Shown: positions 1 through 64,000 of the stretch, in pieces
How the letters are laid out: the number at the start of each line of letters is the position of its first letter
How positions within the stretch are numbered: the first letter of the stretch is position 1
NCBI RefSeq assembly: GCF_003148475.1
Contig: NZ_QGGG01000004.1
Location: 186,001 to 250,000, forward strand
Origin: Pseudaminobacter salicylatoxidans
GTDB taxonomy: Bacteria; Pseudomonadota; Alphaproteobacteria; Rhizobiales; Rhizobiaceae
Direction of reading: 5' to 3'
Length of the DNA: 64,000 nt
Translations under genes and position numbers: made by a program
Notes under the pieces: model-generated
What the model was told of the DNA's origin: nothing
Seen by the model: the letters and a program-made list of their open reading frames with translations, nothing else
Databases searched by the model: none

Positions 1-248
1 CGTGCCGCATCGATGGTGTCGTTCATGCGGTTGAGGCAGCGCAGGAAGGTGGATTTGCCGCACCCCGAAGGGCCGATCAGCGCCGTCACCTGGTTTTCGC
101 GCACGTCGAGATTGACGTCGAACAGCGCCTGCTTCTCGCCGTAGAACACGCAGACCTTTTGTCCACGCATCTTGATGGTTTCGTTGGGCGTTCCGTTCAT
201 CTTGTCGCTCACCGCGCTTTCGAGTGCCGTTTCGGTCATTATGTTCAT
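1..248 (-). CDS. pstB: Phosphate ABC transporter ATP-binding protein PstB (partial, 3' end outside window)
   Basis: This is the N-terminal 82 or so residues of the ATPase that powers the high-affinity phosphate importer PstSCAB at the inner membrane. The translated piece shows a Walker A motif GPSGCGKST followed by [10 protein letters not shown], which is typical of PstB. The gene runs off the left edge. The ATG at 248 was chosen because AGAGGAG lies about 10 nt upstream; ATGs at 239 and 200 are possible alternatives. It starts 16 nt after the pstA stop and is the last visible gene of the pstSCAB transcript. Family assignment is firm from motif and context; the distal half cannot be judged. 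Confidence 0.93.
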
Positions 249-264
249 GATTGGGGAACTCCTC

Positions 265-1581
265 TTACCAGCGCCGTTCGAAACGTCGTCTCAGCACGAT
301 GGCCGTGATGTTCATCGCCATCAGGAAGACGAGCAGGATGATGATGGCGCCCGACATGCGCTCGACGAAGGCGCGCTCGGCCTCGTTGGCCCACATATAG
401 ATCTGCACGGGCAGCGCGGTCGCCGGCTGCAGCGGCGTCGAAGGATAGTCGGCAACGAAGGCGACCATGCCGATCAGCAGCAGCGGCGCCGTCTCGCCCA
501 GGGCGCGCGCCAGGCCGATGATGGTGCCGGTGAGGATGCCGGGCGCGGCCAGCGGCAGGATGTGCTGGAACACCATCTGCATCTTCGACGCGCCGAGGCC
601 CAGCGCTGCCGAGCGGATCGAGGGCGGCACGGCGGCAAGGGCCGCGCGCGTGGCGATGATGATGGTGGGCAGCGTCATCAGCGTCAGCACCAAGCCACCA
701 ACCAGCGAGGCCGAGCGCGGCAGGCCGAGGAAGTTGATGAACACCGACAGGCCGAGCAGGCCGAAGACGATCGACGGCACAGCGGCGAGATTGTTGATAT
801 TGACCTCGATGAGGTCGGTGAAGCGGCTCTTCCTGGCGAATTCCTCCAGATAGATGGAAGCCGCGACGCCGATCGGCAGCGCCAGAAGCAGCACGATGCC
901 CATCATGTAGAGCGAGCCGATGATGGCCACGCCCATGCCGGAGGTTTCCGGGCGGCTGGAAGCGCCGAAGGTGAACAGGCCCTTGTTGAAGTGCTCGGCC
1001 AGCGAACCGTCGGCCGCGAGCTGCTTCATCCAGGCCACCTGTTGGTCGGACACCTTGCGCCGGCTTTCATCCACCGACAGGTCGATCTGGCCCTTGAAGG
1101 CGGAATCGATGTTGGCGGCCGCGAGAATGTCGACATTGCGCGTGGTGCCGATGATCGACGGATCGGCCATCACCAGCGTACGAAGCTGCGCGCGCGCGCC
1201 ATCCGACAGGAAACCCTTGAGCTTGCGCACGGTCGCCTTGTCGCCGGGGTCGATGCCGAGCTTCGCGATCAGCGCATTTTCAGCCAGCTTCGGATAGTTG
1301 GCCCTGATCAGCACATTGGGATCGGTAGCGCGCTTGCCGCTCGGGTCGATGACCTTCGCGTCGAAGGTGATCGGCAGCGTCACGGTGGTCTGCCAGAAGG
1401 CGGTGTAACCCTTGGAAACGATCGAGACGAGCATGATGGCGAGGAACACCAGGCCGACCGAAATCGCCAGCACGCCATAGAGGCGGAAGCGGCGTTCGGC
1501 TGCGTAGCGGCGTTTCAGTCCGATGTCGCGGCGCGCTCGCGCGGAGGTGCCGGCGATGCCGTCCATGGAAATGTCGGTCAT
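265..1581 (-). CDS. pstA: Phosphate ABC transporter permease PstA
   Basis: One of the two membrane subunits of the phosphate importer. The 438-residue product is much longer than the roughly 290 residues of enterobacterial PstA. It has a membrane segment at about residues 36-57, then a periplasmic stretch to about residue 215 (the DUF3333-type extension known in alphaproteobacterial PstA). The BPD permease domain follows, with the EAA loop [21 protein letters not shown] that contacts PstB. The start overlaps the pstC stop by four bases (ATGA), indicating translational coupling. Expression is probably PhoB-controlled from the promoter ahead of pstS. Confidence 0.95.
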
Positions 1582-3044
1582 TCGTACTGTTCCCGGTACT
1601 TGCGCACGATGTAGAGCGCGAAGATGTTCATCACCAGCGTCAGCGCAAACAGCGTGATGCCGAGCGCGAAGGCGACCAGCGTTTGCGGCGAATTGAACTC
1701 GAGATCGCCAGTAAGCTGATTGACGATCTTCACCGTGATGGTGGTCATCGCTTCGAACGGATTGAGCGTCAGCTTGGCGGCCACGCCTGCAGCGAGCACC
1801 ACGATCATGGTTTCGCCGATCGCGCGCGAGGCAGTGAGCAGGATGGCGCCGACGATGCCCGGCAGGGCCGCTGGCAGGATGACCCGCTTGATGGTTTCCG
1901 AGCGCGTCGCGCCGAGCCCGAGAGAGCCGTCGCGCATGGCGCGCGGCACGGCGGTGATGATGTCGTCGGAAAGCGACGAAACCACCGGGATCAACATCAC
2001 GCCCATCACCAGGCCGGCGGTCAACACGCTTTGCGCCTGGATGAAGGAGGTGCCGCCGGCAAGGGCCGCGCTGAGGTCACGCAGGAACGGCCCAAGCGCC
2101 ACGAGGGCAAAAATGCCATAGACGATCGTGGGGATGCCGGCGAGCAGTTCGAGCGCCGGCTTTACCACCGCGCGCACCTTCGGCGAAGCATATTCCGACA
2201 TGTAGACAGCCGACATCAGGCCGATCGGAACCGCCACCAGCATGGCGACCAGGGCGATGTAGAGCGTGCCGGCAAGCAGCGGGATGAGCCCGAACTGGCC
2301 TTCCGAACTATCCGAACCGGCGGCCGCGAAACGCGGGTCCCAGACCGTTCCGAAGAAGAAGTTGGTGAACGATACGCTCTCGAAGAAATGGATGGTCTGG
2401 AACAGCATCGACAGGATGATGCCGATGGTGGTGAGGATGGCGATCGTGGATGCCGCCAGAAGCCCCCACAGCATCAGTTTCTCGACATTGTTGCGCGCGC
2501 GGGCGCGCACCTGGATCTGCGACAGGCCGAGCACGGCGCCGCCGGCCGAAACGATGAGGATCAGCACGGCCCCGATCACGCTCAGCCAGTCCTGCGTGCG
2601 GTTGGCGTCCACCGCGACCGGGATCATGTAGTCCTGCGTGTCGGGCGCCAGCGCCACGCCGCGCGTGGCAAGCAGCGGCTGCAACTCGGAGAATGTCGCG
2701 GGTGGATTGGTCGCCGTCTGCGCATCCAGCCGCCGCAACCCGTTGGCGAGGCTCTTGGTCAGGCTCGCCGCCAGCGCGGGATTGGCGAGCGCGCTTTCAG
2801 CCGACTGCTGCGGAAGCTGCGACCTGACATGGCTTTCGAGATAGACATTGGAGCCGACGCCCCAGACGACCAGCAACAGCAAAGCCGGCATGGTCGCAAG
2901 CAGAAACGCCCACCAGCCATGGTAGTGAGCGCGCGAATGCGGCTTGATCCCGCCGTCATCCTGCGCAAGCGCACGCTGCCGGCCGAGAAAGAAGGCGACG
3001 GCGCCAATGGCAAGCACGGCTACGAAAACCGTCATCAGGGACAT
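1578..3044 (-). CDS. pstC: Phosphate ABC transporter permease PstC
   Basis: Second permease subunit of the phosphate importer, 488 residues against roughly 320 in E. coli. A membrane segment at residues 4-20 and another near 45-65 precede a periplasmic extension. The C-terminal half carries the transport fold with the EAA loop GLGATRSETIKRVILPAALPG. It lies between pstS and pstA, starting 66 nt after the pstS stop; that gap holds a strong hairpin. The long N-terminus is usual for alphaproteobacteria (PF12501-type domain), so it is not a fusion artefact. Confidence 0.95.
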   Translation of the reverse strand: MSLMTVFVAVLAIGAVAFFLGRQRALAQDDGGIKPHSRAHYHGWWAFLLATMPALLLLVVWGVGSNVYLESHVRSQLPQQSAESALANPALAASLTKSLANGLRRLDAQTATNPPATFSELQPLLATRGVALAPDTQDYMIPVAVDANRTQDWLSVIGAVLILIVSAGGAVLGLSQIQVRARARNNVEKLMLWGLLAASTIAILTTIGIILSMLFQTIHFFESVSFTNFFFGTVWDPRFAAAGSDSSEGQFGLIPLLAGTLYIALVAMLVAVPIGLMSAVYMSEYASPKVRAVVKPALELLAGIPTIVYGIFALVALGPFLRDLSAALAGGTSFIQAQSVLTAGLVMGVMLIPVVSSLSDDIITAVPRAMRDGSLGLGATRSETIKRVILPAALPGIVGAILLTASRAIGETMIVVLAAGVAAKLTLNPFEAMTTITVKIVNQLTGDLEFNSPQTLVAFALGITLFALTLVMNIFALYIVRKYREQYE

Positions 3045-3072
3045 GGGCTGCTCCAGGGTGGCAGTCGAATTC

Positions 3073-3099
3073 CGGGGCGCGCCGCATCGGCGCGCCCCG
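3073..3099 (-). promoter_or_regulatory. Intercistronic hairpin between pstS and pstC
   Basis: A perfect 11-bp GC-rich stem (CGGGGCGCGCC with its complement) closes a 5-nt loop just after the pstS stop. No U-run follows on the minus strand, so it is more likely a processing or 3'-stabilising structure than a full terminator. Such hairpins commonly let the binding protein be made in excess over the permeases; that role is inferred. Confidence 0.6.
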
Positions 3100-3110
3100 A
3101 AACGTTACTA

Positions 3111-4148
3111 TTACATGGTCTTGCCGGCGTCGAAGTCGTCACGCTGCTGCTGGCGTTCGGCATCCGGAGCGGCAACCAGGCCATATTCGGCCAGCGGGCT
3201 TTCCGGCCCGACCATCTGGTCGTCGAGGAAGAAGTCGACATATTCCTTCAGGCCCGGAACGACGCCCAGATGTGCCTTCTTGACATAGAAGTAGAGCGGA
3301 CGCGACACTGGATATTCGCCCTTGGCGATGGTCTCGGTGGAAGGCACGATGCCTTCGACGGTGGCGACCTTCAGCTTGTCGGCATTGTTCTCGTAGAAGG
3401 AGAGGCCGAACACGCCGACGCCGGTCTTGTTGGAGGCGATGCGGGCAAGCGTCTCGGTGTAGTCGCCATCGATATCGATGGCCTTGCCGTCCTTGCGCAC
3501 GGCCACGCAGGTTTTGCCCGCAACCTTGTCATCCTGGCCGGCGGCCTTGATGGCGTCGAGCGCGCCGGTCGACTTGCAGCCTTCGGTCATCAGCTTTTCT
3601 TCGAAGACTTCGCGGGTGCCGTGCTTCTCGCCCGGAATGTAGGCGGCGATGTCCCAATCCGGCAGGTTCGGATTGACCTGGTTCCACTTGGTGTTGGGAT
3701 TGGCCACCAGCTTGCCGTCGACGACGATCTGGGCGGCCATCGCGGTGTAGATGTCGGCAGGCGTCAGCGCCCAGTCGGGGCCGTTGATGTCGGTTGCGAA
3801 GACGATGCCGTCATAGCCGATCTTCACTTCCTGGACGTCCTTGACGCCGGCGTCGGCGCAGGACTTGATCTCGTCTTCCTTGATCTTGCGCGAGGAGTTG
3901 GCGATGTCGATGGTGTTCTCGCCCACGCCCTTGCAGAATTCCTTGATGCCGGCGCCCGAACCGCCGGACTCCACGACGGGAGTCTTGAAGTTGGTGTAGG
4001 TCTCGCCGAAATTCTCGGCAACGATCTTGGCATAGGGCAGCACGGTCGACGAGCCGGCGATCTGGATCTGATCGCGGGCAGCGGCGTAGCCGGCGGACGC
4101 GGCAAGCGCGATCGCAGCGGCCGATGCCGTGAGGAAATATCTGGTCAT
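3111..4148 (-). CDS. pstS: Phosphate-binding periplasmic protein PstS
   Basis: Periplasmic receptor that captures inorganic phosphate and delivers it to PstCA. The 345-residue product has a Sec signal peptide (hydrophobic residues about 5-23, probable cleavage after YAAA). Then comes the phosphate-loop start IQIAGSSTVLPYAK and the ESGGSGAG motif, both diagnostic of PstS. It is the first gene of the pstSCAB operon, with a PHO box 68-107 nt upstream. Length and composition are normal for the family. Confidence 0.96.
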   Translation of the reverse strand: MTRYFLTASAAAIALAASAGYAAARDQIQIAGSSTVLPYAKIVAENFGETYTNFKTPVVESGGSGAGIKEFCKGVGENTIDIANSSRKIKEDEIKSCADAGVKDVQEVKIGYDGIVFATDINGPDWALTPADIYTAMAAQIVVDGKLVANPNTKWNQVNPNLPDWDIAAYIPGEKHGTREVFEEKLMTEGCKSTGALDAIKAAGQDDKVAGKTCVAVRKDGKAIDIDGDYTETLARIASNKTGVGVFGLSFYENNADKLKVATVEGIVPSTETIAKGEYPVSRPLYFYVKKAHLGVVPGLKEYVDFFLDDQMVGPESPLAEYGLVAAPDAERQQQRDDFDAGKTM

Positions 4149-4215
4149 GAGCCTCGCTCCTGTCGGAATGGTCTTGCAACGCTTTTCGCGTCGGGAGAGG
4201 GCTTAGCGCCGCTTT

Positions 4216-4255
4216 GTAACAGTCGCATGACAGTTTCGTGTCGGCTCGGTAACGG
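4216..4255 (-). promoter_or_regulatory. PHO box (PhoB operator) upstream of pstS
   Basis: Read on the minus strand, four heptamers sit at exact 11-bp steps: CCGTTAC, CCGACAC, CTGTCAT and CTGTTAC, separated by CGAG, GAAA and GCGA. The last two form a near-consensus PHO box (CTGTCAT-N4-CTGTTAC). PhoB binds such direct repeats as tandem dimers, so this arrangement predicts two dimers. It lies 68-107 nt before the pstS start and explains phosphate-starvation induction of the operon. Confidence 0.85.
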
Positions 4256-4431
4256 TGCATGGCAGCCGTTCCCACGCCAGCGGACTCACGCGGAAGAATC
4301 AATCAGTTAGCCGGCGGCATGGGGCCTTCCAGCACCGGGAAATTTGATTTTTCCGATGCGCGTTTCGCGACATTCATGGCATTTGCGGGCAATCATCCGA
4401 GAAAGATAAAAGCAAGGACCGCCCGGATACA

Positions 4432-7689
<3,258 letters not shown>

Positions 7690-7863
7690 CGCATCTCCCC
7701 CATTCCGCGATGCGGCCGACGCGGCGGCCCGTCCGCGCGGATTGTGACGGGCAATGCTTAACGTTCGGCTAACCTTAACAATTTGTCGCCAGGGGCAGCG
7801 CGCCGCCCGCATTGCCAAGGCCGGATTCGGCCTTACCTTGAAGAGGACAACAGGGAGACAGCC

Positions 7864-8112
7864 ATGCCGAACACCAGCCCGATTGCCACCGCGCCGAAAA
7901 ACGGCAGCAAGGTCCGTGTCTTCTGGACCGACGCCGACGGGCAGGAAAACGAATCCATCGCGCAATACCGTTCGGCGGACATGCTGAAAGCGCTCGGCGG
8001 CGAAGGCGACGCCAACGATGTCGGCTGGTGGGCCTATGTCGATTCCAGCACCCAGAAGAAAATCCAGCCGCATTCCTGGGCGCCGCTGGCGAGCGACGAG
8101 GAAGACGAATAG
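7864..8112 (+). CDS. Small acidic hypothetical protein
   Basis: An 82-residue soluble protein with no membrane segment or signal peptide. The middle holds YRSADMLKAL followed by VGWWAYVDSSTQKK, and the tail is acidic (ASDEEDE). The ATG at 7864 was preferred over an upstream start because AGGGAGAC precedes it at suitable spacing and the upstream frame is compositionally poor. It stands alone, divergent from the hybrid kinase and convergent with a LysR gene. I do not recognise the family. Confidence 0.7.
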   Translation: MPNTSPIATAPKNGSKVRVFWTDADGQENESIAQYRSADMLKALGGEGDANDVGWWAYVDSSTQKKIQPHSWAPLASDEEDE

Positions 8113-8119
8113 GCGTCGG

Positions 8120-9046
8120 TCATTCCCGTTCCGCCGGCGCGGAAAACACCGGCCGGTGCGAGAACCACTCCTTCGCGACCTCGATGAACGCGCTTGCCGC
8201 TTTCGACAGGCGCTGGCGCGCGTCATAGGCGATGATGATGCGCTGCAGGGGAACCGGCTCGCGGATCGGCCTGCAGGCGAGGCCGAGCCCGTCATAGCTG
8301 CGGTCGCCGGCAGGTCGCGTATAGGACACGGCAACCCCGAAGCCGTTTGCCACCATGCTGCGCTGCATCTCGAAGGAGCGTGTCCGGGCAGCAACCGCCG
8401 GCGAGTGGCCGTGGCCGCGAAACAGGTCCAGCATATGCTGCCAGCTATAGGGCTGGTCGGTGAGGATCAGCGGTTCGCGGGCAAGGTCGGCAAGGCTCAC
8501 CCGGTCCTGCCCGGCCAGCGGATGGCTGGCCGCCAGCAGCGCATGCGGCGCAAGCTCGCTCAGGAGCACGCGCGCCGCGTTGGCGGGCAGGCCGAGATCA
8601 TAGGTCAACGCAATATCCACCGCGGCATCGCCAAGGCGTTTCTCCAGCGTTTCGAAGCGCTCTTCGCTGACGCTGATGCGCACAGCCGGATGGAATTCGC
8701 CCATGCGCCGGATGAGCGCTGGCGCGAAATGCGGGGCGAGGTCCTGGAAGCATCCCAGCACGAGCTCCCCTCCGACCCCCGCCTTGCCGCGCGCCAGTGC
8801 GGCGAGGTCGTCGAGATCGTCAAGGACGATCCTGGCCTTGAGCATGAAGGCGTGCCCGAAAGGCGTCAGTGAGATGCCCGCGCCACGCTGGCGCACGAAC
8901 AGCCTCTGCCCTGTCCGCTCCTCGATCTGGCTGATCGCCACCGAAATCGAGGGCTGCGAAACGTTGAGTTCGCGTGCCGCTGCGCTGATGCTTTCATGGC
9001 GTGCCGCCGCCACCGCATAGCGAAGCTGAGCCAACGAATAAGCCAT
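8120..9046 (-). CDS. LysR-family transcriptional regulator
   Basis: A 308-residue DNA-binding regulator. The N-terminal winged helix (about residues 5-62) reads AARELNVSQPSISVAISQIEE, followed by a type-2 periplasmic-binding-like effector domain to the C-terminus. It is divergently transcribed from the PhyH dioxygenase gene, with a 90-nt AT-rich gap between them that should hold the operator. By the usual LysR layout it probably controls that gene and possibly the downstream peptidase/transporter cluster. The effector is unknown. Confidence 0.9.
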   Translation of the reverse strand: MAYSLAQLRYAVAAARHESISAAARELNVSQPSISVAISQIEERTGQRLFVRQRGAGISLTPFGHAFMLKARIVLDDLDDLAALARGKAGVGGELVLGCFQDLAPHFAPALIRRMGEFHPAVRISVSEERFETLEKRLGDAAVDIALTYDLGLPANAARVLLSELAPHALLAASHPLAGQDRVSLADLAREPLILTDQPYSWQHMLDLFRGHGHSPAVAARTRSFEMQRSMVANGFGVAVSYTRPAGDRSYDGLGLACRPIREPVPLQRIIIAYDARQRLSKAASAFIEVAKEWFSHRPVFSAPAERE

Positions 9047-9136
9047 TATGAATTCCTATATATCTTATCAGTACATATTATTTTATCCGATGATCGGGTT
9101 GCGCGATAGTCGGTCAGGTCCAACGTGGAGAGCGCC

Positions 9137-9949
9137 ATGAAACCCGCACCGTATAGCCTCAGCCCCGACATCATTTCCGACTACCAGCGCGACGGCGCCG
9201 TCTGCGTCCGCGGCGCGTTCAAGGACTGGGTCGATGTCATTGCCGAAGGCATCGAACGCAACATGCGCGACAGAAGCGCCACCGCCGTCGACATCGGGGG
9301 CGGCAAGGGCAGCTTCTTCGACGATTACTGCAACTGGGAGCGCATTCCCGAATTCGTCCGCGTGGTGCGCGAATCGCCCGCCGCCGCGATCGCCGCTTCG
9401 GTGATGCAATCGCAAACGGCGCAGTTCTTCCACGACCATGTGCTGGTCAAGGAGCCCGGCACGCAGAAGGCGACGCCATGGCATCAGGACATTCCCTACT
9501 ATTTCGTCGACGGCAGCCAGACCGTCAGCTTCTGGATTCCCATCGACCCGGTGAAGGAGGCGACCCTGCGCCTCGTCGCCGGATCGCACAAATGGGACAA
9601 GCTGGTGCTGCCGGTGCGCTGGCTGGACGACGGCAACTTCTATGCCGGCGAAGGCGACTACCGCCCGGTTCCGGACCCGGACAACGAGCCGGAGATGAAG
9701 GTGCTGGAATGGGAAATGGAGCCGGGCGACGCGGTGCTGTTCGACTTCCGCACTACCCATGGCGCGCGCGGCAACATGGCCTCCAGCCGCCGCCGCGTGC
9801 TGTCGCTGCGCTGGGTAGGCGACGACGCCCACTACGTACAACGTCCCGGCCGCACCTCCCCGCCCTATCCGGGCCATGACATGAAGCCCGGCCAGAAACT
9901 GCGCGAAGACTGGTTCCCCGTCATCTGGGATGGCCGCGCGGCAGCCTGA
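9137..9949 (+). CDS. Phytanoyl-CoA dioxygenase (PhyH) family Fe(II)/2-oxoglutarate oxygenase
   Basis: A 270-residue member of the PhyH family, which hydroxylates small molecules using Fe(II) and 2-oxoglutarate. The HxD iron-binding pair is visible in TPWHQDIPYY (about residue 116), and the distal iron-binding His with a following Arg is in TTHGARGN (about residues 210-217). The ATG at 9137 has GGAG six nt upstream; a GTG at 9125 is in frame but less likely. The divergent LysR gene suggests substrate induction. The substrate is not evident; the dipeptidase and peptide importer downstream suggest an amino-acid-like compound, but that is inference. Confidence 0.85.
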   Translation: MKPAPYSLSPDIISDYQRDGAVCVRGAFKDWVDVIAEGIERNMRDRSATAVDIGGGKGSFFDDYCNWERIPEFVRVVRESPAAAIAASVMQSQTAQFFHDHVLVKEPGTQKATPWHQDIPYYFVDGSQTVSFWIPIDPVKEATLRLVAGSHKWDKLVLPVRWLDDGNFYAGEGDYRPVPDPDNEPEMKVLEWEMEPGDAVLFDFRTTHGARGNMASSRRRVLSLRWVGDDAHYVQRPGRTSPPYPGHDMKPGQKLREDWFPVIWDGRAAA

Positions 9950-9975
9950 CAGGGTTCCCTTGCGGCATGCATTTT

Positions 9976-10002
9976 TCGCGCAGGACAAGCTGTCCTGCGC
10001 GA
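9976..10002 (+). terminator. Perfect hairpin, probable terminator after the PhyH gene
   Basis: A 12-bp perfect stem (TCGCGCAGGACA and complement) with a 3-nt loop begins 27 nt after the dioxygenase stop. A pyrimidine-rich stretch with several T residues follows. The T-run is imperfect, so termination efficiency is uncertain. Confidence 0.6.
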
Positions 10003-10150
10003 TTCTTCCCCCTTGATCTTGGCCATATCATCTGCCTTGATCGGTCTCCAAGCGAACCGTGATGCCCGCATCCGCCCAAACGCGGATCGCTGGAGGCATC
10101 TGGAGGAGAAGTGAGGCGCCCCCCACGGCGTCCTCATGCTGGGGTATTGG

Positions 10151-11212
10151 ATGCAAGCTGTATTCGACGGCCATAACGACGTTCTGCTGCGCCTTTGGCA
10201 GAACGAGAAAAAGGGTGGCGATGCCGTCGCCGAATTCACCAACGGGACGGAAAAGGGTCATATCGACCTGCCCCGCGCCAGGGCCGGCGGGCTGGCGGGC
10301 GGCTTGTGCGCCATCTACGTCCCCTCAGGCGACCTGGTCCTGCCGCAACCCGACGCGGACGGCAGCTATGTAACGCCGCTTTCCGCACCGCTGGAGCGCG
10401 CACCCTCGCTCGACATCGCGCTGGAAATGGCCGCGATCGCGCTGCGGCTGGAGCGCGCCGGAAGCTGGCGGCTCTGCCGCAGCATGGCCGACATCGACAA
10501 TGCGATGGCCGACGACGAATTCGCCGCCGTGCTCCATATGGAAGGCTGCGAGGCGATAGGCGCCGATCTGGCCGCGCTGGAGGTTTTCCATGCAGCCGGC
10601 CTGCGCTCGCTCGGCCCCGTCTGGAGCCGCCACAACATTTTCGGCCACGGCGTTCCCTTCGCTTTCCCCATGAGCCCGGACACCGGCCCTGGCCTGACCG
10701 ACGCGGGCCGCGAACTGGTGCGCGAGTGCAACCGCCTCGGCATCCTCATCGACCTGTCGCACATCACCGAACAGGGTTTCTGGGACGTCGCGAAGCTCTC
10801 CGACCAGCCGCTGGTGGCCAGCCATTCCAACCCGCACGCACTGGTTCCGGTGGCGCGCAACCTCACCGACCGGCAGCTTGACGCGATTCGCGACAGCAAG
10901 GGACTTGTGGGTCTCAATTTCGCCGTCACGATGCTGCGCGCCGATGGACGCGAAAACGCCGACACGCCGCTGTCCGACATGGTGCGCCACATCGATTATC
11001 TGGTCGATAAGCTCGGTATCGACGGCGTCGCCATCGGTTCGGATTTCGACGGCGCGCTCATCCCGCGCGAGATCGGCACCGCCGGTGGGTTGCAGAACCT
11101 CGTGGCGGCGTTGCAGGGTGCCGGCTATGGCGGCGCGGAACTGGCAAAGCTTTGCCGCGAGAACTGGTTCCGCGTGCTGCGCTCTGCCTGGCATGAGGAC
11201 GGTGAGGACTGA
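10151..11212 (+). CDS. Membrane dipeptidase family (peptidase M19)
   Basis: A 353-residue zinc dipeptidase of the renal dipeptidase family, which cleaves dipeptides, some with D-residues. Binuclear-metal ligands are recognisable: FDGHND at residues 5-10, the bridging Glu in LHMEGCEAIG, and the His residues in DLSHI and VASHSNPHAL. No signal peptide is present, so it is probably cytoplasmic. The ATG at 10151 places the HND motif at the usual position and has GGGG upstream; an ATG at 10136 is possible. It is followed after 148 nt by a peptide ABC importer on the same strand, so it may hydrolyse the imported substrate. Confidence 0.88.
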   Translation: MQAVFDGHNDVLLRLWQNEKKGGDAVAEFTNGTEKGHIDLPRARAGGLAGGLCAIYVPSGDLVLPQPDADGSYVTPLSAPLERAPSLDIALEMAAIALRLERAGSWRLCRSMADIDNAMADDEFAAVLHMEGCEAIGADLAALEVFHAAGLRSLGPVWSRHNIFGHGVPFAFPMSPDTGPGLTDAGRELVRECNRLGILIDLSHITEQGFWDVAKLSDQPLVASHSNPHALVPVARNLTDRQLDAIRDSKGLVGLNFAVTMLRADGRENADTPLSDMVRHIDYLVDKLGIDGVAIGSDFDGALIPREIGTAGGLQNLVAALQGAGYGGAELAKLCRENWFRVLRSAWHEDGED

Positions 11213-11360
11213 ACCTGCCCGGCCGTGAGGAAACAAAATGATTGTCTTGGCCGGCAATAACGTGGTTGAACCTTAGCAAGGGCTTCCGGTGCATTGGCGA
11301 TTGTCATCGTTATTCATCGGAATCCGAAGACAAACACTCGTCAGAAACGGGGGAATTGAA

Positions 11361-13010
11361 ATGAAAATGGGAAAAATCAACTCGCGCTTTCGTCCGCTGC
11401 TTGCCGGCGCGGCCTTCTCGCTGCTGCTCGCTTCCGGGGGCATTGCGCCCGCTTTCGCCGCCACGCCGGCCGACACGCTGGTCCAGGCCTGGGCCATCGA
11501 CGACACCATCACGCTCGACCCGGCAGAATCCTTCGAGCTGAGCCCCGCGGAATTCCTCGGCAACGGCTATGACATGCTGGTGCGTCTCGACATCGACGAC
11601 ACCACCAAGGTGAAGGGCGGCGTTGCCGAAAGCTGGACCATTTCCGATGATGGCCTCACCTATACGTTCAAGCTGAAGCCGGGCATCAAGTTCGCCTCCG
11701 GCAATCCGATCACCGCCGAGGACGTCGCCTGGTCGTTCGAGCGCGTGGTCAAGCTCGACAAGAGCCCGGCCTTCATTCTCACCCAGTTCGGGCTAACCGG
11801 CGACAACGTCACCGAAAAGGCCAAGGCCGCGGACGAGAACACCTTCGTCCTCACTGTCGACAAGGCCTATGCGCCGAGCTTCGTGCTCAATTGCCTCACC
11901 GCGACGGTGGGCGCCGTGCTCGACAAGAAGCTGGTCATGGAGCATGCCCAGGCCACGACGCCGAGCGACGACTACAAATACGACACCGACTTCGGCTATG
12001 CGTGGATGAAGACCAACTATGCCGGCTCGGGTCCGTTCAAGATCCGCGACTGGCGCGCCAACGAGATCGTCGTGCTGGAGCGCAACGACAACTATTATGG
12101 CGAAAAGCCGGCTCTTGCCCGCGTCATCTACCGCCACGTCAAGGAAAGCGCGACCCAGCGCCTGATGCTCGAAGCCGGTGACGTCGATGTCGCCCGCAAT
12201 CTCGAACCAGGCGATCTCGAGGCCGTGGAGAAGAACGCCGACCTCACCACCACCAACGCACCGAAGGGCACCGTCTACTACATCAGCCTCAACCAGAAGA
12301 ACGAGAACCTGGCCAAGCCGGAAGTCCGCGAGGCCTTCAAATATCTCGTCGATTATGACGCGATCGGCGCCACCCTCATCAAGGGCATTGGCGAAATCCA
12401 CCAGACCTATCAGGTGAAAGGCGTTCTGGGCGCGCTCGACTCCAACCCTTACAAGTTCGACGTGGCCAAGGCCAAGGAACTGCTGGAGAAGGCCGGCCTG
12501 AAGGACGGCTTCTCCGTCACCTTCGACGTACGCAACGGCCAGCCGGTCACCGGCATCGCCGAGTCCTTCCAGCAGACCGCCGGCCAGGCGGGCGTGAAGA
12601 TCGAGATCATCCCCGGCGACGGCAAGCAGACGCTGACCAAGTATCGCGCTCGCAACCACGATATGTATATCGGCCAGTGGGGCATGGATTACTGGGACCC
12701 GAACACCAACGCCGACGCCTTCACCTCAAATCCGGACAACAGCGACGATGCGGCGGTGAAGTCGCTGGCATGGCGCAATGCCTGGGACATTCCGGAGCTG
12801 ACCAAGCAGGTGCAGGCCGCACTTCTGGAGCGCGACACCGACAAGCGCGCCGACATGTACAAGAAGCTGCAGCAGGAGGCTCTGGATACCAGCCCCTTCG
12901 TCATGCTCTTCCAGCAGATCGAAGTGGCCGGCGTGCGTGGCAACGTCAAGAATTACAAGCTCGGGCCGAGCTTCGATTCGAACTTCCTCGCCCCCGTCAC
13001 CAAGGAATGA
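11361..13010 (+). CDS. Peptide-type ABC transporter substrate-binding protein (SBP family 5)
   Basis: A 549-residue periplasmic receptor for peptides, nickel or related solutes. It has a clear Sec signal peptide with cleavage after AFA (about residue 34). The family-5 signature region ITAEDVAWSFERV follows, and YISLNQKN comes later. GGGGGA upstream sets the ATG at 11361. It is the first gene of a complete operon with two permeases and two ATPases. The family binds many ligands, so peptide is the default rather than a proven substrate. Confidence 0.92.
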   Translation: MKMGKINSRFRPLLAGAAFSLLLASGGIAPAFAATPADTLVQAWAIDDTITLDPAESFELSPAEFLGNGYDMLVRLDIDDTTKVKGGVAESWTISDDGLTYTFKLKPGIKFASGNPITAEDVAWSFERVVKLDKSPAFILTQFGLTGDNVTEKAKAADENTFVLTVDKAYAPSFVLNCLTATVGAVLDKKLVMEHAQATTPSDDYKYDTDFGYAWMKTNYAGSGPFKIRDWRANEIVVLERNDNYYGEKPALARVIYRHVKESATQRLMLEAGDVDVARNLEPGDLEAVEKNADLTTTNAPKGTVYYISLNQKNENLAKPEVREAFKYLVDYDAIGATLIKGIGEIHQTYQVKGVLGALDSNPYKFDVAKAKELLEKAGLKDGFSVTFDVRNGQPVTGIAESFQQTAGQAGVKIEIIPGDGKQTLTKYRARNHDMYIGQWGMDYWDPNTNADAFTSNPDNSDDAAVKSLAWRNAWDIPELTKQVQAALLERDTDKRADMYKKLQQEALDTSPFVMLFQQIEVAGVRGNVKNYKLGPSFDSNFLAPVTKE

Positions 13011-13028
13011 TCCCGAAGGATCAGTCCC

Positions 13029-14096
13029 TTGAGCACCACTGAAACGCAGATGCCGGCAAGGCGCGCCAGTCGGCGCGCCTATGCCACCCTGAAATCGGTC
13101 GTCAGCTTCCTGGTGATCGTCGCCACCACCTATCTCGGCCTGCTCGCCGTCACCTTCTTCATCGGCCGCGTCGTGCCGATCGATCCGGTGCTGGCGATTG
13201 TCGGCGACCGTGCGCCGGCGCATGTCGTCGAGCGCGTGCGGCAGGAGATGGGCTTCAACCTGCCCTACTACCAGCAGTTCATCCTTTATGTGAAAGGCGT
13301 GCTGCAGGGCGATTTCGGCACGTCGGTGCTGACCACCAACCCGGTCATGACCGACATTCGCCGCGTCTTCCCCGCAACCATGGAACTGGCCACCGTCGGC
13401 ACCGTCATCGGCGCCGCACTCGGTATTCCGCTCGGCGTTCTGGCGGCCGTCAAGCGCGGCAGCATAGCCGACCAGGTGGTGCGTATCGTCGGCCTCATCG
13501 GCTATTCGGTGCCGATCTTCTGGCTTGGCCTGCTTGCGCTGCTGGTCTTTTATGCGCGGCTCGGCTGGACGTCCGGTCCCGGCCGCATGGATGTGGTCTT
13601 CGAATACACTTTTACGCCCATCACCGGTTTCTACCTGATCGACGCGATCATCAATCGCGATTGGGCGGCATTCCGCGATGTGTTCTCGCACATCATCCTG
13701 CCGGGCTCCCTGCTCGGTTATTTCTCCATGGCCTATATCAGCCGCATGACGCGCTCCTTCATGCTGAACGAACTGCAACAGGAATATATCGTCGCCGCGC
13801 GCGCCAAGGGCCTGTCGGAAACCCGCATCATCTGGGGCCATGCGTTGCGCAACGCGGCCGTGCCGCTGGTGACGGTTATCGCGCTCTCCTATGCCGGCCT
13901 GCTTGAAGGCTCCGTGCTGACCGAAACCGTCTTCGCCTGGCCGGGGCTTGGCCTCTACATCACCAACTCGCTGCAGAACGCCGACATGAATGCGGTGCTG
14001 GGCGGCACCATCGTCATCGGATCCGTCTTCATCGCCATCAACCTGCTTTCCGACGTGCTCTACCGCATGCTCGATCCAAGGACGAGGACACGATGA
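13029..14096 (+). CDS. Peptide-type ABC transporter permease (DppB-like)
   Basis: A 355-residue membrane subunit with an N-terminal transmembrane helix (about 25-45) and the BPD transport domain. The EAA loop region contains ARAKGLSETRIIWGHALRNA. The start at 13029 is TTG with GAAGGA upstream; an ATG at 13050 is an alternative. It lies 18 nt after the binding-protein stop and overlaps the next permease by four bases. It pairs with that permease to form the pore. Confidence 0.92.
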   Translation: MSTTETQMPARRASRRAYATLKSVVSFLVIVATTYLGLLAVTFFIGRVVPIDPVLAIVGDRAPAHVVERVRQEMGFNLPYYQQFILYVKGVLQGDFGTSVLTTNPVMTDIRRVFPATMELATVGTVIGAALGIPLGVLAAVKRGSIADQVVRIVGLIGYSVPIFWLGLLALLVFYARLGWTSGPGRMDVVFEYTFTPITGFYLIDAIINRDWAAFRDVFSHIILPGSLLGYFSMAYISRMTRSFMLNELQQEYIVAARAKGLSETRIIWGHALRNAAVPLVTVIALSYAGLLEGSVLTETVFAWPGLGLYITNSLQNADMNAVLGGTIVIGSVFIAINLLSDVLYRMLDPRTRTR

Positions 14097-15010
14097 GCGA
14101 CGCCGCAATGACCCGTCGCGAATGGCTGCTGACCGACCGGCCGCAGTCTCGCATGCAGGCCCGGCTCGGCCGTGCCTATCTCACCTGGCGGCGCTTCACC
14201 GCCAACAAGCTTGCCGTCATCGGCATGCTCATCATCCTGGGGCTCATCTTCGTCGCCATCTTCGCGCCGCTGCTGGCGCCCGATTCGCCCTATATCGGCG
14301 ATCTGGCCAAATCCCGCCTGCTGCCGCCGACCGCCGAGCACTGGCTCGGCACCGACGATCAGGGCCGGGACATTCTTTCGCGCCTGATCTACGGCTCGCG
14401 GCTCACCTTGCAGGTGGTGATCCTGGTTGCCGTCATCGCGGCCCCCATCGGCCTGCTCGTCGGCACGGTTGCCGGCTATGCCGGCGGCTGGGTCGACGCG
14501 GTCCTGATGCGCATCACCGACATCTTCCTCGCCTTCCCCAAGCTGGTGCTGGCGCTGGCTTTCGTCGCAGCCCTCGGGCCCGGCATCGGCAACGCCATCA
14601 TCGCGATTGCCATCACCTCCTGGCCGCCCTATGCGCGCATAGCGCGCGCCGAGACGCTGACGGTGCGCAACTCCGACTACATCTCGGCCGTGCGACTGAT
14701 GGGGGCCTCGCCCTGGCGCATCGTGCTGCGCCACATCATGCCGCTGTGCATTTCCTCTCTCATCGTGCGGGTCACGCTCGACATGGCAGGCATCATCCTC
14801 ACCGCCGCCGGCCTCGGCTTCCTCGGCCTCGGCGCGCAGCCGCCGCTGCCCGAGTGGGGCGCCATGATCGCCTCCGGACGCCGCTTCATCCTCGACCAAT
14901 GGTGGGTGGCCGCCATGCCCGGCTTCGCCATCCTCGTCGTCAGCCTCGGCTTCAACCTGCTGGGCGACGGCTTGCGCGATGCGCTCGATCCGCGGGGCAG
15001 CGGTCAATGA
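14093..15010 (+). CDS. Peptide-type ABC transporter permease (DppC-like)
   Basis: A 305-residue second membrane subunit. The N-terminal region with a helix near 38-60 (OppC N-terminal type) is followed by LGTDDQGRDILSRLIYGSR, a hallmark of DppC/OppC proteins. The EAA loop is at AVRLMGASPWRIVLRHIMP. It overlaps both neighbours by ATGA, showing a translationally coupled operon. Confidence 0.93.
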   Translation: MSDAAMTRREWLLTDRPQSRMQARLGRAYLTWRRFTANKLAVIGMLIILGLIFVAIFAPLLAPDSPYIGDLAKSRLLPPTAEHWLGTDDQGRDILSRLIYGSRLTLQVVILVAVIAAPIGLLVGTVAGYAGGWVDAVLMRITDIFLAFPKLVLALAFVAALGPGIGNAIIAIAITSWPPYARIARAETLTVRNSDYISAVRLMGASPWRIVLRHIMPLCISSLIVRVTLDMAGIILTAAGLGFLGLGAQPPLPEWGAMIASGRRFILDQWWVAAMPGFAILVVSLGFNLLGDGLRDALDPRGSGQ

Positions 15011-15840
15011 ACGCGCTTCTCGAAGTCGAGGATCTGCGCGTCTCCTTCCCCACCCGCACCGGCGTGGTGGAGGCAGTGCGCGGCGTTTCCTTCACGCTCG
15101 GCCGCGAGCGGCTGGGCATCGTCGGCGAGTCCGGTTCGGGCAAGTCGCAAACCGGTCGTGCCATCATGGGCCTGACGCCCGAGCATGGCCGGATCACGGC
15201 AAGCAAGCTGGAGTTCAACGGCATAGACCTGCTCAAGGCCTCCACGGCCGAGCGGCGCGCGTTGCGCGGCAACCGCATCGCCATGATCCTGCAGGACCCG
15301 AAATATTCGCTCAACCCGGTCATGACCATCGGCCGCCAGATCGTCGAGACGCTGCGCGCGCACGAGCCGGTCGGCCGGGGGGAGGCGCGCAGGCGCGCGC
15401 TCGACATGCTGGCCGCCGTGCAAATCCGCGACCCGGAGCGCGTCTTCGACCTCTACCCGCACGAAGTGTCGGGCGGCATGGGCCAACGCGCCATGATCGC
15501 CATGATGTTGGTGGCCGGCCCCGAACTGCTGATCGCCGACGAACCGACATCGGCGCTCGACGTCACCGTGCAGCTCGACGTGCTGGGCATCCTCAACCGG
15601 CTGGTGGCCGAGCGCGGCATGGGGCTCATCTTCATCTCGCACGACCTGCGGCTGGTGTCGTCCTTCTGCGACCGCGTCATCGTCATGTATGCCGGCAAGA
15701 TCGTGGAGGAGCTGCCGGCCTCGAATCTTGCGCAGGCCGAGCATCCTTATACGCGCGGCCTGCTCAACTGCATGCCCAAGATCGGCGCCGACCGGCATCC
15801 GCTGCCCGTGCTCGACCGCAAACCGGAGTGGGCGCTATGA
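15007..15840 (+). CDS. Peptide-type ABC transporter ATP-binding protein (DppD-like)
   Basis: A 277-residue ATPase. Walker A is GESGSGKSQ (about residue 38), the signature is a variant VSGGMGQR, and Walker B is LLIADEPTSALD. The extended C-terminus has the oligopeptide-transporter tail pattern AEHPYTRGLLNCMPKIG. The ATG overlaps the preceding stop by ATGA. It forms a heterodimer with the next gene product. Confidence 0.93.
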   Translation: MNALLEVEDLRVSFPTRTGVVEAVRGVSFTLGRERLGIVGESGSGKSQTGRAIMGLTPEHGRITASKLEFNGIDLLKASTAERRALRGNRIAMILQDPKYSLNPVMTIGRQIVETLRAHEPVGRGEARRRALDMLAAVQIRDPERVFDLYPHEVSGGMGQRAMIAMMLVAGPELLIADEPTSALDVTVQLDVLGILNRLVAERGMGLIFISHDLRLVSSFCDRVIVMYAGKIVEELPASNLAQAEHPYTRGLLNCMPKIGADRHPLPVLDRKPEWAL

Positions 15841-16586
15841 CCCCGGCTCTCGCCATCGACAGGCTTCGCGTCACTTTCGACGAGTTTGTCGCGCTGAAGG
15901 ATGTCAGCCTGACGGTCGCGCCGGGCGAATCCTTCGGGCTGGTGGGCGAATCCGGCTCCGGCAAGTCCACGCTGCTGCGCGCAGTGGCCGGCCTCGCGCC
16001 CGTAACCGGCGGCTCCATCGAGGTGAATGGCAAGCGGCTCGGCGAAAAACGCGACAAGGAGTTCTACCGCCAGGTGCAGATGGTGTTCCAGGACCCTTAC
16101 GGGTCGCTGCACCCGCGCCAGACGGTCGATCGCCTGCTGCTGGAGCCGCTGGCGATCCATGGCTTCGACGACACCGAAAAGCGCATCGCACGGGCGCTCG
16201 ACGAAGTGGGGCTCGGCTCCAGCTTCCGCTTCCGCTATTCGCACCAGCTTTCCGGCGGCCAGCGCCAGCGCGTGGCCATCGCCCGCGCGCTGATCCTCGA
16301 ACCGTCCATCCTTCTGCTCGACGAGCCGACCTCGGCGCTCGACGCCTCGGTGCAGGCGGAAGTGCTGAACCTGCTGGAGCAGGTGCGCGCGGCCCGCAAG
16401 CTCACCTTCATCATGGTCAGCCATGACCTCGCCGTCGTCACCCATATGTGCGACCGGCTGATGGTGATGCAGCATGGACAGGAGGTGGAGCTGCTTTCCT
16501 CCGCCGACCTCGCCACCCGCAATGTGGCGCAGGACTATACGCGCAGCCTTCTCACCGCCAGTGAGGGGTTCCGGCGCAGCGCCTGA
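15837..16586 (+). CDS. Peptide-type ABC transporter ATP-binding protein (DppF-like)
   Basis: A 249-residue ATPase with Walker A GESGSGKST, signature LSGGQRQRVAIARAL and Walker B LLLDEPTSALDASV. It is shorter than typical DppF (about 320-330 residues) because the C-terminal oligopeptide tail is reduced, ending YTRSLLTASEGFRRSA. The start overlaps the previous stop by ATGA and it closes the five-gene import operon. Confidence 0.92.
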   Translation: MTPALAIDRLRVTFDEFVALKDVSLTVAPGESFGLVGESGSGKSTLLRAVAGLAPVTGGSIEVNGKRLGEKRDKEFYRQVQMVFQDPYGSLHPRQTVDRLLLEPLAIHGFDDTEKRIARALDEVGLGSSFRFRYSHQLSGGQRQRVAIARALILEPSILLLDEPTSALDASVQAEVLNLLEQVRAARKLTFIMVSHDLAVVTHMCDRLMVMQHGQEVELLSSADLATRNVAQDYTRSLLTASEGFRRSA

Positions 16587-16767
16587 CTACGCTGTCCGCG
16601 ACCTTTCACCTGTGGGTTTCGTCCTCGGGCTTGCGCAACCACCTTGCCGGGATGTTAAAGAAAAGCCTGCGTTCATGAGGCTCGCAACTGAGTCTCACGC
16701 AGTTCCGCACATGCCGTCGGCAGGCAATCGCAACAACGAAACTCGTCCGGTGCGTCGAGGAGGCGCA

Positions 16768-18279
16768 ATGAAGGTAGGCATTGACATAGGTTCGGGCACC
16801 AACGGCACCTCTGCAATGCTCGACCTTGAGGAGTTGCTGGCAACCCGCCTTCTGGTGCAGGGCAATTCCGGTTCCGGCAAGTCGCATCTCCTGCGTCGCC
16901 TGCTGGAACAGAGCGCGCCCTGGGTGCAGCAATGCGTGATCGACCCCGAGGGCGATTTCGTCTCGCTCGCCGACAAATTCGGCCATGTCGTGGTCGATGC
17001 CGCGCGCACCGAGGCCGAACTGACCCGCATCGCCTCGCGCATTCGCCAGCATCGCGTTTCGGTCATCTTCAATCTGGAAGGGCTTGAAGTCGACCAGCAG
17101 ATGCGCGCCGCCGCCGCCTTCCTCGGCGGCCTCTTCGATGCCGAGCGCGACCACTGGTATCCGGTGCTGGTGGTGGTGGACGAGGCCCAGCTTTTCGCGC
17201 CTTCCGCCGCGGGTGAGGTCGCCGACGACGCCCGGCGCCTGTCGCTTGCCGCCATGACCAACCTGATGTGCCGCGGCCGCAAGCGCGGCCTGGCCGGCGT
17301 CATCGCCACCCAGCGCCTCGCCAAGCTTGCCAAGAACGTCGCGGCGGAAGCGTCCAACTTCCTCATGGGCCGCACCTTCCTCGACATCGACATGGCGCGC
17401 GCCGCCGACCTGCTCGGCATGGAAAAGCGTCAAGCGGAAATGTTCCGCGACCTTGGGCGCGGCCACTTCGTCGCCCTCGGCCCGGCGGTCGCACGGCGCC
17501 CGCTGCAGGTCGTCATCGGCTCGGTCGAGACCGCGCCGCGCTCGTCCAGCCCCAGATTGATGCCGTTGCCGGAAACCGCGCCTGAGGACGTCGAAGACCT
17601 GATCTTCACGCCGGGGCCGGAAGAGCGGCGCCCGGTTATCAAGCGCCCCGCACCGCCGCCGCCAACGCCCACGGCAGACATTCTTGCCCAGCTTTCGCAG
17701 CCCAGGCCCGCGCCGGAAGCGCCCTCCGAGCCGGTATTCGAGATCATCGACGAGGCGGATCGTGACGCACGCATCGAGACGGTGCTGCGCGAAATACTGG
17801 AAGACGCCGATGCCGCCTTCCGCTCGGACGCCATTCTCTATCAGGATTTTCTCGTCCGCTGCCGCATCCGCCGCGTGCCGGGGGAACCGCTGGAATTGCC
17901 GGCCTTCCGCCGCAAGCTCGCGGTCGCGCGCTCCGGCGTCGACAACGCCACCGCGTCCAGCGACACCTGGCAGCAGGCGCTGGAGCTTTCCGCCAGCGTG
18001 CCGGAAGACGTGCAGGGCGTGTTCCTCGTCGTCGCACAGGCTGCCGTCACTGGCGCGCCCTGCCCTTCGGATGCCGCGCTGGCACGCTCCTACGGCACCC
18101 ATTCGACGCGCCGCGCACGCCGCCTTCTCACCTATTTCGAGGAACTGGGCCTTGCGGTGGTGCGCACCGATTTTCGCGGCAATCGCGTGGTCGCGTTCCC
18201 CGATCTCAACTGCGAGACCGCACCCGGCGATCCCAACCTTCCCGACGACCTCGCCGACGAGCAATTCGCAGCCGAATAA
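16768..18279 (+). CDS. HerA/DUF87-like ATP-binding protein
   Basis: A 503-residue ATPase of the HerA/FtsK superfamily. Walker A is GNSGSGKSH (residues 32-40) and Walker B is VLVVVDEAQLF (about 131-141). CRGRKRGLAGVIATQRL follows, resembling the sensor and arginine-finger region of HerA-like proteins. After about residue 270 comes a proline-rich linker, then a roughly 150-residue C-terminal part ending in a helix-turn-helix-like stretch (STRRARRLLTYFEELGLAVV). GAGGAGG before the ATG at 16768 supports the start. No NurA nuclease or secretion genes are nearby, so the role, possibly DNA translocation, is open. Confidence 0.82.
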   Translation: MKVGIDIGSGTNGTSAMLDLEELLATRLLVQGNSGSGKSHLLRRLLEQSAPWVQQCVIDPEGDFVSLADKFGHVVVDAARTEAELTRIASRIRQHRVSVIFNLEGLEVDQQMRAAAAFLGGLFDAERDHWYPVLVVVDEAQLFAPSAAGEVADDARRLSLAAMTNLMCRGRKRGLAGVIATQRLAKLAKNVAAEASNFLMGRTFLDIDMARAADLLGMEKRQAEMFRDLGRGHFVALGPAVARRPLQVVIGSVETAPRSSSPRLMPLPETAPEDVEDLIFTPGPEERRPVIKRPAPPPPTPTADILAQLSQPRPAPEAPSEPVFEIIDEADRDARIETVLREILEDADAAFRSDAILYQDFLVRCRIRRVPGEPLELPAFRRKLAVARSGVDNATASSDTWQQALELSASVPEDVQGVFLVVAQAAVTGAPCPSDAALARSYGTHSTRRARRLLTYFEELGLAVVRTDFRGNRVVAFPDLNCETAPGDPNLPDDLADEQFAAE

Positions 18280-18432
18280 CGCTGGGAACAGAGGGCACTG
18301 CCCGGCAGATAGATCGCGATTTCAAGCAAAACGCAGCTTTTGCAGCCCAGCCCGGAACTTTTTCCAGCCTGGCGAGTTTTCTCAATGCGCCGGGCGACAT
18401 CCCCCTCTACGCCCGCCGTGCCCTTACTCAAC

Positions 18433-18463
18433 AGCCGCCTCGCCACGAGGCGGCTTTCTTTTT
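18433..18463 (+). terminator. Rho-independent terminator
   Basis: A perfect 10-bp stem (AGCCGCCTCG and complement) with a 3-nt loop is followed by TTCTTTTT. It lies about 150 nt after the HerA-like gene and probably ends that transcript. The 150 nt between hold no recognisable gene; a small RNA ending here cannot be excluded. Confidence 0.85.
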
Positions 18464-18603
18464 GCCCGGATGGCCCGATTGCGGGTAAGGCGACTATCCT
18501 GCCACCATTAGGCATTTGGTAATTTGTTTAAAGGTTTAGTGAATACGGCAACAGGCTTTTCAAGATGGGCGGGGAGGCGTGCGAAAGTTCGGAGTCCACG
18601 CAG

Positions 18604-18747
18604 ATGCTCTTTGCCCGTATGGGAGTCGTCCTTCTGATTTCAGCGATTTTCGCCGCCATGCTCGCCGGCGTGGTCCATATGACAGGCAAGTTCGACCGCG
18701 ACGGCTTGTGCCGCCTTTCCAGCCAGACCGCATGCCTGCGCCCCTGA
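18604..18747 (+). CDS. Small single-span membrane protein
   Basis: A possible 47-residue protein with one hydrophobic helix (about residues 7-27) and a short Cys-containing tail (LCRLSSQTACLRP). The ATG at 18604 is preferred over the in-frame ATG at 18565 because CGGAG lies at suitable spacing. It follows the terminator at 18463. I do not recognise the family; at this length coding status is uncertain. Confidence 0.4.
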   Translation: MLFARMGVVLLISAIFAAMLAGVVHMTGKFDRDGLCRLSSQTACLRP

Positions 18748-18778
18748 TAGGGGCGACGTCCTATGCGGGGCAAAAACC

Positions 18779-19144
18779 CTACTGGCAGACATATTTCACG
18801 CGACCGCCGGCCTGCGTAACGTTGCGGCAGGTTACCGGCGCGGGAGGATCGGCGGAAACGGGCGGCTGCGCGACCGGTTTCTGCACCGCTGTCCGGCGCG
18901 GACGCGGCTGCGCTTTTCGGACCGGTTGGGAACGCGCCGCAACGACCGGCTGCGGTGCGGGAGGCGGCGCGGGAAAAACTGCGTCGGCCGGAGCGGTTGA
19001 GGCGCGGCGCTTGAACCAGCCTGGTGTTTCGTAGACTGGCCGGTGAAATTCGATGGAACCGTCGGACGTGCGCGTACAACCGGTCGTTAGCGCTCCCAGG
19101 CAAGCCACAGCAAGTATCGTCAGGCCGGGCCGAACAGCATTCAT
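18779..19144 (-). CDS. Proline-rich putative lipoprotein
   Basis: A 121-residue protein with an N-terminal hydrophobic segment and a lipobox-like LTTGC at about residue 23, so probably lipid-anchored. The middle is rich in Pro, Arg and Ala, and the C-terminus has two cysteines (VTCRNVTQ and KYVCQ) that could pair. The ATG at 19144 is chosen for the GGAG upstream; an in-frame ATG at 19159 would add five residues. Function unknown. Confidence 0.65.
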   Translation of the reverse strand: MNAVRPGLTILAVACLGALTTGCTRTSDGSIEFHRPVYETPGWFKRRASTAPADAVFPAPPPAPQPVVAARSQPVRKAQPRPRRTAVQKPVAQPPVSADPPAPVTCRNVTQAGGRVKYVCQ

Positions 19145-19318
19145 TCTCGCATTCTCCATGCCGCGCCGGCAGCCATAATGGCTGCGGCGGCAACGGTACG
19201 GACATTGCCAGAACCCGGCGCGTTCGTCAGGTCCGACACCGGCCTGGAATGACAAATTTCGTCCCTGTTGTTTCACCGCCACGCTGCCGGAAACAGCAGA
19301 CGCGGCAACACCCGCCCG

Positions 19319-19699
19319 TCAACGACGAAGGACCGGGCATCCGCGCTCCCGCGCGAAGGTCACAAGCACGCGCCGTCCTTCGGAGCGGCCGCTGACCTCG
19401 ATGAAGCGGCGACCGACATCTTCGATGCGCACACGCCGCAATCCCAGGCGTTCCGCCTTGTCCAGCGCCTGTTCAGGCGAACATCCGCGACGTTCACCGC
19501 GATAGTCGCGCCGGTATTCGTCGCGGCAACGCGGATCGTAGCGATTGCTTTCGCGGCGGCAATCCGGGCCGATGATGACGCGTCCGCCCTGCTCATCGAG
19601 TTCGAACTGCATTTGGGCGCTGGCGATGTGAGGTGTCGTCGCGATACCGCCGAGACAGATCAGCGCCGACAAGGTTGAGCGACGAACGAACGAGAACAT
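19319..19699 (-). CDS. Exported protein with PepSY-like C-terminal region
   Basis: A 126-residue protein with a Sec signal peptide (cleavage after IASA near residue 26) and an arginine-rich middle. The C-terminal stretch GCSPEQALDKAERLGLRR resembles PepSY-like secreted proteins common in Hyphomicrobiales. The ATG at 19699 gives a proper signal peptide and has GGAGATAC upstream; the open frame extends further but would bury the signal. Function unknown. Confidence 0.65.
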   Translation of the reverse strand: MFSFVRRSTLSALICLGGIATTPHIASAQMQFELDEQGGRVIIGPDCRRESNRYDPRCRDEYRRDYRGERRGCSPEQALDKAERLGLRRVRIEDVGRRFIEVSGRSEGRRVLVTFARERGCPVLRR

Positions 19700-19865
19700 G
19701 GCCGTATCTCCAGTTTGACGCAAAAACGTGCGGATCGGACTTTGGTTCATCCCGCAACCGATCAACAATTGAAAAGATTGCGCCTACCCGCACCGCGCGG
19801 CCGCGCCATATTTGTGCGTGTCCGGCACGGCCGCCCTGCCGGCATTTTCTGGGGAATTGGCAATC

Positions 19866-20177
19866 ATGGAACGGTTCGTCCGTTGTACCGCATTGGCTCC
19901 TGCTCTCGCTCTGGTGGCGACAACCTCAGCGCTGGCGGCTTCACCGGATATGTCCGGAGCCGCCGAAGCGATGTGGGAGCGGCGCATGGCGCGATTGATC
20001 CGAAACGCCGGGCACTGGTGCGATGAAGTCCGCGACATAACGCTCGACAAACGCCAGTCGACGCAGATCCGCAAGACTGTGCTCGTAACCTGCAGCGATG
20101 GCCGACATTTTGCGCAATATGAGCTGATCGTGGACCGGGACAATCAGCTGAAATCCATAAATCCCATCCCCCGCTGA
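19866..20177 (+). CDS. Small exported hypothetical protein
   Basis: A 103-residue protein with a signal peptide (cleavage after ALA near residue 24) and a mature part with two cysteines (HWCDEV and VTCSDG) that may form a disulfide. It is monocistronic, divergent from the PepSY-like gene and upstream of purE. I do not recognise the family. Confidence 0.6.
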   Translation: MERFVRCTALAPALALVATTSALAASPDMSGAAEAMWERRMARLIRNAGHWCDEVRDITLDKRQSTQIRKTVLVTCSDGRHFAQYELIVDRDNQLKSINPIPR

Positions 20178-20279
20178 TTGCAGCGCAACGGGCGGGAACC
20201 GCACCGCATGGTGTTCGTTTCTGCGGTGGCATCGCTTGCGGGGCGGCGCGCATTTCGCTAATGCCACGGAACGCCGGCC

Positions 20280-20810
20280 ATGAGCGTGCCGGCTGAAACC
20301 GGAGGCCTGAAATTGGGCAAAGAGCGCGCCGACGTCGCCATCATCATGGGCAGCCAGTCCGACTGGGAAACCATGCGCCACGCCGCCGAAGCGCTCCAGG
20401 CGCTCGGCATCTCCCACGACACGCGGATCGTTTCGGCGCACCGTACGCCCGAGCGGCTCTATGATTTTGCCCGCACCGCCAAGGCCGAGGGCTTCAAGGT
20501 CATCATTGCAGGCGCGGGCGGCGCGGCGCACCTTCCCGGCATGACCGCGGCGATGACGCCGTTGCCCGTCTTCGGCGTGCCGGTCGAATCAAGGGCCTTG
20601 TCCGGGCAGGATTCGCTTCTCTCCATCGTGCAGATGCCGGCCGGCATTCCCGTCGGCACGCTGGCGATCGGCAGATCCGGGGCCGTCAATGCGGCGCTTC
20701 TCGCCGCCGCCGTGCTGGCGCTGGGCGACGAAGCACTCGCCGCGCGGCTCGATGCCTGGCGCGCCGAACAGACGGCCAAGGTCGCAGACCGCCCCGTGGA
20801 GGCATCATGA
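20280..20810 (+). CDS. purE: 5-(carboxyamino)imidazole ribonucleotide mutase PurE
   Basis: A 176-residue class I PurE, which converts N5-CAIR to CAIR in purine synthesis. Motifs are MGSQSDW, the catalytic-loop SAHRTP, and [11 protein letters not shown]. The N-terminal dozen residues are an extension over the usual start near the first conserved strand. The purK start overlaps its stop by ATGA, so the two-step carboxylation pathway is co-transcribed. Confidence 0.96.
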
Positions 20811-21883
20811 CCACGCCGCTCGCCCCCGGCTCCACCATCGGCATCATCGGCGGCGGCCAGCTCGGCCGGATGCTGGCCATGGCGGCGGCGCGGCTCGGCT
20901 ATCGCACCGTCGTGCTGGAGCCGCAGGTCGACTGCCCGGCCGCGCAGGTTGCCAACCATCAGATCGTGGCGACCTATGACGACCATTTCGCACTGCGCGA
21001 ACTGGCCCGCCTCAGCGATGTCGTCACCTATGAATTCGAGAACGTCCCGGTCGTCTCGGCCGAAGTCCTCGTCGAATCGGTTTCAGTGCTGCCGCCGGCG
21101 CGCGCGCTCGACATTTCGCAGGACAGGCTGACCGAGAAGACCTTCCTCAACGGCATCGGCATCCCGACCGCCGACTTCCGCGCCGTGGACGATGCGCAAA
21201 CCCTTCACGCCGCGCTGCGCGATTTCGATGGCGTCGGCGTGCTGAAGACCCGGCGCATGGGCTATGACGGCAAGGGACAACGGGTTCTGCGCAACCTGCC
21301 GGAGAGCGAAACCGGCACCACGTTCTCCGCGATGGGCGGGGTGCCGCTGATCCTGGAGGCTTTCGTCGGCTTCCAGCGCGAAATATCGGTGATCGCAGCC
21401 CGCGATCGCAACGGCACGGTGCATGCCTACGATCCACCCGAAAACGTGCATCGCAACGGCATTCTCCACACGTCCACAGTGCCGGCATCCATCGGTGAGG
21501 AAACTGCGCAGAACGCCAAGGCCGCCGCCCGCGCGATTCTCGAGGCGCTCGGCTATGTCGGTGTCATCGGCGTGGAATTCTTCGTGCTGCACGATGGCTC
21601 GCTGGTGGCCAACGAGTTCGCGCCGCGCGTCCACAATTCCGGCCACTGGACGGAAGCCGCCTGCATCGTCTCCCAGTTCGAGCAGCATGTGCGCGCCGTT
21701 GCCGGCCTGCCGCTCGGCGCCACCGCGCGGCATTGCGACTGCGTGATGGAAAACCTGATCGGCGACGATATCGGACGAGCCGCCGCACTCGCCGGCGAGC
21801 CGGACGTGGTGCTGCACCTCTATGGCAAGGCCGAAGCCCGGCCCGGCCGCAAGATGGGGCATTTCACCCGGCTGAAACGCTGA
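20807..21883 (+). CDS. purK: N5-carboxyaminoimidazole ribonucleotide synthase PurK
   Basis: A 358-residue ATP-grasp enzyme making N5-CAIR from AIR, ATP and bicarbonate for PurE. The N-terminus has [20 protein letters not shown]. The ATP-grasp core includes [11 protein letters not shown], and the family-typical RVHNSGHWT lies near residue 275. It is translationally coupled to purE and ends 22 nt before a convergent gene. Confidence 0.97.
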
Positions 21884-21905
21884 CCCGGCGCGATTGCCGC
21901 CCGTG

Positions 21906-22322
21906 TCACTTCGGCGGCACCGGGCAGCTGGGGTCGCCTTCCTCGCATTTGAGATAACCCTTGAGCTGCTCCAGCCGGTCATGGGTCAGCGCGTTGCGGC
22001 AATTCAGCACCAGCATCGGATAGATGCTGCCCTCGAGGCTGTTGCCAGTCGCAAAATCACACTCAGCATCGCGAAACGTTATCCAGGCCTGTTGCGCGGT
22101 CACCAGGCGCTTTCGCGTGTCCTTGTCATCCTTCAGACGACCCATGATCTCCTTATAGGTAGCGTTCAGCGCCGCGTCGGTCTTCTTGTAGGCCTTGTCG
22201 GCGCATTGGTTGAGACTTGCCTGATCGGAAGCTTCCGAGCATCCCGGCTGTATCTGCGCGACGGCCGCACTTGTCATAAGCAGGGGAACGGTAAAAAGCA
22301 GGCTGCGAAGAACAAAGGACAT
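21906..22322 (-). CDS. Exported LprI/DUF1311-family protein
   Basis: A 138-residue exported protein with a signal peptide (cleavage after AVA near residue 22) and the DUF1311/LprI core. The core has paired cysteines, the pattern ALNATYKEIM, and LVTAQQAWITFRDAEC, followed by LEQLKGYLKC. Family members include lysozyme inhibitors of the LprI type, but most are uncharacterised. It is convergent with purK. Confidence 0.8.
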   Translation of the reverse strand: MSFVLRSLLFTVPLLMTSAAVAQIQPGCSEASDQASLNQCADKAYKKTDAALNATYKEIMGRLKDDKDTRKRLVTAQQAWITFRDAECDFATGNSLEGSIYPMLVLNCRNALTHDRLEQLKGYLKCEEGDPSCPVPPK

Positions 22323-22415
22323 GGCTGAAACTCCCTATCGATCACGACTAAGAATATTTGTATCGCGGACAACGCAATTCCGCCGCGCCGGCACATGACA
22401 AATATCGAGCGGAGG

Positions 22416-22444
22416 TTGACATCGGCAAGGACTCTCGTCTAAGT
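22416..22444 (+). promoter_or_regulatory. Sigma70-type promoter candidate for rpmJ
   Basis: A consensus TTGACA is followed by a 17-nt spacer and CTAAGT, close to the relaxed -10 of alphaproteobacteria. Transcription would start about 70 nt upstream of rpmJ and include the hairpin at 22468-22497. Confidence 0.55.
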
Positions 22445-22467
22445 GCCAGCCACAAGTTCGGGCGCGT

Positions 22468-22497
22468 CTGCGGGCGTGCCTTTTTGATCGCCCGCAG
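22468..22497 (+). promoter_or_regulatory. Leader hairpin upstream of rpmJ
   Basis: A perfect 9-bp stem (CTGCGGGCG and complement) encloses a 12-nt loop containing a T5 run. It ends 23 nt before the rpmJ start. It could be an autoregulatory leader structure like those of other ribosomal protein genes; function is inferred only. Confidence 0.45.
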
Positions 22498-22520
22498 GGC
22501 CGCATTCGACAGGCAAGACA

Positions 22521-22646
22521 ATGAAGATCAAGAATTCGCTCAAGGCCCTCAAGGCCCGCCATCGTGACTGCCAGCTGGTCCGCCGCAAGGGCCGCGTCTA
22601 CCTCATCAACAAGACCGCCCCGCGCTTCAAGGCGCGCCAGGGCTGA
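22521..22646 (+). CDS. rpmJ: 50S ribosomal protein L36
   Basis: A 41-residue ribosomal protein starting [16 protein letters not shown] and ending APRFKARQG, the form typical of alphaproteobacteria. It has a single Cys rather than the C-C-C-H zinc ribbon of the zinc-binding paralogue, so it is the zinc-independent type. A promoter and leader hairpin lie directly upstream. Confidence 0.95.
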
Positions 22647-22716
22647 CCCCCTGCGCCGGAACCCTTCCGGCGTCGGTGCTTCGCGCTTCTCACGCGATTT
22701 TCAGTTTGACGTTCCC

Positions 22717-23385
22717 ATGCCGTGGATTAGCTTCTTCGGCATGAGGAGCGTTTTTGCTGTTTGCATAACATTGTCCCTGGCTGCCGGCGCGGCGCCGGCC
22801 GTCGCGCAGTCCGGGCCATCCCGGCAGGAAACGCCGTTTGCGCCATTGCCTTCGGATGATCCGCAGGCCCCAGACGCTGCGCAAGAGCAGGCGGCCCCGA
22901 AAGCTCCCATTACCATCGACACGCTGTTTGTCGACCTCAAGCGCGAGCGCAACGAGAAAGCCGCCGAGCGCATCGCCGCGCGCATTCAGGACCGCTGGAA
23001 CAGGTCCGGAAGCGCCTCCATAGACCTGATGATGCAATGGGCGCAGAAGGCGATGGAGGAGCAGAAATTCGATGTCGCGCTCGACTTCCTCGATCAGGTC
23101 GTCACCCTCGCGCCCGACTATGCGGAAGGCTGGAACCGCCGCGCCACCGTGCATTTCATGATGCGCGGCTACGGCAAGTCGATGGCCGATATCGAACATA
23201 CGCTGAGGCTGGAGCCTCGTCATTTCGGCGCGCTGGCCGGCATGGCGCAGATCATGGAAATGCGCGGCCGCAAGGAACTGGCGCTGGAAGCCTGGCAGAA
23301 GGTTCTCGACATCTATCCGATGATGCGCAGCGCGCAGGACCGGGTCAGCGCCCTGTCGGAAGAACTGGCCGGCGAATCCATCTGA
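22717..23385 (+). CDS. Exported TPR-repeat protein
   Basis: A 222-residue protein with an N-terminal signal sequence (cleavage after AVAQ near residue 31). Two or three tetratricopeptide repeats lie in the C-terminal half (AMEEQKFDVALDFLDQVV, YGKSMADIEHTLRLEPRH and KELALEAWQKVLDIYP). It is probably periplasmic or membrane-tethered. The ATG at 22717 is used; an ATG at 22741 also gives a good signal peptide and neither has a clear ribosome site. TPRs mediate protein contacts; the partner is unknown. Confidence 0.8.
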   Translation: MPWISFFGMRSVFAVCITLSLAAGAAPAVAQSGPSRQETPFAPLPSDDPQAPDAAQEQAAPKAPITIDTLFVDLKRERNEKAAERIAARIQDRWNRSGSASIDLMMQWAQKAMEEQKFDVALDFLDQVVTLAPDYAEGWNRRATVHFMMRGYGKSMADIEHTLRLEPRHFGALAGMAQIMEMRGRKELALEAWQKVLDIYPMMRSAQDRVSALSEELAGESI

Positions 23386-23482
23386 ACCGCCGGCCTGTCT
23401 GCGCGGAACGCTCACGGAGAGCACCCGCCTTGTTCACGCATGACCTTTCCGAAATCCGGTGGCCGCGTTTAGGGATGATGCT

Positions 23483-24919
23483 TTACGCGCCCCCGTGTCC
23501 TTCCGCGCCGACATAGGCGATGCGCAGCATGTTGGTTGCGCCCGGCGTTCCCAGCGGCACGCCCGCCGTGACGATCACGCGGTCGCCGGGACGGCCGAAG
23601 CCCTCCTCATAGGCAATGCGGCAGGCGCGATCGACCATGTCGTCGAGATCGGAGGCATCCTCCGTCACCACGCAATGCGTGCCCCATACGACGGAAAGGC
23701 GGCGCGCCGTCTGCACGACCGGCGACAGCGCGATGATGGGCACCCGCGGGCGCTCGCGCGCGGCGCGCAGCCCGGTCGTGCCCGACGATGTGTAGGTGAC
23801 GATCGCCGACAGCTTCAACGTTTCGGCGATCTGCCGCGAAGCCAGCGAGATGGCATCGGCGCCGGTCGCTTCCGGTTCCGGGCGCTGGGCGTTGATGATG
23901 CTGGTATAGGTGGGGTCCTGCTCGACGCGCTGGGCGATGCGGTTCATCGTCGCCACCGCCTCGGCCGGATACTGGCCAGCTGCCGATTCGGCCGAGAGCA
24001 TGACCGCATCCGCGCCCTCGAACACGGCTGTCGCCACGTCCGACACCTCGGCGCGGGTCGGCACCGGCGCGGAAATCATCGATTCCAGCATCTGGGTTGC
24101 AATCACCACCGGCTTGCCGGCGCGGCGCGCGGCGCCGGTGATCTGCTTCTGGATGCCGGGCACCGCCTCAAGCGGCATTTCCACGCCGAGATCGCCGCGC
24201 GCCACCATGATGGCGTCGGAAAGCTCGATGATCTCGGCCAGACGCGTCACCGCCTGCGGCTTCTCGATCTTCGACATCAGCAGCGCCCGGCCGCGTGCGA
24301 TCTTGCGCGCTTCGGCCAGGTCCTCCGGCCGCTGGATGAAGGACAGGCCGATCCAGTCGACGCCCGCCGCCAGCGCGGCATCGAGGTCGGCGCGATCCTT
24401 CTCGGTCAACGCGCCCATCGGCAGTTCAGTGTCGGGCAGGCTGACGCCCTTGCGGTCGGAGATGCCGTTGCCAGCCACGACCGTGCAGACGATCGACTTG
24501 CCGTCGCACGTCACCGCCGTCAGTTCCAGCTTGCCGTCGTCGATGAGCAGCCGGTGGCCGGGCTTCACCGAGGACAGGATTTCGGGATGGGGCAGATAGA
24601 CCCGCGTGGCGTCGCCCTCTGCGGGGTTGTCGTCCAGCGTGAAGGTCTGGCCGATCGTAAGCGCCACCTTGCCGTTGGCGAATTTGCCGACGCGCAGCTT
24701 CGGTCCCTGCATGTCCGCCAGAATGCCGATGGGGCGCCCGACGCTCTCTTCCACCGCGCGGATGCGGCCGACGAGTTCGCGCATCAGCGCATGGTCGGCA
24801 TGGCTCATATTGATGCGGAAGACGTCCGCCCCGGACTCGAACAGCTTCCGGATCATCTCCTGGGAGGAGGAGGCCGGACCAAGCGTTGCCAGAATCTTTA
24901 CCTTACGACTGCGTCTCAT
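23483..24919 (-). CDS. pyk: Pyruvate kinase
   Basis: A 478-residue glycolytic enzyme converting phosphoenolpyruvate and ADP to pyruvate and ATP. It shows KILATLGPASSS at the N-terminus, the catalytic-Lys region LLMSKIEKPQAV, the metal-binding GDLGVEMP, and the C-terminal allosteric-type domain. Its start overlaps the stop of the DUF1036 gene by four bases (ATGA), so the two are co-transcribed with DUF1036 first. Confidence 0.97.
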   Translation of the reverse strand: MRRSRKVKILATLGPASSSQEMIRKLFESGADVFRINMSHADHALMRELVGRIRAVEESVGRPIGILADMQGPKLRVGKFANGKVALTIGQTFTLDDNPAEGDATRVYLPHPEILSSVKPGHRLLIDDGKLELTAVTCDGKSIVCTVVAGNGISDRKGVSLPDTELPMGALTEKDRADLDAALAAGVDWIGLSFIQRPEDLAEARKIARGRALLMSKIEKPQAVTRLAEIIELSDAIMVARGDLGVEMPLEAVPGIQKQITGAARRAGKPVVIATQMLESMISAPVPTRAEVSDVATAVFEGADAVMLSAESAAGQYPAEAVATMNRIAQRVEQDPTYTSIINAQRPEPEATGADAISLASRQIAETLKLSAIVTYTSSGTTGLRAARERPRVPIIALSPVVQTARRLSVVWGTHCVVTEDASDLDDMVDRACRIAYEEGFGRPGDRVIVTAGVPLGTPGATNMLRIAYVGAEGHGGA

Positions 24920-25401
24920 GGAGAACCCGTTCCCGTGACGGCTGCTGCGCCGTCGGTTGCGGGCTCGTCGGTCAGCTGGACCATCCAGCTTGCCTGCTCA
25001 CCCGTGTCATATTCCTTGAACCCCGCGCGCTGGAAGCCTCGGGCGACACAATCGTTCACCCCGGCGATCTTGAACTCCTTGTCCGCGACGCACATGTTGA
25101 TTGGACCGTCCCAGCGCCCGCCGCGCTCGGAATCCTCAGCATAGAGGTAATAAAACCGCGATGACAAAGGCCCTTCGATCAGGGTCTTGCAGGTCGAGGC
25201 CTCGATATGCCACCAGCCCTCCGTGACCCAGCCCGCCTTCGCGCGATAGCCGATGCCAACCCCCACCAGGCTCTGGGTCGCGTTGCAAACCCGGAAGTCT
25301 GCGCGCGCCTCCCCGGTGGCGGCCAGGAAAACGGGAAGCGCAAGGAATGTCAGCAGCGCGGACCACACAGAACGCATGCGCAGCGCCCCCGCGAAACCCA
25401 T
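24916..25401 (-). CDS. DUF1036-family exported protein
   Basis: A 161-residue alphaproteobacterial protein with an N-terminal signal segment and the DUF1036 core: FRVCNATQS, GWVTEGWW and RFYYLYAED. The ATG at 25401 is preferred over one ten codons upstream because AAAGGAGAG precedes it. Function of the family is unknown. It is translationally coupled to pyk downstream, a linkage I recall as common in this group. Confidence 0.85.
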   Translation of the reverse strand: MGFAGALRMRSVWSALLTFLALPVFLAATGEARADFRVCNATQSLVGVGIGYRAKAGWVTEGWWHIEASTCKTLIEGPLSSRFYYLYAEDSERGGRWDGPINMCVADKEFKIAGVNDCVARGFQRAGFKEYDTGEQASWMVQLTDEPATDGAAAVTGTGSP

Positions 25402-25645
25402 CCTTGCCTCTCCTTTGCTTCGTTTCGGCATTCTTGTTGTCCCTTTTCGGCAAAGTGCGGACGCATGTCAACGCGCCAGCGGATGCAAATCCAATCGATT
25501 TAGATTGAGCCATGCGGGGTGAAACGCAGCCTCGAAGCCGTTTCTGTCACAACATTGACCAAACAACGGCATTGCACCCAGCATAACTTCATGGAATGAC
25601 GTTTCTATCCCCTTCAACACCCGCACACGGAACTTTGCAGAACCT

Positions 25646-26443
25646 ATGACACGATCCGCAGTTTTTGCCCCCTTCGAAATCATCGAGGGCGACCGCAAGC
25701 GAGGCATCGTGCTTGTGGGAGACCACGCCAGACGCGAGTTGCCGGAAGAATATGACGGCCTCGGCCTGCCCGAAAGCGAATTTCAGCGCCACATCGCCTA
25801 TGACATCGGCGTGGAGCATGTCACCCGCCGCCTGGCGGCCCTTCTGGACGCGCCGGCGGTGATGGCCAATTTCTCCCGCCTGCTGATCGACCCCAACCGG
25901 GGCGAGGACGACCCGACGCTGATTCGCCAGCTCTATGACGGCACCGTCGTGCCGGGAAACTATCCGATCACGCAAGAAGAGCGCCAGAAGCGGCTGGAGG
26001 CTTTTTACCGGCCCTATCACGACGCCGTCGCAGCCATGGTCGCCTCCGTGGCGCAAGAAAGCGGCAAGGCACCCTTCCTGCTTTCGGTGCACTCCTTCAC
26101 GCCGGTCATGCAGGGGCGCAAGCGCCCGTGGCATGTCGGCATCCTGTGGGACCGCGACGACCGCGCGGTGCGCCCGCTGATCGAGGCGCTCGCGCAGGAC
26201 AAGACGTTGATCGTCGGCGACAACGAGCCCTATGACGGGGCGCTGCGCGGCGACACCATGTTCCGCCACGCCATCGTCAACGGCTACGCCCATGCACTGA
26301 TCGAGATCCGGCAGGACCAGATCGCCGAGGAGGCCACCGCCGACGAATGGGCGAACTACCTTGCCCCCATCGTTGACGCCATCAATGCGCGCCCCGATAT
26401 ACACGAGGTCAGGCAATTCGGCTCGCGCACCGGGCCGCTGTGA
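25646..26443 (+). CDS. N-formylglutamate amidohydrolase family protein
   Basis: A 265-residue member of the FGase family (PF05013), zinc hydrolases that remove formyl groups from N-formylglutamate or similar amides. The motif GDHARRELP (family DHxG/DHA start), SRLLIDPNR and LLSVHSFTP are visible, giving the expected His and Glu metal ligands. No histidine-degradation genes are nearby, so the substrate may differ from N-formylglutamate. It is followed 11 nt later by a DUF1244 gene, probably one transcript. Confidence 0.85.
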   Translation: MTRSAVFAPFEIIEGDRKRGIVLVGDHARRELPEEYDGLGLPESEFQRHIAYDIGVEHVTRRLAALLDAPAVMANFSRLLIDPNRGEDDPTLIRQLYDGTVVPGNYPITQEERQKRLEAFYRPYHDAVAAMVASVAQESGKAPFLLSVHSFTPVMQGRKRPWHVGILWDRDDRAVRPLIEALAQDKTLIVGDNEPYDGALRGDTMFRHAIVNGYAHALIEIRQDQIAEEATADEWANYLAPIVDAINARPDIHEVRQFGSRTGPL

Positions 26444-26454
26444 AGGAGATCGCA

Positions 26455-26763
26455 ATGGTTGAGTTGAGCAATGAACAGCAGCGTGAATTCGAGGCTGCCG
26501 CCTTCCGCCGTCTGGTCGAGCATTTGCGCAACCGCACCGACGTGCAGAACATCGACCTGATGAACCTCGCCGGCTTCTGCCGCAACTGCCTGTCCAACTG
26601 GTATCGCGAAGCCGCCGAGGACACCGGAGTTGCGCTGAGCAAGGACGAGTCACGCGAGATCGTCTACGGCATGCCTTATGCCGAGTGGCAGGCAAAGTAC
26701 CAGACGGAGGCTTCGGGCGCGCAGAAGGCGCAGTTCGAGGTAAGCCGCCCAAAGGACCACTGA
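26455..26763 (+). CDS. DUF1244-family protein
   Basis: A 102-residue conserved alpha/gammaproteobacterial protein of the SMc04008 type. The family pattern is clear: AAAFRRLVEHLR, then LMNLAGFCRNCLSNWYREAAE with a Cys-x2-Cys pair, then GMPYAEWQ. GAAGGAGAT sits before the ATG at 26455. Structures of relatives are all-helical; function is unknown. Confidence 0.9.
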   Translation: MVELSNEQQREFEAAAFRRLVEHLRNRTDVQNIDLMNLAGFCRNCLSNWYREAAEDTGVALSKDESREIVYGMPYAEWQAKYQTEASGAQKAQFEVSRPKDH

Positions 26764-26917
26764 ACAGCGCGGACGTCTTCGCGCCATTCCCCGACAGATG
26801 CGCAAACATGGCAGGACAGGCCCCGGCAAGCCCGCAAAGAGGCTTTTCGGGACAACTGTGTTGCCTTTGCGCCCTTGACCCTCCGGATCGGGTAAGGCAT
26901 CGAACGGGCACACATCC

Positions 26918-26941
26918 GCCGCGCCGAGTCGCGGCTTTTTC
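26918..26941 (+). terminator. Rho-independent terminator
   Basis: A 6-bp GCCGCG stem with a 6-nt loop is followed by a T-run. It ends the formylglutamate amidohydrolase/DUF1244 transcript just before the gapR start. The rest of 26764-26917 shows no gene. Confidence 0.65.
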
Positions 26942-26957
26942 ATCCGGAGCATAGAGA

Positions 26958-27218
26958 ATGGCCGACGAGATCACCGAAACCAGCCAGACTGTTGCCGCGG
27001 GCCAGCTGCGCGCCTTCATCGAGCGCATCGAGCGTCTTGAGGAAGAGAAGCAGACCATAGCCGACGACATCAAGGACGTCTTTGCCGAGGCAAAGGGCAC
27101 CGGCTTCGACACCAAGGCGCTGCGCACCATCATCCGCCTGCGCAAGAAGGATCAGGCCGAACGCCAGGAAGAGGAAGCGATCCTCGACCTCTACAAGGCC
27201 GCTCTCGGGATGGAGTGA
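26958..27218 (+). CDS. gapR: DUF2312-family nucleoid protein, GapR homologue
   Basis: An 86-residue protein matching the Caulobacter GapR family (DUF2312, UPF0335). GapR binds overtwisted DNA ahead of replication forks and transcription and aids topoisomerases. The visible pattern is [19 protein letters not shown], then [13 protein letters not shown], then [16 protein letters not shown], a long coiled coil followed by the DNA-clamp helices. It is monocistronic between two terminators. It is essential or important in several alphaproteobacteria. Confidence 0.93.
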
Positions 27219-27250
27219 ATTGCCCGCCAGCGACGACTTGTCCGGGAATC

Positions 27251-27286
27251 AAGGCTGCGGTCGCCATGCCGCAGCCTTTTCTTTTT
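27251..27286 (+). terminator. Rho-independent terminator after gapR
   Basis: A perfect 10-bp stem (AAGGCTGCGG and complement) with an 8-nt loop is followed by TTCTTTTT. A strong intrinsic terminator for gapR. Confidence 0.9.
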
Positions 27287-27307
27287 GGCCTCGCAAGAAA
27301 GCGTGGC

Positions 27308-27673
27308 TCAGCCCAGCAGCACTTCGCGCAGCACGACAGCGTCGTTATGCGCCTCGTCATGGGCCGAATAAACCAACGTCAGAGCACCCTTTGCCGCGAG
27401 CGCACGCAGCCGCTCGATGTCGTCCGCGTGGCTGGCGAGTTCGTCGCGATAGCGGCGGCGGAACTCCTCCCACTTGGCGGGATCGTGGCCGAACCATTTG
27501 CGCAGCTCGGTGCTGGGCGCAACATCCTTCATCCAGTCGTCCAGCCTGGCATCCGCCTTGCTGACGCCCCGCGGCCAGAGGCGATCGACGAGAATGCGCG
27601 TACCGTCCCCGGCCGAAGGCGGTTCATAGGCCCGTTTGAGCCGTACCCTGTCTGCGGCGATCGTTGCATCCAT
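27308..27673 (-). CDS. DUF488-family protein
   Basis: A 121-residue soluble protein of the DUF488 family. The signature RILVDRLWPRGVSK is followed by WMKDVAPSTELRKWFGHDP and LTLVYSAHDEAHNDAVVL. AAAGGAG upstream supports the ATG at 27673. The family is widespread and often adjacent to stress or redox genes; its biochemical role is unknown. Confidence 0.88.
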   Translation of the reverse strand: MDATIAADRVRLKRAYEPPSAGDGTRILVDRLWPRGVSKADARLDDWMKDVAPSTELRKWFGHDPAKWEEFRRRYRDELASHADDIERLRALAAKGALTLVYSAHDEAHNDAVVLREVLLG

Positions 27674-27819
27674 GGCCCCTGCTCCTTTCGACATGCGGCG
27701 TGGCGCCGGAAAACCTGTCTCCATGGCAGATGGAGCATTTCAACAGCCCGGCAAGTCAGGCAAACTGACCACTGGAACCGCGACCATCCTCACGCATGAT
27801 CCTTACGCCGCCAAACGGC

Positions 27820-28221
27820 TCACGCCGGACGAAAATTCAGCGCCACGCCGTTGATGCAATAACGCAGGCCGGTCGGCGGCGGACCGTCCTCGAAGACATG
27901 GCCCAGATGGCTGCCGCAGCGCGCGCAATGCACCTCCGTGCGCACCATGCCGTAGCTGCGGTCGACGGTGGTTTCCACCGAGCCCTCGACGGGGTCGTTG
28001 AAGCTCGGCCAGCCGGTGCCGCTTTCGAACTTCAGGGTGGATTCGAACAGCGGCTGGTCGCAACCGGCGCACGCGAAGGTGCCGGCGCGCTTTTCATGCA
28101 GCAGCGCGCAGCTTCCCGGCCGCTCGGTGCCATGCCCGCGCATGACCGCATATTGCTCCGGCGTCAGAAGCGCGCGCCATTCCGCATCGGTGCGGGTCAC
28201 CGGATAGCGATGTTCGTCCAT
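27820..28221 (-). CDS. msrB: Peptide-methionine (R)-S-oxide reductase MsrB
   Basis: A 133-residue enzyme that repairs methionine-R-sulfoxide in proteins. Zinc-binding Cys pairs are at 51/54 and 99/102, the GTGWPSF motif is at 68-74, and the catalytic Cys122 is in RYCINGVAL. The ATG at 28221 has GGAG upstream; the open frame starts 13 codons earlier. It is a full-length cytoplasmic form, monocistronic. Confidence 0.96.
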   Translation of the reverse strand: MDEHRYPVTRTDAEWRALLTPEQYAVMRGHGTERPGSCALLHEKRAGTFACAGCDQPLFESTLKFESGTGWPSFNDPVEGSVETTVDRSYGMVRTEVHCARCGSHLGHVFEDGPPPTGLRYCINGVALNFRPA

Positions 28222-28305
28222 CTCGTGTCTCCATGAAGGTCTTGCTGGCTTTACGCCCAATATAGTGTTGCCGTCCGCCGGCTGAAAGCCGGCGCAGGCT
28301 GCGCA

Positions 28306-29496
28306 TCAGTGCTTCCGCGACAGTTCCTTCGTCGCCTGTTCGAGCCCCGTCAGCGTCATCGGATACATGCGGTTCACGAAAATCTCGCGGATCATGCCGA
28401 TGGAATGCGTGTAGCTCCAGTGCTTTTCGCGCATCGGGTTGAGCCACACCGCGTTCGGCCACTGCTGGAGCACGCGCTGCAGCCACACCGCGCCGGGCTC
28501 GGGGTTCCAGTGCTCGACCGAGCCTCCCGCATAGGTGATCTCATAGGGGCTCATCGAGGCGTCGCCGACGAAGATTACCTTGTAGTCGTGGCCGTATTTG
28601 TGCAGCACGTCGAGCGTAGGAATGACTTCGGAATGGCGGCGGCGATTGTCCTTCCACACGCCTTCATAGAGGCAGTTGTGGAAGTAGAAATATTCCAGTT
28701 GCCGGAACTCGGCGCGCGCTGCCGAAAACAATTCCTCCACGCTCCTGATGTGATCGTCCATCGAGCCGCCGACATCGAAGAACATCAAAAGCTTCACCGC
28801 ATTGCGCCTTTCGGGACGCGTGCGCACGTCTAGATAGCCGTGCTCGGCCGTAGCGTGGATGGTGCCGGGCAGGTCGAATTCCTCCTCCGCGCCCTCCCGC
28901 ACCCAGCGCCTGAGCCGCTTGAGCGCCACCTTGATGTTGCGTGTGCCGATCTCGACCGCATCGTCGAAATTCCTGAACTCGCGCTTGTCCCACACCTTCA
29001 CCGCGCGGCGATGGCGGCTTTCATGCTGGCCGATCCGCACGCCTTCGGGATTGTAGCCATAGGCGCCGAAGGGGGACGTGCCCGCCGTGCCGATCCATTT
29101 CGAGCCGCCCTGATGGCGTCCCTTCTGTTCCTCCAGGCGCTGTTTCAGCGTCTCCATCAGCTTCTCGAAACCGCCCAGCGCCTCAACGAGCTTCTTTTCG
29201 TCCTCGCTCAGGTGCTTTTCGGCAAGCCTGCGCAGCCATTCCTCTGGGATGTTGGCGACATCGACCGTCCCCTCGCCCGCCACCGCCTCCACGCCCTTGA
29301 AGACGTGCGAGAACACCTGGTCGAAACGGTCGATATGGCGCTCGTCCTTCACCAGCGCTGCGCGCGCCAGATAGTAGAACCCCTCGACATCATAGGTCAC
29401 GAGGCCGGCCTGCATGCCTTCCAGCAAAGCGAGATATTCCCGTAGCGAAACCGGAACCTTGGCCGCCTTGAGTTCGAGGAAGAAGGGTATGAACAT
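28306..29496 (-). CDS. VWA-domain protein, CoxE-like
   Basis: A 396-residue protein with a von Willebrand A domain. The metal-site motif is DVGGSMD, preceded by RRNAVKLLMFF. The N-terminal half is CoxE-like and mostly helical. Such proteins work with MoxR-type AAA+ ATPases to insert cofactors or remodel complexes. The MoxR gene of this window lies at 32191-33024 on the same strand, separated by four unrelated genes. The ATG at 29496 begins the conserved part; the frame is open upstream. Confidence 0.88.
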   Translation of the reverse strand: MFIPFFLELKAAKVPVSLREYLALLEGMQAGLVTYDVEGFYYLARAALVKDERHIDRFDQVFSHVFKGVEAVAGEGTVDVANIPEEWLRRLAEKHLSEDEKKLVEALGGFEKLMETLKQRLEEQKGRHQGGSKWIGTAGTSPFGAYGYNPEGVRIGQHESRHRRAVKVWDKREFRNFDDAVEIGTRNIKVALKRLRRWVREGAEEEFDLPGTIHATAEHGYLDVRTRPERRNAVKLLMFFDVGGSMDDHIRSVEELFSAARAEFRQLEYFYFHNCLYEGVWKDNRRRHSEVIPTLDVLHKYGHDYKVIFVGDASMSPYEITYAGGSVEHWNPEPGAVWLQRVLQQWPNAVWLNPMREKHWSYTHSIGMIREIFVNRMYPMTLTGLEQATKELSRKH

Positions 29497-29674
29497 GCGC
29501 CGCACTTTGCGCTGCAACAGGCTGGCAGGCAAGCCCGGCCGACCTGTCCGGTTTCTACCACACATGGTAAAAATCGGGATTCAGTCTTTCTTGGTAATTT
29601 CCCGTTAGCAATTCACCTGAGTGGATCCCGACGGCTCCGATTCTGCCGTCACAATTGTTTGCGTGCGGGTGCTT

Positions 29675-30697
29675 ATGCGTTTCTCAGGCGTGCCAGCCAT
29701 CCTTTTTGCCTGCCTCGCGGTCGCGGGCTGTACGTCGAGTTCCGGCATCGACGATATTCTCGCCCAGAAGCCGTCGCTCGAAACGACGAGTTCGGTGGCG
29801 CGGCCGGCAAGTCCCGTGCCGACCGCCGACGTGGTGATCGAGGCGCAGGCGGAAGAAGTTCTGGCCTGGGCGGGCCCCGTACCTACGCCGGAAGCGCTCG
29901 TGCCCCAGACCCGCGTGACGGGCATGCCCGTTCCCGCCGAAAAGCCCGTGGCGATGCTGACGCCGCCGAAGCCGACCGTGCGTACGCGCTCGCCGGTGCG
30001 CGCGCAGATCTACAGCCGCCAGTTCCGCGACGCCAAGCCGATCAATTTCGGCAAGGCCTCGCCCAAGAGGCTTGCCGTGCATGGCGTGGACGTCTCGCGC
30101 TGGCAAGGCGAGATCGACTGGGCGAAACTGCGCACGCAAGGTGCCAACTTCGCCTACATCAAGGCGACCGATGGCGGCGATCACCTGGATCCGATGTTCA
30201 AAAAGAACTGGCGCGCGGCGCATGAAGCAGGGCTGAAGCGCGGGGCTTACCACTTCTTCTACTGGTGCCGGGTCGCCAGCGAGCAGGCGGACTGGTTCAT
30301 CCGCAATGTGCCGCGCGTGCCCGGCGCGCTGCCGCCGGTCATCGACGTCGAATACAATGGCGAATCGAGCTGCAAGCGACGCCTGTCGCCGCAAAAGATT
30401 CGTGAAAAGATGCAGGTCTTCATGGACAGGCTGGAGCGGCATTACGGCCAGCGTCCGATCATCTACACCGCACCGGATTTCTATCGCGACAACCTGCAGG
30501 GCGCGTTCCTGGACTACCCGTTCTGGCTGCGCTCGGTTGCCGCGCATCCTTCAAAAGTCTATCCCGGCCGCAAGTGGATATTCTGGCAATATTCGGGCTC
30601 GGGCCTTTCGCAGGGTGTCAACGGCAAGATCGACCTCAACGTCTTCCACGGCAGCGAAGACCAGTGGCACGACTGGGCCGACGCGCGTTCGAGCTGA
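29675..30697 (+). CDS. GH25-family lysozyme-like lipoprotein
   Basis: A 340-residue putative lipoprotein (LAVAGC at residues 13-18) with a variable linker to about residue 130 and a glycoside hydrolase family 25 domain after it. The GH25 signatures are GVDVSRWQGEIDW, YIKATDGGDHLDP and the catalytic DVE in PPVIDVEYNG. GH25 enzymes cleave peptidoglycan between MurNAc and GlcNAc. The ATG at 29675 gives the signal peptide; an in-frame ATG at 29621 would bury it. It probably acts in the periplasm in wall remodelling. Confidence 0.9.
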   Translation: MRFSGVPAILFACLAVAGCTSSSGIDDILAQKPSLETTSSVARPASPVPTADVVIEAQAEEVLAWAGPVPTPEALVPQTRVTGMPVPAEKPVAMLTPPKPTVRTRSPVRAQIYSRQFRDAKPINFGKASPKRLAVHGVDVSRWQGEIDWAKLRTQGANFAYIKATDGGDHLDPMFKKNWRAAHEAGLKRGAYHFFYWCRVASEQADWFIRNVPRVPGALPPVIDVEYNGESSCKRRLSPQKIREKMQVFMDRLERHYGQRPIIYTAPDFYRDNLQGAFLDYPFWLRSVAAHPSKVYPGRKWIFWQYSGSGLSQGVNGKIDLNVFHGSEDQWHDWADARSS

Positions 30698-30704
30698 AAC
30701 GTCA

Positions 30705-30727
30705 CGGGGCGGTTTTGGACCGCCCCG
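30705..30727. terminator. Hairpin between convergent genes
   Basis: A 9-bp GC-rich stem (CGGGGCGGT and complement) with a 5-nt loop sits just after the GH25 stop and 30 nt beyond the end of the convergent GNAT gene. No strong T-run follows on either strand, so it is a weak bidirectional terminator candidate. Confidence 0.45.
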
Positions 30728-30757
30728 CGGATTTCCGCTCCCGGCAGACCAAAACCC

Positions 30758-31204
30758 TTACAGCAGATCGTATTCGATGAAGCCCGTGCGCCGCGCGACG
30801 TGATCATAGAGCTTGCGCGCTGTGGCATTGGTCTCGTGCGTCATCCAGTAGACATTGGTCACGCCGATCTTGCCGGCCTCCTGCCGCACCGCCTCGATCA
30901 GCCCCGCGCCGACGCCCTTGCCGCGCGCTTCGGGCACGGTGAACAGGTCCTGCAAATAGCAGTTGTTGACGATCGCCCAGCAGGAGCGGTGGTAGAGATA
31001 ATGCACCAGCCCCACCGCCTTGCCGTCGAGAAAGGCCATGAACCCCTTCGGCTCGAATTCGCCCTGCGCGAAAAGCCGTTCCCATGTGGTGTTGTAGACC
31101 TCCTCGGGGACTGTCGTCTTGTAGAATTCGAGATAGGCCGTCCACAACCGGCGCCAGTCGTCATGGTCGCTCTGCAGGAAGGGGCGGATGGTGATTTCGC
31201 TCAT
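30758..31204 (-). CDS. GNAT-family N-acetyltransferase
   Basis: A 148-residue acetyltransferase. The acetyl-CoA loop ARGKGVGAGLIEAVRQEA and the preceding strand LQDLFTVPE are characteristic. The ATG at 31204 begins MSEITIRPF, a usual GNAT start; the frame is open upstream. Substrate unknown. It is divergent from an ArsR gene. Confidence 0.88.
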   Translation of the reverse strand: MSEITIRPFLQSDHDDWRRLWTAYLEFYKTTVPEEVYNTTWERLFAQGEFEPKGFMAFLDGKAVGLVHYLYHRSCWAIVNNCYLQDLFTVPEARGKGVGAGLIEAVRQEAGKIGVTNVYWMTHETNATARKLYDHVARRTGFIEYDLL

Positions 31205-31388
31205 TGGCAATCGCTTTCTGTCATTGCGTGATCGACGGCACTCTGCCCAGCCTACGCGATACCGGCAAAGGGCCAGATTCCAAAATGTTCTGGCCGCGCG
31301 CCATGACAAGTCCCTTGGGGGGTGTCGTTCCGTGGTTGACAAATCAATAGCTCGTCAGTTATTGATTAAAACCAATCACCGGAGAGTT

Positions 31389-31721
31389 ATGAATGTGACA
31401 CCCGCTGCCCACGACCTGCTCTTCGCGACACTCGCCGATCCGACGAGGCGCGGCCTCTTCGAACGTCTGTGTGTTGAAGGCGAGCAGACAGTTCATGCGC
31501 TGACCGCGCAGGCAGGCGTCTCACAACCTGCCGTCTCAAAACATCTCGGCGTTCTGAAAAAGGCCGGGCTGGTGATCGACCGCCGAGAAGGCCGGGAGAC
31601 CCATTATCGCGCGCGCCCCGATGCCCTCGCCCCGCTGAACGACTGGACTGGCAGGATGACCGACTTCTGGCAAAGCCGGTTCGACGAGCTTGAAGATCTA
31701 CTCAAGAGGATGGACCAATGA
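31389..31721 (+). CDS. ArsR-family transcriptional regulator
   Basis: A 110-residue winged-helix repressor: LFATLADPTRRGLFERL, then the recognition helix region GVSQPAVSKHLGVLKKAGLV. The metal-binding ELCVCDL motif of true metal sensors is absent, so it belongs to the non-metal group usually paired with SRPBCC proteins. GGAGAG precedes the ATG at 31389. Its stop overlaps the next start by ATGA. Confidence 0.93.
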   Translation: MNVTPAAHDLLFATLADPTRRGLFERLCVEGEQTVHALTAQAGVSQPAVSKHLGVLKKAGLVIDRREGRETHYRARPDALAPLNDWTGRMTDFWQSRFDELEDLLKRMDQ

Positions 31722-32128
31722 CCGACACGTCGACCAAGACCCGATCCGTCACATTGGAAAGGGAGCTCCCATATGCACCGGAAAAAATCTGGCGCGCGCT
31801 GACGCAGCCGCAGCTTATCGAAGAGTGGCTGATGAAGAACGACTTTCAGCCACAGGTCGGCCACCGCTTTGAGTTGCGCGCGGATTGGGGCTCGGTTTCC
31901 TGCAAGGTCCTCGAAATCGAGCCGTACCGGACCCTGGTCTACAGCTGGGACGCCAACGGCCTCGAAAGCATTGTGACCTGGACGCTCGCCCCTTCGGCTG
32001 CGGGCACGAGCTTGCGCATGGAACAGTCCGGTTTCCAGCTCGATCAGGAGCAGTTCTATCAGGGTGCAAAGGCAGGCTGGCCGCGCTTCCTCGCGTCGCT
32101 GGAACAGGCTCTGGCACGGATGGATTGA
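31718..32128 (+). CDS. SRPBCC (AHSA1-like) domain protein
   Basis: A 136-residue START-like fold protein. AHSA1 features are LPYAPEKIWRALTQPQLIEEWL, then SWDANGLESIVTWTL and a C-terminal helix GWPRFLASLEQAL. These domains bind hydrophobic ligands in a deep pocket. It is translationally coupled to the ArsR gene, a recurrent pairing in which the repressor controls its own operon. Ligand unknown. Confidence 0.92.
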   Translation: MTDTSTKTRSVTLERELPYAPEKIWRALTQPQLIEEWLMKNDFQPQVGHRFELRADWGSVSCKVLEIEPYRTLVYSWDANGLESIVTWTLAPSAAGTSLRMEQSGFQLDQEQFYQGAKAGWPRFLASLEQALARMD

Positions 32129-32190
32129 TGGTGCCGGTCATCCTGCCTTCAAAGAGGTATGCCCGGACAAGGCCTGATAAGCGTCTTCTC

Positions 32191-33024
32191 TTATCGCCTG
32201 GCCATGAATGCCAACCGCTCGAACAGATGCACGTCCTGCTCGTTCTTGAGCAGCGCGCCATGCAGCTTGGGCAGCGCGTTCCTGGGGTCGGCGCGCAGAT
32301 CGGCCGGGTCCACGTCATCGGCCACCAGCAGCCTGATCCAGTCCAGCGCCTCCGAGGTGGAAGGCTTCTTCTTCAACCCCGGAACCTCGCGCACTTCATA
32401 GAACTGAGCCAGCGCCGCACGCACAAGGCTCTGCTTGATGCCCGGATAGTGAACCTCCACGATCTTCGCCAGCGTCTCGGCATCGGGGAAGCGGATATAG
32501 TGGAAGAAGCAACGTCGCAGGAAGGCGTCGGGCAGTTCCTTCTCGTTGTTGGAGGTGATGATGACGATTGGCCGTTGCCTGGCGCGGATCGTCTCGCCGG
32601 TCTCGTAGACGAAGAATTCCATCTTATCGAGTTCCTGCAAGAGGTCGTTGGGGAACTCGATATCGGCCTTGTCGATCTCGTCGATCAGCAGGACCACCTT
32701 GCGGTCGGCGGCGAAGGCCTCCCACAGCTTGCCCTTGCGGATATAGTTCTTGATGTCGTTGAAGCGGTCGTCGCCGAGCTGGCTGTCGCGCAGGCGCGAC
32801 ACCGCGTCATATTCGTAAAGTCCCTGTTGCGCCTTGGTGGTGGACTTGATGTGCCATTCGATGAGGTCGAGCCCCAAAGCCGCTGCCACCTGTTTGGCAA
32901 GCTCGGTCTTGCCGGTGCCCGGCTCGCCCTTCACCAGCAGCGGCCGCTCCAGCGCGATCGCCGCATTGACCGCCACCATCAGATCATTTTCGGCGACATA
33001 GGCCGACGTGCCTTCAAAACGCAT
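32191..33024 (-). CDS. MoxR-family AAA+ ATPase
   Basis: A 277-residue chaperone-like ATPase with Walker A GEPGTGKTE, Walker B VVLLIDEIDKAD, and the sensor-1 region IVIITSNNEKELPDAFLRR. The ATG at 33024 (MRFEGTSAYV) has GGAG upstream; an ATG at 33042 is possible. It likely works with the CoxE-like VWA protein encoded at 28306-29496; MoxR/VWA pairs remodel or metallate client complexes. The client is not in this window. Confidence 0.92.
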   Translation of the reverse strand: MRFEGTSAYVAENDLMVAVNAAIALERPLLVKGEPGTGKTELAKQVAAALGLDLIEWHIKSTTKAQQGLYEYDAVSRLRDSQLGDDRFNDIKNYIRKGKLWEAFAADRKVVLLIDEIDKADIEFPNDLLQELDKMEFFVYETGETIRARQRPIVIITSNNEKELPDAFLRRCFFHYIRFPDAETLAKIVEVHYPGIKQSLVRAALAQFYEVREVPGLKKKPSTSEALDWIRLLVADDVDPADLRADPRNALPKLHGALLKNEQDVHLFERLAFMARR

Positions 33025-33529
33025 TCCAAACTCCGCTTTCATGCCGGCCGCGACGATAGGTGCCTCGTTCCCTCGCGGCAAGGCGCTTCGGCCCATTTGA
33101 GCGGCGCGCCTTGCCCGATCGAGATTGCCGCGCCGCAATATAGAATGGCCGCATAGCCATACAAAGGACTTCAGCGGCAGCAACTGGAAATTTGCCATCT
33201 TTGGCCGATAGTAGCGGCGCGCACACTGGCTCAGCCTCGGTCGCAAAGGAGCTGCGAAAGGCAGGGGACCCCCAATGAAAGCATCCGCGCCGCACAGATG
33301 TGAGCAAGCGATCTGCTGACAACACTTTGTCAGGATTGCTTGATCGATGAATTTTTCTGACTGTTTTGCGCTGGCACTTTGAGATAGAAAGCGCGGCCTG
33401 TCGGAAATCCGCAAACGATGATGTTTTGCGCATTCGAAACGATTGAATCTCGCTGTAGGCGTACCCACATCGCACGGCACGCCTCATAACGACCGTGGTC
33501 TCGCGGGACCCAGAAATTTGGAAATGATC
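33025..33529. other. 505-bp intergenic region between moxR-like and RND genes
   Basis: No open frame with coding character was seen on either strand. The region is less GC-rich than its neighbours toward the right end. It holds a palindrome at 33316-33333 and must include the divergent promoters. Confidence 0.6.
33316..33333 (+). promoter_or_regulatory. Operator-like palindrome upstream of the RND operon
   Basis: CTGACAACACTTTGTCAG has 7-bp perfect arms with a 4-nt spacer, as in many TetR or MarR operators. It lies about 200 nt before the adaptor gene. No regulator gene is adjacent, so the repressor would be encoded elsewhere. Confidence 0.4.
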
Positions 33530-34645
33530 ATGGCCAAGGTCAGGTTTCACAAGCTTGCCGCCATAGGCGTGCTCATTGGTTTCGCCGTCTGGATGGGAAC
33601 AGGCGAATTTTCCTCCGTCGGCAGCGCCGCCACGGAAGTCGAAAAGAATCCGGCGGCGAGCGAACAACCCAAGGCGCCGACCCGCACCGTCGCTGTCATC
33701 ACGCCGGCGCGCGTGCAGCACGCCCGCGCCATCCGCATGTCCGGCCAGACCGAGGCCGACAAGCGTGCCGTGCTTGCCACGCGTGTCGGAGGCGTCATCG
33801 CCGAACTGCCGGTCAAGCAGGGCCAGCGCGTGAAGGCCGGCGATCTGGTGCTCATGCTCGATGCCGAGGAAAAGAGCGCCGCCGTCGAAACCGCACGCCA
33901 GATCGTGGTCCAGCGGCAGGCCGAGGCGGAGGCGCAGGAGCGCCTGGTCAAGACCGGTAATTCGCCGAAGCTGCAGGCCGACATCGTGCGTTCCGCGCTC
34001 GCCCAGGCCAGGGCGCAGCTCGAAGCCGCACAGGCGGAACTCGCCCGCAACGAGGTCAAGGCACCGTTCGACGGCGTCATCGACCGCGTGCCGGTTGAAC
34101 TCGGCAGCTCGATCATGGCCGGCGGTGAGGTGGCGACCCTGCTCAGCCTCGATCCGATCATCGCCAAGGGCGAGATCAGCGAGCGCAATCTGCGCTATGT
34201 GAAGACCGGAGACGAGGCCGAGGTGCGGCTCGTCAATGGCGAGGTCGTGCAGGGCACGGTGCGCTTCATCAGCCGCGATGCCTCCGCCGCCACGCGCACC
34301 TTCCGCATCGAGATTGCCGTGCCGAACGCCGAACGGGCCATTCCCGCCGGCATGACCGCCGAGATCGTCGTGCGGGCGCAGCCGACCGATGCCGTCGTCC
34401 TGCCGCGCTCGGTGGTAACGCTGAGCGCCACCGGCGACCTCGGCATCCGCGCGGTCGACAAGGACAGCAAGGTCACCTTCCACCCTATCGATCTCGTCGA
34501 CGACACGCCCAACGGGCTGGTGCTCGGCGGCATTCCCGCCGATGCGCGCATCATCGTGGCCGGCCAGGATCTGGTCAGCGAAGGCGACATGGTGGAGCCG
34601 GTCGAGGCCGACGCCGAAACGATCAGGAAGCTGGCGGCAAAGTAG
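33530..34645 (+). CDS. RND efflux periplasmic adaptor subunit
   Basis: A 371-residue membrane-fusion protein linking an RND pump to an outer-membrane channel. An N-terminal hydrophobic anchor (about residues 8-25) is followed by the lipoyl-like half-motif LPVKQGQRVKAGDLVLMLD. An alpha-hairpin and the second half-motif ARNEVKAPFDGVIDRVPVELG come next, then beta-barrel and membrane-proximal domains. The ATG at 33530 has GGAA at six nt; an ATG at 33524 is also possible. It is followed 60 nt later by the pump gene. No outer-membrane factor is adjacent. Confidence 0.92.
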   Translation: MAKVRFHKLAAIGVLIGFAVWMGTGEFSSVGSAATEVEKNPAASEQPKAPTRTVAVITPARVQHARAIRMSGQTEADKRAVLATRVGGVIAELPVKQGQRVKAGDLVLMLDAEEKSAAVETARQIVVQRQAEAEAQERLVKTGNSPKLQADIVRSALAQARAQLEAAQAELARNEVKAPFDGVIDRVPVELGSSIMAGGEVATLLSLDPIIAKGEISERNLRYVKTGDEAEVRLVNGEVVQGTVRFISRDASAATRTFRIEIAVPNAERAIPAGMTAEIVVRAQPTDAVVLPRSVVTLSATGDLGIRAVDKDSKVTFHPIDLVDDTPNGLVLGGIPADARIIVAGQDLVSEGDMVEPVEADAETIRKLAAK

Positions 34646-34705
34646 CGCCGGCTTTTCGAAAGCGCATGCGGGCGACGTCCGCTTCACACGACAAAGGCTA
34701 TCAAT

Positions 34706-37700
34706 ATGGGCATCGTCGGCTACGCAATCCGCAATGCGCGGCTCACGCTCTCTATCATGATGTTCTTCCTGATCGCCGGGGCGCTCGCCTATCGGGCGAT
34801 CCCCAAGGAAGCGGAACCGGACGTTCAGATTCCGATCATCTATGTGAGCCTGGCCTATAACGGCATTTCGCCGGAAGATTCCGAGCGCCTGCTGCTGCGC
34901 CCGGTCGAAACCCGCATGAAGAGCCTTTCCAACGTCAAGGAGATGCGCTCGGCCGCTTATCAGGGCGGCGGCTACGTACTGGTCGAATACAATGCCGGCG
35001 CCGATCTTTCGACCGCGCTGCAGGACGTGCGCGCCAAGGTGCAGGACGCCAAGCGCGACCTGCCGCAAGGCGCGGAGGAGCCAACGGTCAACGAGGTCAA
35101 TCTGTCCGAGTTCCCGGTGCTGGTGGTGACGTTGGCCGGCAATGTGCCGGAGCGGGCGCTAACGGCCGCCGCGCGCGAACTGCGCGACCGCATCGAGGAA
35201 GTGCCCGGCGTCCTGGAAGCCGCCCTGCAGGGCGCGCGCGACGACCTCGTGGAAGTCATCATCGACCCGGTGAAGCTGTCGTCCTATGGCCTGCGCCTCG
35301 ACCAGCTCATCCAGGGCGTAGGCACCTCCAACAGCCTCGTCGCAGCCGGCAATATCGAAGGCTCCGAGGGCCGCTACGCGATCAAGGTGCCATCGCTGAT
35401 CGAAACACCGGAAGACGTCGCCGATCTGCCGATCGTCGCCGGCCCCAATGCCGTCGTGCGGGCGGGCGAAATCGCCACCGTACGCTCCACCTACAAGGAC
35501 GCCGAGACGATCACCCGCCTCGACGGCAAACCCGCCATCGCCATCGAGGTGAAGAAGCGCACCGGCGCCAATCTGGTCGAAACCGTCGATGCGGTGAAGG
35601 CGGTGGCCGACGAATACGCCAAGCGACTGCCGGAGGGCAGCGTCGTCTCCTACAGCCAGGACAAATCGACCTCGATCCGCCAGCTTCTGGGCGATCTGCA
35701 GAATCATGTGATGATCGCCGTCATCCTGGTCTTCATCATCGTGCTCTATTCGCTGTCGGGCCGCGCCTCGATCCTGATCGGCCTTGCCATCCCGACTTCG
35801 TTCCTGCTCGGCATATTGCTGCTGTCGCTGGGCGGCTTCACGGTCAATATCGTGGTGCTGTTCAGCCTCATCCTCGCGGTGGGCATGCTGGTGGACGATG
35901 CCATCATCGTCACCGAATTCGCTGAGCGGCGGATGACCGAAGGCATGGACAAGAAGGAGGCCTATGCGCTGGCGGCGCGGCGCATGGCCGGCCCCGTCAT
36001 CGCCGCCACCATGACGCGCGTCGCCGCTTTCTCGCCGCTGCTGTTCTGGCCGGGCATCGTGGGCGAGTTCATGAAATACATGCCGATCACGCTCATCGTG
36101 ACGCTGTCGGCCTCGATGCTCTACGCGCTCGTCTTCACGCCCACGCTCGGCGCCATCTTCGGCAAGGCGCATCCCGAGCCGGAACACAAGGACGGGCTCT
36201 ATATGAGCACGGTGAAGCTCGCCGTGCGCCATCCCGTGATGACGCTGCTGCTGGCGGTCGCGCTGCTGGTCGCGGTGCCCTGGACTTACGCGCATAACGG
36301 CAAGGGCGTCGAGTTCTTCCCGAATGTCGAGCCGGAATATGGCCTGCTCTATGTCCATGCCCGCGGCAATCTCTCGCTGGCCGAGATGGACGCCGCCGTC
36401 AGTCATGCCGAAAAGCGCATTCTCGGCTGGCCGGGCGTGAAGTCGGTCTATACCCGCGCCGGCAAGGCCACCGGCGGCGGCAACAATGTCGACGAGGATG
36501 TCGTCGGCGTGATCCAGTACGAGTTCGTGGACTGGCGCGCGCGCAAGCCCGCGCATGAGGTGCTGACCGATCTGCGCGAGGCGATGGCGGGCATTCCCGG
36601 CGTGGATGTCGAAGTGCAGGTGCCGGAAGCTGGACCGCCCACGGGCAAGGCCATTCAGGTGCGGCTGTCGGCCACCGATCCGGCCGGCCTCAACGACAAG
36701 GCGCGCGAGGTCGCGGCCATGCTGAAGACCATTCCGGGCGTCATCGACATTTCCGACGGTCTGCCGCCGCCGGGCATCGACTGGGCGCTGAAGATCGATC
36801 GCAGCAAGGCCGCGCAATATGGCGCCAGCCCCTTTGCGGTGGGCTCCGTCGTGCAGCTCGTTACCAACGGCCTCAAGCTTTCCGACTATCGCCCGGCCGG
36901 TGCCGACGATGCGGTCGATATCCGCCTGCGCCTGCCGGAGGACAGCCGCACGCTGTCGACGCTCGACCAGCTTCGGATTGAAACCGCGCAGGGCTCGGTG
37001 CCGATCTCCAATTTCGTCACCCGCCAGCCGGAGCACAAGGTGGGCATCCTCAACCGCATCGACGGCCAGCGCACCATCGTCGTGCAGGCCAACGTTGCCA
37101 GCGGTGTCCAGCCGTCTGCCGCGCAGGCGCAGGTGACTGCGGCTCTTGAGAAGATGGACATGACCGGCATCCGGTGGAAGCTCGCCGGCGAGGACGAGGA
37201 AAGCAAGGCGGCGAGCGACTTCCTCGGCAAGGCCTTCGGTGCGGCGCTGTTCCTGATTTTCATCGTGCTGCTGGCGCAGTTCAACAAGTTCAGCAGCGTG
37301 ATGATGGTGCTGTCCTGCGTGGTCATGTCCACCATCGGCGTATTGCTGGGCCTGCTTATCACCGGCCAGCCCTTCGGCATCGTCATGTCGGGCATCGGCG
37401 TCATCGCGCTCGCCGGCGTGGTGGTGAACAACAACATCGTGCTGATCGACACCTATGACCGGCTGCGCCACGAAGGCTGGGACAAGGTGGACGCCGTGCT
37501 GCAGACCTGCCGCGAACGCGCCCGTCCGGTCGTGCTGACCGCGCTGTCGGCCATCTTCGGCGTGCTGCCGATCGCCTTCGGTCTTGGCCTGGAAATCTTC
37601 CATCACGAGACGACGATCAACGCGCCGTCGACGCAATGGTGGATTTCGCTGTCGAGCGCCATCGTCTTCGGCCTGTCCTTTGCCACGGTGCTGACGCTGA

Positions 37701-37861
37701 TCGTGACGCCGGCGATGCTGATGGTGTTCACCCGCAGCAAGGATAGTCGCGTCAGCGGCTTCATGCGCCGCCTGTTCCGGTGGCGCAGGGCCCGCCCGGA
37801 AGCGGAACGCCCAGCCCCCGAACCCGTGCCCGCAGACGCTCTTCCCAAAGCGGCCGAATAA
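34706..37861 (+). CDS. RND-family efflux permease
   Basis: A 1051-residue inner-membrane proton-driven pump with the two-fold RND layout of TM1, a large periplasmic loop, TM2-6, a second loop and TM8-12. TM4 carries GMLVDDAIIV, the paired proton-relay aspartates. The TM10 position held by Lys in AcrB is in GVVVNNNIVLID, so Asn replaces it, as seen in other RND branches. The start region IRNARLTLSIMMFFLI is typical. Substrate cannot be deduced. It is co-transcribed with the adaptor. Confidence 0.94.
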   Translation: MGIVGYAIRNARLTLSIMMFFLIAGALAYRAIPKEAEPDVQIPIIYVSLAYNGISPEDSERLLLRPVETRMKSLSNVKEMRSAAYQGGGYVLVEYNAGADLSTALQDVRAKVQDAKRDLPQGAEEPTVNEVNLSEFPVLVVTLAGNVPERALTAAARELRDRIEEVPGVLEAALQGARDDLVEVIIDPVKLSSYGLRLDQLIQGVGTSNSLVAAGNIEGSEGRYAIKVPSLIETPEDVADLPIVAGPNAVVRAGEIATVRSTYKDAETITRLDGKPAIAIEVKKRTGANLVETVDAVKAVADEYAKRLPEGSVVSYSQDKSTSIRQLLGDLQNHVMIAVILVFIIVLYSLSGRASILIGLAIPTSFLLGILLLSLGGFTVNIVVLFSLILAVGMLVDDAIIVTEFAERRMTEGMDKKEAYALAARRMAGPVIAATMTRVAAFSPLLFWPGIVGEFMKYMPITLIVTLSASMLYALVFTPTLGAIFGKAHPEPEHKDGLYMSTVKLAVRHPVMTLLLAVALLVAVPWTYAHNGKGVEFFPNVEPEYGLLYVHARGNLSLAEMDAAVSHAEKRILGWPGVKSVYTRAGKATGGGNNVDEDVVGVIQYEFVDWRARKPAHEVLTDLREAMAGIPGVDVEVQVPEAGPPTGKAIQVRLSATDPAGLNDKAREVAAMLKTIPGVIDISDGLPPPGIDWALKIDRSKAAQYGASPFAVGSVVQLVTNGLKLSDYRPAGADDAVDIRLRLPEDSRTLSTLDQLRIETAQGSVPISNFVTRQPEHKVGILNRIDGQRTIVVQANVASGVQPSAAQAQVTAALEKMDMTGIRWKLAGEDEESKAASDFLGKAFGAALFLIFIVLLAQFNKFSSVMMVLSCVVMSTIGVLLGLLITGQPFGIVMSGIGVIALAGVVVNNNIVLIDTYDRLRHEGWDKVDAVLQTCRERARPVVLTALSAIFGVLPIAFGLGLEIFHHETTINAPSTQWWISLSSAIVFGLSFATVLTLIVTPAMLMVFTRSKDSRVSGFMRRLFRWRRARPEAERPAPEPVPADALPKAAE

Positions 37862-37988
37862 CGACCACCGCCCGCACCGGTCTGTCTCACCGCCGTGCAA
37901 GGCTGCCGGGCCTTGCACCTCCAGGGAACCACCTCGCCGCCCGGCCATTCTCAACTCATTGATACTCTTGAGCAACGAGGACATGGCC

Positions 37989-38147
37989 ATGACACTGAGC
38001 ACGCTTCTTGTAATCATCCTGATACTCATCCTGCTCGGCGCCATTCCGGCCTGGCCGCATTCGCGGGGATGGGGTTACGGGCCATCCGGCATTGTCGGCG
38101 TCATCCTGATCGTACTGTTGATCCTGGTGCTGATGGGTCGTATCTGA
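37989..38147 (+). CDS. DUF3309-family small membrane protein
   Basis: A 52-residue two-helix membrane protein with the DUF3309 signature AIPAWPHSRGWGYGPSG between two hydrophobic helices. An ATG at 37983 is two codons upstream; the second ATG fits the family start MTLSTLLVIILIL. Function is unknown; such proteins are widespread in rhizobia and often stress-induced. A hairpin follows. Confidence 0.88.
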   Translation: MTLSTLLVIILILILLGAIPAWPHSRGWGYGPSGIVGVILIVLLILVLMGRI

Positions 38148-38160
38148 AGCCTCGCCGCAT

Positions 38161-38200
38161 CGACAGAAAGCCCGGAACCCGTCGCTCGGGCTTCCTGTCG
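38161..38200. terminator. Long hairpin between convergent genes
   Basis: A 14-bp stem with one mismatch (CGACAGAAAGCCCG against its partner) and a 12-nt loop lies between the DUF3309 stop and the end of the convergent SDR gene. It is probably a bidirectional terminator, though T-runs are poor. Confidence 0.55.
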
Positions 38201-38212
38201 TCGGGTCAAGTT

Positions 38213-39169
38213 TCACGCTGCCCTGGCGGCTGCGGCACTGAGGAGATGGAGGTCGGCCAAAGCCTGCTCCACCGCAGCGTTAAGCGGCGTATGAGGGATC
38301 GTGCCGATGATCCGCTCCAGTCGTGACGACACCAGCCGATGTTCCTCGAACCGCAGATAGGACATCGAGACGATCGCCTTCCACATCGGCACGAAGGGGC
38401 TCGCGGCCCGCAACACCCACCAGGGCATCGAAGCAAGCTTGAGCGTGCGCCCCATGGCCTTCTCGAGGGCCGCCTTCATCTGCAGATCGGTCACCGCGTG
38501 TCCGGGCAGGTTCAGCTTTTCATAAGCGCCAAGCGCCTCGCGCCTTTGCGCAAGCGCCACGAAGGCCGCGGCAAGGTCGGGCAGATAGGTCCATTCATGC
38601 GCCAGATCGACCGGCCCCGGTGCGGTGTAGACGCCTTTTTCGAGCTTGGAGGTCACGACCAGATCGAACCACGACCCGGTACCCTTGCCGCCGAAGAAAT
38701 CGCCGGCGCGCAGGAGCGTCGTGCGCACGCGCCCCGCCTCGGCCTCCCGGCGGAACAGGTCCTCCATCGCCACGCGGATACGGCCCTTCTCGGTGGTCGG
38801 GCGTTGCGGCGTGTCTTCGGCAATGACTGCCGGGATCGGTGATCCATAATTGTAGACCGTTCCGGGGAAGAGATGCAGCGCATGGTTGGCGTGACACGCC
38901 GCCATCACGTTTTCCGCCATCGGCAGGCAGGTGCTCCAATCGGAATAGACCGGGCTCAGCCCGTTGAAGACGATATCCACGCCTTGCGTGGCGCGGATCA
39001 GCGAGGCCTCGTCCAGTGCATCGCCAATGACGGCCTCCACCCCGGACAATTCGGCCGGCAGCTTGCCGTCGCGGGTCACAGCCCGCACGTCGTATCCGGC
39101 GTCGAGGAAGGCCTTTGCAACTGCCCGGCCGAGCCGGCCGCGGGCTCCCAGAACTGCGATCTTGGTCAT
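38213..39169 (-). CDS. NAD(P)-binding SDR-type epimerase/reductase
   Basis: A 318-residue atypical short-chain dehydrogenase. The N-terminal nucleotide motif is VLGARGRLGRAV, followed by VDIVFNGLSPVYSDW. The C-terminal part resembles NAD-dependent epimerase or NmrA-like proteins. The ATG at 39169 (MTKIAV) has GGGAG upstream. It is divergent from a LysR gene with a short shared intergenic region, so it is probably that regulator's target. Substrate unknown. Confidence 0.85.
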   Translation of the reverse strand: MTKIAVLGARGRLGRAVAKAFLDAGYDVRAVTRDGKLPAELSGVEAVIGDALDEASLIRATQGVDIVFNGLSPVYSDWSTCLPMAENVMAACHANHALHLFPGTVYNYGSPIPAVIAEDTPQRPTTEKGRIRVAMEDLFRREAEAGRVRTTLLRAGDFFGGKGTGSWFDLVVTSKLEKGVYTAPGPVDLAHEWTYLPDLAAAFVALAQRREALGAYEKLNLPGHAVTDLQMKAALEKAMGRTLKLASMPWWVLRAASPFVPMWKAIVSMSYLRFEEHRLVSSRLERIIGTIPHTPLNAAVEQALADLHLLSAAAARAA

Positions 39170-39252
39170 GTCGGTCACTCCCGTTTGCATGAATGACCTT
39201 GATATGATCCATGCATTATCGAATTGAAATTGACAGGAAATGAAGTTTTGTT

Positions 39253-39266
39253 ATTCAATTTTGAAT
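39253..39266 (+). promoter_or_regulatory. Palindrome at the LysR start
   Basis: ATTCAATTTTGAAT (6-bp arms, 2-nt spacer) lies in the SDR-LysR divergent region and abuts the ATG at 39267. It may be an autoregulatory operator. If translation starts at 39240, it lies inside the coding sequence. Confidence 0.4.
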
Positions 39267-40154
39267 ATGCAGGAGATCGACTGGAATCTCATCAGAAGTT
39301 TCGTGGCAGTGGCGGAGGCGGGCAGCCTTTCGGCCGCGGCGCGCCAGCTGTCCGCCAGCCAGCCCACGCTCGGGCGCCACATCGCCGAACTGGAGAAGGC
39401 ACTCGACGTCACCCTCTTCCGGCGTGGGCGCCAGGGCTACGTGCTGACTGAGGCGGGTAGCCTGCTGTTCGAGCGCGGTCGCGCCGTCAGCGAACAGGCG
39501 TCCGCTTTTTCACGGCTGGCGCTCGGATCGGTCGAAGCCATAGAAGGCACGGTCCGCATCGCCGCGAGCGAGGTGGTCGCAGCCTGTGTGCTGCCCGAAA
39601 TGTTTGCCCGCCTTGGCGTCGAGGAGCTTGGCATCGAGGTCGAGATCGTTGCCTCCAACCGGATCGAAAACCTGTTGCGCCGCGATGCCGACATCGCCAT
39701 TCGCATGGTGCGGCCGGCGCAGAACGAACTGGTTGCCCGCAAGGTCACCGACATTCCGCTGCGCCTCTGCGCCGCGCGGACCTATCTCGACCGACGCGGC
39801 AGGCCGCAACGACCTGAGGATTTGCGCGAGCATGACCTGGTCGGCTTCGACCGCGGCGACGACATCATTCGCGGGCTGGAGCCATACCTGCCAGACCTCA
39901 CGCGCCACGCCTTCCGCCTGCGCACCGACAATCAGATCGTGTTCTGGCACGCCGTTCAGGCAGGAAACGGCATCGGCATCGGGCAGAAGCCCCTTATCCG
40001 TCGCGATACGCGCATGGAGGAACTGCTACCCGACCTGCCGCTTCCGGTGCTGCCCGTATGGCTCGCGCTGCATCGCGACGTGCGCGCCAGCCTGCGCATC
40101 CGCCGCGTGGCGGATTTTCTCCACGACGAACTGAAGCGCTATTCGGCTAGCTGA
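39267..40154 (+). CDS. LysR-family transcriptional regulator
   Basis: A 295-residue regulator with an N-terminal helix-turn-helix (SLSAAARQLSASQPTLGRHI) and a LysR substrate-binding domain. The ATG at 39267 gives the usual N-terminal length but lacks a ribosome site. An ATG at 39240 is preceded closely by AGGAA and would add nine residues. It probably controls the divergent SDR gene. The 3' end overlaps the convergent MFS gene by 16 bp. Confidence 0.9.
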   Translation: MQEIDWNLIRSFVAVAEAGSLSAAARQLSASQPTLGRHIAELEKALDVTLFRRGRQGYVLTEAGSLLFERGRAVSEQASAFSRLALGSVEAIEGTVRIAASEVVAACVLPEMFARLGVEELGIEVEIVASNRIENLLRRDADIAIRMVRPAQNELVARKVTDIPLRLCAARTYLDRRGRPQRPEDLREHDLVGFDRGDDIIRGLEPYLPDLTRHAFRLRTDNQIVFWHAVQAGNGIGIGQKPLIRRDTRMEELLPDLPLPVLPVWLALHRDVRASLRIRRVADFLHDELKRYSAS

Positions 40155-41320
40155 GCTTTCGGTGCGAAGTCGGCATGGCGCGCCAGGCCCGACATCAGGA
40201 AGACGACGATAAGAAGCGCCGACACCGAAATGAAGACCGGGCTGAAGCCGACATGCTGGCCGATGAAGCCAATGGCCGATGGCGCAACCAGAATGCCCGA
40301 ATAACCCATGGTGGTGACCACGCTCATGCCCGCGCCAGCCGACATTCCCGGCTGGTTGCCGGCGGCCGAAAAGGCGATCGGCACCATATTGGCGATGCCC
40401 AGGCCGCAGAAAGCAAAGGCCGCGATCGCCACCCACGGCGTCGGCGCAAAGCCAGCCACCAGCATGCCGCTGGCCGCGATCAGTGCCGAGACTCTAAGGG
40501 TCGTCACGGCCCCGAAACGGTTGCGCACGGCATCGCCCATGAAGCGCACCGCAGCCATCGTGCCGGCAAAGCACGCGAAGGCGAAGCCGGCCGTCGCAAT
40601 ATCGGCGCCAAGCTCCTGCTTGAGGTAGAGCGCCGCCCAATCGAGCACGGAGCCTTCGGGCACCATGGAAAACAGCGCCATGATGCCGATGAGATAGATC
40701 ACGGGATTTTTCGGCAGCGAGAATTTCCTGTGCCCGGTGGCGATGTGCCTTTCCTCGGCGATGAGATGGCGCAGCGAGGCAGCAAGCAGGATGGCCGCCA
40801 CGACCGCGACCAGCACGGCATGGACGACATGCCCGTAACTCTGGATGATGATGCCGCCGATACCCCCTCCCGCAAAGCCGCCAAGGCTCCAGAAGCCGTG
40901 CGAGGACGACATGATGGCCCGCGACAGGCGTCTTTCCACGGCGACCGCATTGGCGTTCATCGCAACATCCATGCCACCGATGACCCCGCCAAACAGGATC
41001 ATGGCCAGCGCCGCCAGCGGCAGGCTGGGCGCCAGCGCAACGATCGGCAGACCGAGTGCGGCTGCCGGACCGAACCAACGCACCACATTGCGCGAGCCGT
41101 GCCGCGCGATCAGATAGCCGCACCACGACATGAACACGATAGCGCCGGCTCCGAAAAGCAGAAGCAGCAGGCCCAGCATGGTTTCGCTCATGTCGAGGCG
41201 CGTGAGGAAAACCGGGATTTGCGGCGCCCAGCTTCCGGTGATGAAGCCGTTGACGAAAAAGGCGGTCGCCACGGCCCAGCGGCCGCGCTTCGCGGTTTCG
41301 ATCATATTGGTGGCGTCCAT
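40139..41320 (-). CDS. MFS transporter
   Basis: A 393-residue major facilitator protein with about twelve hydrophobic helices. The N-terminal half includes FVNGFITGSWAPQIPVFLTR and GGVIGGMDVAMNANAVAVE, patterns shared with YbjJ-type transporters. The start at 41320 (MDATNMIETAKRG) is preferred; an ATG at 41335 is possible. Substrate unknown; sugars or drugs are typical for relatives. Confidence 0.87.
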   Translation of the reverse strand: MDATNMIETAKRGRWAVATAFFVNGFITGSWAPQIPVFLTRLDMSETMLGLLLLLFGAGAIVFMSWCGYLIARHGSRNVVRWFGPAAALGLPIVALAPSLPLAALAMILFGGVIGGMDVAMNANAVAVERRLSRAIMSSSHGFWSLGGFAGGGIGGIIIQSYGHVVHAVLVAVVAAILLAASLRHLIAEERHIATGHRKFSLPKNPVIYLIGIMALFSMVPEGSVLDWAALYLKQELGADIATAGFAFACFAGTMAAVRFMGDAVRNRFGAVTTLRVSALIAASGMLVAGFAPTPWVAIAAFAFCGLGIANMVPIAFSAAGNQPGMSAGAGMSVVTTMGYSGILVAPSAIGFIGQHVGFSPVFISVSALLIVVFLMSGLARHADFAPKAQLAE

Positions 41321-41468
41321 CGCCGCTTTCCGCATCAAGAATTGGTAGAACCGGTATTTAAATCGGTTTAACGTATCGTCAACCCGATAATGGCGGCAAA
41401 TTGTTGGGCCAGCGGGGTCGTTGGAAATGCCGGTCCGGGCTCCCTTGCGAGCGCCGGCCACTCCTATA

Positions 41469-41512
41469 GGGCATGATACCAGAAAGTGGAAACCACTTTC
41501 GGCATCATGCCC
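41469..41512. repeat. 44-nt palindromic element
   Basis: Two long arms (GGGCATGATACC and GGCATCATGCCC, one mismatch; then GAAAGTGG and CCACTTTC) enclose a 3-nt AAA loop, with one bulged base. It lies 43 nt beyond the pyc locus end. The GCATGAT...GAAAGTGG...CCACTTTC pattern resembles short interspersed palindromes that recur in Hyphomicrobiales genomes. It could also terminate pyc transcription. Confidence 0.7.
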
Positions 41513-41554
41513 GACAGAAGATGGATCGGCCCGGACGTCGATACCGCGTCGGTG

Positions 41555-41971
41555 TTACTCGAATACGACCAGAAGGTCCTTGGCGTCGATCTGGTCGCCG
41601 GCCTTGACCAGCACCTCCGAGATGATGCCGCCGCGCTCGGCATGCAGCGCCGTCTCCATCTTCATCGCCTCGATGGACAGGAGCACGTCGCCTTGCTTGA
41701 CCGTCTGCCCGACCGCGACGGCAAGCGTGGAAACCACGCCCGGCATCGGCGCGCCGACATGCGCGTCGTTGCCCGGCTCGGCCTTGCGGCGCGCGCGGGA
41801 AGCAGATGCGCCATGAATGCGGTCTGGCACCTTCACGCGGCGCGGCTGGCCGTTGAGCTCGAAGAAGACCGTCATCATGCCCTTGTCGTCGGTCTCGCCA
41901 ATGGCCAGACAGCGGATCACCAGCGTCTTGCCCTTTTCGATGTCGACGAAAATCTCGTCCTCCGGCTTCAT
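41555..41971 (-). pseudogene. pyc: Pyruvate carboxylase, biotin-carrier C-terminal part, separated by an in-frame stop
   Basis: A 138-codon frame continuing the pyc reading frame after a TAA. It holds the end of the allosteric/PT region (GMMTVFFELNGQPRRVKVPD) and the biotinyl domain with AMKM, Lys104 being the biotinylation site. It has no domain of its own beyond that. Its first ATG lies one codon after the TAA, with AAGG only one nt upstream, so reinitiation is possible but the ribosome site is poorly placed. If the stop is real, the cell has either a two-polypeptide carboxylase or a dead enzyme; a base-calling error is also possible. Confidence 0.8.
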
Positions 41972-41974
41972 GCC

Positions 41975-44900
41975 TTAGAAATAGACCGGCGTCGGCAGCA
42001 CGCTGACGGGACCATAGGTCTCCTGCGTTGCGGCAAAGTCGGAAAACACCTTCGGATACATCAGCCAGGAGGCGAATTCGAACTCGCTCACCTTGCGGCC
42101 GAGCTTCTCCTCGAGCCCCTTGCGGGATGCGGCGAGATCGGCCGGCTTGAGCAGCGAACCCGGCCGCACGGTGATCGGCTTTTCGCCCTTCAGCGCCTTT
42201 TTCTGCAGGGCGGCGGGCCAGCCGCCGGGCGCCTGACCCAGATCCCCGCGCAGCATGGCGACGACAGATTCCGGGAAGGCGATGTCCTTGTCCGGGTTCT
42301 CGACATCGGTGACCGTCAGGTCCTGGCTCACCATCATCAGCGCCATGTCACCCACCACCTTGGACGACGGCGTGACCTTGACGATGTCGCCGAACATCAG
42401 GTTGACGTCGTGATAGGCCTGCGCCACCTCGTGCCAGCGGGTTTCCAGCCCCAGCGAGCGCGCCTGCTCCTTGAGATTGGTGAACTGGCCGCCCGGCATT
42501 TCGTGCAGATAGACTTCCGACGCCGGCCCCTTGAGGTCGCTTTCGAAGGCCGCATACTGGTTGCGCACTGCCTCCCAGTAGAAGGAGATGCGGCGTATCC
42601 ATTCAGGATCGAGGCCGGGGTCGCGCGGATCCCCCCTGAGCGCCTGGACGATGGAGCCGAGGCAGGGCTGAGACGTGTTGCCGGAAAAGGCGTCCATCGC
42701 CGCATCCACGGCATCCACGCCCGCTTCCGCCGCTGCAAGCACGGTGGCGGCCCCAAGACCGGACGTGTCATGCGTGTGGAAGTGGATCGGCAGATCGGTC
42801 GCCTCGCGCAACGCCTTGAACAGCACGCGCGCTGCCGCCGGCTTCAGCAGCCCGCCCATATCCTTCAGCGAAATGATATGCGCGCCGGCCGCTTCCAGTT
42901 CCCTGGTGAGCCCGACATAGTATTTCAGGTCGTATTTCGACCGGTTGGGATCAAGCATGTCGCCCGTGTAGCAGATCGCCGCTTCACACAGCTTGCCTTC
43001 GGCGAGCACGGCATCCATGGCGACCCGCATGCTCTCGACCCAGTTCAGGCAGTCGAAGACGCGGAACAGGTCGATGCCCCCGGCTGCGGCCTGCTTGACG
43101 AAATGCTGCACCACATTGTCGGGGTAGTTGGTATAGCCGACGCCGTTGGCGCCGCGCAGCAGCATCTGCAGCAGGATATTGGGGGCCGCCTCGCGCACTT
43201 TGGAGAGGCGCTCCCACGGGTCTTCGGTCAGGAAGCGCATGGCGACGTCGAAGGTCGCGCCGCCCCAGCATTCGAGCGACAGAAGCTGCGGCAGGGCGCG
43301 CGCATAGGTGCCCGCGATACGCGCGATGTCGTAGGTGCGCACGCGCGTCGCCAGCAGCGACTGATGCGCGTCGCGCATAGTCGTGTCGGTGAACAGGACC
43401 TGCTTCTGTTCGCGCATCCAGGCCGCGAATTTCTGTGGTCCCAGCGCGTCGAAGCGCTGCTTGGTGCCGTCCGGTATCGACCCGGTGAACCACGGAATGA
43501 CCGGCGCGGCCGCTTCCGGGTCCGGCAGGGCGCGCCCGCGCGTCTCGGGATGCCCGTTGACGGTCACGTCTGCCAGATAGTTGAGCAGCTTGGTGGCGCG
43601 GTCCTGCCGCTTCACCTGCGCAAACAGCTCCGGCGTCGAGTCGATGAACTTCGTCGTGTAGCTGTTCGACTGGAAGCTCGGATGGGTGATGATGGCTTCC
43701 AAAAATGTCAGGTTGGTCGACACGCCGCGAATGCGAAACTCGCGCAAGGCCCGGTGCATGCGCGCAATCGCCTCGGACGGTGTCGGCGCCCAGGCCGTCA
43801 CCTTCTCCAGCAGCGGATCGTAGTAGCGCGTGATCACCGCGCCCGAATAGGCGGTGCCGCCGTCGAGCCGGATGCCGAAGCCGGTCGCGCCGCGATAGGC
43901 GGTGATGCGGCCATAGTCGGGAATGAAATTGTGCTCCGGGTCTTCGGTGGTGATCCGGCATTGCAGGGCATGGCCGTTCAGCCGGATTTCCGACTGGTTC
44001 GGCACGCCGGTTTCGGGTTTGCCGATCGCCAGTCCGTTGAGAATGTGGATCTGCGCCTTGACGATGTCGATGCCTGTCACCTCCTCGGTGACCGTGTGCT
44101 CCACCTGAATGCGCGGATTGACCTCGATGAAGTAGAATTTGCCGCTGTCGGCATCCATCAGGAACTCGACGGTGCCGGCGCCGACATAGTCGGTCGCGCG
44201 CGCGATCTTCAGCGCATGGTCACACAGTTCGCCACGCTGGACGGCATCTAGATAGGGAGCGGGAGCGCGCTCCACGACCTTCTGGTTGCGGCGCTGGATC
44301 GAGCAATCGCGCTCGAACAGATGCACGGCATTGCCATGCGTGTCGCCCAGCACCTGTACCTCGACATGGCGCGCGCGCTCGATCAGCTTTTCGAGATAGA
44401 CCTCGTCCTTGCCGAAAGCGGCCTTGGCCTCTCGCTTGCCTTCCATCACTTCGCGGGCAAGATCGGCTTCCGAGCGGATGACGCGCATGCCGCGTCCACC
44501 ACCACCCCACGATGCCTTGAGCATCAGCGGATAGCCGACATCGGCAGCCAGCTTCTTCACCGCCTCGACATCGTCGGGCAGCGGATCGGTCGCCGGAATG
44601 ACCGGCACGCCGACCTCGACGGCGAGATTGCGCGCGGCCACCTTGTTGCCCAGCCGGCGCATCGTGTCGGGCCTGGGACCGATGAAGGTGATGCCGGCTT
44701 CGGCGCAGGCCTCGGCAAACTCCGGGCTTTCCGCCAACAGCCCGTAGCCCGGATGGATCGCGTCCGCCCCCGACAGCTTCGCCACGCGCAACACTTCCTC
44801 GATCGACAGATAGCTTTCGATCGGACCGAGATCACGGGTCAGATGCGGCCCGCGGCCGACCTGATAGGACTCGTCCGCTTTGAACCGATGCAGCGAATAT

Positions 44901-45013
44901 TTGTCCTCTTCCGCCCAGATCGCCACGGTTTTGAGCCCCAGTTCGTTGGCGGCGCGAAACACGCGGATAGCGATTTCAGAACGGTTGGCGACAAGTATCT
45001 TGCTGATCGGCAC
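41975..45013 (-). pseudogene. pyc: Pyruvate carboxylase, biotin carboxylase and carboxyltransferase part, ending at an in-frame stop
   Basis: Pyruvate carboxylase makes oxaloacetate from pyruvate and bicarbonate. This 1012-residue part has the biotin carboxylase domain (ISKILVANRSEIAIRVF, ATP-grasp GGGGRGM). It also has the carboxyltransferase domain (TTMRDAHQSLLATR, GGATFDVAMRFL, HTHDTSG). It ends ...LPTPVYF then TAA, where rhizobial Pyc has YFYG, so one Tyr codon has become a stop. Reading through gives 1152 residues, the normal family length. The GTG start at 45013 has GGAGGAG upstream; the frame is open beyond it. It is monocistronic. Confidence 0.9.
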
Positions 45014-45147
45014 GTAAATTCTCCTCCAGAACTTCAATGGCGGCGAATGATTAGCGGTTAAATGCTGCAGTGCAACCAAAACCCGCAATTTTTAACCGAT
45101 TTAAATTCCGTAACGTCAAGCAGACCGTTTTTTCGCGGCGCATAAAA

Positions 45148-45174
45148 AATGCCCGGCGCAAAACGCCGGGCATT
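45148..45174 (-). terminator. Rho-independent terminator of the Liv operon
   Basis: An 11-bp perfect stem (AATGCCCGGCG and complement) with a 5-nt loop is followed on the minus strand by TTTTTTATG (minus-strand reading). It lies 24 nt after the binding-protein stop and before pyc. Confidence 0.9.
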
Positions 45175-45197
45175 TCGGTTCGGCTCGAAGAAGGAGC

Positions 45198-46316
45198 TTA
45201 GTCGAGCTGGAAGTAGTTGTACTTGCCGTCGTCGCCCTTCTTCCACTGGTAGACGACATAGTCGGCGTCGGTACGGTCGCCCTTCTCGTTGAAGGACAGC
45301 TCGCCCAGAACGGTCTTGAACGGACCCTTTTCCTTGATCGCCTTGGCAACGGCTTCCGGATCGTTCGAGCCGGCAGCGGCGGCGGCCTGCGCGATGATCT
45401 GCGTGGAGGCATAGGCGTAGAGCGTATAGGCCTCAGGCTCGAAGCCGGCCGCACGGAACTTCTCGACCACTTCCTTCGCGGCCGGATTGTTGCGCGGGTC
45501 CGGGCCGAAGGTGTTGTAGGTGCCGGCAACCGCGTCGCCCGCGATCGAGGCGAGTTCGTTCGACACGATGCCGTCGCCCGAGAACAGCGGCGCCTTCAGG
45601 CCCTGGTCCGCCGCCTGACGGATGATCAGACCGGCTTCGGTGTGCAGGCCGCCCCAGTAGATCAGGTCGACGCCGGCCTCCTTCATCTTGGCGATGAGCG
45701 CGGAGAAGTCCTTGTCGCCGGCGTTGACGCCTTCATACATGACTTCCTTGACGTTGTGGTCGTTCAGCGCCTTCTTGGTGGCATCGGCAAGGCCCTGGCC
45801 ATAGGGGGTCTTGTCATGGATGACGGCGACCTTGGCGTCCTTGAAGTGCTCGGCGATATAGGCGCCGGCAACGTCGCCCTGCTGGTCGTCACGGCCGCAG
45901 ACGCGGATCGTGTTCCACAGCCCGGCATCGGTGAACTGCGGATTGGTGGCTGCCGGGGTCACTTCCAGAATGCCGTTTTCGGCATAGACTTCCGAGGCCG
46001 GGATCGACACGCCCGAGTTGAAGTGGCCGACCACGAATTTGACGCCATCCGCGACGAACTTGTTGGCGACCGAGATGCCCTGCTTCGGGTCGGACACGTC
46101 GTCGCCGACCGAAACCTTGATCTGTTCGCCATTGATGCCGCCGGCGGCGTTGATGTCAGCGACCGCTTGCTCCGTACCCTTCTGAATCTGTGCGCCGAAG
46201 GCTGCATTCGGACCGGTGATCGGTGCACCGATGCCCAGCAGGACATCCGCCCAGGCATTGCCACCGAATGCCACCAGCGCGGTTAACGCAACCGCGGACA
46301 ACAGTGATTTTTTCAT
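45198..46316 (-). CDS. Branched-chain amino acid ABC transporter substrate-binding protein (LivJ/LivK-like)
   Basis: A 372-residue periplasmic receptor. It has a Sec signal peptide (cleavage after AWA, about residue 23) and then [26 protein letters not shown], cut here at [19 protein letters not shown], typical of the Leu/Ile/Val-binding family. It is the last gene of the minus-strand liv operon, ending at a strong terminator; a 138-nt gap upstream may hold its own promoter, allowing higher expression. Confidence 0.93.
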
Positions 46317-46454
46317 TGAAACACTCCCATTGGACAGGCGGGCCTGAATGTTCCCTTCATGCGATGCCCACCCCTATCGCAGAAAGATCAGTTTGCCGAT
46401 TTTCCGGCTCTTGTCACGCCGTTTCGAAGGTGAAGCGACGCTATTCATGTTGGC

Positions 46455-46802
46455 TCAGCCCTTTGACTTCCAGCTCAGCAAGGATGCTCTTTCATAGAGC
46501 CAGTGATACTGCGTCACCATCTGGTTGGTACGGGTATAGCGGAAGCCCAGCGAGCCCAGGATCATCAGCACGACGGTATCGACGATGTAATACTGCAACG
46601 AGAACATCGTGCCGTCGAAAAGGGCGTGATGGATGAAGCGCACCGCAACGCCGAGCAACACCAGATACAACAGCAGCATGGGATAGCCCCGCCAGGTCTG
46701 CGCGCAGGCGCGCCCGGTCATCCAGGCTGCCCAGCCGCCAAGCAGGCAGGTCACGAAAAAGAACTGCCAGATCGAGGCTTCCTCATAAAGAATGCCCTGC
46801 AT
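46455..46802 (-). CDS. Small membrane protein in liv operon (DUF6867-like)
   Basis: A 115-residue protein with three predicted hydrophobic segments (about residues 11-30, 41-60 and 68-90) and a C-terminus WLYERASLLSWKSKG. GGAGGACCT precedes the ATG at 46802. It sits between livF and the binding-protein gene, a position I recall for DUF6867 proteins in Hyphomicrobiales, though the family name is from memory. Its role in transport is unknown. Confidence 0.7.
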   Translation of the reverse strand: MQGILYEEASIWQFFFVTCLLGGWAAWMTGRACAQTWRGYPMLLLYLVLLGVAVRFIHHALFDGTMFSLQYYIVDTVVLMILGSLGFRYTRTNQMVTQYHWLYERASLLSWKSKG

Positions 46803-46887
46803 TTCAGGTCCTCCGACGGGCCTTTCCCGGCCCTGTTCTCGTTCCCTTGGCGGGCCGGCAACCCGGCCCGCGATCCCGTGTCGACGC

Positions 46888-47615
46888 CTAGTGGCGGCCA
46901 CCTTCGAGATAAGCGGCGCGCACTTCCGGATCGGCGAGCAGTTCCTTGCCCGAGCCGCTCATGGTCACATGGCCGTTCACCATCACATAGCCGCGGTCGG
47001 CCAGACGCAGCGCGCCGAACGCGTTCTGCTCGACCAGGAAGACGGTCAGCCCCTGTGTCTTGTTGAGCACGCGGATGGCATCGAAGATCTGCTTGACGAT
47101 AAGTGGCGCAAGCCCCAGCGACGGCTCGTCGAGCAGAAGCAGCTTGGGCCGCGCCATCAGCGCACGCGCAATGGAAAGCATCTGCTGCTCGCCGCCCGAC
47201 AGCGTTCCCCCGCGCTGCGCAACGCGCTCCTTGAGGCGCGGGAAAAGCTCGAAGACCTTTTCAACGTCCTCGTTGAAATACTGCAGATTGTCGAGGCTCG
47301 CGCCCATTTGCAGGTTTTCCAGCACCGTCATGCGCGGGAAAATGCGCCGCCCTTCGGGCGATTGCGCAATGCGCAGCCGCGCGATCTGGTGGGTGGGCAT
47401 TTGCGTGATGTCCGTTCCGGCAAAGGTGATCTTGCCGGTGCGGGCGCGCGGATTGCCGAACACGGTCATCATCAGCGTGGACTTGCCGGCGCCGTTGGCG
47501 CCGATCAGCGCGACGATCTCGCCTTCATTGACGCTGACATTGACGCCGTTGAGCGCGCGGATATTGCCGTAATAGGTCTCGACGCCTTCGACCTGAAGCA
47601 GCGGCTTGGCCATCG

Positions 47616-47619
<4 letters not shown>
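46888..47619 (-). CDS. livF: Branched-chain amino acid ABC transporter ATP-binding protein LivF
   Basis: A 243-residue ATPase with Walker A GANGAGKST, signature LSGGEQQMLSIARALM and Walker B LLLDEPSLGLAP. GGGAGG precedes the ATG at 47619. Its start overlaps the livG stop by ATGA. It pairs with LivG to drive LivHM. Confidence 0.95.
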
Positions 47620-49081
<1,462 letters not shown>

Positions 49082-49082
<1 letters not shown>

Positions 49083-50476
49083 CAGCCGTGCCCCTCCTTC
49101 GTAAAGGAAGCGGATATGGCTTTTCGTTCATGCAGGAACGCTGTCGGTTCCCGGCTGCCCACGAAGCCGCGCGGCTTCCACACCATCACCAGCACCATCG
49201 CGCAGCCGAACAGCAGCATGCGGTAGAGTTCCGGCGTGAAGTCCGGGCCGAAGATGTATTTCAGGAATTGCATCTCGCGCAGCGCCTCGGTGCCGCCGAT
49301 CATCACCACCGCCGCCACGGCGATGCCGGTGAGCGAGCCCATGCCGCCCAGCACCACGATGGCCAGAACCATCGCCGATTCCAGGAACACGAAAGATTCC
49401 GGGCTGACGAAGCCCTGGCGCGCGGCGAAGAAGGAGCCGGCGAAACCGCCGAACATCGCCCCCGTCGCGAAGGCGGTGAGCTTGGTTGTGGTGGTGTTGA
49501 TGCCGAGCGAACGGCAGGCGATCTCGTCCTCGCGCAGTGCTTCCCATGCCCGGCCGACCGGCATGCGGCGCAGACGGATGGTGACGAACGCGGTGAGCAG
49601 CGCCAGAAGCAGGATGAGATAGTAGAGGAAGATCTTGTAGTAGGCACCCGACTGGGCAATCCCCAACACCTTGGAGATATAGGTCGGGTCGCTCACGTTG
49701 AAGGACATCAGGCCGAAGAAGCTGACCTTGGGAATGCCCGAAATGCCTGCCGAACCATTGGTCACCTCGCGCCAGTTGATGAGCACCAGACGGATGATCT
49801 CACCAAAGGCCAGCGTGACGATCGCCAGATAGTCACCGCGCAGGCGCAGTACCGGAAAGCCGAGGATGACACCCCAGAAGGCGGCCATGATGCCCGCCGC
49901 CGGCAGCAGGATCCAGAACGACCAGCCGAAATGCGTGCCGAGCAGCGCATAGGCATAGGCGCCGACCGCATAGAAGGCGACATACCCCAGGTCGAGCAGG
50001 CCGGCCAGGCCGACCACGATGTTCAGGCCCCAAGCCAGCATCACATAGATGAGGATCTGTATGCCGAAATTGTCGACCCATTTCAGCGAACCCTGAAAGC
50101 CGAACAACAGCACCATCGCCACCGGATAGATAAACAGCAGCGTGATCGCGATGGGATTGAAATTGCGGCGGATGAAGCCGGGCGCGGCAACCTGCGTCGT
50201 GGTCACGACCTTTGCAGCCTTGCGCCGCTCAAGCGCCGGCTGCACGAAGGCGACGAAGATGAACCGCCCGACCATGGTGACGGCGACCACAAGGGCAAGC
50301 AAGCCCCAGCGCTGGACCACAACCAGTTCGTTGCGGATGTTCTGGTCGGTCTTCAGTCCGATGAACAGGACGAACAGGCCAAAGGAGACAAGGCCGGCAT
50401 AGATGGCCTGGCGGAAGGCATTGGCGAAGGGGTTCGCCACTTCGGCCCGGCTCGGCGTGGATACTGCTTCAGCCAT
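49082..50476 (-). CDS. livM: Branched-chain amino acid ABC transporter permease LivM
   Basis: A 464-residue permease with an N-terminal extension containing two hydrophobic helices (DUF3382-like) before the LivM core. The core signature [20 protein letters not shown] and the EAA-like loop [18 protein letters not shown] are present. The ATG at 50476 starts MAEAVST; the frame is open upstream. The stop overlaps the livG start by one base, and livH ends four nt before it. Confidence 0.93.
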
Positions 50477-50480
50477 GATC

Positions 50481-51383
50481 TCAGACCTTTTCCACTTCCG
50501 GCCGGCCAAGGATGCCCGACGGCAGGAAGATCAGCACGATCGCCAGAATGGAGAAGGCGGCAACGTCCTTGTAGTCGATGGAGAAATAGGCCGACCACAT
50601 CGACTCGATGAAGCCGATCAGCAGTCCGCCGATGACCGCGCCGGGGATGGATCCGATGCCGCCGAGAACCGCTGCCGTGAAGGCTTTGACGCCCGGCACG
50701 AAGCCGTCGGAGAACACCACCACGCCGTAATACATCAGGAACATGGTGCCGGCGACCGCGGCCAGCGCCGCGCCCATGATGAAGGTGATGGATATGGTGC
50801 GGTCGACGTCAATGCCGAGCAGCGCCGCCATCTTGCGGTCCTGTTCGCAGGCGCGCTGGGCGCGGCCGAGCGAGGTCTTGTTGACCACGTACCAGAAGAT
50901 CGCCAGCAGCGCGGCCGTGATGACCGCGATGATAATCTGCTTCAGCGAGATGCTGACGCCGCCGACATTGTAGACCTGGCTGACCATCGGCGGGATCGGC
51001 TTGTTGCGCGGCCCCTGCGTGACCTGCACGAAGTTGGAGAGCGCGATCGACATGCCGATGGCGGTGATGAGCGGGGCCAGCCGGAACGAACCGCGCAACG
51101 GCCGATAGGCCACCTTCTCGATCACCCAGTTGTAGAGGCCTGTGAGCAGCATCGCCACGATCATCATGACCAGCAGGAACAGCGCCACATTCATCGTGGC
51201 GAAGATGCTGACAAGAATGAGGAAGACGATGAGAGCCGTGAAGGCACCGATCATGAAGATATCGCCATGGGCGAAGTTGATCATGCCGATAATGCCGTAG
51301 ACCATCGTATAGCCGATCGCGATCAGGCCATAGATTGATCCCAGCGTCAGCCCGTTGATAAGCTGCTGGATGAAATATTGCAT
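50481..51383 (-). CDS. livH: Branched-chain amino acid ABC transporter permease LivH
   Basis: A 300-residue permease, first gene of the liv operon. It begins [20 protein letters not shown] and has [16 protein letters not shown], diagnostic of LivH, plus the EAA loop [24 protein letters not shown] lies about 14 nt upstream of the ATG at 51383; the frame is open further up. Confidence 0.95.
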
Positions 51384-51709
51384 GTGGAAACGGCTCCCCT
51401 GGAATGTCGCTTCACCTGCGCATTCCTTCTCGTTTTTCCCCTGGCCGCAACCCCTGCATCCCGACTGCAAAGTCGATTTGCGTGATCGGATGGAAGGGTG
51501 CGAACTCGTGCCCGTGCTGCCTGTTTTTTTTGTTGGCCTTCTGGACTACCGCGAAAGCTAGCATTGGCCCAACGCAATGTCCTTGTTGAATTGGCGGCCT
51601 TGCTCAGCATTCTATCGCATAATCATGCATCGTACAGGTTCGACACGATGATTTTTTGCATAAAGCACTGTAGCATGATTACTCCCTGAAGTACCTCCCC
51701 CGCGCATCT
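51384..51709. other. 326-bp intergenic region between livH and the hydroxyproline cluster
   Basis: No credible gene on either strand. The part around 51590-51690 is distinctly AT-richer than its surroundings and probably holds the liv promoter. I could not fix -35/-10 elements or a regulator site with confidence. Confidence 0.6.
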
Positions 51710-52711
51710 TCAAACGACCGTGAAACCATGCGCGAACGGGTCGCGATCATCAATGAATATGGTGTTCAACCCGGTCATGCGCGCCCAGCCGCCGACCGAG
51801 GGAATGATGGCCGGTTTGCCGGCGACTTCCGCTTCGGCCTCCACTCGCGCCCTGAACAGCGAACCGATGACGGATTCGTGAACGAAGTCGTCGCCCACCT
51901 TCAGCCGGCCCTTGGCATGAAGCTGGGCCATGCGCGCCGACGTACCGGTGCCGCAGGGGCTGCGGTCGATTGCCTTGTCGCCGTAGAACACGGCATTGCG
52001 GGCATGCGCCTCGCCATGCCTGGGCGCACCGGTCCACAACATATGCGATAGCCGGTTGATGCCCGGATTGGCGGGATGGACGAAGGCGTATTTCTCGTTG
52101 AGACGCTGACGCACGACCGGGCTCCAGGCAATCAGGTCGCCGGCTGAATAATCGGCCATGTCGCGATAGTTCTCCTGAGGCTCGACGATGGCGTAGAAAT
52201 TGCCGCCATAGGCAACATCGACCCTGATCTCGCCGAGCGTCGGGCACTCGACCGTCAGCCCTTCGGCATAGAGGAAAGAGGGCACATTGGTGATGCGCAC
52301 CTCCTCAACATACTCGCCCGCCTGCTTGTACTCGGCCACAACCAGCCCGGCCGGCGTGTCGAGGCGAAGCACGCCCGGCGTTTTCGGCTTCACCAGACCG
52401 TTCTCGATCGCCATGGTGACGGTGCCGATGGTGCCGTGACCGCACATGGGCAGGCAGCCCGAGGTCTCGATGAACAGGATGGCGACGTCGCAATCCTCGC
52501 GCGTCGGCGGGTAGAGGATAGAGCCGGACATCACGTCATGACCGCGCGGCTCGAACATCAACCCGGTGCGGATCCAGTCATATTCGGCAAGGAAATGCGC
52601 CCGGCGTTCCATCATGGTCGCGCCGTTCAGCAACGGCCCGCCCCCGGCCACGAGACGGACGGGATTGCCGCAGGTGTGACCGTCGATGCAGGTGAAGATA
52701 TGCCGCGCCAT
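51710..52711 (-). CDS. 4-hydroxyproline 2-epimerase (proline racemase family)
   Basis: A 333-residue cofactor-independent epimerase that would convert trans-4-hydroxy-L-proline to cis-4-hydroxy-D-proline. Both catalytic cysteines are present: Cys90 in PMCGHGTIG and Cys253 in SPCGTGTSA. This excludes the trans-3-hydroxyproline dehydratase branch, which lacks one Cys. It lies 14 nt after the FAD dehydrogenase gene on the same strand, matching the hypRE-hypO pairing of rhizobial hydroxyproline catabolism. A proline racemase specificity is less likely by context. Confidence 0.9.
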   Translation of the reverse strand: MARHIFTCIDGHTCGNPVRLVAGGGPLLNGATMMERRAHFLAEYDWIRTGLMFEPRGHDVMSGSILYPPTREDCDVAILFIETSGCLPMCGHGTIGTVTMAIENGLVKPKTPGVLRLDTPAGLVVAEYKQAGEYVEEVRITNVPSFLYAEGLTVECPTLGEIRVDVAYGGNFYAIVEPQENYRDMADYSAGDLIAWSPVVRQRLNEKYAFVHPANPGINRLSHMLWTGAPRHGEAHARNAVFYGDKAIDRSPCGTGTSARMAQLHAKGRLKVGDDFVHESVIGSLFRARVEAEAEVAGKPAIIPSVGGWARMTGLNTIFIDDRDPFAHGFTVV

Positions 52712-52725
52712 GATGTCTTTGATCC

Positions 52726-53973
52726 TCAGAAGCGTTGTGCGGAAAAAGGCGACAGGTCTATCGCCGGAACCTGCCCGAGCAGCAGGTCCCGCACCAGCGC
52801 ACCGGTTGCCGCCGACTGAGTGAGCCCGAGATGGCCATGCCCGAAAGCATAGAAAACATTGCGCCGCCCTTTCGCCCGGCCGATCACCGGCAGCGAGTCC
52901 GGCAGCGACGGGCGGTACCCCATCCATTCGCGTCCGCCAGCCGCATCCAGCCCCGGAAGAAACTGTCGCGCTTTTTCTAGCATCGCCCTGGAACGGGCAA
53001 AATTAGGCGAACGTCTAAGCCCGCCGAGTTCGACCGCACCACCGACGCGCAGGCCCGTTGACAAGGGCGTGATGACGAAACCATGGCCGGGAAAGATGAG
53101 CTGGCGCTTCACGTCGAAAGCGCCAACGGGCAAGGTGGTGTTGTAGCCGCGCTCGGTTTCGAGCGGGATGCGGTCGCCAAAACACCTTGCCAGGAGATGC
53201 GACCAGGCGCCGGCGGCAATGATGATCTTGCCTGCGCGGTGAACCGAGCCATCGGAAAGATGGACGACAGCCCCCGTATCATTGGCCTCCACTCGCACAG
53301 CGTTGCCCTGGATAAAAAGCGCGCCCAGCCCCTCGGCATAGCGCCACACCGCCTTGCCCAGCAGCCTGGGGTCGGCCACCGTTTTCCAGCCGGGGACGAA
53401 GGTGCCATGCACGAAGCGCTCCGACAGGCCCGGCTGGAAATCCGGCAGCTCATGTCTGCCGAGATGCGTGTAGTCGATGCCGAAGCGGTCACGCGCCGCC
53501 CATCCGGGCAACGCCGCCTGAAACTCGGCTTCGCTTTCATAAAGCTCCAGCGCGCCATCCTCGCGCAGCATATCGCCGGTGCCGGAACGAGCCATCAGCC
53601 CCGCCCATGCGGCTTCGGCAAGTTTCATCAACCCTGCCTGGGCCGTCAACGCGCCTTCATATTTGTCGGCCGCGCCCGCACGCCAGAAGCGATAAAGCCA
53701 CGGCAGCAGCTTTGGGAAATAGGCGGGCGGAATGCTGAGCGGCCCGAGCGGATCGGCCAGCCATTTGGGCACCTGCGCGATCATGCCCTTGTGCGCCAGC
53801 GGCAGCACGTCGGAAAAGGCGAAGGCGGCGGCATTGCCGGAACTGGTTTCCTCGCACACGCCACTGCGGTCGAAGACCACGACCCTGAACCCCGCTTCGG
53901 CAAGATGCGCCGCGGTTGCGATGCCGACGATACCGGCACCGATGATGGCGACGTCTGCAGCGTCATTCTCCAT
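52726..53973 (-). CDS. FAD-dependent D-amino acid (D-hydroxyproline) dehydrogenase
   Basis: A 415-residue DAO-family flavoprotein with the FAD motif VAIIGAGIVGIATAAHLAEAG, cut here at GAGIVGIATAAHLAEAG, and a DadA-like SSGNAAAFAFSDVLPLAHKG. By position between the epimerase and the deaminase it should oxidise cis-4-hydroxy-D-proline to pyrroline-4-hydroxy-2-carboxylate (HypO-like). General D-amino acid dehydrogenase activity is an alternative. A separate dadA occurs at 58997-60250. Confidence 0.88.
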   Translation of the reverse strand: MENDAADVAIIGAGIVGIATAAHLAEAGFRVVVFDRSGVCEETSSGNAAAFAFSDVLPLAHKGMIAQVPKWLADPLGPLSIPPAYFPKLLPWLYRFWRAGAADKYEGALTAQAGLMKLAEAAWAGLMARSGTGDMLREDGALELYESEAEFQAALPGWAARDRFGIDYTHLGRHELPDFQPGLSERFVHGTFVPGWKTVADPRLLGKAVWRYAEGLGALFIQGNAVRVEANDTGAVVHLSDGSVHRAGKIIIAAGAWSHLLARCFGDRIPLETERGYNTTLPVGAFDVKRQLIFPGHGFVITPLSTGLRVGGAVELGGLRRSPNFARSRAMLEKARQFLPGLDAAGGREWMGYRPSLPDSLPVIGRAKGRRNVFYAFGHGHLGLTQSAATGALVRDLLLGQVPAIDLSPFSAQRF

Positions 53974-54090
53974 GCTCGACCACGCCTCCCACGTAGAAGT
54001 CCAGCATATGCCCCCTTATCGGACCTTCGTCAGGCTCGACCCCTGCCCATGGGAGCCGATTGAAGGGCATGATTGCCCTTCAAAGAAGCC

Positions 54091-54984
54091 TCAGAACTGC
54101 GGCAGGGTCGGCCGCACGGCCAGCGCATCCTCGATGACCTTCTCAGCAGCTTTGCGCCGCTCGCCCGTGAGCGGCTGGCGCGGCATGCGCACGCGGTCGT
54201 TGGTGCCGATGGCATGAACCTCCGCCAGCTTGATGTTTTGGACGAGATAGGTCGAGACATCGAGATCGAGCAGCGGGCGGAACCAGCGGTAGATCGCCAG
54301 CGCCTCTTCGCGGCGACCCTGTTTCATGAGCCGATAGATCGCCACCGTCTCGCGCGGGAAGGCCGTGACCAACCCGGCCACCCAGCCGACGGCGCCGACG
54401 CTCAGCGCCTCGAAGGCCAGATTGTCCACACCGGTGAAAAGGTCGAAGCGATCACCGAAGCGGTTGATGATCTCGGTCGAGCGGCGGATATCGTCGGACG
54501 ATTCCTTGACCGCCACGAACAGCGGATCGCTCGCCAGCTCCTCCATCACATCGACCGTGACGTCGACGCGGTAGGCGACGCGGTTGGAATAGATCATCAC
54601 CGGCAGGCCGCCGGCGGTCGCCATCGCTTTCAGCGTGTCCACCGTCTCGCGCGGATTGGTGTGGTAGATCGGGCTCGGCACGATCATCAGGCCATCGGCG
54701 CCGGCAGCGGCAGCCTTCTTCGCCATGGCCGCGCCCTCGCGCGTTCCCGCCTCGTTGATGGTGACCAGTACCGGCTTGCCGCCGGCCGCGCCCCGCGCCG
54801 TCTTCAGCACGGCAATCTTCTCGTCGCCCGAGAGCATCGGACCTTCGCCCAGCGAGCCGGCAACGATGATGCCGTCGCAGCCAGCCTCCATCTGCAGCGC
54901 GAAACAACGCTCCATCTCGGCATGGTCGAGCGCGTCATCTTCCGTGAATTTGGTGGTGACTGCGGGAAAAACTCCGGTCCACAT
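54091..54984 (-). CDS. DapA-family aldolase, probable pyrroline-4-hydroxy-2-carboxylate deaminase
   Basis: A 297-residue member of the dihydrodipicolinate synthase family. The Schiff-base Lys160 is in FVAVKESSDD and the family Tyr132 in IYSNRVAYR. In hydroxyproline pathways the HypD/LhpC enzyme of this family makes 2-oxoglutarate semialdehyde. AGTGGAGG sits before the ATG at 54984; the frame is open upstream. It is the first gene of the hydroxyproline operon and is divergent from the GntR gene. Confidence 0.87.
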   Translation of the reverse strand: MWTGVFPAVTTKFTEDDALDHAEMERCFALQMEAGCDGIIVAGSLGEGPMLSGDEKIAVLKTARGAAGGKPVLVTINEAGTREGAAMAKKAAAAGADGLMIVPSPIYHTNPRETVDTLKAMATAGGLPVMIYSNRVAYRVDVTVDVMEELASDPLFVAVKESSDDIRRSTEIINRFGDRFDLFTGVDNLAFEALSVGAVGWVAGLVTAFPRETVAIYRLMKQGRREEALAIYRWFRPLLDLDVSTYLVQNIKLAEVHAIGTNDRVRMPRQPLTGERRKAAEKVIEDALAVRPTLPQF

Positions 54985-54997
54985 GGTTATCCTCCAC

Positions 54998-55063
54998 TGA
55001 TATATCACCGGTATATCTTGCCGGAATTCCTTCTGTCAATTGGCTTTGCGTCCTGATATATCA
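54998..55063. promoter_or_regulatory. Twin TGATATATCA operators between the hydroxyproline operon and gntR
   Basis: The perfect 10-bp palindrome TGATATATCA occurs at 54998-55007 and again at 55054-55063, spaced 56 bp centre to centre. One lies 14 nt upstream of the deaminase start, the other 27 nt upstream of the chosen gntR start. A partial copy, GGTATATC, lies at 55010-55017. This is a strong candidate for the binding site of the divergent GntR protein. Confidence 0.7.
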
Positions 55064-55089
55064 AAAAAGTGAATCGGAATGAGAATGCG

Positions 55090-55755
55090 GTGAACACTGT
55101 CGAAACGGAACGCGCGGAGGTGGTCGAGCCGGTCAGCGCGAAGGCGTATCACGCCCTTGAAAAAATGATCGTCACGCTGGAACTGCCCCCCGGCAGCGTC
55201 ACCACCGAGCGCGTGCTGATCGAGAAACTCGGGCTTGGCCGCACACCCGTGCGCGAGGCGATCCAGCGGCTGGCATGGGAAGGACTGATCTCAGTGCGGC
55301 CGCGCGCCGGTCTGGAGATTGCACCGCTGCATGCCTCCGACTGGCTGCGCGTGCTCGATGCGCGGCGCGGGGTGGAGGTCATTCTGGCGCGCTCGGCCGC
55401 GCGCTTCGCCACGGCCGATCTGGCGGCGCGCTTCCAGGCGACCGCTCTGGCGATCCACGACGCGGTGCTGACAAACGATGTGCTGGGCTATCTGGAAGCC
55501 GACAAACTGCTCGACGAGGTGATGGCGCTTGCCGCCGATAACCAGTTCGCCGCCCGGTTGGTAGCGCCACTGCAGACACACAGCCGCCGCTTCTGGTTCC
55601 GCTTCCAGAGCGGCACGGGGCTGGCCGAAGCCGCCGGCAACCACGTCGCCCTCATCCGCGCCATCCTCGCGCGCGACGAGGACGCCGCCGGCACCGAAGC
55701 CGACCGGCTGATGGCGCTCCTGCGCCTGCACGCACAGGCCGCCGCAATGCGGTGA
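55090..55755 (+). CDS. GntR-family (FCD-type) transcriptional regulator
   Basis: A 221-residue regulator with an N-terminal winged helix (TTERVLIEKLGLGRTPVREA, then LISVRPRAGLEIA) and an all-helical FCD-type C-terminal ligand domain. The GTG at 55090 has GGAATGAGAA upstream; an in-frame GTG at 55069 would sit next to an operator. It likely represses the divergent hydroxyproline genes and responds to a pathway intermediate. Confidence 0.88.
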   Translation: MNTVETERAEVVEPVSAKAYHALEKMIVTLELPPGSVTTERVLIEKLGLGRTPVREAIQRLAWEGLISVRPRAGLEIAPLHASDWLRVLDARRGVEVILARSAARFATADLAARFQATALAIHDAVLTNDVLGYLEADKLLDEVMALAADNQFAARLVAPLQTHSRRFWFRFQSGTGLAEAAGNHVALIRAILARDEDAAGTEADRLMALLRLHAQAAAMR

Positions 55756-56131
55756 CGTTTTTTGCCCTCTCCTTTGAACGATGGTTCGCGGGGCGGGTGG
55801 ACGCGGAACGCGCCCGGACGGGCGGCTGCATGTGCTTGGTCGGACCGCCACCGAGATTTTGCGAAAAGCCCCTCTCCCCTCGGGCTTCGCCCTCGACACC
55901 TCTTCCCCACTTCGTAGAGGCGGGGAAGCGCCAATCGCCAGCGTCCCCCTTGTCAAGCTCCGGCGAAAGGGGAAGCGAAACGCCAAGGCTGCGGTTCCTT
56001 GCCCCGCTTGCAGGAAAGTGATTTGCGAAGCAAACCGGAGAGAGGGGAGTGGCCGCGCAAGGATGCGCCTGCCTCAACCGAAAAGAGCGCGGAACATGCC
56101 GCGCTCTCGGTAGTCAGTTGTGACGATGACG
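55756..56131. other. Non-coding stretch after gntR with repeat-like sequence
   Basis: No gene recognised. The sequence CCTCTCCCCTCGGGCTTCGCC, cut here at CTCTCCCCTCGGGCTTCGCC, and later GGAAGCGAAACGCC blocks resemble degenerate copies of interspersed intergenic repeats of rhizobia. Nothing else is evident. Confidence 0.4.
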
Positions 56132-56386
56132 CTCAGTTCATCGTCGGGATGCTGAACTCCGCGCCATCCCTGATGCCCCGCCGCGCGCCCACAGCCGCGC
56201 AGCGGCGAGGACGTGCAAACCGAAAACCCGGCGGGCTCAGTTCATCATCGGGATGCTGAACTCCGCGCCGTCCTTGATGCCCCGCCGCGCGCCCGCAGAC
56301 GCGCAGCGGCGAGGACGTGCAACCCGAAAGCCCGGCGGGCTCAGTTCATCGTCGGGATGCTGAACTCCGCGCCGTCCTTGATGCCC
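56132..56386. repeat. 104-bp tandem repeat derived from the mmsA 3' end
   Basis: Two full 104-bp units (56132-56235 and 56236-56339) are followed by a third partial unit (56340-56386) that is the 3' end of mmsA. In each unit the first 47 nt encode, on the minus strand, the last residues of MmsA plus the stop (IKDGAEFSIPTMN in mmsA, with IR and MM variants in the copies). The remaining 57 nt is a GC-rich segment with an inverted repeat. Copies are about 90 percent or more identical by eye. Confidence 0.9.
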
Positions 56387-57837
56387 GACGGCCAGCGCGA
56401 GGTGACCGTCTTGGTCTTGGTGTAGAAGCGGAACGCGTCCGGACCATGCTGGTTGAGGTCGCCGAAGGCCGATGCCTTCCAGCCGCCGAAGGTGTAGTAG
56501 GCGATCGGCACCGGGATCGGCACGTTCACGCCGACCATGCCGGCCTGCACGCGGCTTGCGAAATCGCGCGCGGCGTCGCCATCGCGGGTGAAGATCGCCG
56601 TGCCGTTGCCCATCTCGTGGTCGTTGACCAGGCTCAGCGCGTTCTCATAGGTCGGCGCACGCACCACCGACAGAACGGGGCCGAAGATTTCTTCCTTGTA
56701 GATGCGCATGTCGGCGGTGACGTTGTCGAACAGGCAGCCGCCCATATAGAAGCCGTCCTCGTAGCCCTGCATCCTGAAGCCACGGCCATCGACCACGAGC
56801 TTAGCGCCTTCCTTCACACCGATGTCGACATAGTTCTTGATGCGCTCCAGCGCCTCACGCGTGACGACCGGGCCGAAATCGGCCGAGGAATCGGTCGAGG
56901 GGCCGACCTTGAGGCTTTCCACGCGCGGGATGAGCTTTTCCATGAGACGGTCGGCCGTGTCGTGACCGACCGGCACCGCGACCGAAATCGCCATGCAGCG
57001 CTCGCCGGCCGAGCCGTAGCCGGCGCCGATCAGCGCATCCACGGTCTGGTCCATGTCGGCGTCGGGCATGATGACCATATGGTTCTTCGCGCCGCCGAAA
57101 CACTGCACCCGCTTGCCGTTGGCGCAGCCGCGCGCATAGATGTACTGCGCGATCGGCGTGGAGCCGACAAAGCCCACCGCCTTGATGTCCGGATCGTCGA
57201 GAATGGCGTCCACCACTTCCTTGTCGCCATTGACGACATTGAGGATGCCTGCCGGAAGGCCGGCTTCGAGGAACAGTTCGGCGATGCGCAACGGCACGCC
57301 CGGATCGCGCTCGGACGGCTTCAGGATGAAGGCGTTGCCGGCGGCGATGGCAGGCGCGATCTTCCACAGTGGGATCATGGCCGGGAAGTTGAACGGAGTG
57401 ATGCCGGCGACCACGCCCAACGGCTGGCGCATCGAATAGGTATCGATGCCGGGGCCCGCTGCGTCGGTGAACTCGCCCTTCATCATGTGCGGGGCGCCGA
57501 TGCAGACCTCGACCACTTCCAGGCCGCGCTGGATGTCGCCCTTGGCGTCGGCGATGGTCTTGCCGTGCTCGCGCGCCAGGATGTCGGCAAGCTCGTCATA
57601 TTCCTTGTTCACCAGTTCCAGGAACTTCATCAGCACGCGCACGCGGCGCTGCGGATTGGTCGCGGCCCATGCCGGCTGCGCGGCCCTGGCATTTTCCACC
57701 GCCGCGCGCAGTTCCTGTGCCGAGGCGAGCGCCACCGTGCCACGCACCGAGCCGTCCATCGGCTGCATTACGTCCTGCTTGCGCCCGCTTGTTCCGGCGA
57801 CGCGCTTGCCGCCGATGAAATGACCGTAATCGACCAT
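56341..57837 (-). CDS. mmsA: Methylmalonate-semialdehyde dehydrogenase (CoA-acylating)
   Basis: A 498-residue aldehyde dehydrogenase converting methylmalonate semialdehyde to propionyl-CoA (also malonate semialdehyde to acetyl-CoA) in valine and inositol degradation. Catalytic Cys281 is in GSAGERCMAISVAV. The position usually held by the ALDH general-base Glu is Asn252 in GGAKNHMVIMPD, a feature of the CoA-dependent MmsA branch. The divergent LysR gene probably regulates it. Its last 46 nt are repeated downstream. Confidence 0.95.
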   Translation of the reverse strand: MVDYGHFIGGKRVAGTSGRKQDVMQPMDGSVRGTVALASAQELRAAVENARAAQPAWAATNPQRRVRVLMKFLELVNKEYDELADILAREHGKTIADAKGDIQRGLEVVEVCIGAPHMMKGEFTDAAGPGIDTYSMRQPLGVVAGITPFNFPAMIPLWKIAPAIAAGNAFILKPSERDPGVPLRIAELFLEAGLPAGILNVVNGDKEVVDAILDDPDIKAVGFVGSTPIAQYIYARGCANGKRVQCFGGAKNHMVIMPDADMDQTVDALIGAGYGSAGERCMAISVAVPVGHDTADRLMEKLIPRVESLKVGPSTDSSADFGPVVTREALERIKNYVDIGVKEGAKLVVDGRGFRMQGYEDGFYMGGCLFDNVTADMRIYKEEIFGPVLSVVRAPTYENALSLVNDHEMGNGTAIFTRDGDAARDFASRVQAGMVGVNVPIPVPIAYYTFGGWKASAFGDLNQHGPDAFRFYTKTKTVTSRWPSGIKDGAEFSIPTMN

Positions 57838-57917
57838 AATGGCTCTCCCTGGAATTTTCAGTCATGCCATTGTCACGCTTTGGCGACGGCTTTGCAACGC
57901 GAGTTGAAGACCATCCG

Positions 57918-57968
57918 TTGTGCATAGAATAATGTCCAGATGCGGATTGATTGCGGTTTTGCGCATAG
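57918..57968. promoter_or_regulatory. Direct repeats in the mmsA-lysR intergenic region
   Basis: TTGTGCATAG at 57918-57927 and TTGCGCATAG at 57959-57968 are direct repeats spaced 41 bp, about four helical turns. They lie midway between the divergent mmsA and LysR genes and are candidate LysR contact sites. Confidence 0.4.
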
Positions 57969-58044
57969 TAGAGTGAGTTATGGTTTCATTCTCCCGCGCC
58001 CCTCTCTCGCCAGCCCCTCGCCACATCATCGATCGGACCCTCCC

Positions 58045-58926
58045 ATGAACTGGGATGACGTTCGCATCTTCCTGGCGGTCGCCCGCGCCGGCCAGATTCT
58101 GGGCGCGGCACGCCGGCTGGAGCTCAACCACGCCACGGTCTCGCGCCGCATCGCAGCGCTCGAAGAGGCGCTGAAAACGAAGCTGTTCCGGCGGCTCACC
58201 ACGGGCAGCGAGCTGACGCCGGCAGGCGAGCGCTTCCTGGACGTCGCCGAGCGCATGGAAGCCGACATGATCGCCGCGCGCGCCGAAATCGCCGGCGAGG
58301 GCGACGAGGTTTCCGGCACGGTGCGGATCGGCGCGCCCGACGGCATCGGCGTCGCCTTCCTCGCGCCACGGCTCGGTGCGCTCACTGCCCAGCACAAGGA
58401 ACTGAAAATTCAGCTCGTGCCGGTGCCACGCTCGTTTTCGCTGTCGCGGCGCGAGGCGGACATCGCCATCACCGTCGAACGGCCGACCGAAGGCCGGCTG
58501 GTGGCGGGCAAGCTGGTGGATTACACGCTGGGCCTGTTCGCTTCACGCGGCTATGCCGAGCAACACGGCCTGCCGAAGACGCCCGGCGAGCTTTCCGATC
58601 ATCGCCTCGTCGGCTATGTGCCCGATCTGGTGGTCAGCCCCTCGCTCGACTATGCGGCGGAGTTCAGCCCCAACTGGAACGCCAGTTTTGCGATCTCGTC
58701 GAGCCTCGGGCAGGTGGAAGCGGTGTGCGCGGGCGCCGGCATCGGCATATTGCACACCTTCATCGCCCGTTCGCGCTCCGAACTGGTGCCCGTGCCTGCG
58801 ATAAAGCCGATCCGCCGCGCCTATTGGCTGGTCTATCACGAATCCATGCGCCCGCTGCGCCGCATCCAGACGGTCGCCGGCTACATCACCCGCGCGGTGG
58901 AGCGGGAAAAGGCGCTGTTCATCTGA
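58045..58926 (+). CDS. LysR-family transcriptional regulator
   Basis: A 293-residue regulator: NWDDVRIFLAVARAG at the N-terminus, helix-turn-helix near residues 17-37 (LGAARRLELNHATVSRRI), and an effector domain. It is divergent from mmsA with a 207-nt intergenic region containing direct repeats, so mmsA is the likely target. LysR proteins next to mmsA are common in alphaproteobacteria. Confidence 0.9.
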   Translation: MNWDDVRIFLAVARAGQILGAARRLELNHATVSRRIAALEEALKTKLFRRLTTGSELTPAGERFLDVAERMEADMIAARAEIAGEGDEVSGTVRIGAPDGIGVAFLAPRLGALTAQHKELKIQLVPVPRSFSLSRREADIAITVERPTEGRLVAGKLVDYTLGLFASRGYAEQHGLPKTPGELSDHRLVGYVPDLVVSPSLDYAAEFSPNWNASFAISSSLGQVEAVCAGAGIGILHTFIARSRSELVPVPAIKPIRRAYWLVYHESMRPLRRIQTVAGYITRAVEREKALFI

Positions 58927-58946
58927 ACTTCCTTACCCAGAAGAAA

Positions 58947-58971
58947 AGGCCGCACCCGATGGATGCGGCCT
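58947..58971 (-). terminator. Rho-independent terminator of the alr-dadA operon
   Basis: An 8-bp stem (AGGCCGCA and complement) with a 9-nt loop is followed on the minus strand by TTTTCTTC. It lies 26 nt past the dadA stop and may also stop the convergent LysR transcript. Confidence 0.8.
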
Positions 58972-58996
58972 CTCAAAACACTGCCTGCCATGCGCT

Positions 58997-60250
58997 TCAG
59001 CCGTAGCGGCTGATGTTGAGCGGCGCGACATCGATCTCCGACTTGCGGCCCGAGATAAGGTCGGCCAGCACACGGCCGGAGCCGCACGACATGGTCCAGC
59101 CCAGCGTGCCGTGCCCGGTGTTCAGGTAGAGATTTTCGTAGCGCGCCTTGCCGATGATGGGCGGGCCATCCGGCGTCATCGGGCGCAGGCCGCACCAGAA
59201 GGTGGCGTCCTTCACCGCGCCCGCCTTCGGGAACAGGTTGGAAACCGAATATTCCAGCGTGTCGCGGCGGCTCTGGTGCAGGCGCAGGTCGAAGCCGGAA
59301 ATCTCGGCCGTGCCCCCGACGCGGATGCGGTCGCCGAGGCGCGTGATGGCCACCTTGTAGCTGTCGTCCATGACAGTCGAAACCGGCGCGACGTCCGCAT
59401 TGGTGATCGGCACCGTGATCGAGTAGCCCTTGACCGGATAAACCGGCGCGGAGATGCCGATGGGGCGCAGCAGGAAGGGCGAATAGCTGCCCAGCGCCAC
59501 CACATAGGCATCCGCCTTGAGTACACCCGCGCTGGTCGCCACACCCGCAATGCGCCCACCTTCGACCAGAATCTTGTCGATCCTGGTGTCGAAGCGGAAT
59601 TTCACGCCACGCTCGGTGACATGGGCCGCCAGCTTGTCGGTGAAGATCTTGCAGTCGCCGGTTTCGTCATTGGGCAGGCGCAGGCCGCCCGCGAAGCTGC
59701 CATCGGCGGTCGCAAGGCCCGGCTCGACGCTGATGCAGCCCTGACGGTCCAGAACCTCGTAAGGCACGCCGAACTGCTTCAGCACCTCGATGTCGCCACC
59801 GACGCCGTCGAGATATTTCTGCTCGCGGAAAAGCTGCAGCGTGCCCTGCGCGCGATCGTCATAGGTGATGCCTATGGTCTGGCGCATCTCCTTCAGCAAG
59901 TCGCGGGCGTACTCGGCCACCGGCACCATGCGCGCCTTGTTGACGGCATAGCGCGCGGAGGTGCAGTTGCCGAGCATCTTGAACAGCCACGACCACATGT
60001 AGGGATCGAGCTTCGGGCGCACGACCAGCGGGCCGTGCTTCATCAAGAGCCACTTGATGGCCTTGGTGGGAATGCCGGGACCGGCCCATGGCGAAGCATA
60101 GCCGGGCGACACCTCGCCGGCATTGCCGAAGCTGGTTTCCAGCGCCGGCCCGCTCTGCCGGTCAACCACCTCGACCTCGTGCCCGGCCTCGGCCAGATAG
60201 TGGGCCGAGGTGACACCGACCACCCCGCTCCCCAACACCAGAACTTTCAT
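58997..60250 (-). CDS. dadA: D-amino acid dehydrogenase DadA
   Basis: A 417-residue membrane-associated flavoprotein oxidising D-alanine and other D-amino acids to 2-oxo acids, passing electrons to the respiratory chain. The FAD motif [20 protein letters not shown] and the DadA-specific [20 protein letters not shown] are present. It follows alr by 45 nt, forming the catabolic alr(dadX)-dadA pair that degrades L-alanine through D-alanine. Confidence 0.95.
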
Positions 60251-60295
60251 GTGTGCAAAGTCTCCCCTGAGAATATGCGTGCGGCGGCGAAGCGC

Positions 60296-61429
60296 TCAGC
60301 CGCCTTCGTAAATGCGATGGAAACGGTGGCCGAGGCCGGTGAGCACCTCGTAGCCGATGGTGCCGGCATGGCCGGCGACATCGTCCACGGCCTGGTGGCT
60401 GCCGATCAGCTCGACCAGATCGCCGGCCTTCAGCGCCTCTTCCGGCAGCGCAGAAATGTCGATGATGATGCTGTCCATCGACACGCGGCCGATGAAAGGC
60501 AGCCTGACGCCGTTGAAATAAGCGCCGGCCGCCGCGCGGCGGTGCCAGCCATCGGCATAGCCGAGTGAAATGGTGGCGGCCCGCAGCGGCCCGGCGGTGC
60601 GATAGGTGTGGCCGTAGCCCACGCCGATATCACCCTCGAGCGTGCGGATCTGGATGACCTTGGCTTCGAGCCGGACCACCTCGCGCATCGGGTTGGCATG
60701 GCCCGGCGTCGGGTTGATGCCATAGAGCGCGGCACCCGGCCTGGCGAGATCGTAGTGATAGTCCGTGCCAAGGAAGATGCCGGACGAGTTTGCCAGCGAG
60801 ACAGGTGCGGCCGGCAGCATGGCGCGCAGGCGGTCGAAATTTTTCTTCTGCAGGGCATTGGCCGGATGTTCGGGCTCGTCGGCGCAGGCCAGATGGCTCA
60901 TCACCAGCTTGACGTCGAGGCCGTCGAGCAAGCCGGCATCGGCCGCCAGCGTCTCGACCTCTGACGGCATCATGCCAAGCCGCGACATGCCGCTGTCGAC
61001 CTGCAACGCCGCCGGCAGCTTTCGGTCCAGCTTGCGGGCAGCCGCGCGCCATGCAGCAAGCTGTTCGAGGCTGTTGGCGACGGTGGTCAGGCCGGCCGCA
61101 GCGGCCTCGGCTTCCGCGCCGGGCGCAGTGCCGTTCAGCACATAGATCGCCGGCTCCCGGCCCAGCACCGCACGCAGCGCCAATCCTTCGCCGGCATGAG
61201 CGACGAAGAAAGTGTCGCAGCCTTCCCGCGCCAGCGCCTTCGCCACCTGAACCGCGCCCAACCCGTAGGCATCCGCCTTGACCACGCCGGCACAGCGCGT
61301 CGCGCCCAGGCGCTCCTTCAGCCGGCGGTAATTCTCGCGGACAGCGCCGAGATCGATATGCAGCACGGCACCCGCCCGAGCTGCCTCTGCCTGCCGTGAA
61401 TCGCGATTATTTGCAAAAGACTGGTCCAT
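60296..61429 (-). CDS. alr: Alanine racemase
   Basis: A 377-residue PLP enzyme interconverting L- and D-alanine. The PLP lysine Lys51 is in VVKADAYGLG and the catalytic Tyr is in GVGYGHTYR. Its place upstream of dadA suggests the catabolic (DadX) role, although it could also supply D-alanine for the wall if it is the only racemase. The ATG at 61429 is chosen; a GTG at 61456 is in frame and neither has a strong ribosome site. Confidence 0.94.
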   Translation of the reverse strand: MDQSFANNRDSRQAEAARAGAVLHIDLGAVRENYRRLKERLGATRCAGVVKADAYGLGAVQVAKALAREGCDTFFVAHAGEGLALRAVLGREPAIYVLNGTAPGAEAEAAAAGLTTVANSLEQLAAWRAAARKLDRKLPAALQVDSGMSRLGMMPSEVETLAADAGLLDGLDVKLVMSHLACADEPEHPANALQKKNFDRLRAMLPAAPVSLANSSGIFLGTDYHYDLARPGAALYGINPTPGHANPMREVVRLEAKVIQIRTLEGDIGVGYGHTYRTAGPLRAATISLGYADGWHRRAAAGAYFNGVRLPFIGRVSMDSIIIDISALPEEALKAGDLVELIGSHQAVDDVAGHAGTIGYEVLTGLGHRFHRIYEGG

Positions 61430-61686
61430 TTCGCCGAAAAACCCCGATCTCGACACAAAATCATGTCGGAATTAGAGATAAGTTGCGTATTTATCCTGCC
61501 AGAAGCACAATCCTTGTCCAAAACTGCGGGAACATTCGGGGATCGTGCTTTCAAAGCATCAATAATTCGGGAAACGTTGCACTGCAATATCCCTCGCGCA
61601 AAACAGTTGGCGCAAACCATTGGGCCAGCAAGAGCAAAACGACGCAATTTCAGGAAAAGCGCGGGAAACGGCGCAGAAAGACCGGT
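61430..61686. other. 257-bp intergenic region upstream of alr
   Basis: AT-richer than its surroundings and without a credible gene. It should contain the alr-dadA promoter. No regulator site or terminator for the incoming hydrolase transcript was recognised. Confidence 0.5.
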
Positions 61687-62631
61687 TCAGGGCCGGTTCG
61701 CTGCCCTCAGGACGAACCCTGAAATCACATCCGCAAGCTCATTCGGGAGCGCCCGTGCCGGTTCGGCGTAGGTGGCGACGTTGCCGGCAAAATCCGGCCC
61801 GGCATCGACCAGAACATGGTTCATGCGCGCGAACCAGCGGCTTTCGACATTCTCGCGAGCCGTGGAAAGTGCGTCGAAATCGGCGCGGGAAACCTGCAGG
61901 TCCGCACCGCCGCCGATCACCAGCACCGGCAGCGGCAGTTCGGCCAGCGCGCTTGCCGGGGCGAGTGCGAAAAGCGAACGGAGATAGGGCTGGATCGACG
62001 GGCGGAACAGGGCAAGCAGCGGTACCGGCACATCGGCCACGTCATCACCGGCCTCAAGCCGCGCCAGTATCTCCAGCGCGGTTGCACGCAGCGGCCCGGA
62101 CGTGGCCGCAAGCTGGTCGCGCAACGTGTCGGCCAGCCGCCTGGGCGTCGCGACCAGAACGAGCCCCGCAATCGACGGTCGCCGTTTGGCAAGTTCCAGC
62201 GCAATCATGCCGCCTTCGCTATGCCCCAGCACCATGACCGGGCCTATGTCCGGCCGCGCCGCCAGCCAGTCGAACACATCCGCCGCGTCATCGACGAAGC
62301 TGTCGATGGTGAATTCGTCTTCCCGCTCGGCCGATTTGCTGCCGGCCACGCCACGCTTGTCGTAGCGCAGGGTGGCAACGCCTCCAGCGGCGAGGTCGTC
62401 GGCCAGTAGAGCCAGATAGCCGGCCTTGATACCGAGGATACTGTTGCCATCGCGGTCGGTGGGCCCGGACCCCGCGATCACCAGCACGGTCGGCGCAGCA
62501 CCCTCGCCCACAGGAATTGTGAGCGTAGCGGGAAACCCGGCTGCCGACATGTTTTCGCGCAACGGTTCCCCGGCACGGGCAGGGCCTGTCATCACCGCCA
62601 CCGCGATGCAGAGCGCGCCCAGCCGGCGCAT
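61687..62631 (-). CDS. Exported alpha/beta hydrolase
   Basis: A 314-residue protein with a signal peptide (cleavage after ARA near residue 20) and an alpha/beta-hydrolase fold. It has an oxyanion-type VIAGSGPTDRDGN, LRYDKRG, the nucleophile elbow GHSEGG and a C-terminal catalytic His in NHVL. Its start lies two bases after the rppH stop codon, so it is probably the second or third gene of that transcript. Similar to dienelactone hydrolase or esterase families; substrate unknown. Confidence 0.85.
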   Translation of the reverse strand: MRRLGALCIAVAVMTGPARAGEPLRENMSAAGFPATLTIPVGEGAAPTVLVIAGSGPTDRDGNSILGIKAGYLALLADDLAAGGVATLRYDKRGVAGSKSAEREDEFTIDSFVDDAADVFDWLAARPDIGPVMVLGHSEGGMIALELAKRRPSIAGLVLVATPRRLADTLRDQLAATSGPLRATALEILARLEAGDDVADVPVPLLALFRPSIQPYLRSLFALAPASALAELPLPVLVIGGGADLQVSRADFDALSTARENVESRWFARMNHVLVDAGPDFAGNVATYAEPARALPNELADVISGFVLRAANRP

Positions 62632-62632
62632 A

Positions 62633-63148
62633 TCATGGCGCCAGATAGCGGAATGCGGCAACCACCTGCTCATAGACCTGCCGCTTGAAAGGCACGATAA
62701 GGTCCGGCAGGTCGATCATCGGCTTCCAGTCCCAACGGTCGAATTCGGCCGTGTGGCCGCCCGGCGGCGGGTTGATGGCGATTTCGTTTTCGTCGCCCTC
62801 GAAGCGGAAGGCGAACCATTTCTGCGTCTGCCCGCGATATTTGCCCTTGAAGGCGATGCCCAGCTTGTCGGCCGGCAGATCGTAATTGATCCAGCCCGGC
62901 ACCTCGGCCAGCAGCGAGACGCTGCGCATCCCGGTTTCCTCATAGAGTTCGCGCAGCGCTGCCGGCAGCGGCTCCTCGCCCTTGTCGATGCCGCCCTGCG
63001 GCATCTGCCAGAGCTTGTCGGTGCCGGCCATTTCGCTGTCGGGCTCGGCTATACGGTGTCCCGACCAGACCAGCCCCTGGCGATTCAGCACCATGATACC
63101 GACACAGGGTCGATAGGGCAGCGCCTGCGGATCGATCTTCTTCGTCAT
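62633..63148 (-). CDS. rppH: RNA pyrophosphohydrolase RppH
   Basis: A 171-residue Nudix hydrolase that removes pyrophosphate from the 5' end of mRNAs to start decay, or hydrolyses diadenosine polyphosphates. The full Nudix box is [20 protein letters not shown] followed by TGM. The N-terminus [20 protein letters not shown] is typical of RppH. The ATG at 63148 is chosen; the frame is open upstream. It follows the YibQ-type gene by 8 nt, an arrangement common in Hyphomicrobiales. Confidence 0.95.
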
Positions 63149-63156
63149 GTGAGCAT

Positions 63157-64000
63157 TCAGCCTTGTTCGGGGTCGGTGGCCAGTGCCGAGATCGGCACGA
63201 TCTCTATGCCACGCCGCCGCGCTTCCGCAACCCATTGCGCGACGGCATCGACCGTCACATCGAAGGCCGAGCCGGTGCCGATGGCAGAACCCTTGGCGCG
63301 CGCCGTCGCCTCAAGTTGGTCGAGTTTCTTCAGGATGGCGTCGCGGCTGCGCTCGGCATCGATCGCGGCATCGGCGACGGCATAGGGCACGCGGTCCTGC
63401 AATGCCAGTTCGGGCGCCACGCTGCGGGTCGAGGAGCCATCGTCGAGATAAAGCAGGCCGCGCTTGCCCAGTTCCGCCAGCACCGGCTCCATCGCCGCCC
63501 TGTCGGCCACGAAGCGCGCGCCCATATAGTTCATCACGCCGGTGTAGTTGGTGGTGCGCGACAGCGCCCAGCGCAGATTCTTCAGGTTTTCCGCCGGCTT
63601 TGCCGCCACCGTCAGCGTGTTGCGGCCGGGATTGACGTTCGGGAAATCGAACGGCTCAAGCGGCACCTGCATGATGATCTCATGGCCCTGCCGGCGGCTT
63701 TCCTGCATCCAGCGGCCGATGCTGTTGCCGTCCGAGGCGAAGGCCAGCGTCACCTCCGGCGGCAGCTTGGCGATGGCCTCCTGGGTTCCGGTCTGCGACA
63801 GGCCGAGCCCGCCGATGACGATCGCCACGCGCGCGCCGCGCGCGCCCGACCACGGCCGCGCATAGACATCGACCGGCCGCCTACCATCGGCGGCGCGTAC
63901 CGGTAATGGCCCCTCCGCGCCTTGCTCGATCAGCGCCTTGTCGGGCAAATGCGCAACCCGCAGGTTCTGGCCGACAGCGGAAGGGTCGCGAATGACCACA
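63157..64000 (-). CDS. Divergent polysaccharide deacetylase family protein, YibQ/DUF610 (partial, 5' end outside window)
   Basis: The C-terminal 280 residues or so of a protein of the DUF610/YibQ family, a divergent polysaccharide deacetylase fold. Visible family stretches are [44 protein letters not shown] and GARFVADR. The gene runs off the right edge; the N-terminal membrane segment expected for the family is outside the window. It is co-transcribed with rppH. Function is not firmly known. Confidence 0.88.

Follow-up and report, generated by a model that had tools for sequence, protein, structure and literature searches.

Single-chain pyruvate carboxylases (PYC), as modelled by TIGR01235, carry a biotin carboxylase domain (BC), a carboxyltransferase domain (CT), the allosteric PT domain and the biotin carrier domain (BCCP) in this order and within one uninterrupted frame. 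The rhizobial representative of this type is the enzyme of PDB entry 2qf7, which we take to be from Rhizobium etli. In two-subunit PYCs, such as PaPC of Pseudomonas aeruginosa and MfPC, BC is alone on one chain and CT is joined with BCCP on the other, and the PT region shows <10% identity to single-chain enzymes; these statements, as well as the formation of the PT domain from the BC-CT and CT-BCCP linkers, are taken from the available sections of PMC5059739. A literature search, judged by title, returned no title considered relevant to a PYC with a premature stop, a split gene or translational coupling.

The PYC locus analysed here is located in a window of 64,000 nucleotides (the whole stretch of DNA under analysis, G000:C4:186001-250000) of a draft assembly of 4.84 Mb in 43 contigs (table 1). 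The locus shares with 2qf7 the domain order, the length (1152 codons) and the family scores, and the PYC of an intact relative (G003), an unbroken ORF of 1152 residues, aligns with 2qf7 across residues 2-1151. It differs from 2qf7 in that it encodes no single chain, with a TAA at residue 1013. With PaPC and MfPC it has in common two open frames and a carrier located off the BC chain. In contrast to them, BC and CT are found together in one 1012-residue frame, the break separates the PT strands and BCCP from it, and the whole sequence is of the single-chain type. Judged from its sequence, the locus is an ordinary single-chain PYC gene of rhizobial type.

Table 1. Features of the PYC locus, in positions of the window.
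Feature	Position	Strand	Description or basis
PYC N part, biotin carboxylase and carboxyltransferase	41975..45013	-	1012 residues, GTG start at 45013, TAA end
In-frame TAA at PYC residue 1013	41975..41977	-	Tyr (YFYG) in the relatives examined
PYC C part	41555..41971	-	ATG-led ORF of 138 residues; PT (allosteric) strands and biotin carrier domain
ATG three bases past the TAA, possible but unsupported reinitiation codon	41969..41971	-	Sequence, pairing and residue conservation
GGAGGAG, likely ribosome-binding site of the PYC GTG start	45021..45027	-	Sequence and pairing

The initial annotation had described a PYC split in frame by one TAA, and the minus strand confirms it, reading CCG GTC TAT TTC TAA GGC ATG AAG at the break. 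This 24-base string has a single occurrence in the genome, and the longest single-base run at the site is three. The two halves had also been said to give together the normal length of 1152 residues, with no other disruption of the frame. Both statements hold, since 1012 codons, the stop, one Gly codon and 138 codons add up to 1152, and the match over residues 1-1151 has this TAA as its sole stop. On the opposite strand, a 921-residue open frame is antisense to PYC (window 41486-44251, plus strand); it resembles a shadow ORF such as high-GC genes produce, and an antisense frame, of 646 residues, is also found over the PYC of G003. Elsewhere in the window (47616-49082, minus strand), an ABC transporter ATPase ORF of 488 residues, LivG-like by eye, bears a long Ala/Lys/Pro-rich C-terminal extension with GIGPVNERKLNEHGIYHFDQI near its end.

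The N part scores 1736.4 bits against TIGR01235 (cut-off 1114.45 bits) over model positions 1-1004 of 1143, and the C part continues the same model at 1008-1143, so that the domain order of the single-chain enzyme is recovered and only its uninterrupted frame is missing. The C part also matches PF00364 (6.7e-18) and retains the biotin motif EAMKMET intact. PF02436 spans the stop site, covering residues 834-1033 in the intact relative G003, and its match to the N part breaks off at position 179 of the 201-position profile. The structure of residues 961-1151 of another relative (L009) was predicted from 38 sequences with medium confidence (mean pLDDT 73.8, pTM 0.44, pLDDT <50 at 1000-1011). The last CT helix of the model comprises residues 987-1000, residue 1013 is placed in a short turn, and four PT strands follow at 1020-1063 (the first at 1020-1026) before the carrier. 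The stop is thus predicted to lie in the linker that joins CT, after its last helix, to the first strand of PT. PMC9581989 places the end of the transferase funnel of LlPC at residue 1000 (LlPC numbering). Taken together with the origin of PT from linkers, this suggests that the N chain would stop just past CT, with the PT strands and the carrier beyond the break. The earlier placement of the stop near the junction of the CT/allosteric region with the carrier is thus a fair one, even though the site is inside PF02436.

Relatives were examined at the site of the stop. Among the named genomes found by PYC, those of Mesorhizobium (up to 89% identity over 341 residues) and Pseudaminobacter arsenicus (88%) rank closest. 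The PYC frame is open in the three other genomes of the same genus that were compared (92, 92 and 88% identity). A scan of 394 genomes of the family, with a threshold of E up to 1e-200, gave a PYC match in 363; among the 150 matches listed, which include a few genomes twice, an internal stop is present in one, the window's own genome, and in none of the other 149. Similarly, at 119 loci compared at the site, a set that contains duplicates, the codon is TAC in 101, TAT in 14 and TAA in four, and all four TAA loci are copies of the window's own locus. Residue 1013 is Tyr, as the initial annotation had expected from the YFYG motif of the family, in 80 of 80 named relatives (67 TAC and 13 TAT; best 80 of 593). 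The sequences therefore indicate that the stop is private to the window's genome among those examined, with the species represented by one strain in the comparison. The PYC region is also matched by 38 plasmid records, and a search of viral contigs gave one distant carrier-like match (40%).

This distribution bears directly on the idea that the locus belongs to a long-established lineage of two-subunit PYCs, for which the initial annotation had named relatives with the same stop as the sign of a genuine split enzyme. By that measure the idea fails, as alignment to relatives found the stop in none examined: neither in the three other genomes of the genus, which are all single-chain, nor in the 149 other listed matches of the family. 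Moreover, the enzymes described in the accessible part of PMC5059739 are split between BC and CT, unlike the present one. On the relatives examined, an old split enzyme is rejected, and we give this reading practically no weight.

The initial annotation had left four readings open, and they did not fare equally: a very recent loss and a sequencing error both fit the data, readthrough is without support and reinitiation is possible only in principle. If a suppressor tRNA or some special context let ribosomes read through the TAA, the enzyme would be made at full length, in agreement with the largely intact sequence on both sides of the stop. Against it, the stop is kept in no examined relative, where Tyr prevails (80 of 80; best 80 of 593), and no TTA anticodon was found among the 51 tRNAs read, one of which is of unsettled anticodon, in a set that is incomplete and has no tRNA-Ile. 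ARAGORN read these 51 out of 52 genomic tRNA matches, the short match L319 giving nothing. Neither tRNA-Ile nor tRNA-Ala (TGC) was read from the 52 matches, perhaps as a consequence of unassembled rRNA operons. Readthrough has no support and is regarded as highly improbable.

Within the same tRNA set, the anticodon of a 91-base gene (G000:C8:127035-127125; L317:56-146) was not settled by ARAGORN. By eye its loop holds TCA, as in selenocysteine tRNA, which would read UGA. No selB match above the cut-off was obtained in this genome, and one was obtained in a genome of the same genus (G001).

Translation could in principle restart at the ATG after the TAA, so that a 138-residue PT-carrier chain would join the 1012-residue BC-CT chain in a leaky enzyme of two chains with some activity. 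A chain begun at this ATG, three bases past the stop, would contain the entire carrier and the lysine of its MKM motif; the modelled cut, between the CT helix and the PT strands, may leave each chain with complete domains (pTM 0.44), and in the normal enzyme the carrier moves to a neighbouring subunit, as stated in the sections available of PMC5895798. A cut near a domain junction with an ATG so close makes residual two-chain activity possible. The ribosome-site pairing speaks against it: with the 16S tail it is weak at the ATG (-2.7 kcal/mol), compared with -9.3 kcal/mol for the GTG start. An ATG this close is no more than mildly unusual, as one would follow within two codons in 12 of the 300 possible nonsense changes of the PYC gene, and in one of the 14 possible in codons 1001-1070 when the existing stop is excluded. 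Residue 1015, the putative restart Met, is variable in named relatives (M in 37, L in 31 and I in 12; best 80 of 593), and the split is absent from the listed relatives. Reinitiation is possible in principle, the ATG itself being the only positive sign of it, and a leaky enzyme of this kind is considered unlikely. Still less probable, in our estimation, is a newborn two-polypeptide PYC, in which a nonsense change at the CT-PT junction would have freed a biotin-bearing PT-carrier protein of about 15 kDa that still serves the BC-CT chain, that is, a gene fission at its first step.

The age of the change was approached through the conservation of the two parts. Identity between the window's PYC and that of G003 is 89.9% in the C part and 92.1% in the N part, and two intact relatives compared with each other show the same gradient (94.9 and 97.0%, respectively). 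Columns conserved in at least 90% of the rows, duplicates included, number 84 in the C part, where the window's PYC departs from 3, and 746 in the N part, where it departs from 12; three intact relatives depart from 0-2 and 5-14, respectively. The three departures of the C part are slightly above the 0-2 of the intact relatives and are too few to weigh. The C part is slightly looser, as it also is between relatives, and no clear decay or relaxation is apparent. Both pieces are about as conserved as among intact relatives, and the change is therefore young, or is absent from the living strain.

The latter would be the case if the TAA is a miscalled base of the 43-contig draft and the codon of the living strain encodes Tyr. 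A base error would account for a stop that is unique among the matches examined and surrounded by little decay, in the only PYC gene found in a genome where PEP carboxylase has no match. The change is, though, a plain substitution next to base runs of at most three, and not of the common homopolymer-indel type. The quality of the assembly was examined by comparing 1.25 Mb of the window's genome (26% of it) with 1.17 Mb of G003. Following removal of 43 pairs as not coding-like, 370 G003 ORFs remained paired with the window's genome, of which 10 were flagged as broken, PYC included; in 26 kept pairs the stops were confined to the first 15% and were ascribed to the choice of start. In the reverse direction, 13 of 351 retained pairs were flagged (41 dropped, 18 assigned to start choice). 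The window's genome is thus not unusually broken in this 26% sample, within which single errors may still occur.

We regard most of these flagged breaks as spurious. Of the nine flagged pairs other than PYC, six were compared with Pfam; four had their best family stretch downstream of the break, which is start choice, and two had no match. PYC is the only flagged pair for which a break within a Pfam domain was demonstrated. In a first round with a looser filter, the flagged pairs had been 15 of 175 and 16 of 153. Stops flanked by homology numbered 21 and 26 in the two comparisons, and most such frames other than PYC look by eye like shadow ORFs or upstream extensions. Since nothing else in the sample suggests an error-prone consensus, a real recent allele is placed somewhat ahead of a base error. 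The error remains a serious contender that we hold to be well within reach but short of probable.

The reading that we prefer, with a little over even confidence, is that the locus is an ordinary PYC gene with a nonsense allele of very recent origin, real and probably null. One substitution would recently have turned the codon of Tyr-1013 into TAA; had the parent codon been TAC, which most of the examined relatives carry, this would be a C-to-A transversion on the gene strand. The cell would then make a 1012-residue chain without the PT strands and the biotin carrier. In biotin carboxylases the full reaction is impossible without the carrier. With no carboxyl transfer from BC to CT, the allele would be null for the full reaction. 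For comparison, a Rhizobium etli PYC construct without BC and BCCP was inactive in oxamate-induced oxaloacetate decarboxylation, as far as the available text of PMC5895798 relates. Such a mutant would be viable on complex media, or on substrates that enter the TCA cycle by another route, and would grow poorly in minimal medium with sugars, sugar alcohols or pyruvate.

The gene content of the genome and data from relatives were considered with regard to the tolerance of such a loss. The genome yielded no second PYC or PYC_OADA protein. Genes for isocitrate lyase and PEP carboxykinase are present, together with one match to the biotin/lipoate ligase family. In a Tn-seq survey of Rhizobium leguminosarum (PMC5118466), the two medium columns differ in their score for the pyruvate carboxylase gene, one giving ES and the other NE, and the text describes mutants of this gene as impaired on mannitol and not on TY. 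A null allele of PYC could accordingly persist in rich-medium culture. In the family scan, 31 of the 394 genomes had no PYC match at E 1e-200, as did 20 of the 356 with completeness of 90% or more and contamination of 5% or less; PYC absence thus seems tolerated in some lineages. Eleven of the 20 genomes listed with no match are of 2 Mb or smaller. PYC seems absent in some larger genomes too; for instance, three genomes of genus g11 (G013, G116 and G185) are of 3.5-3.7 Mb and 97-99% complete, with no PYC match at E 1e-200.

Taken as a single nonsense change, the stop is of consequence mainly for the annotation and for the metabolic model of the strain. If the two chains did cooperate, a carrier domain would have been freed by a single mutation. 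If the recent nonsense allele is real, the strain would have lost the only PYC found in a genome with no match to PEP carboxylase, and poor growth on sugars in minimal medium would be expected.
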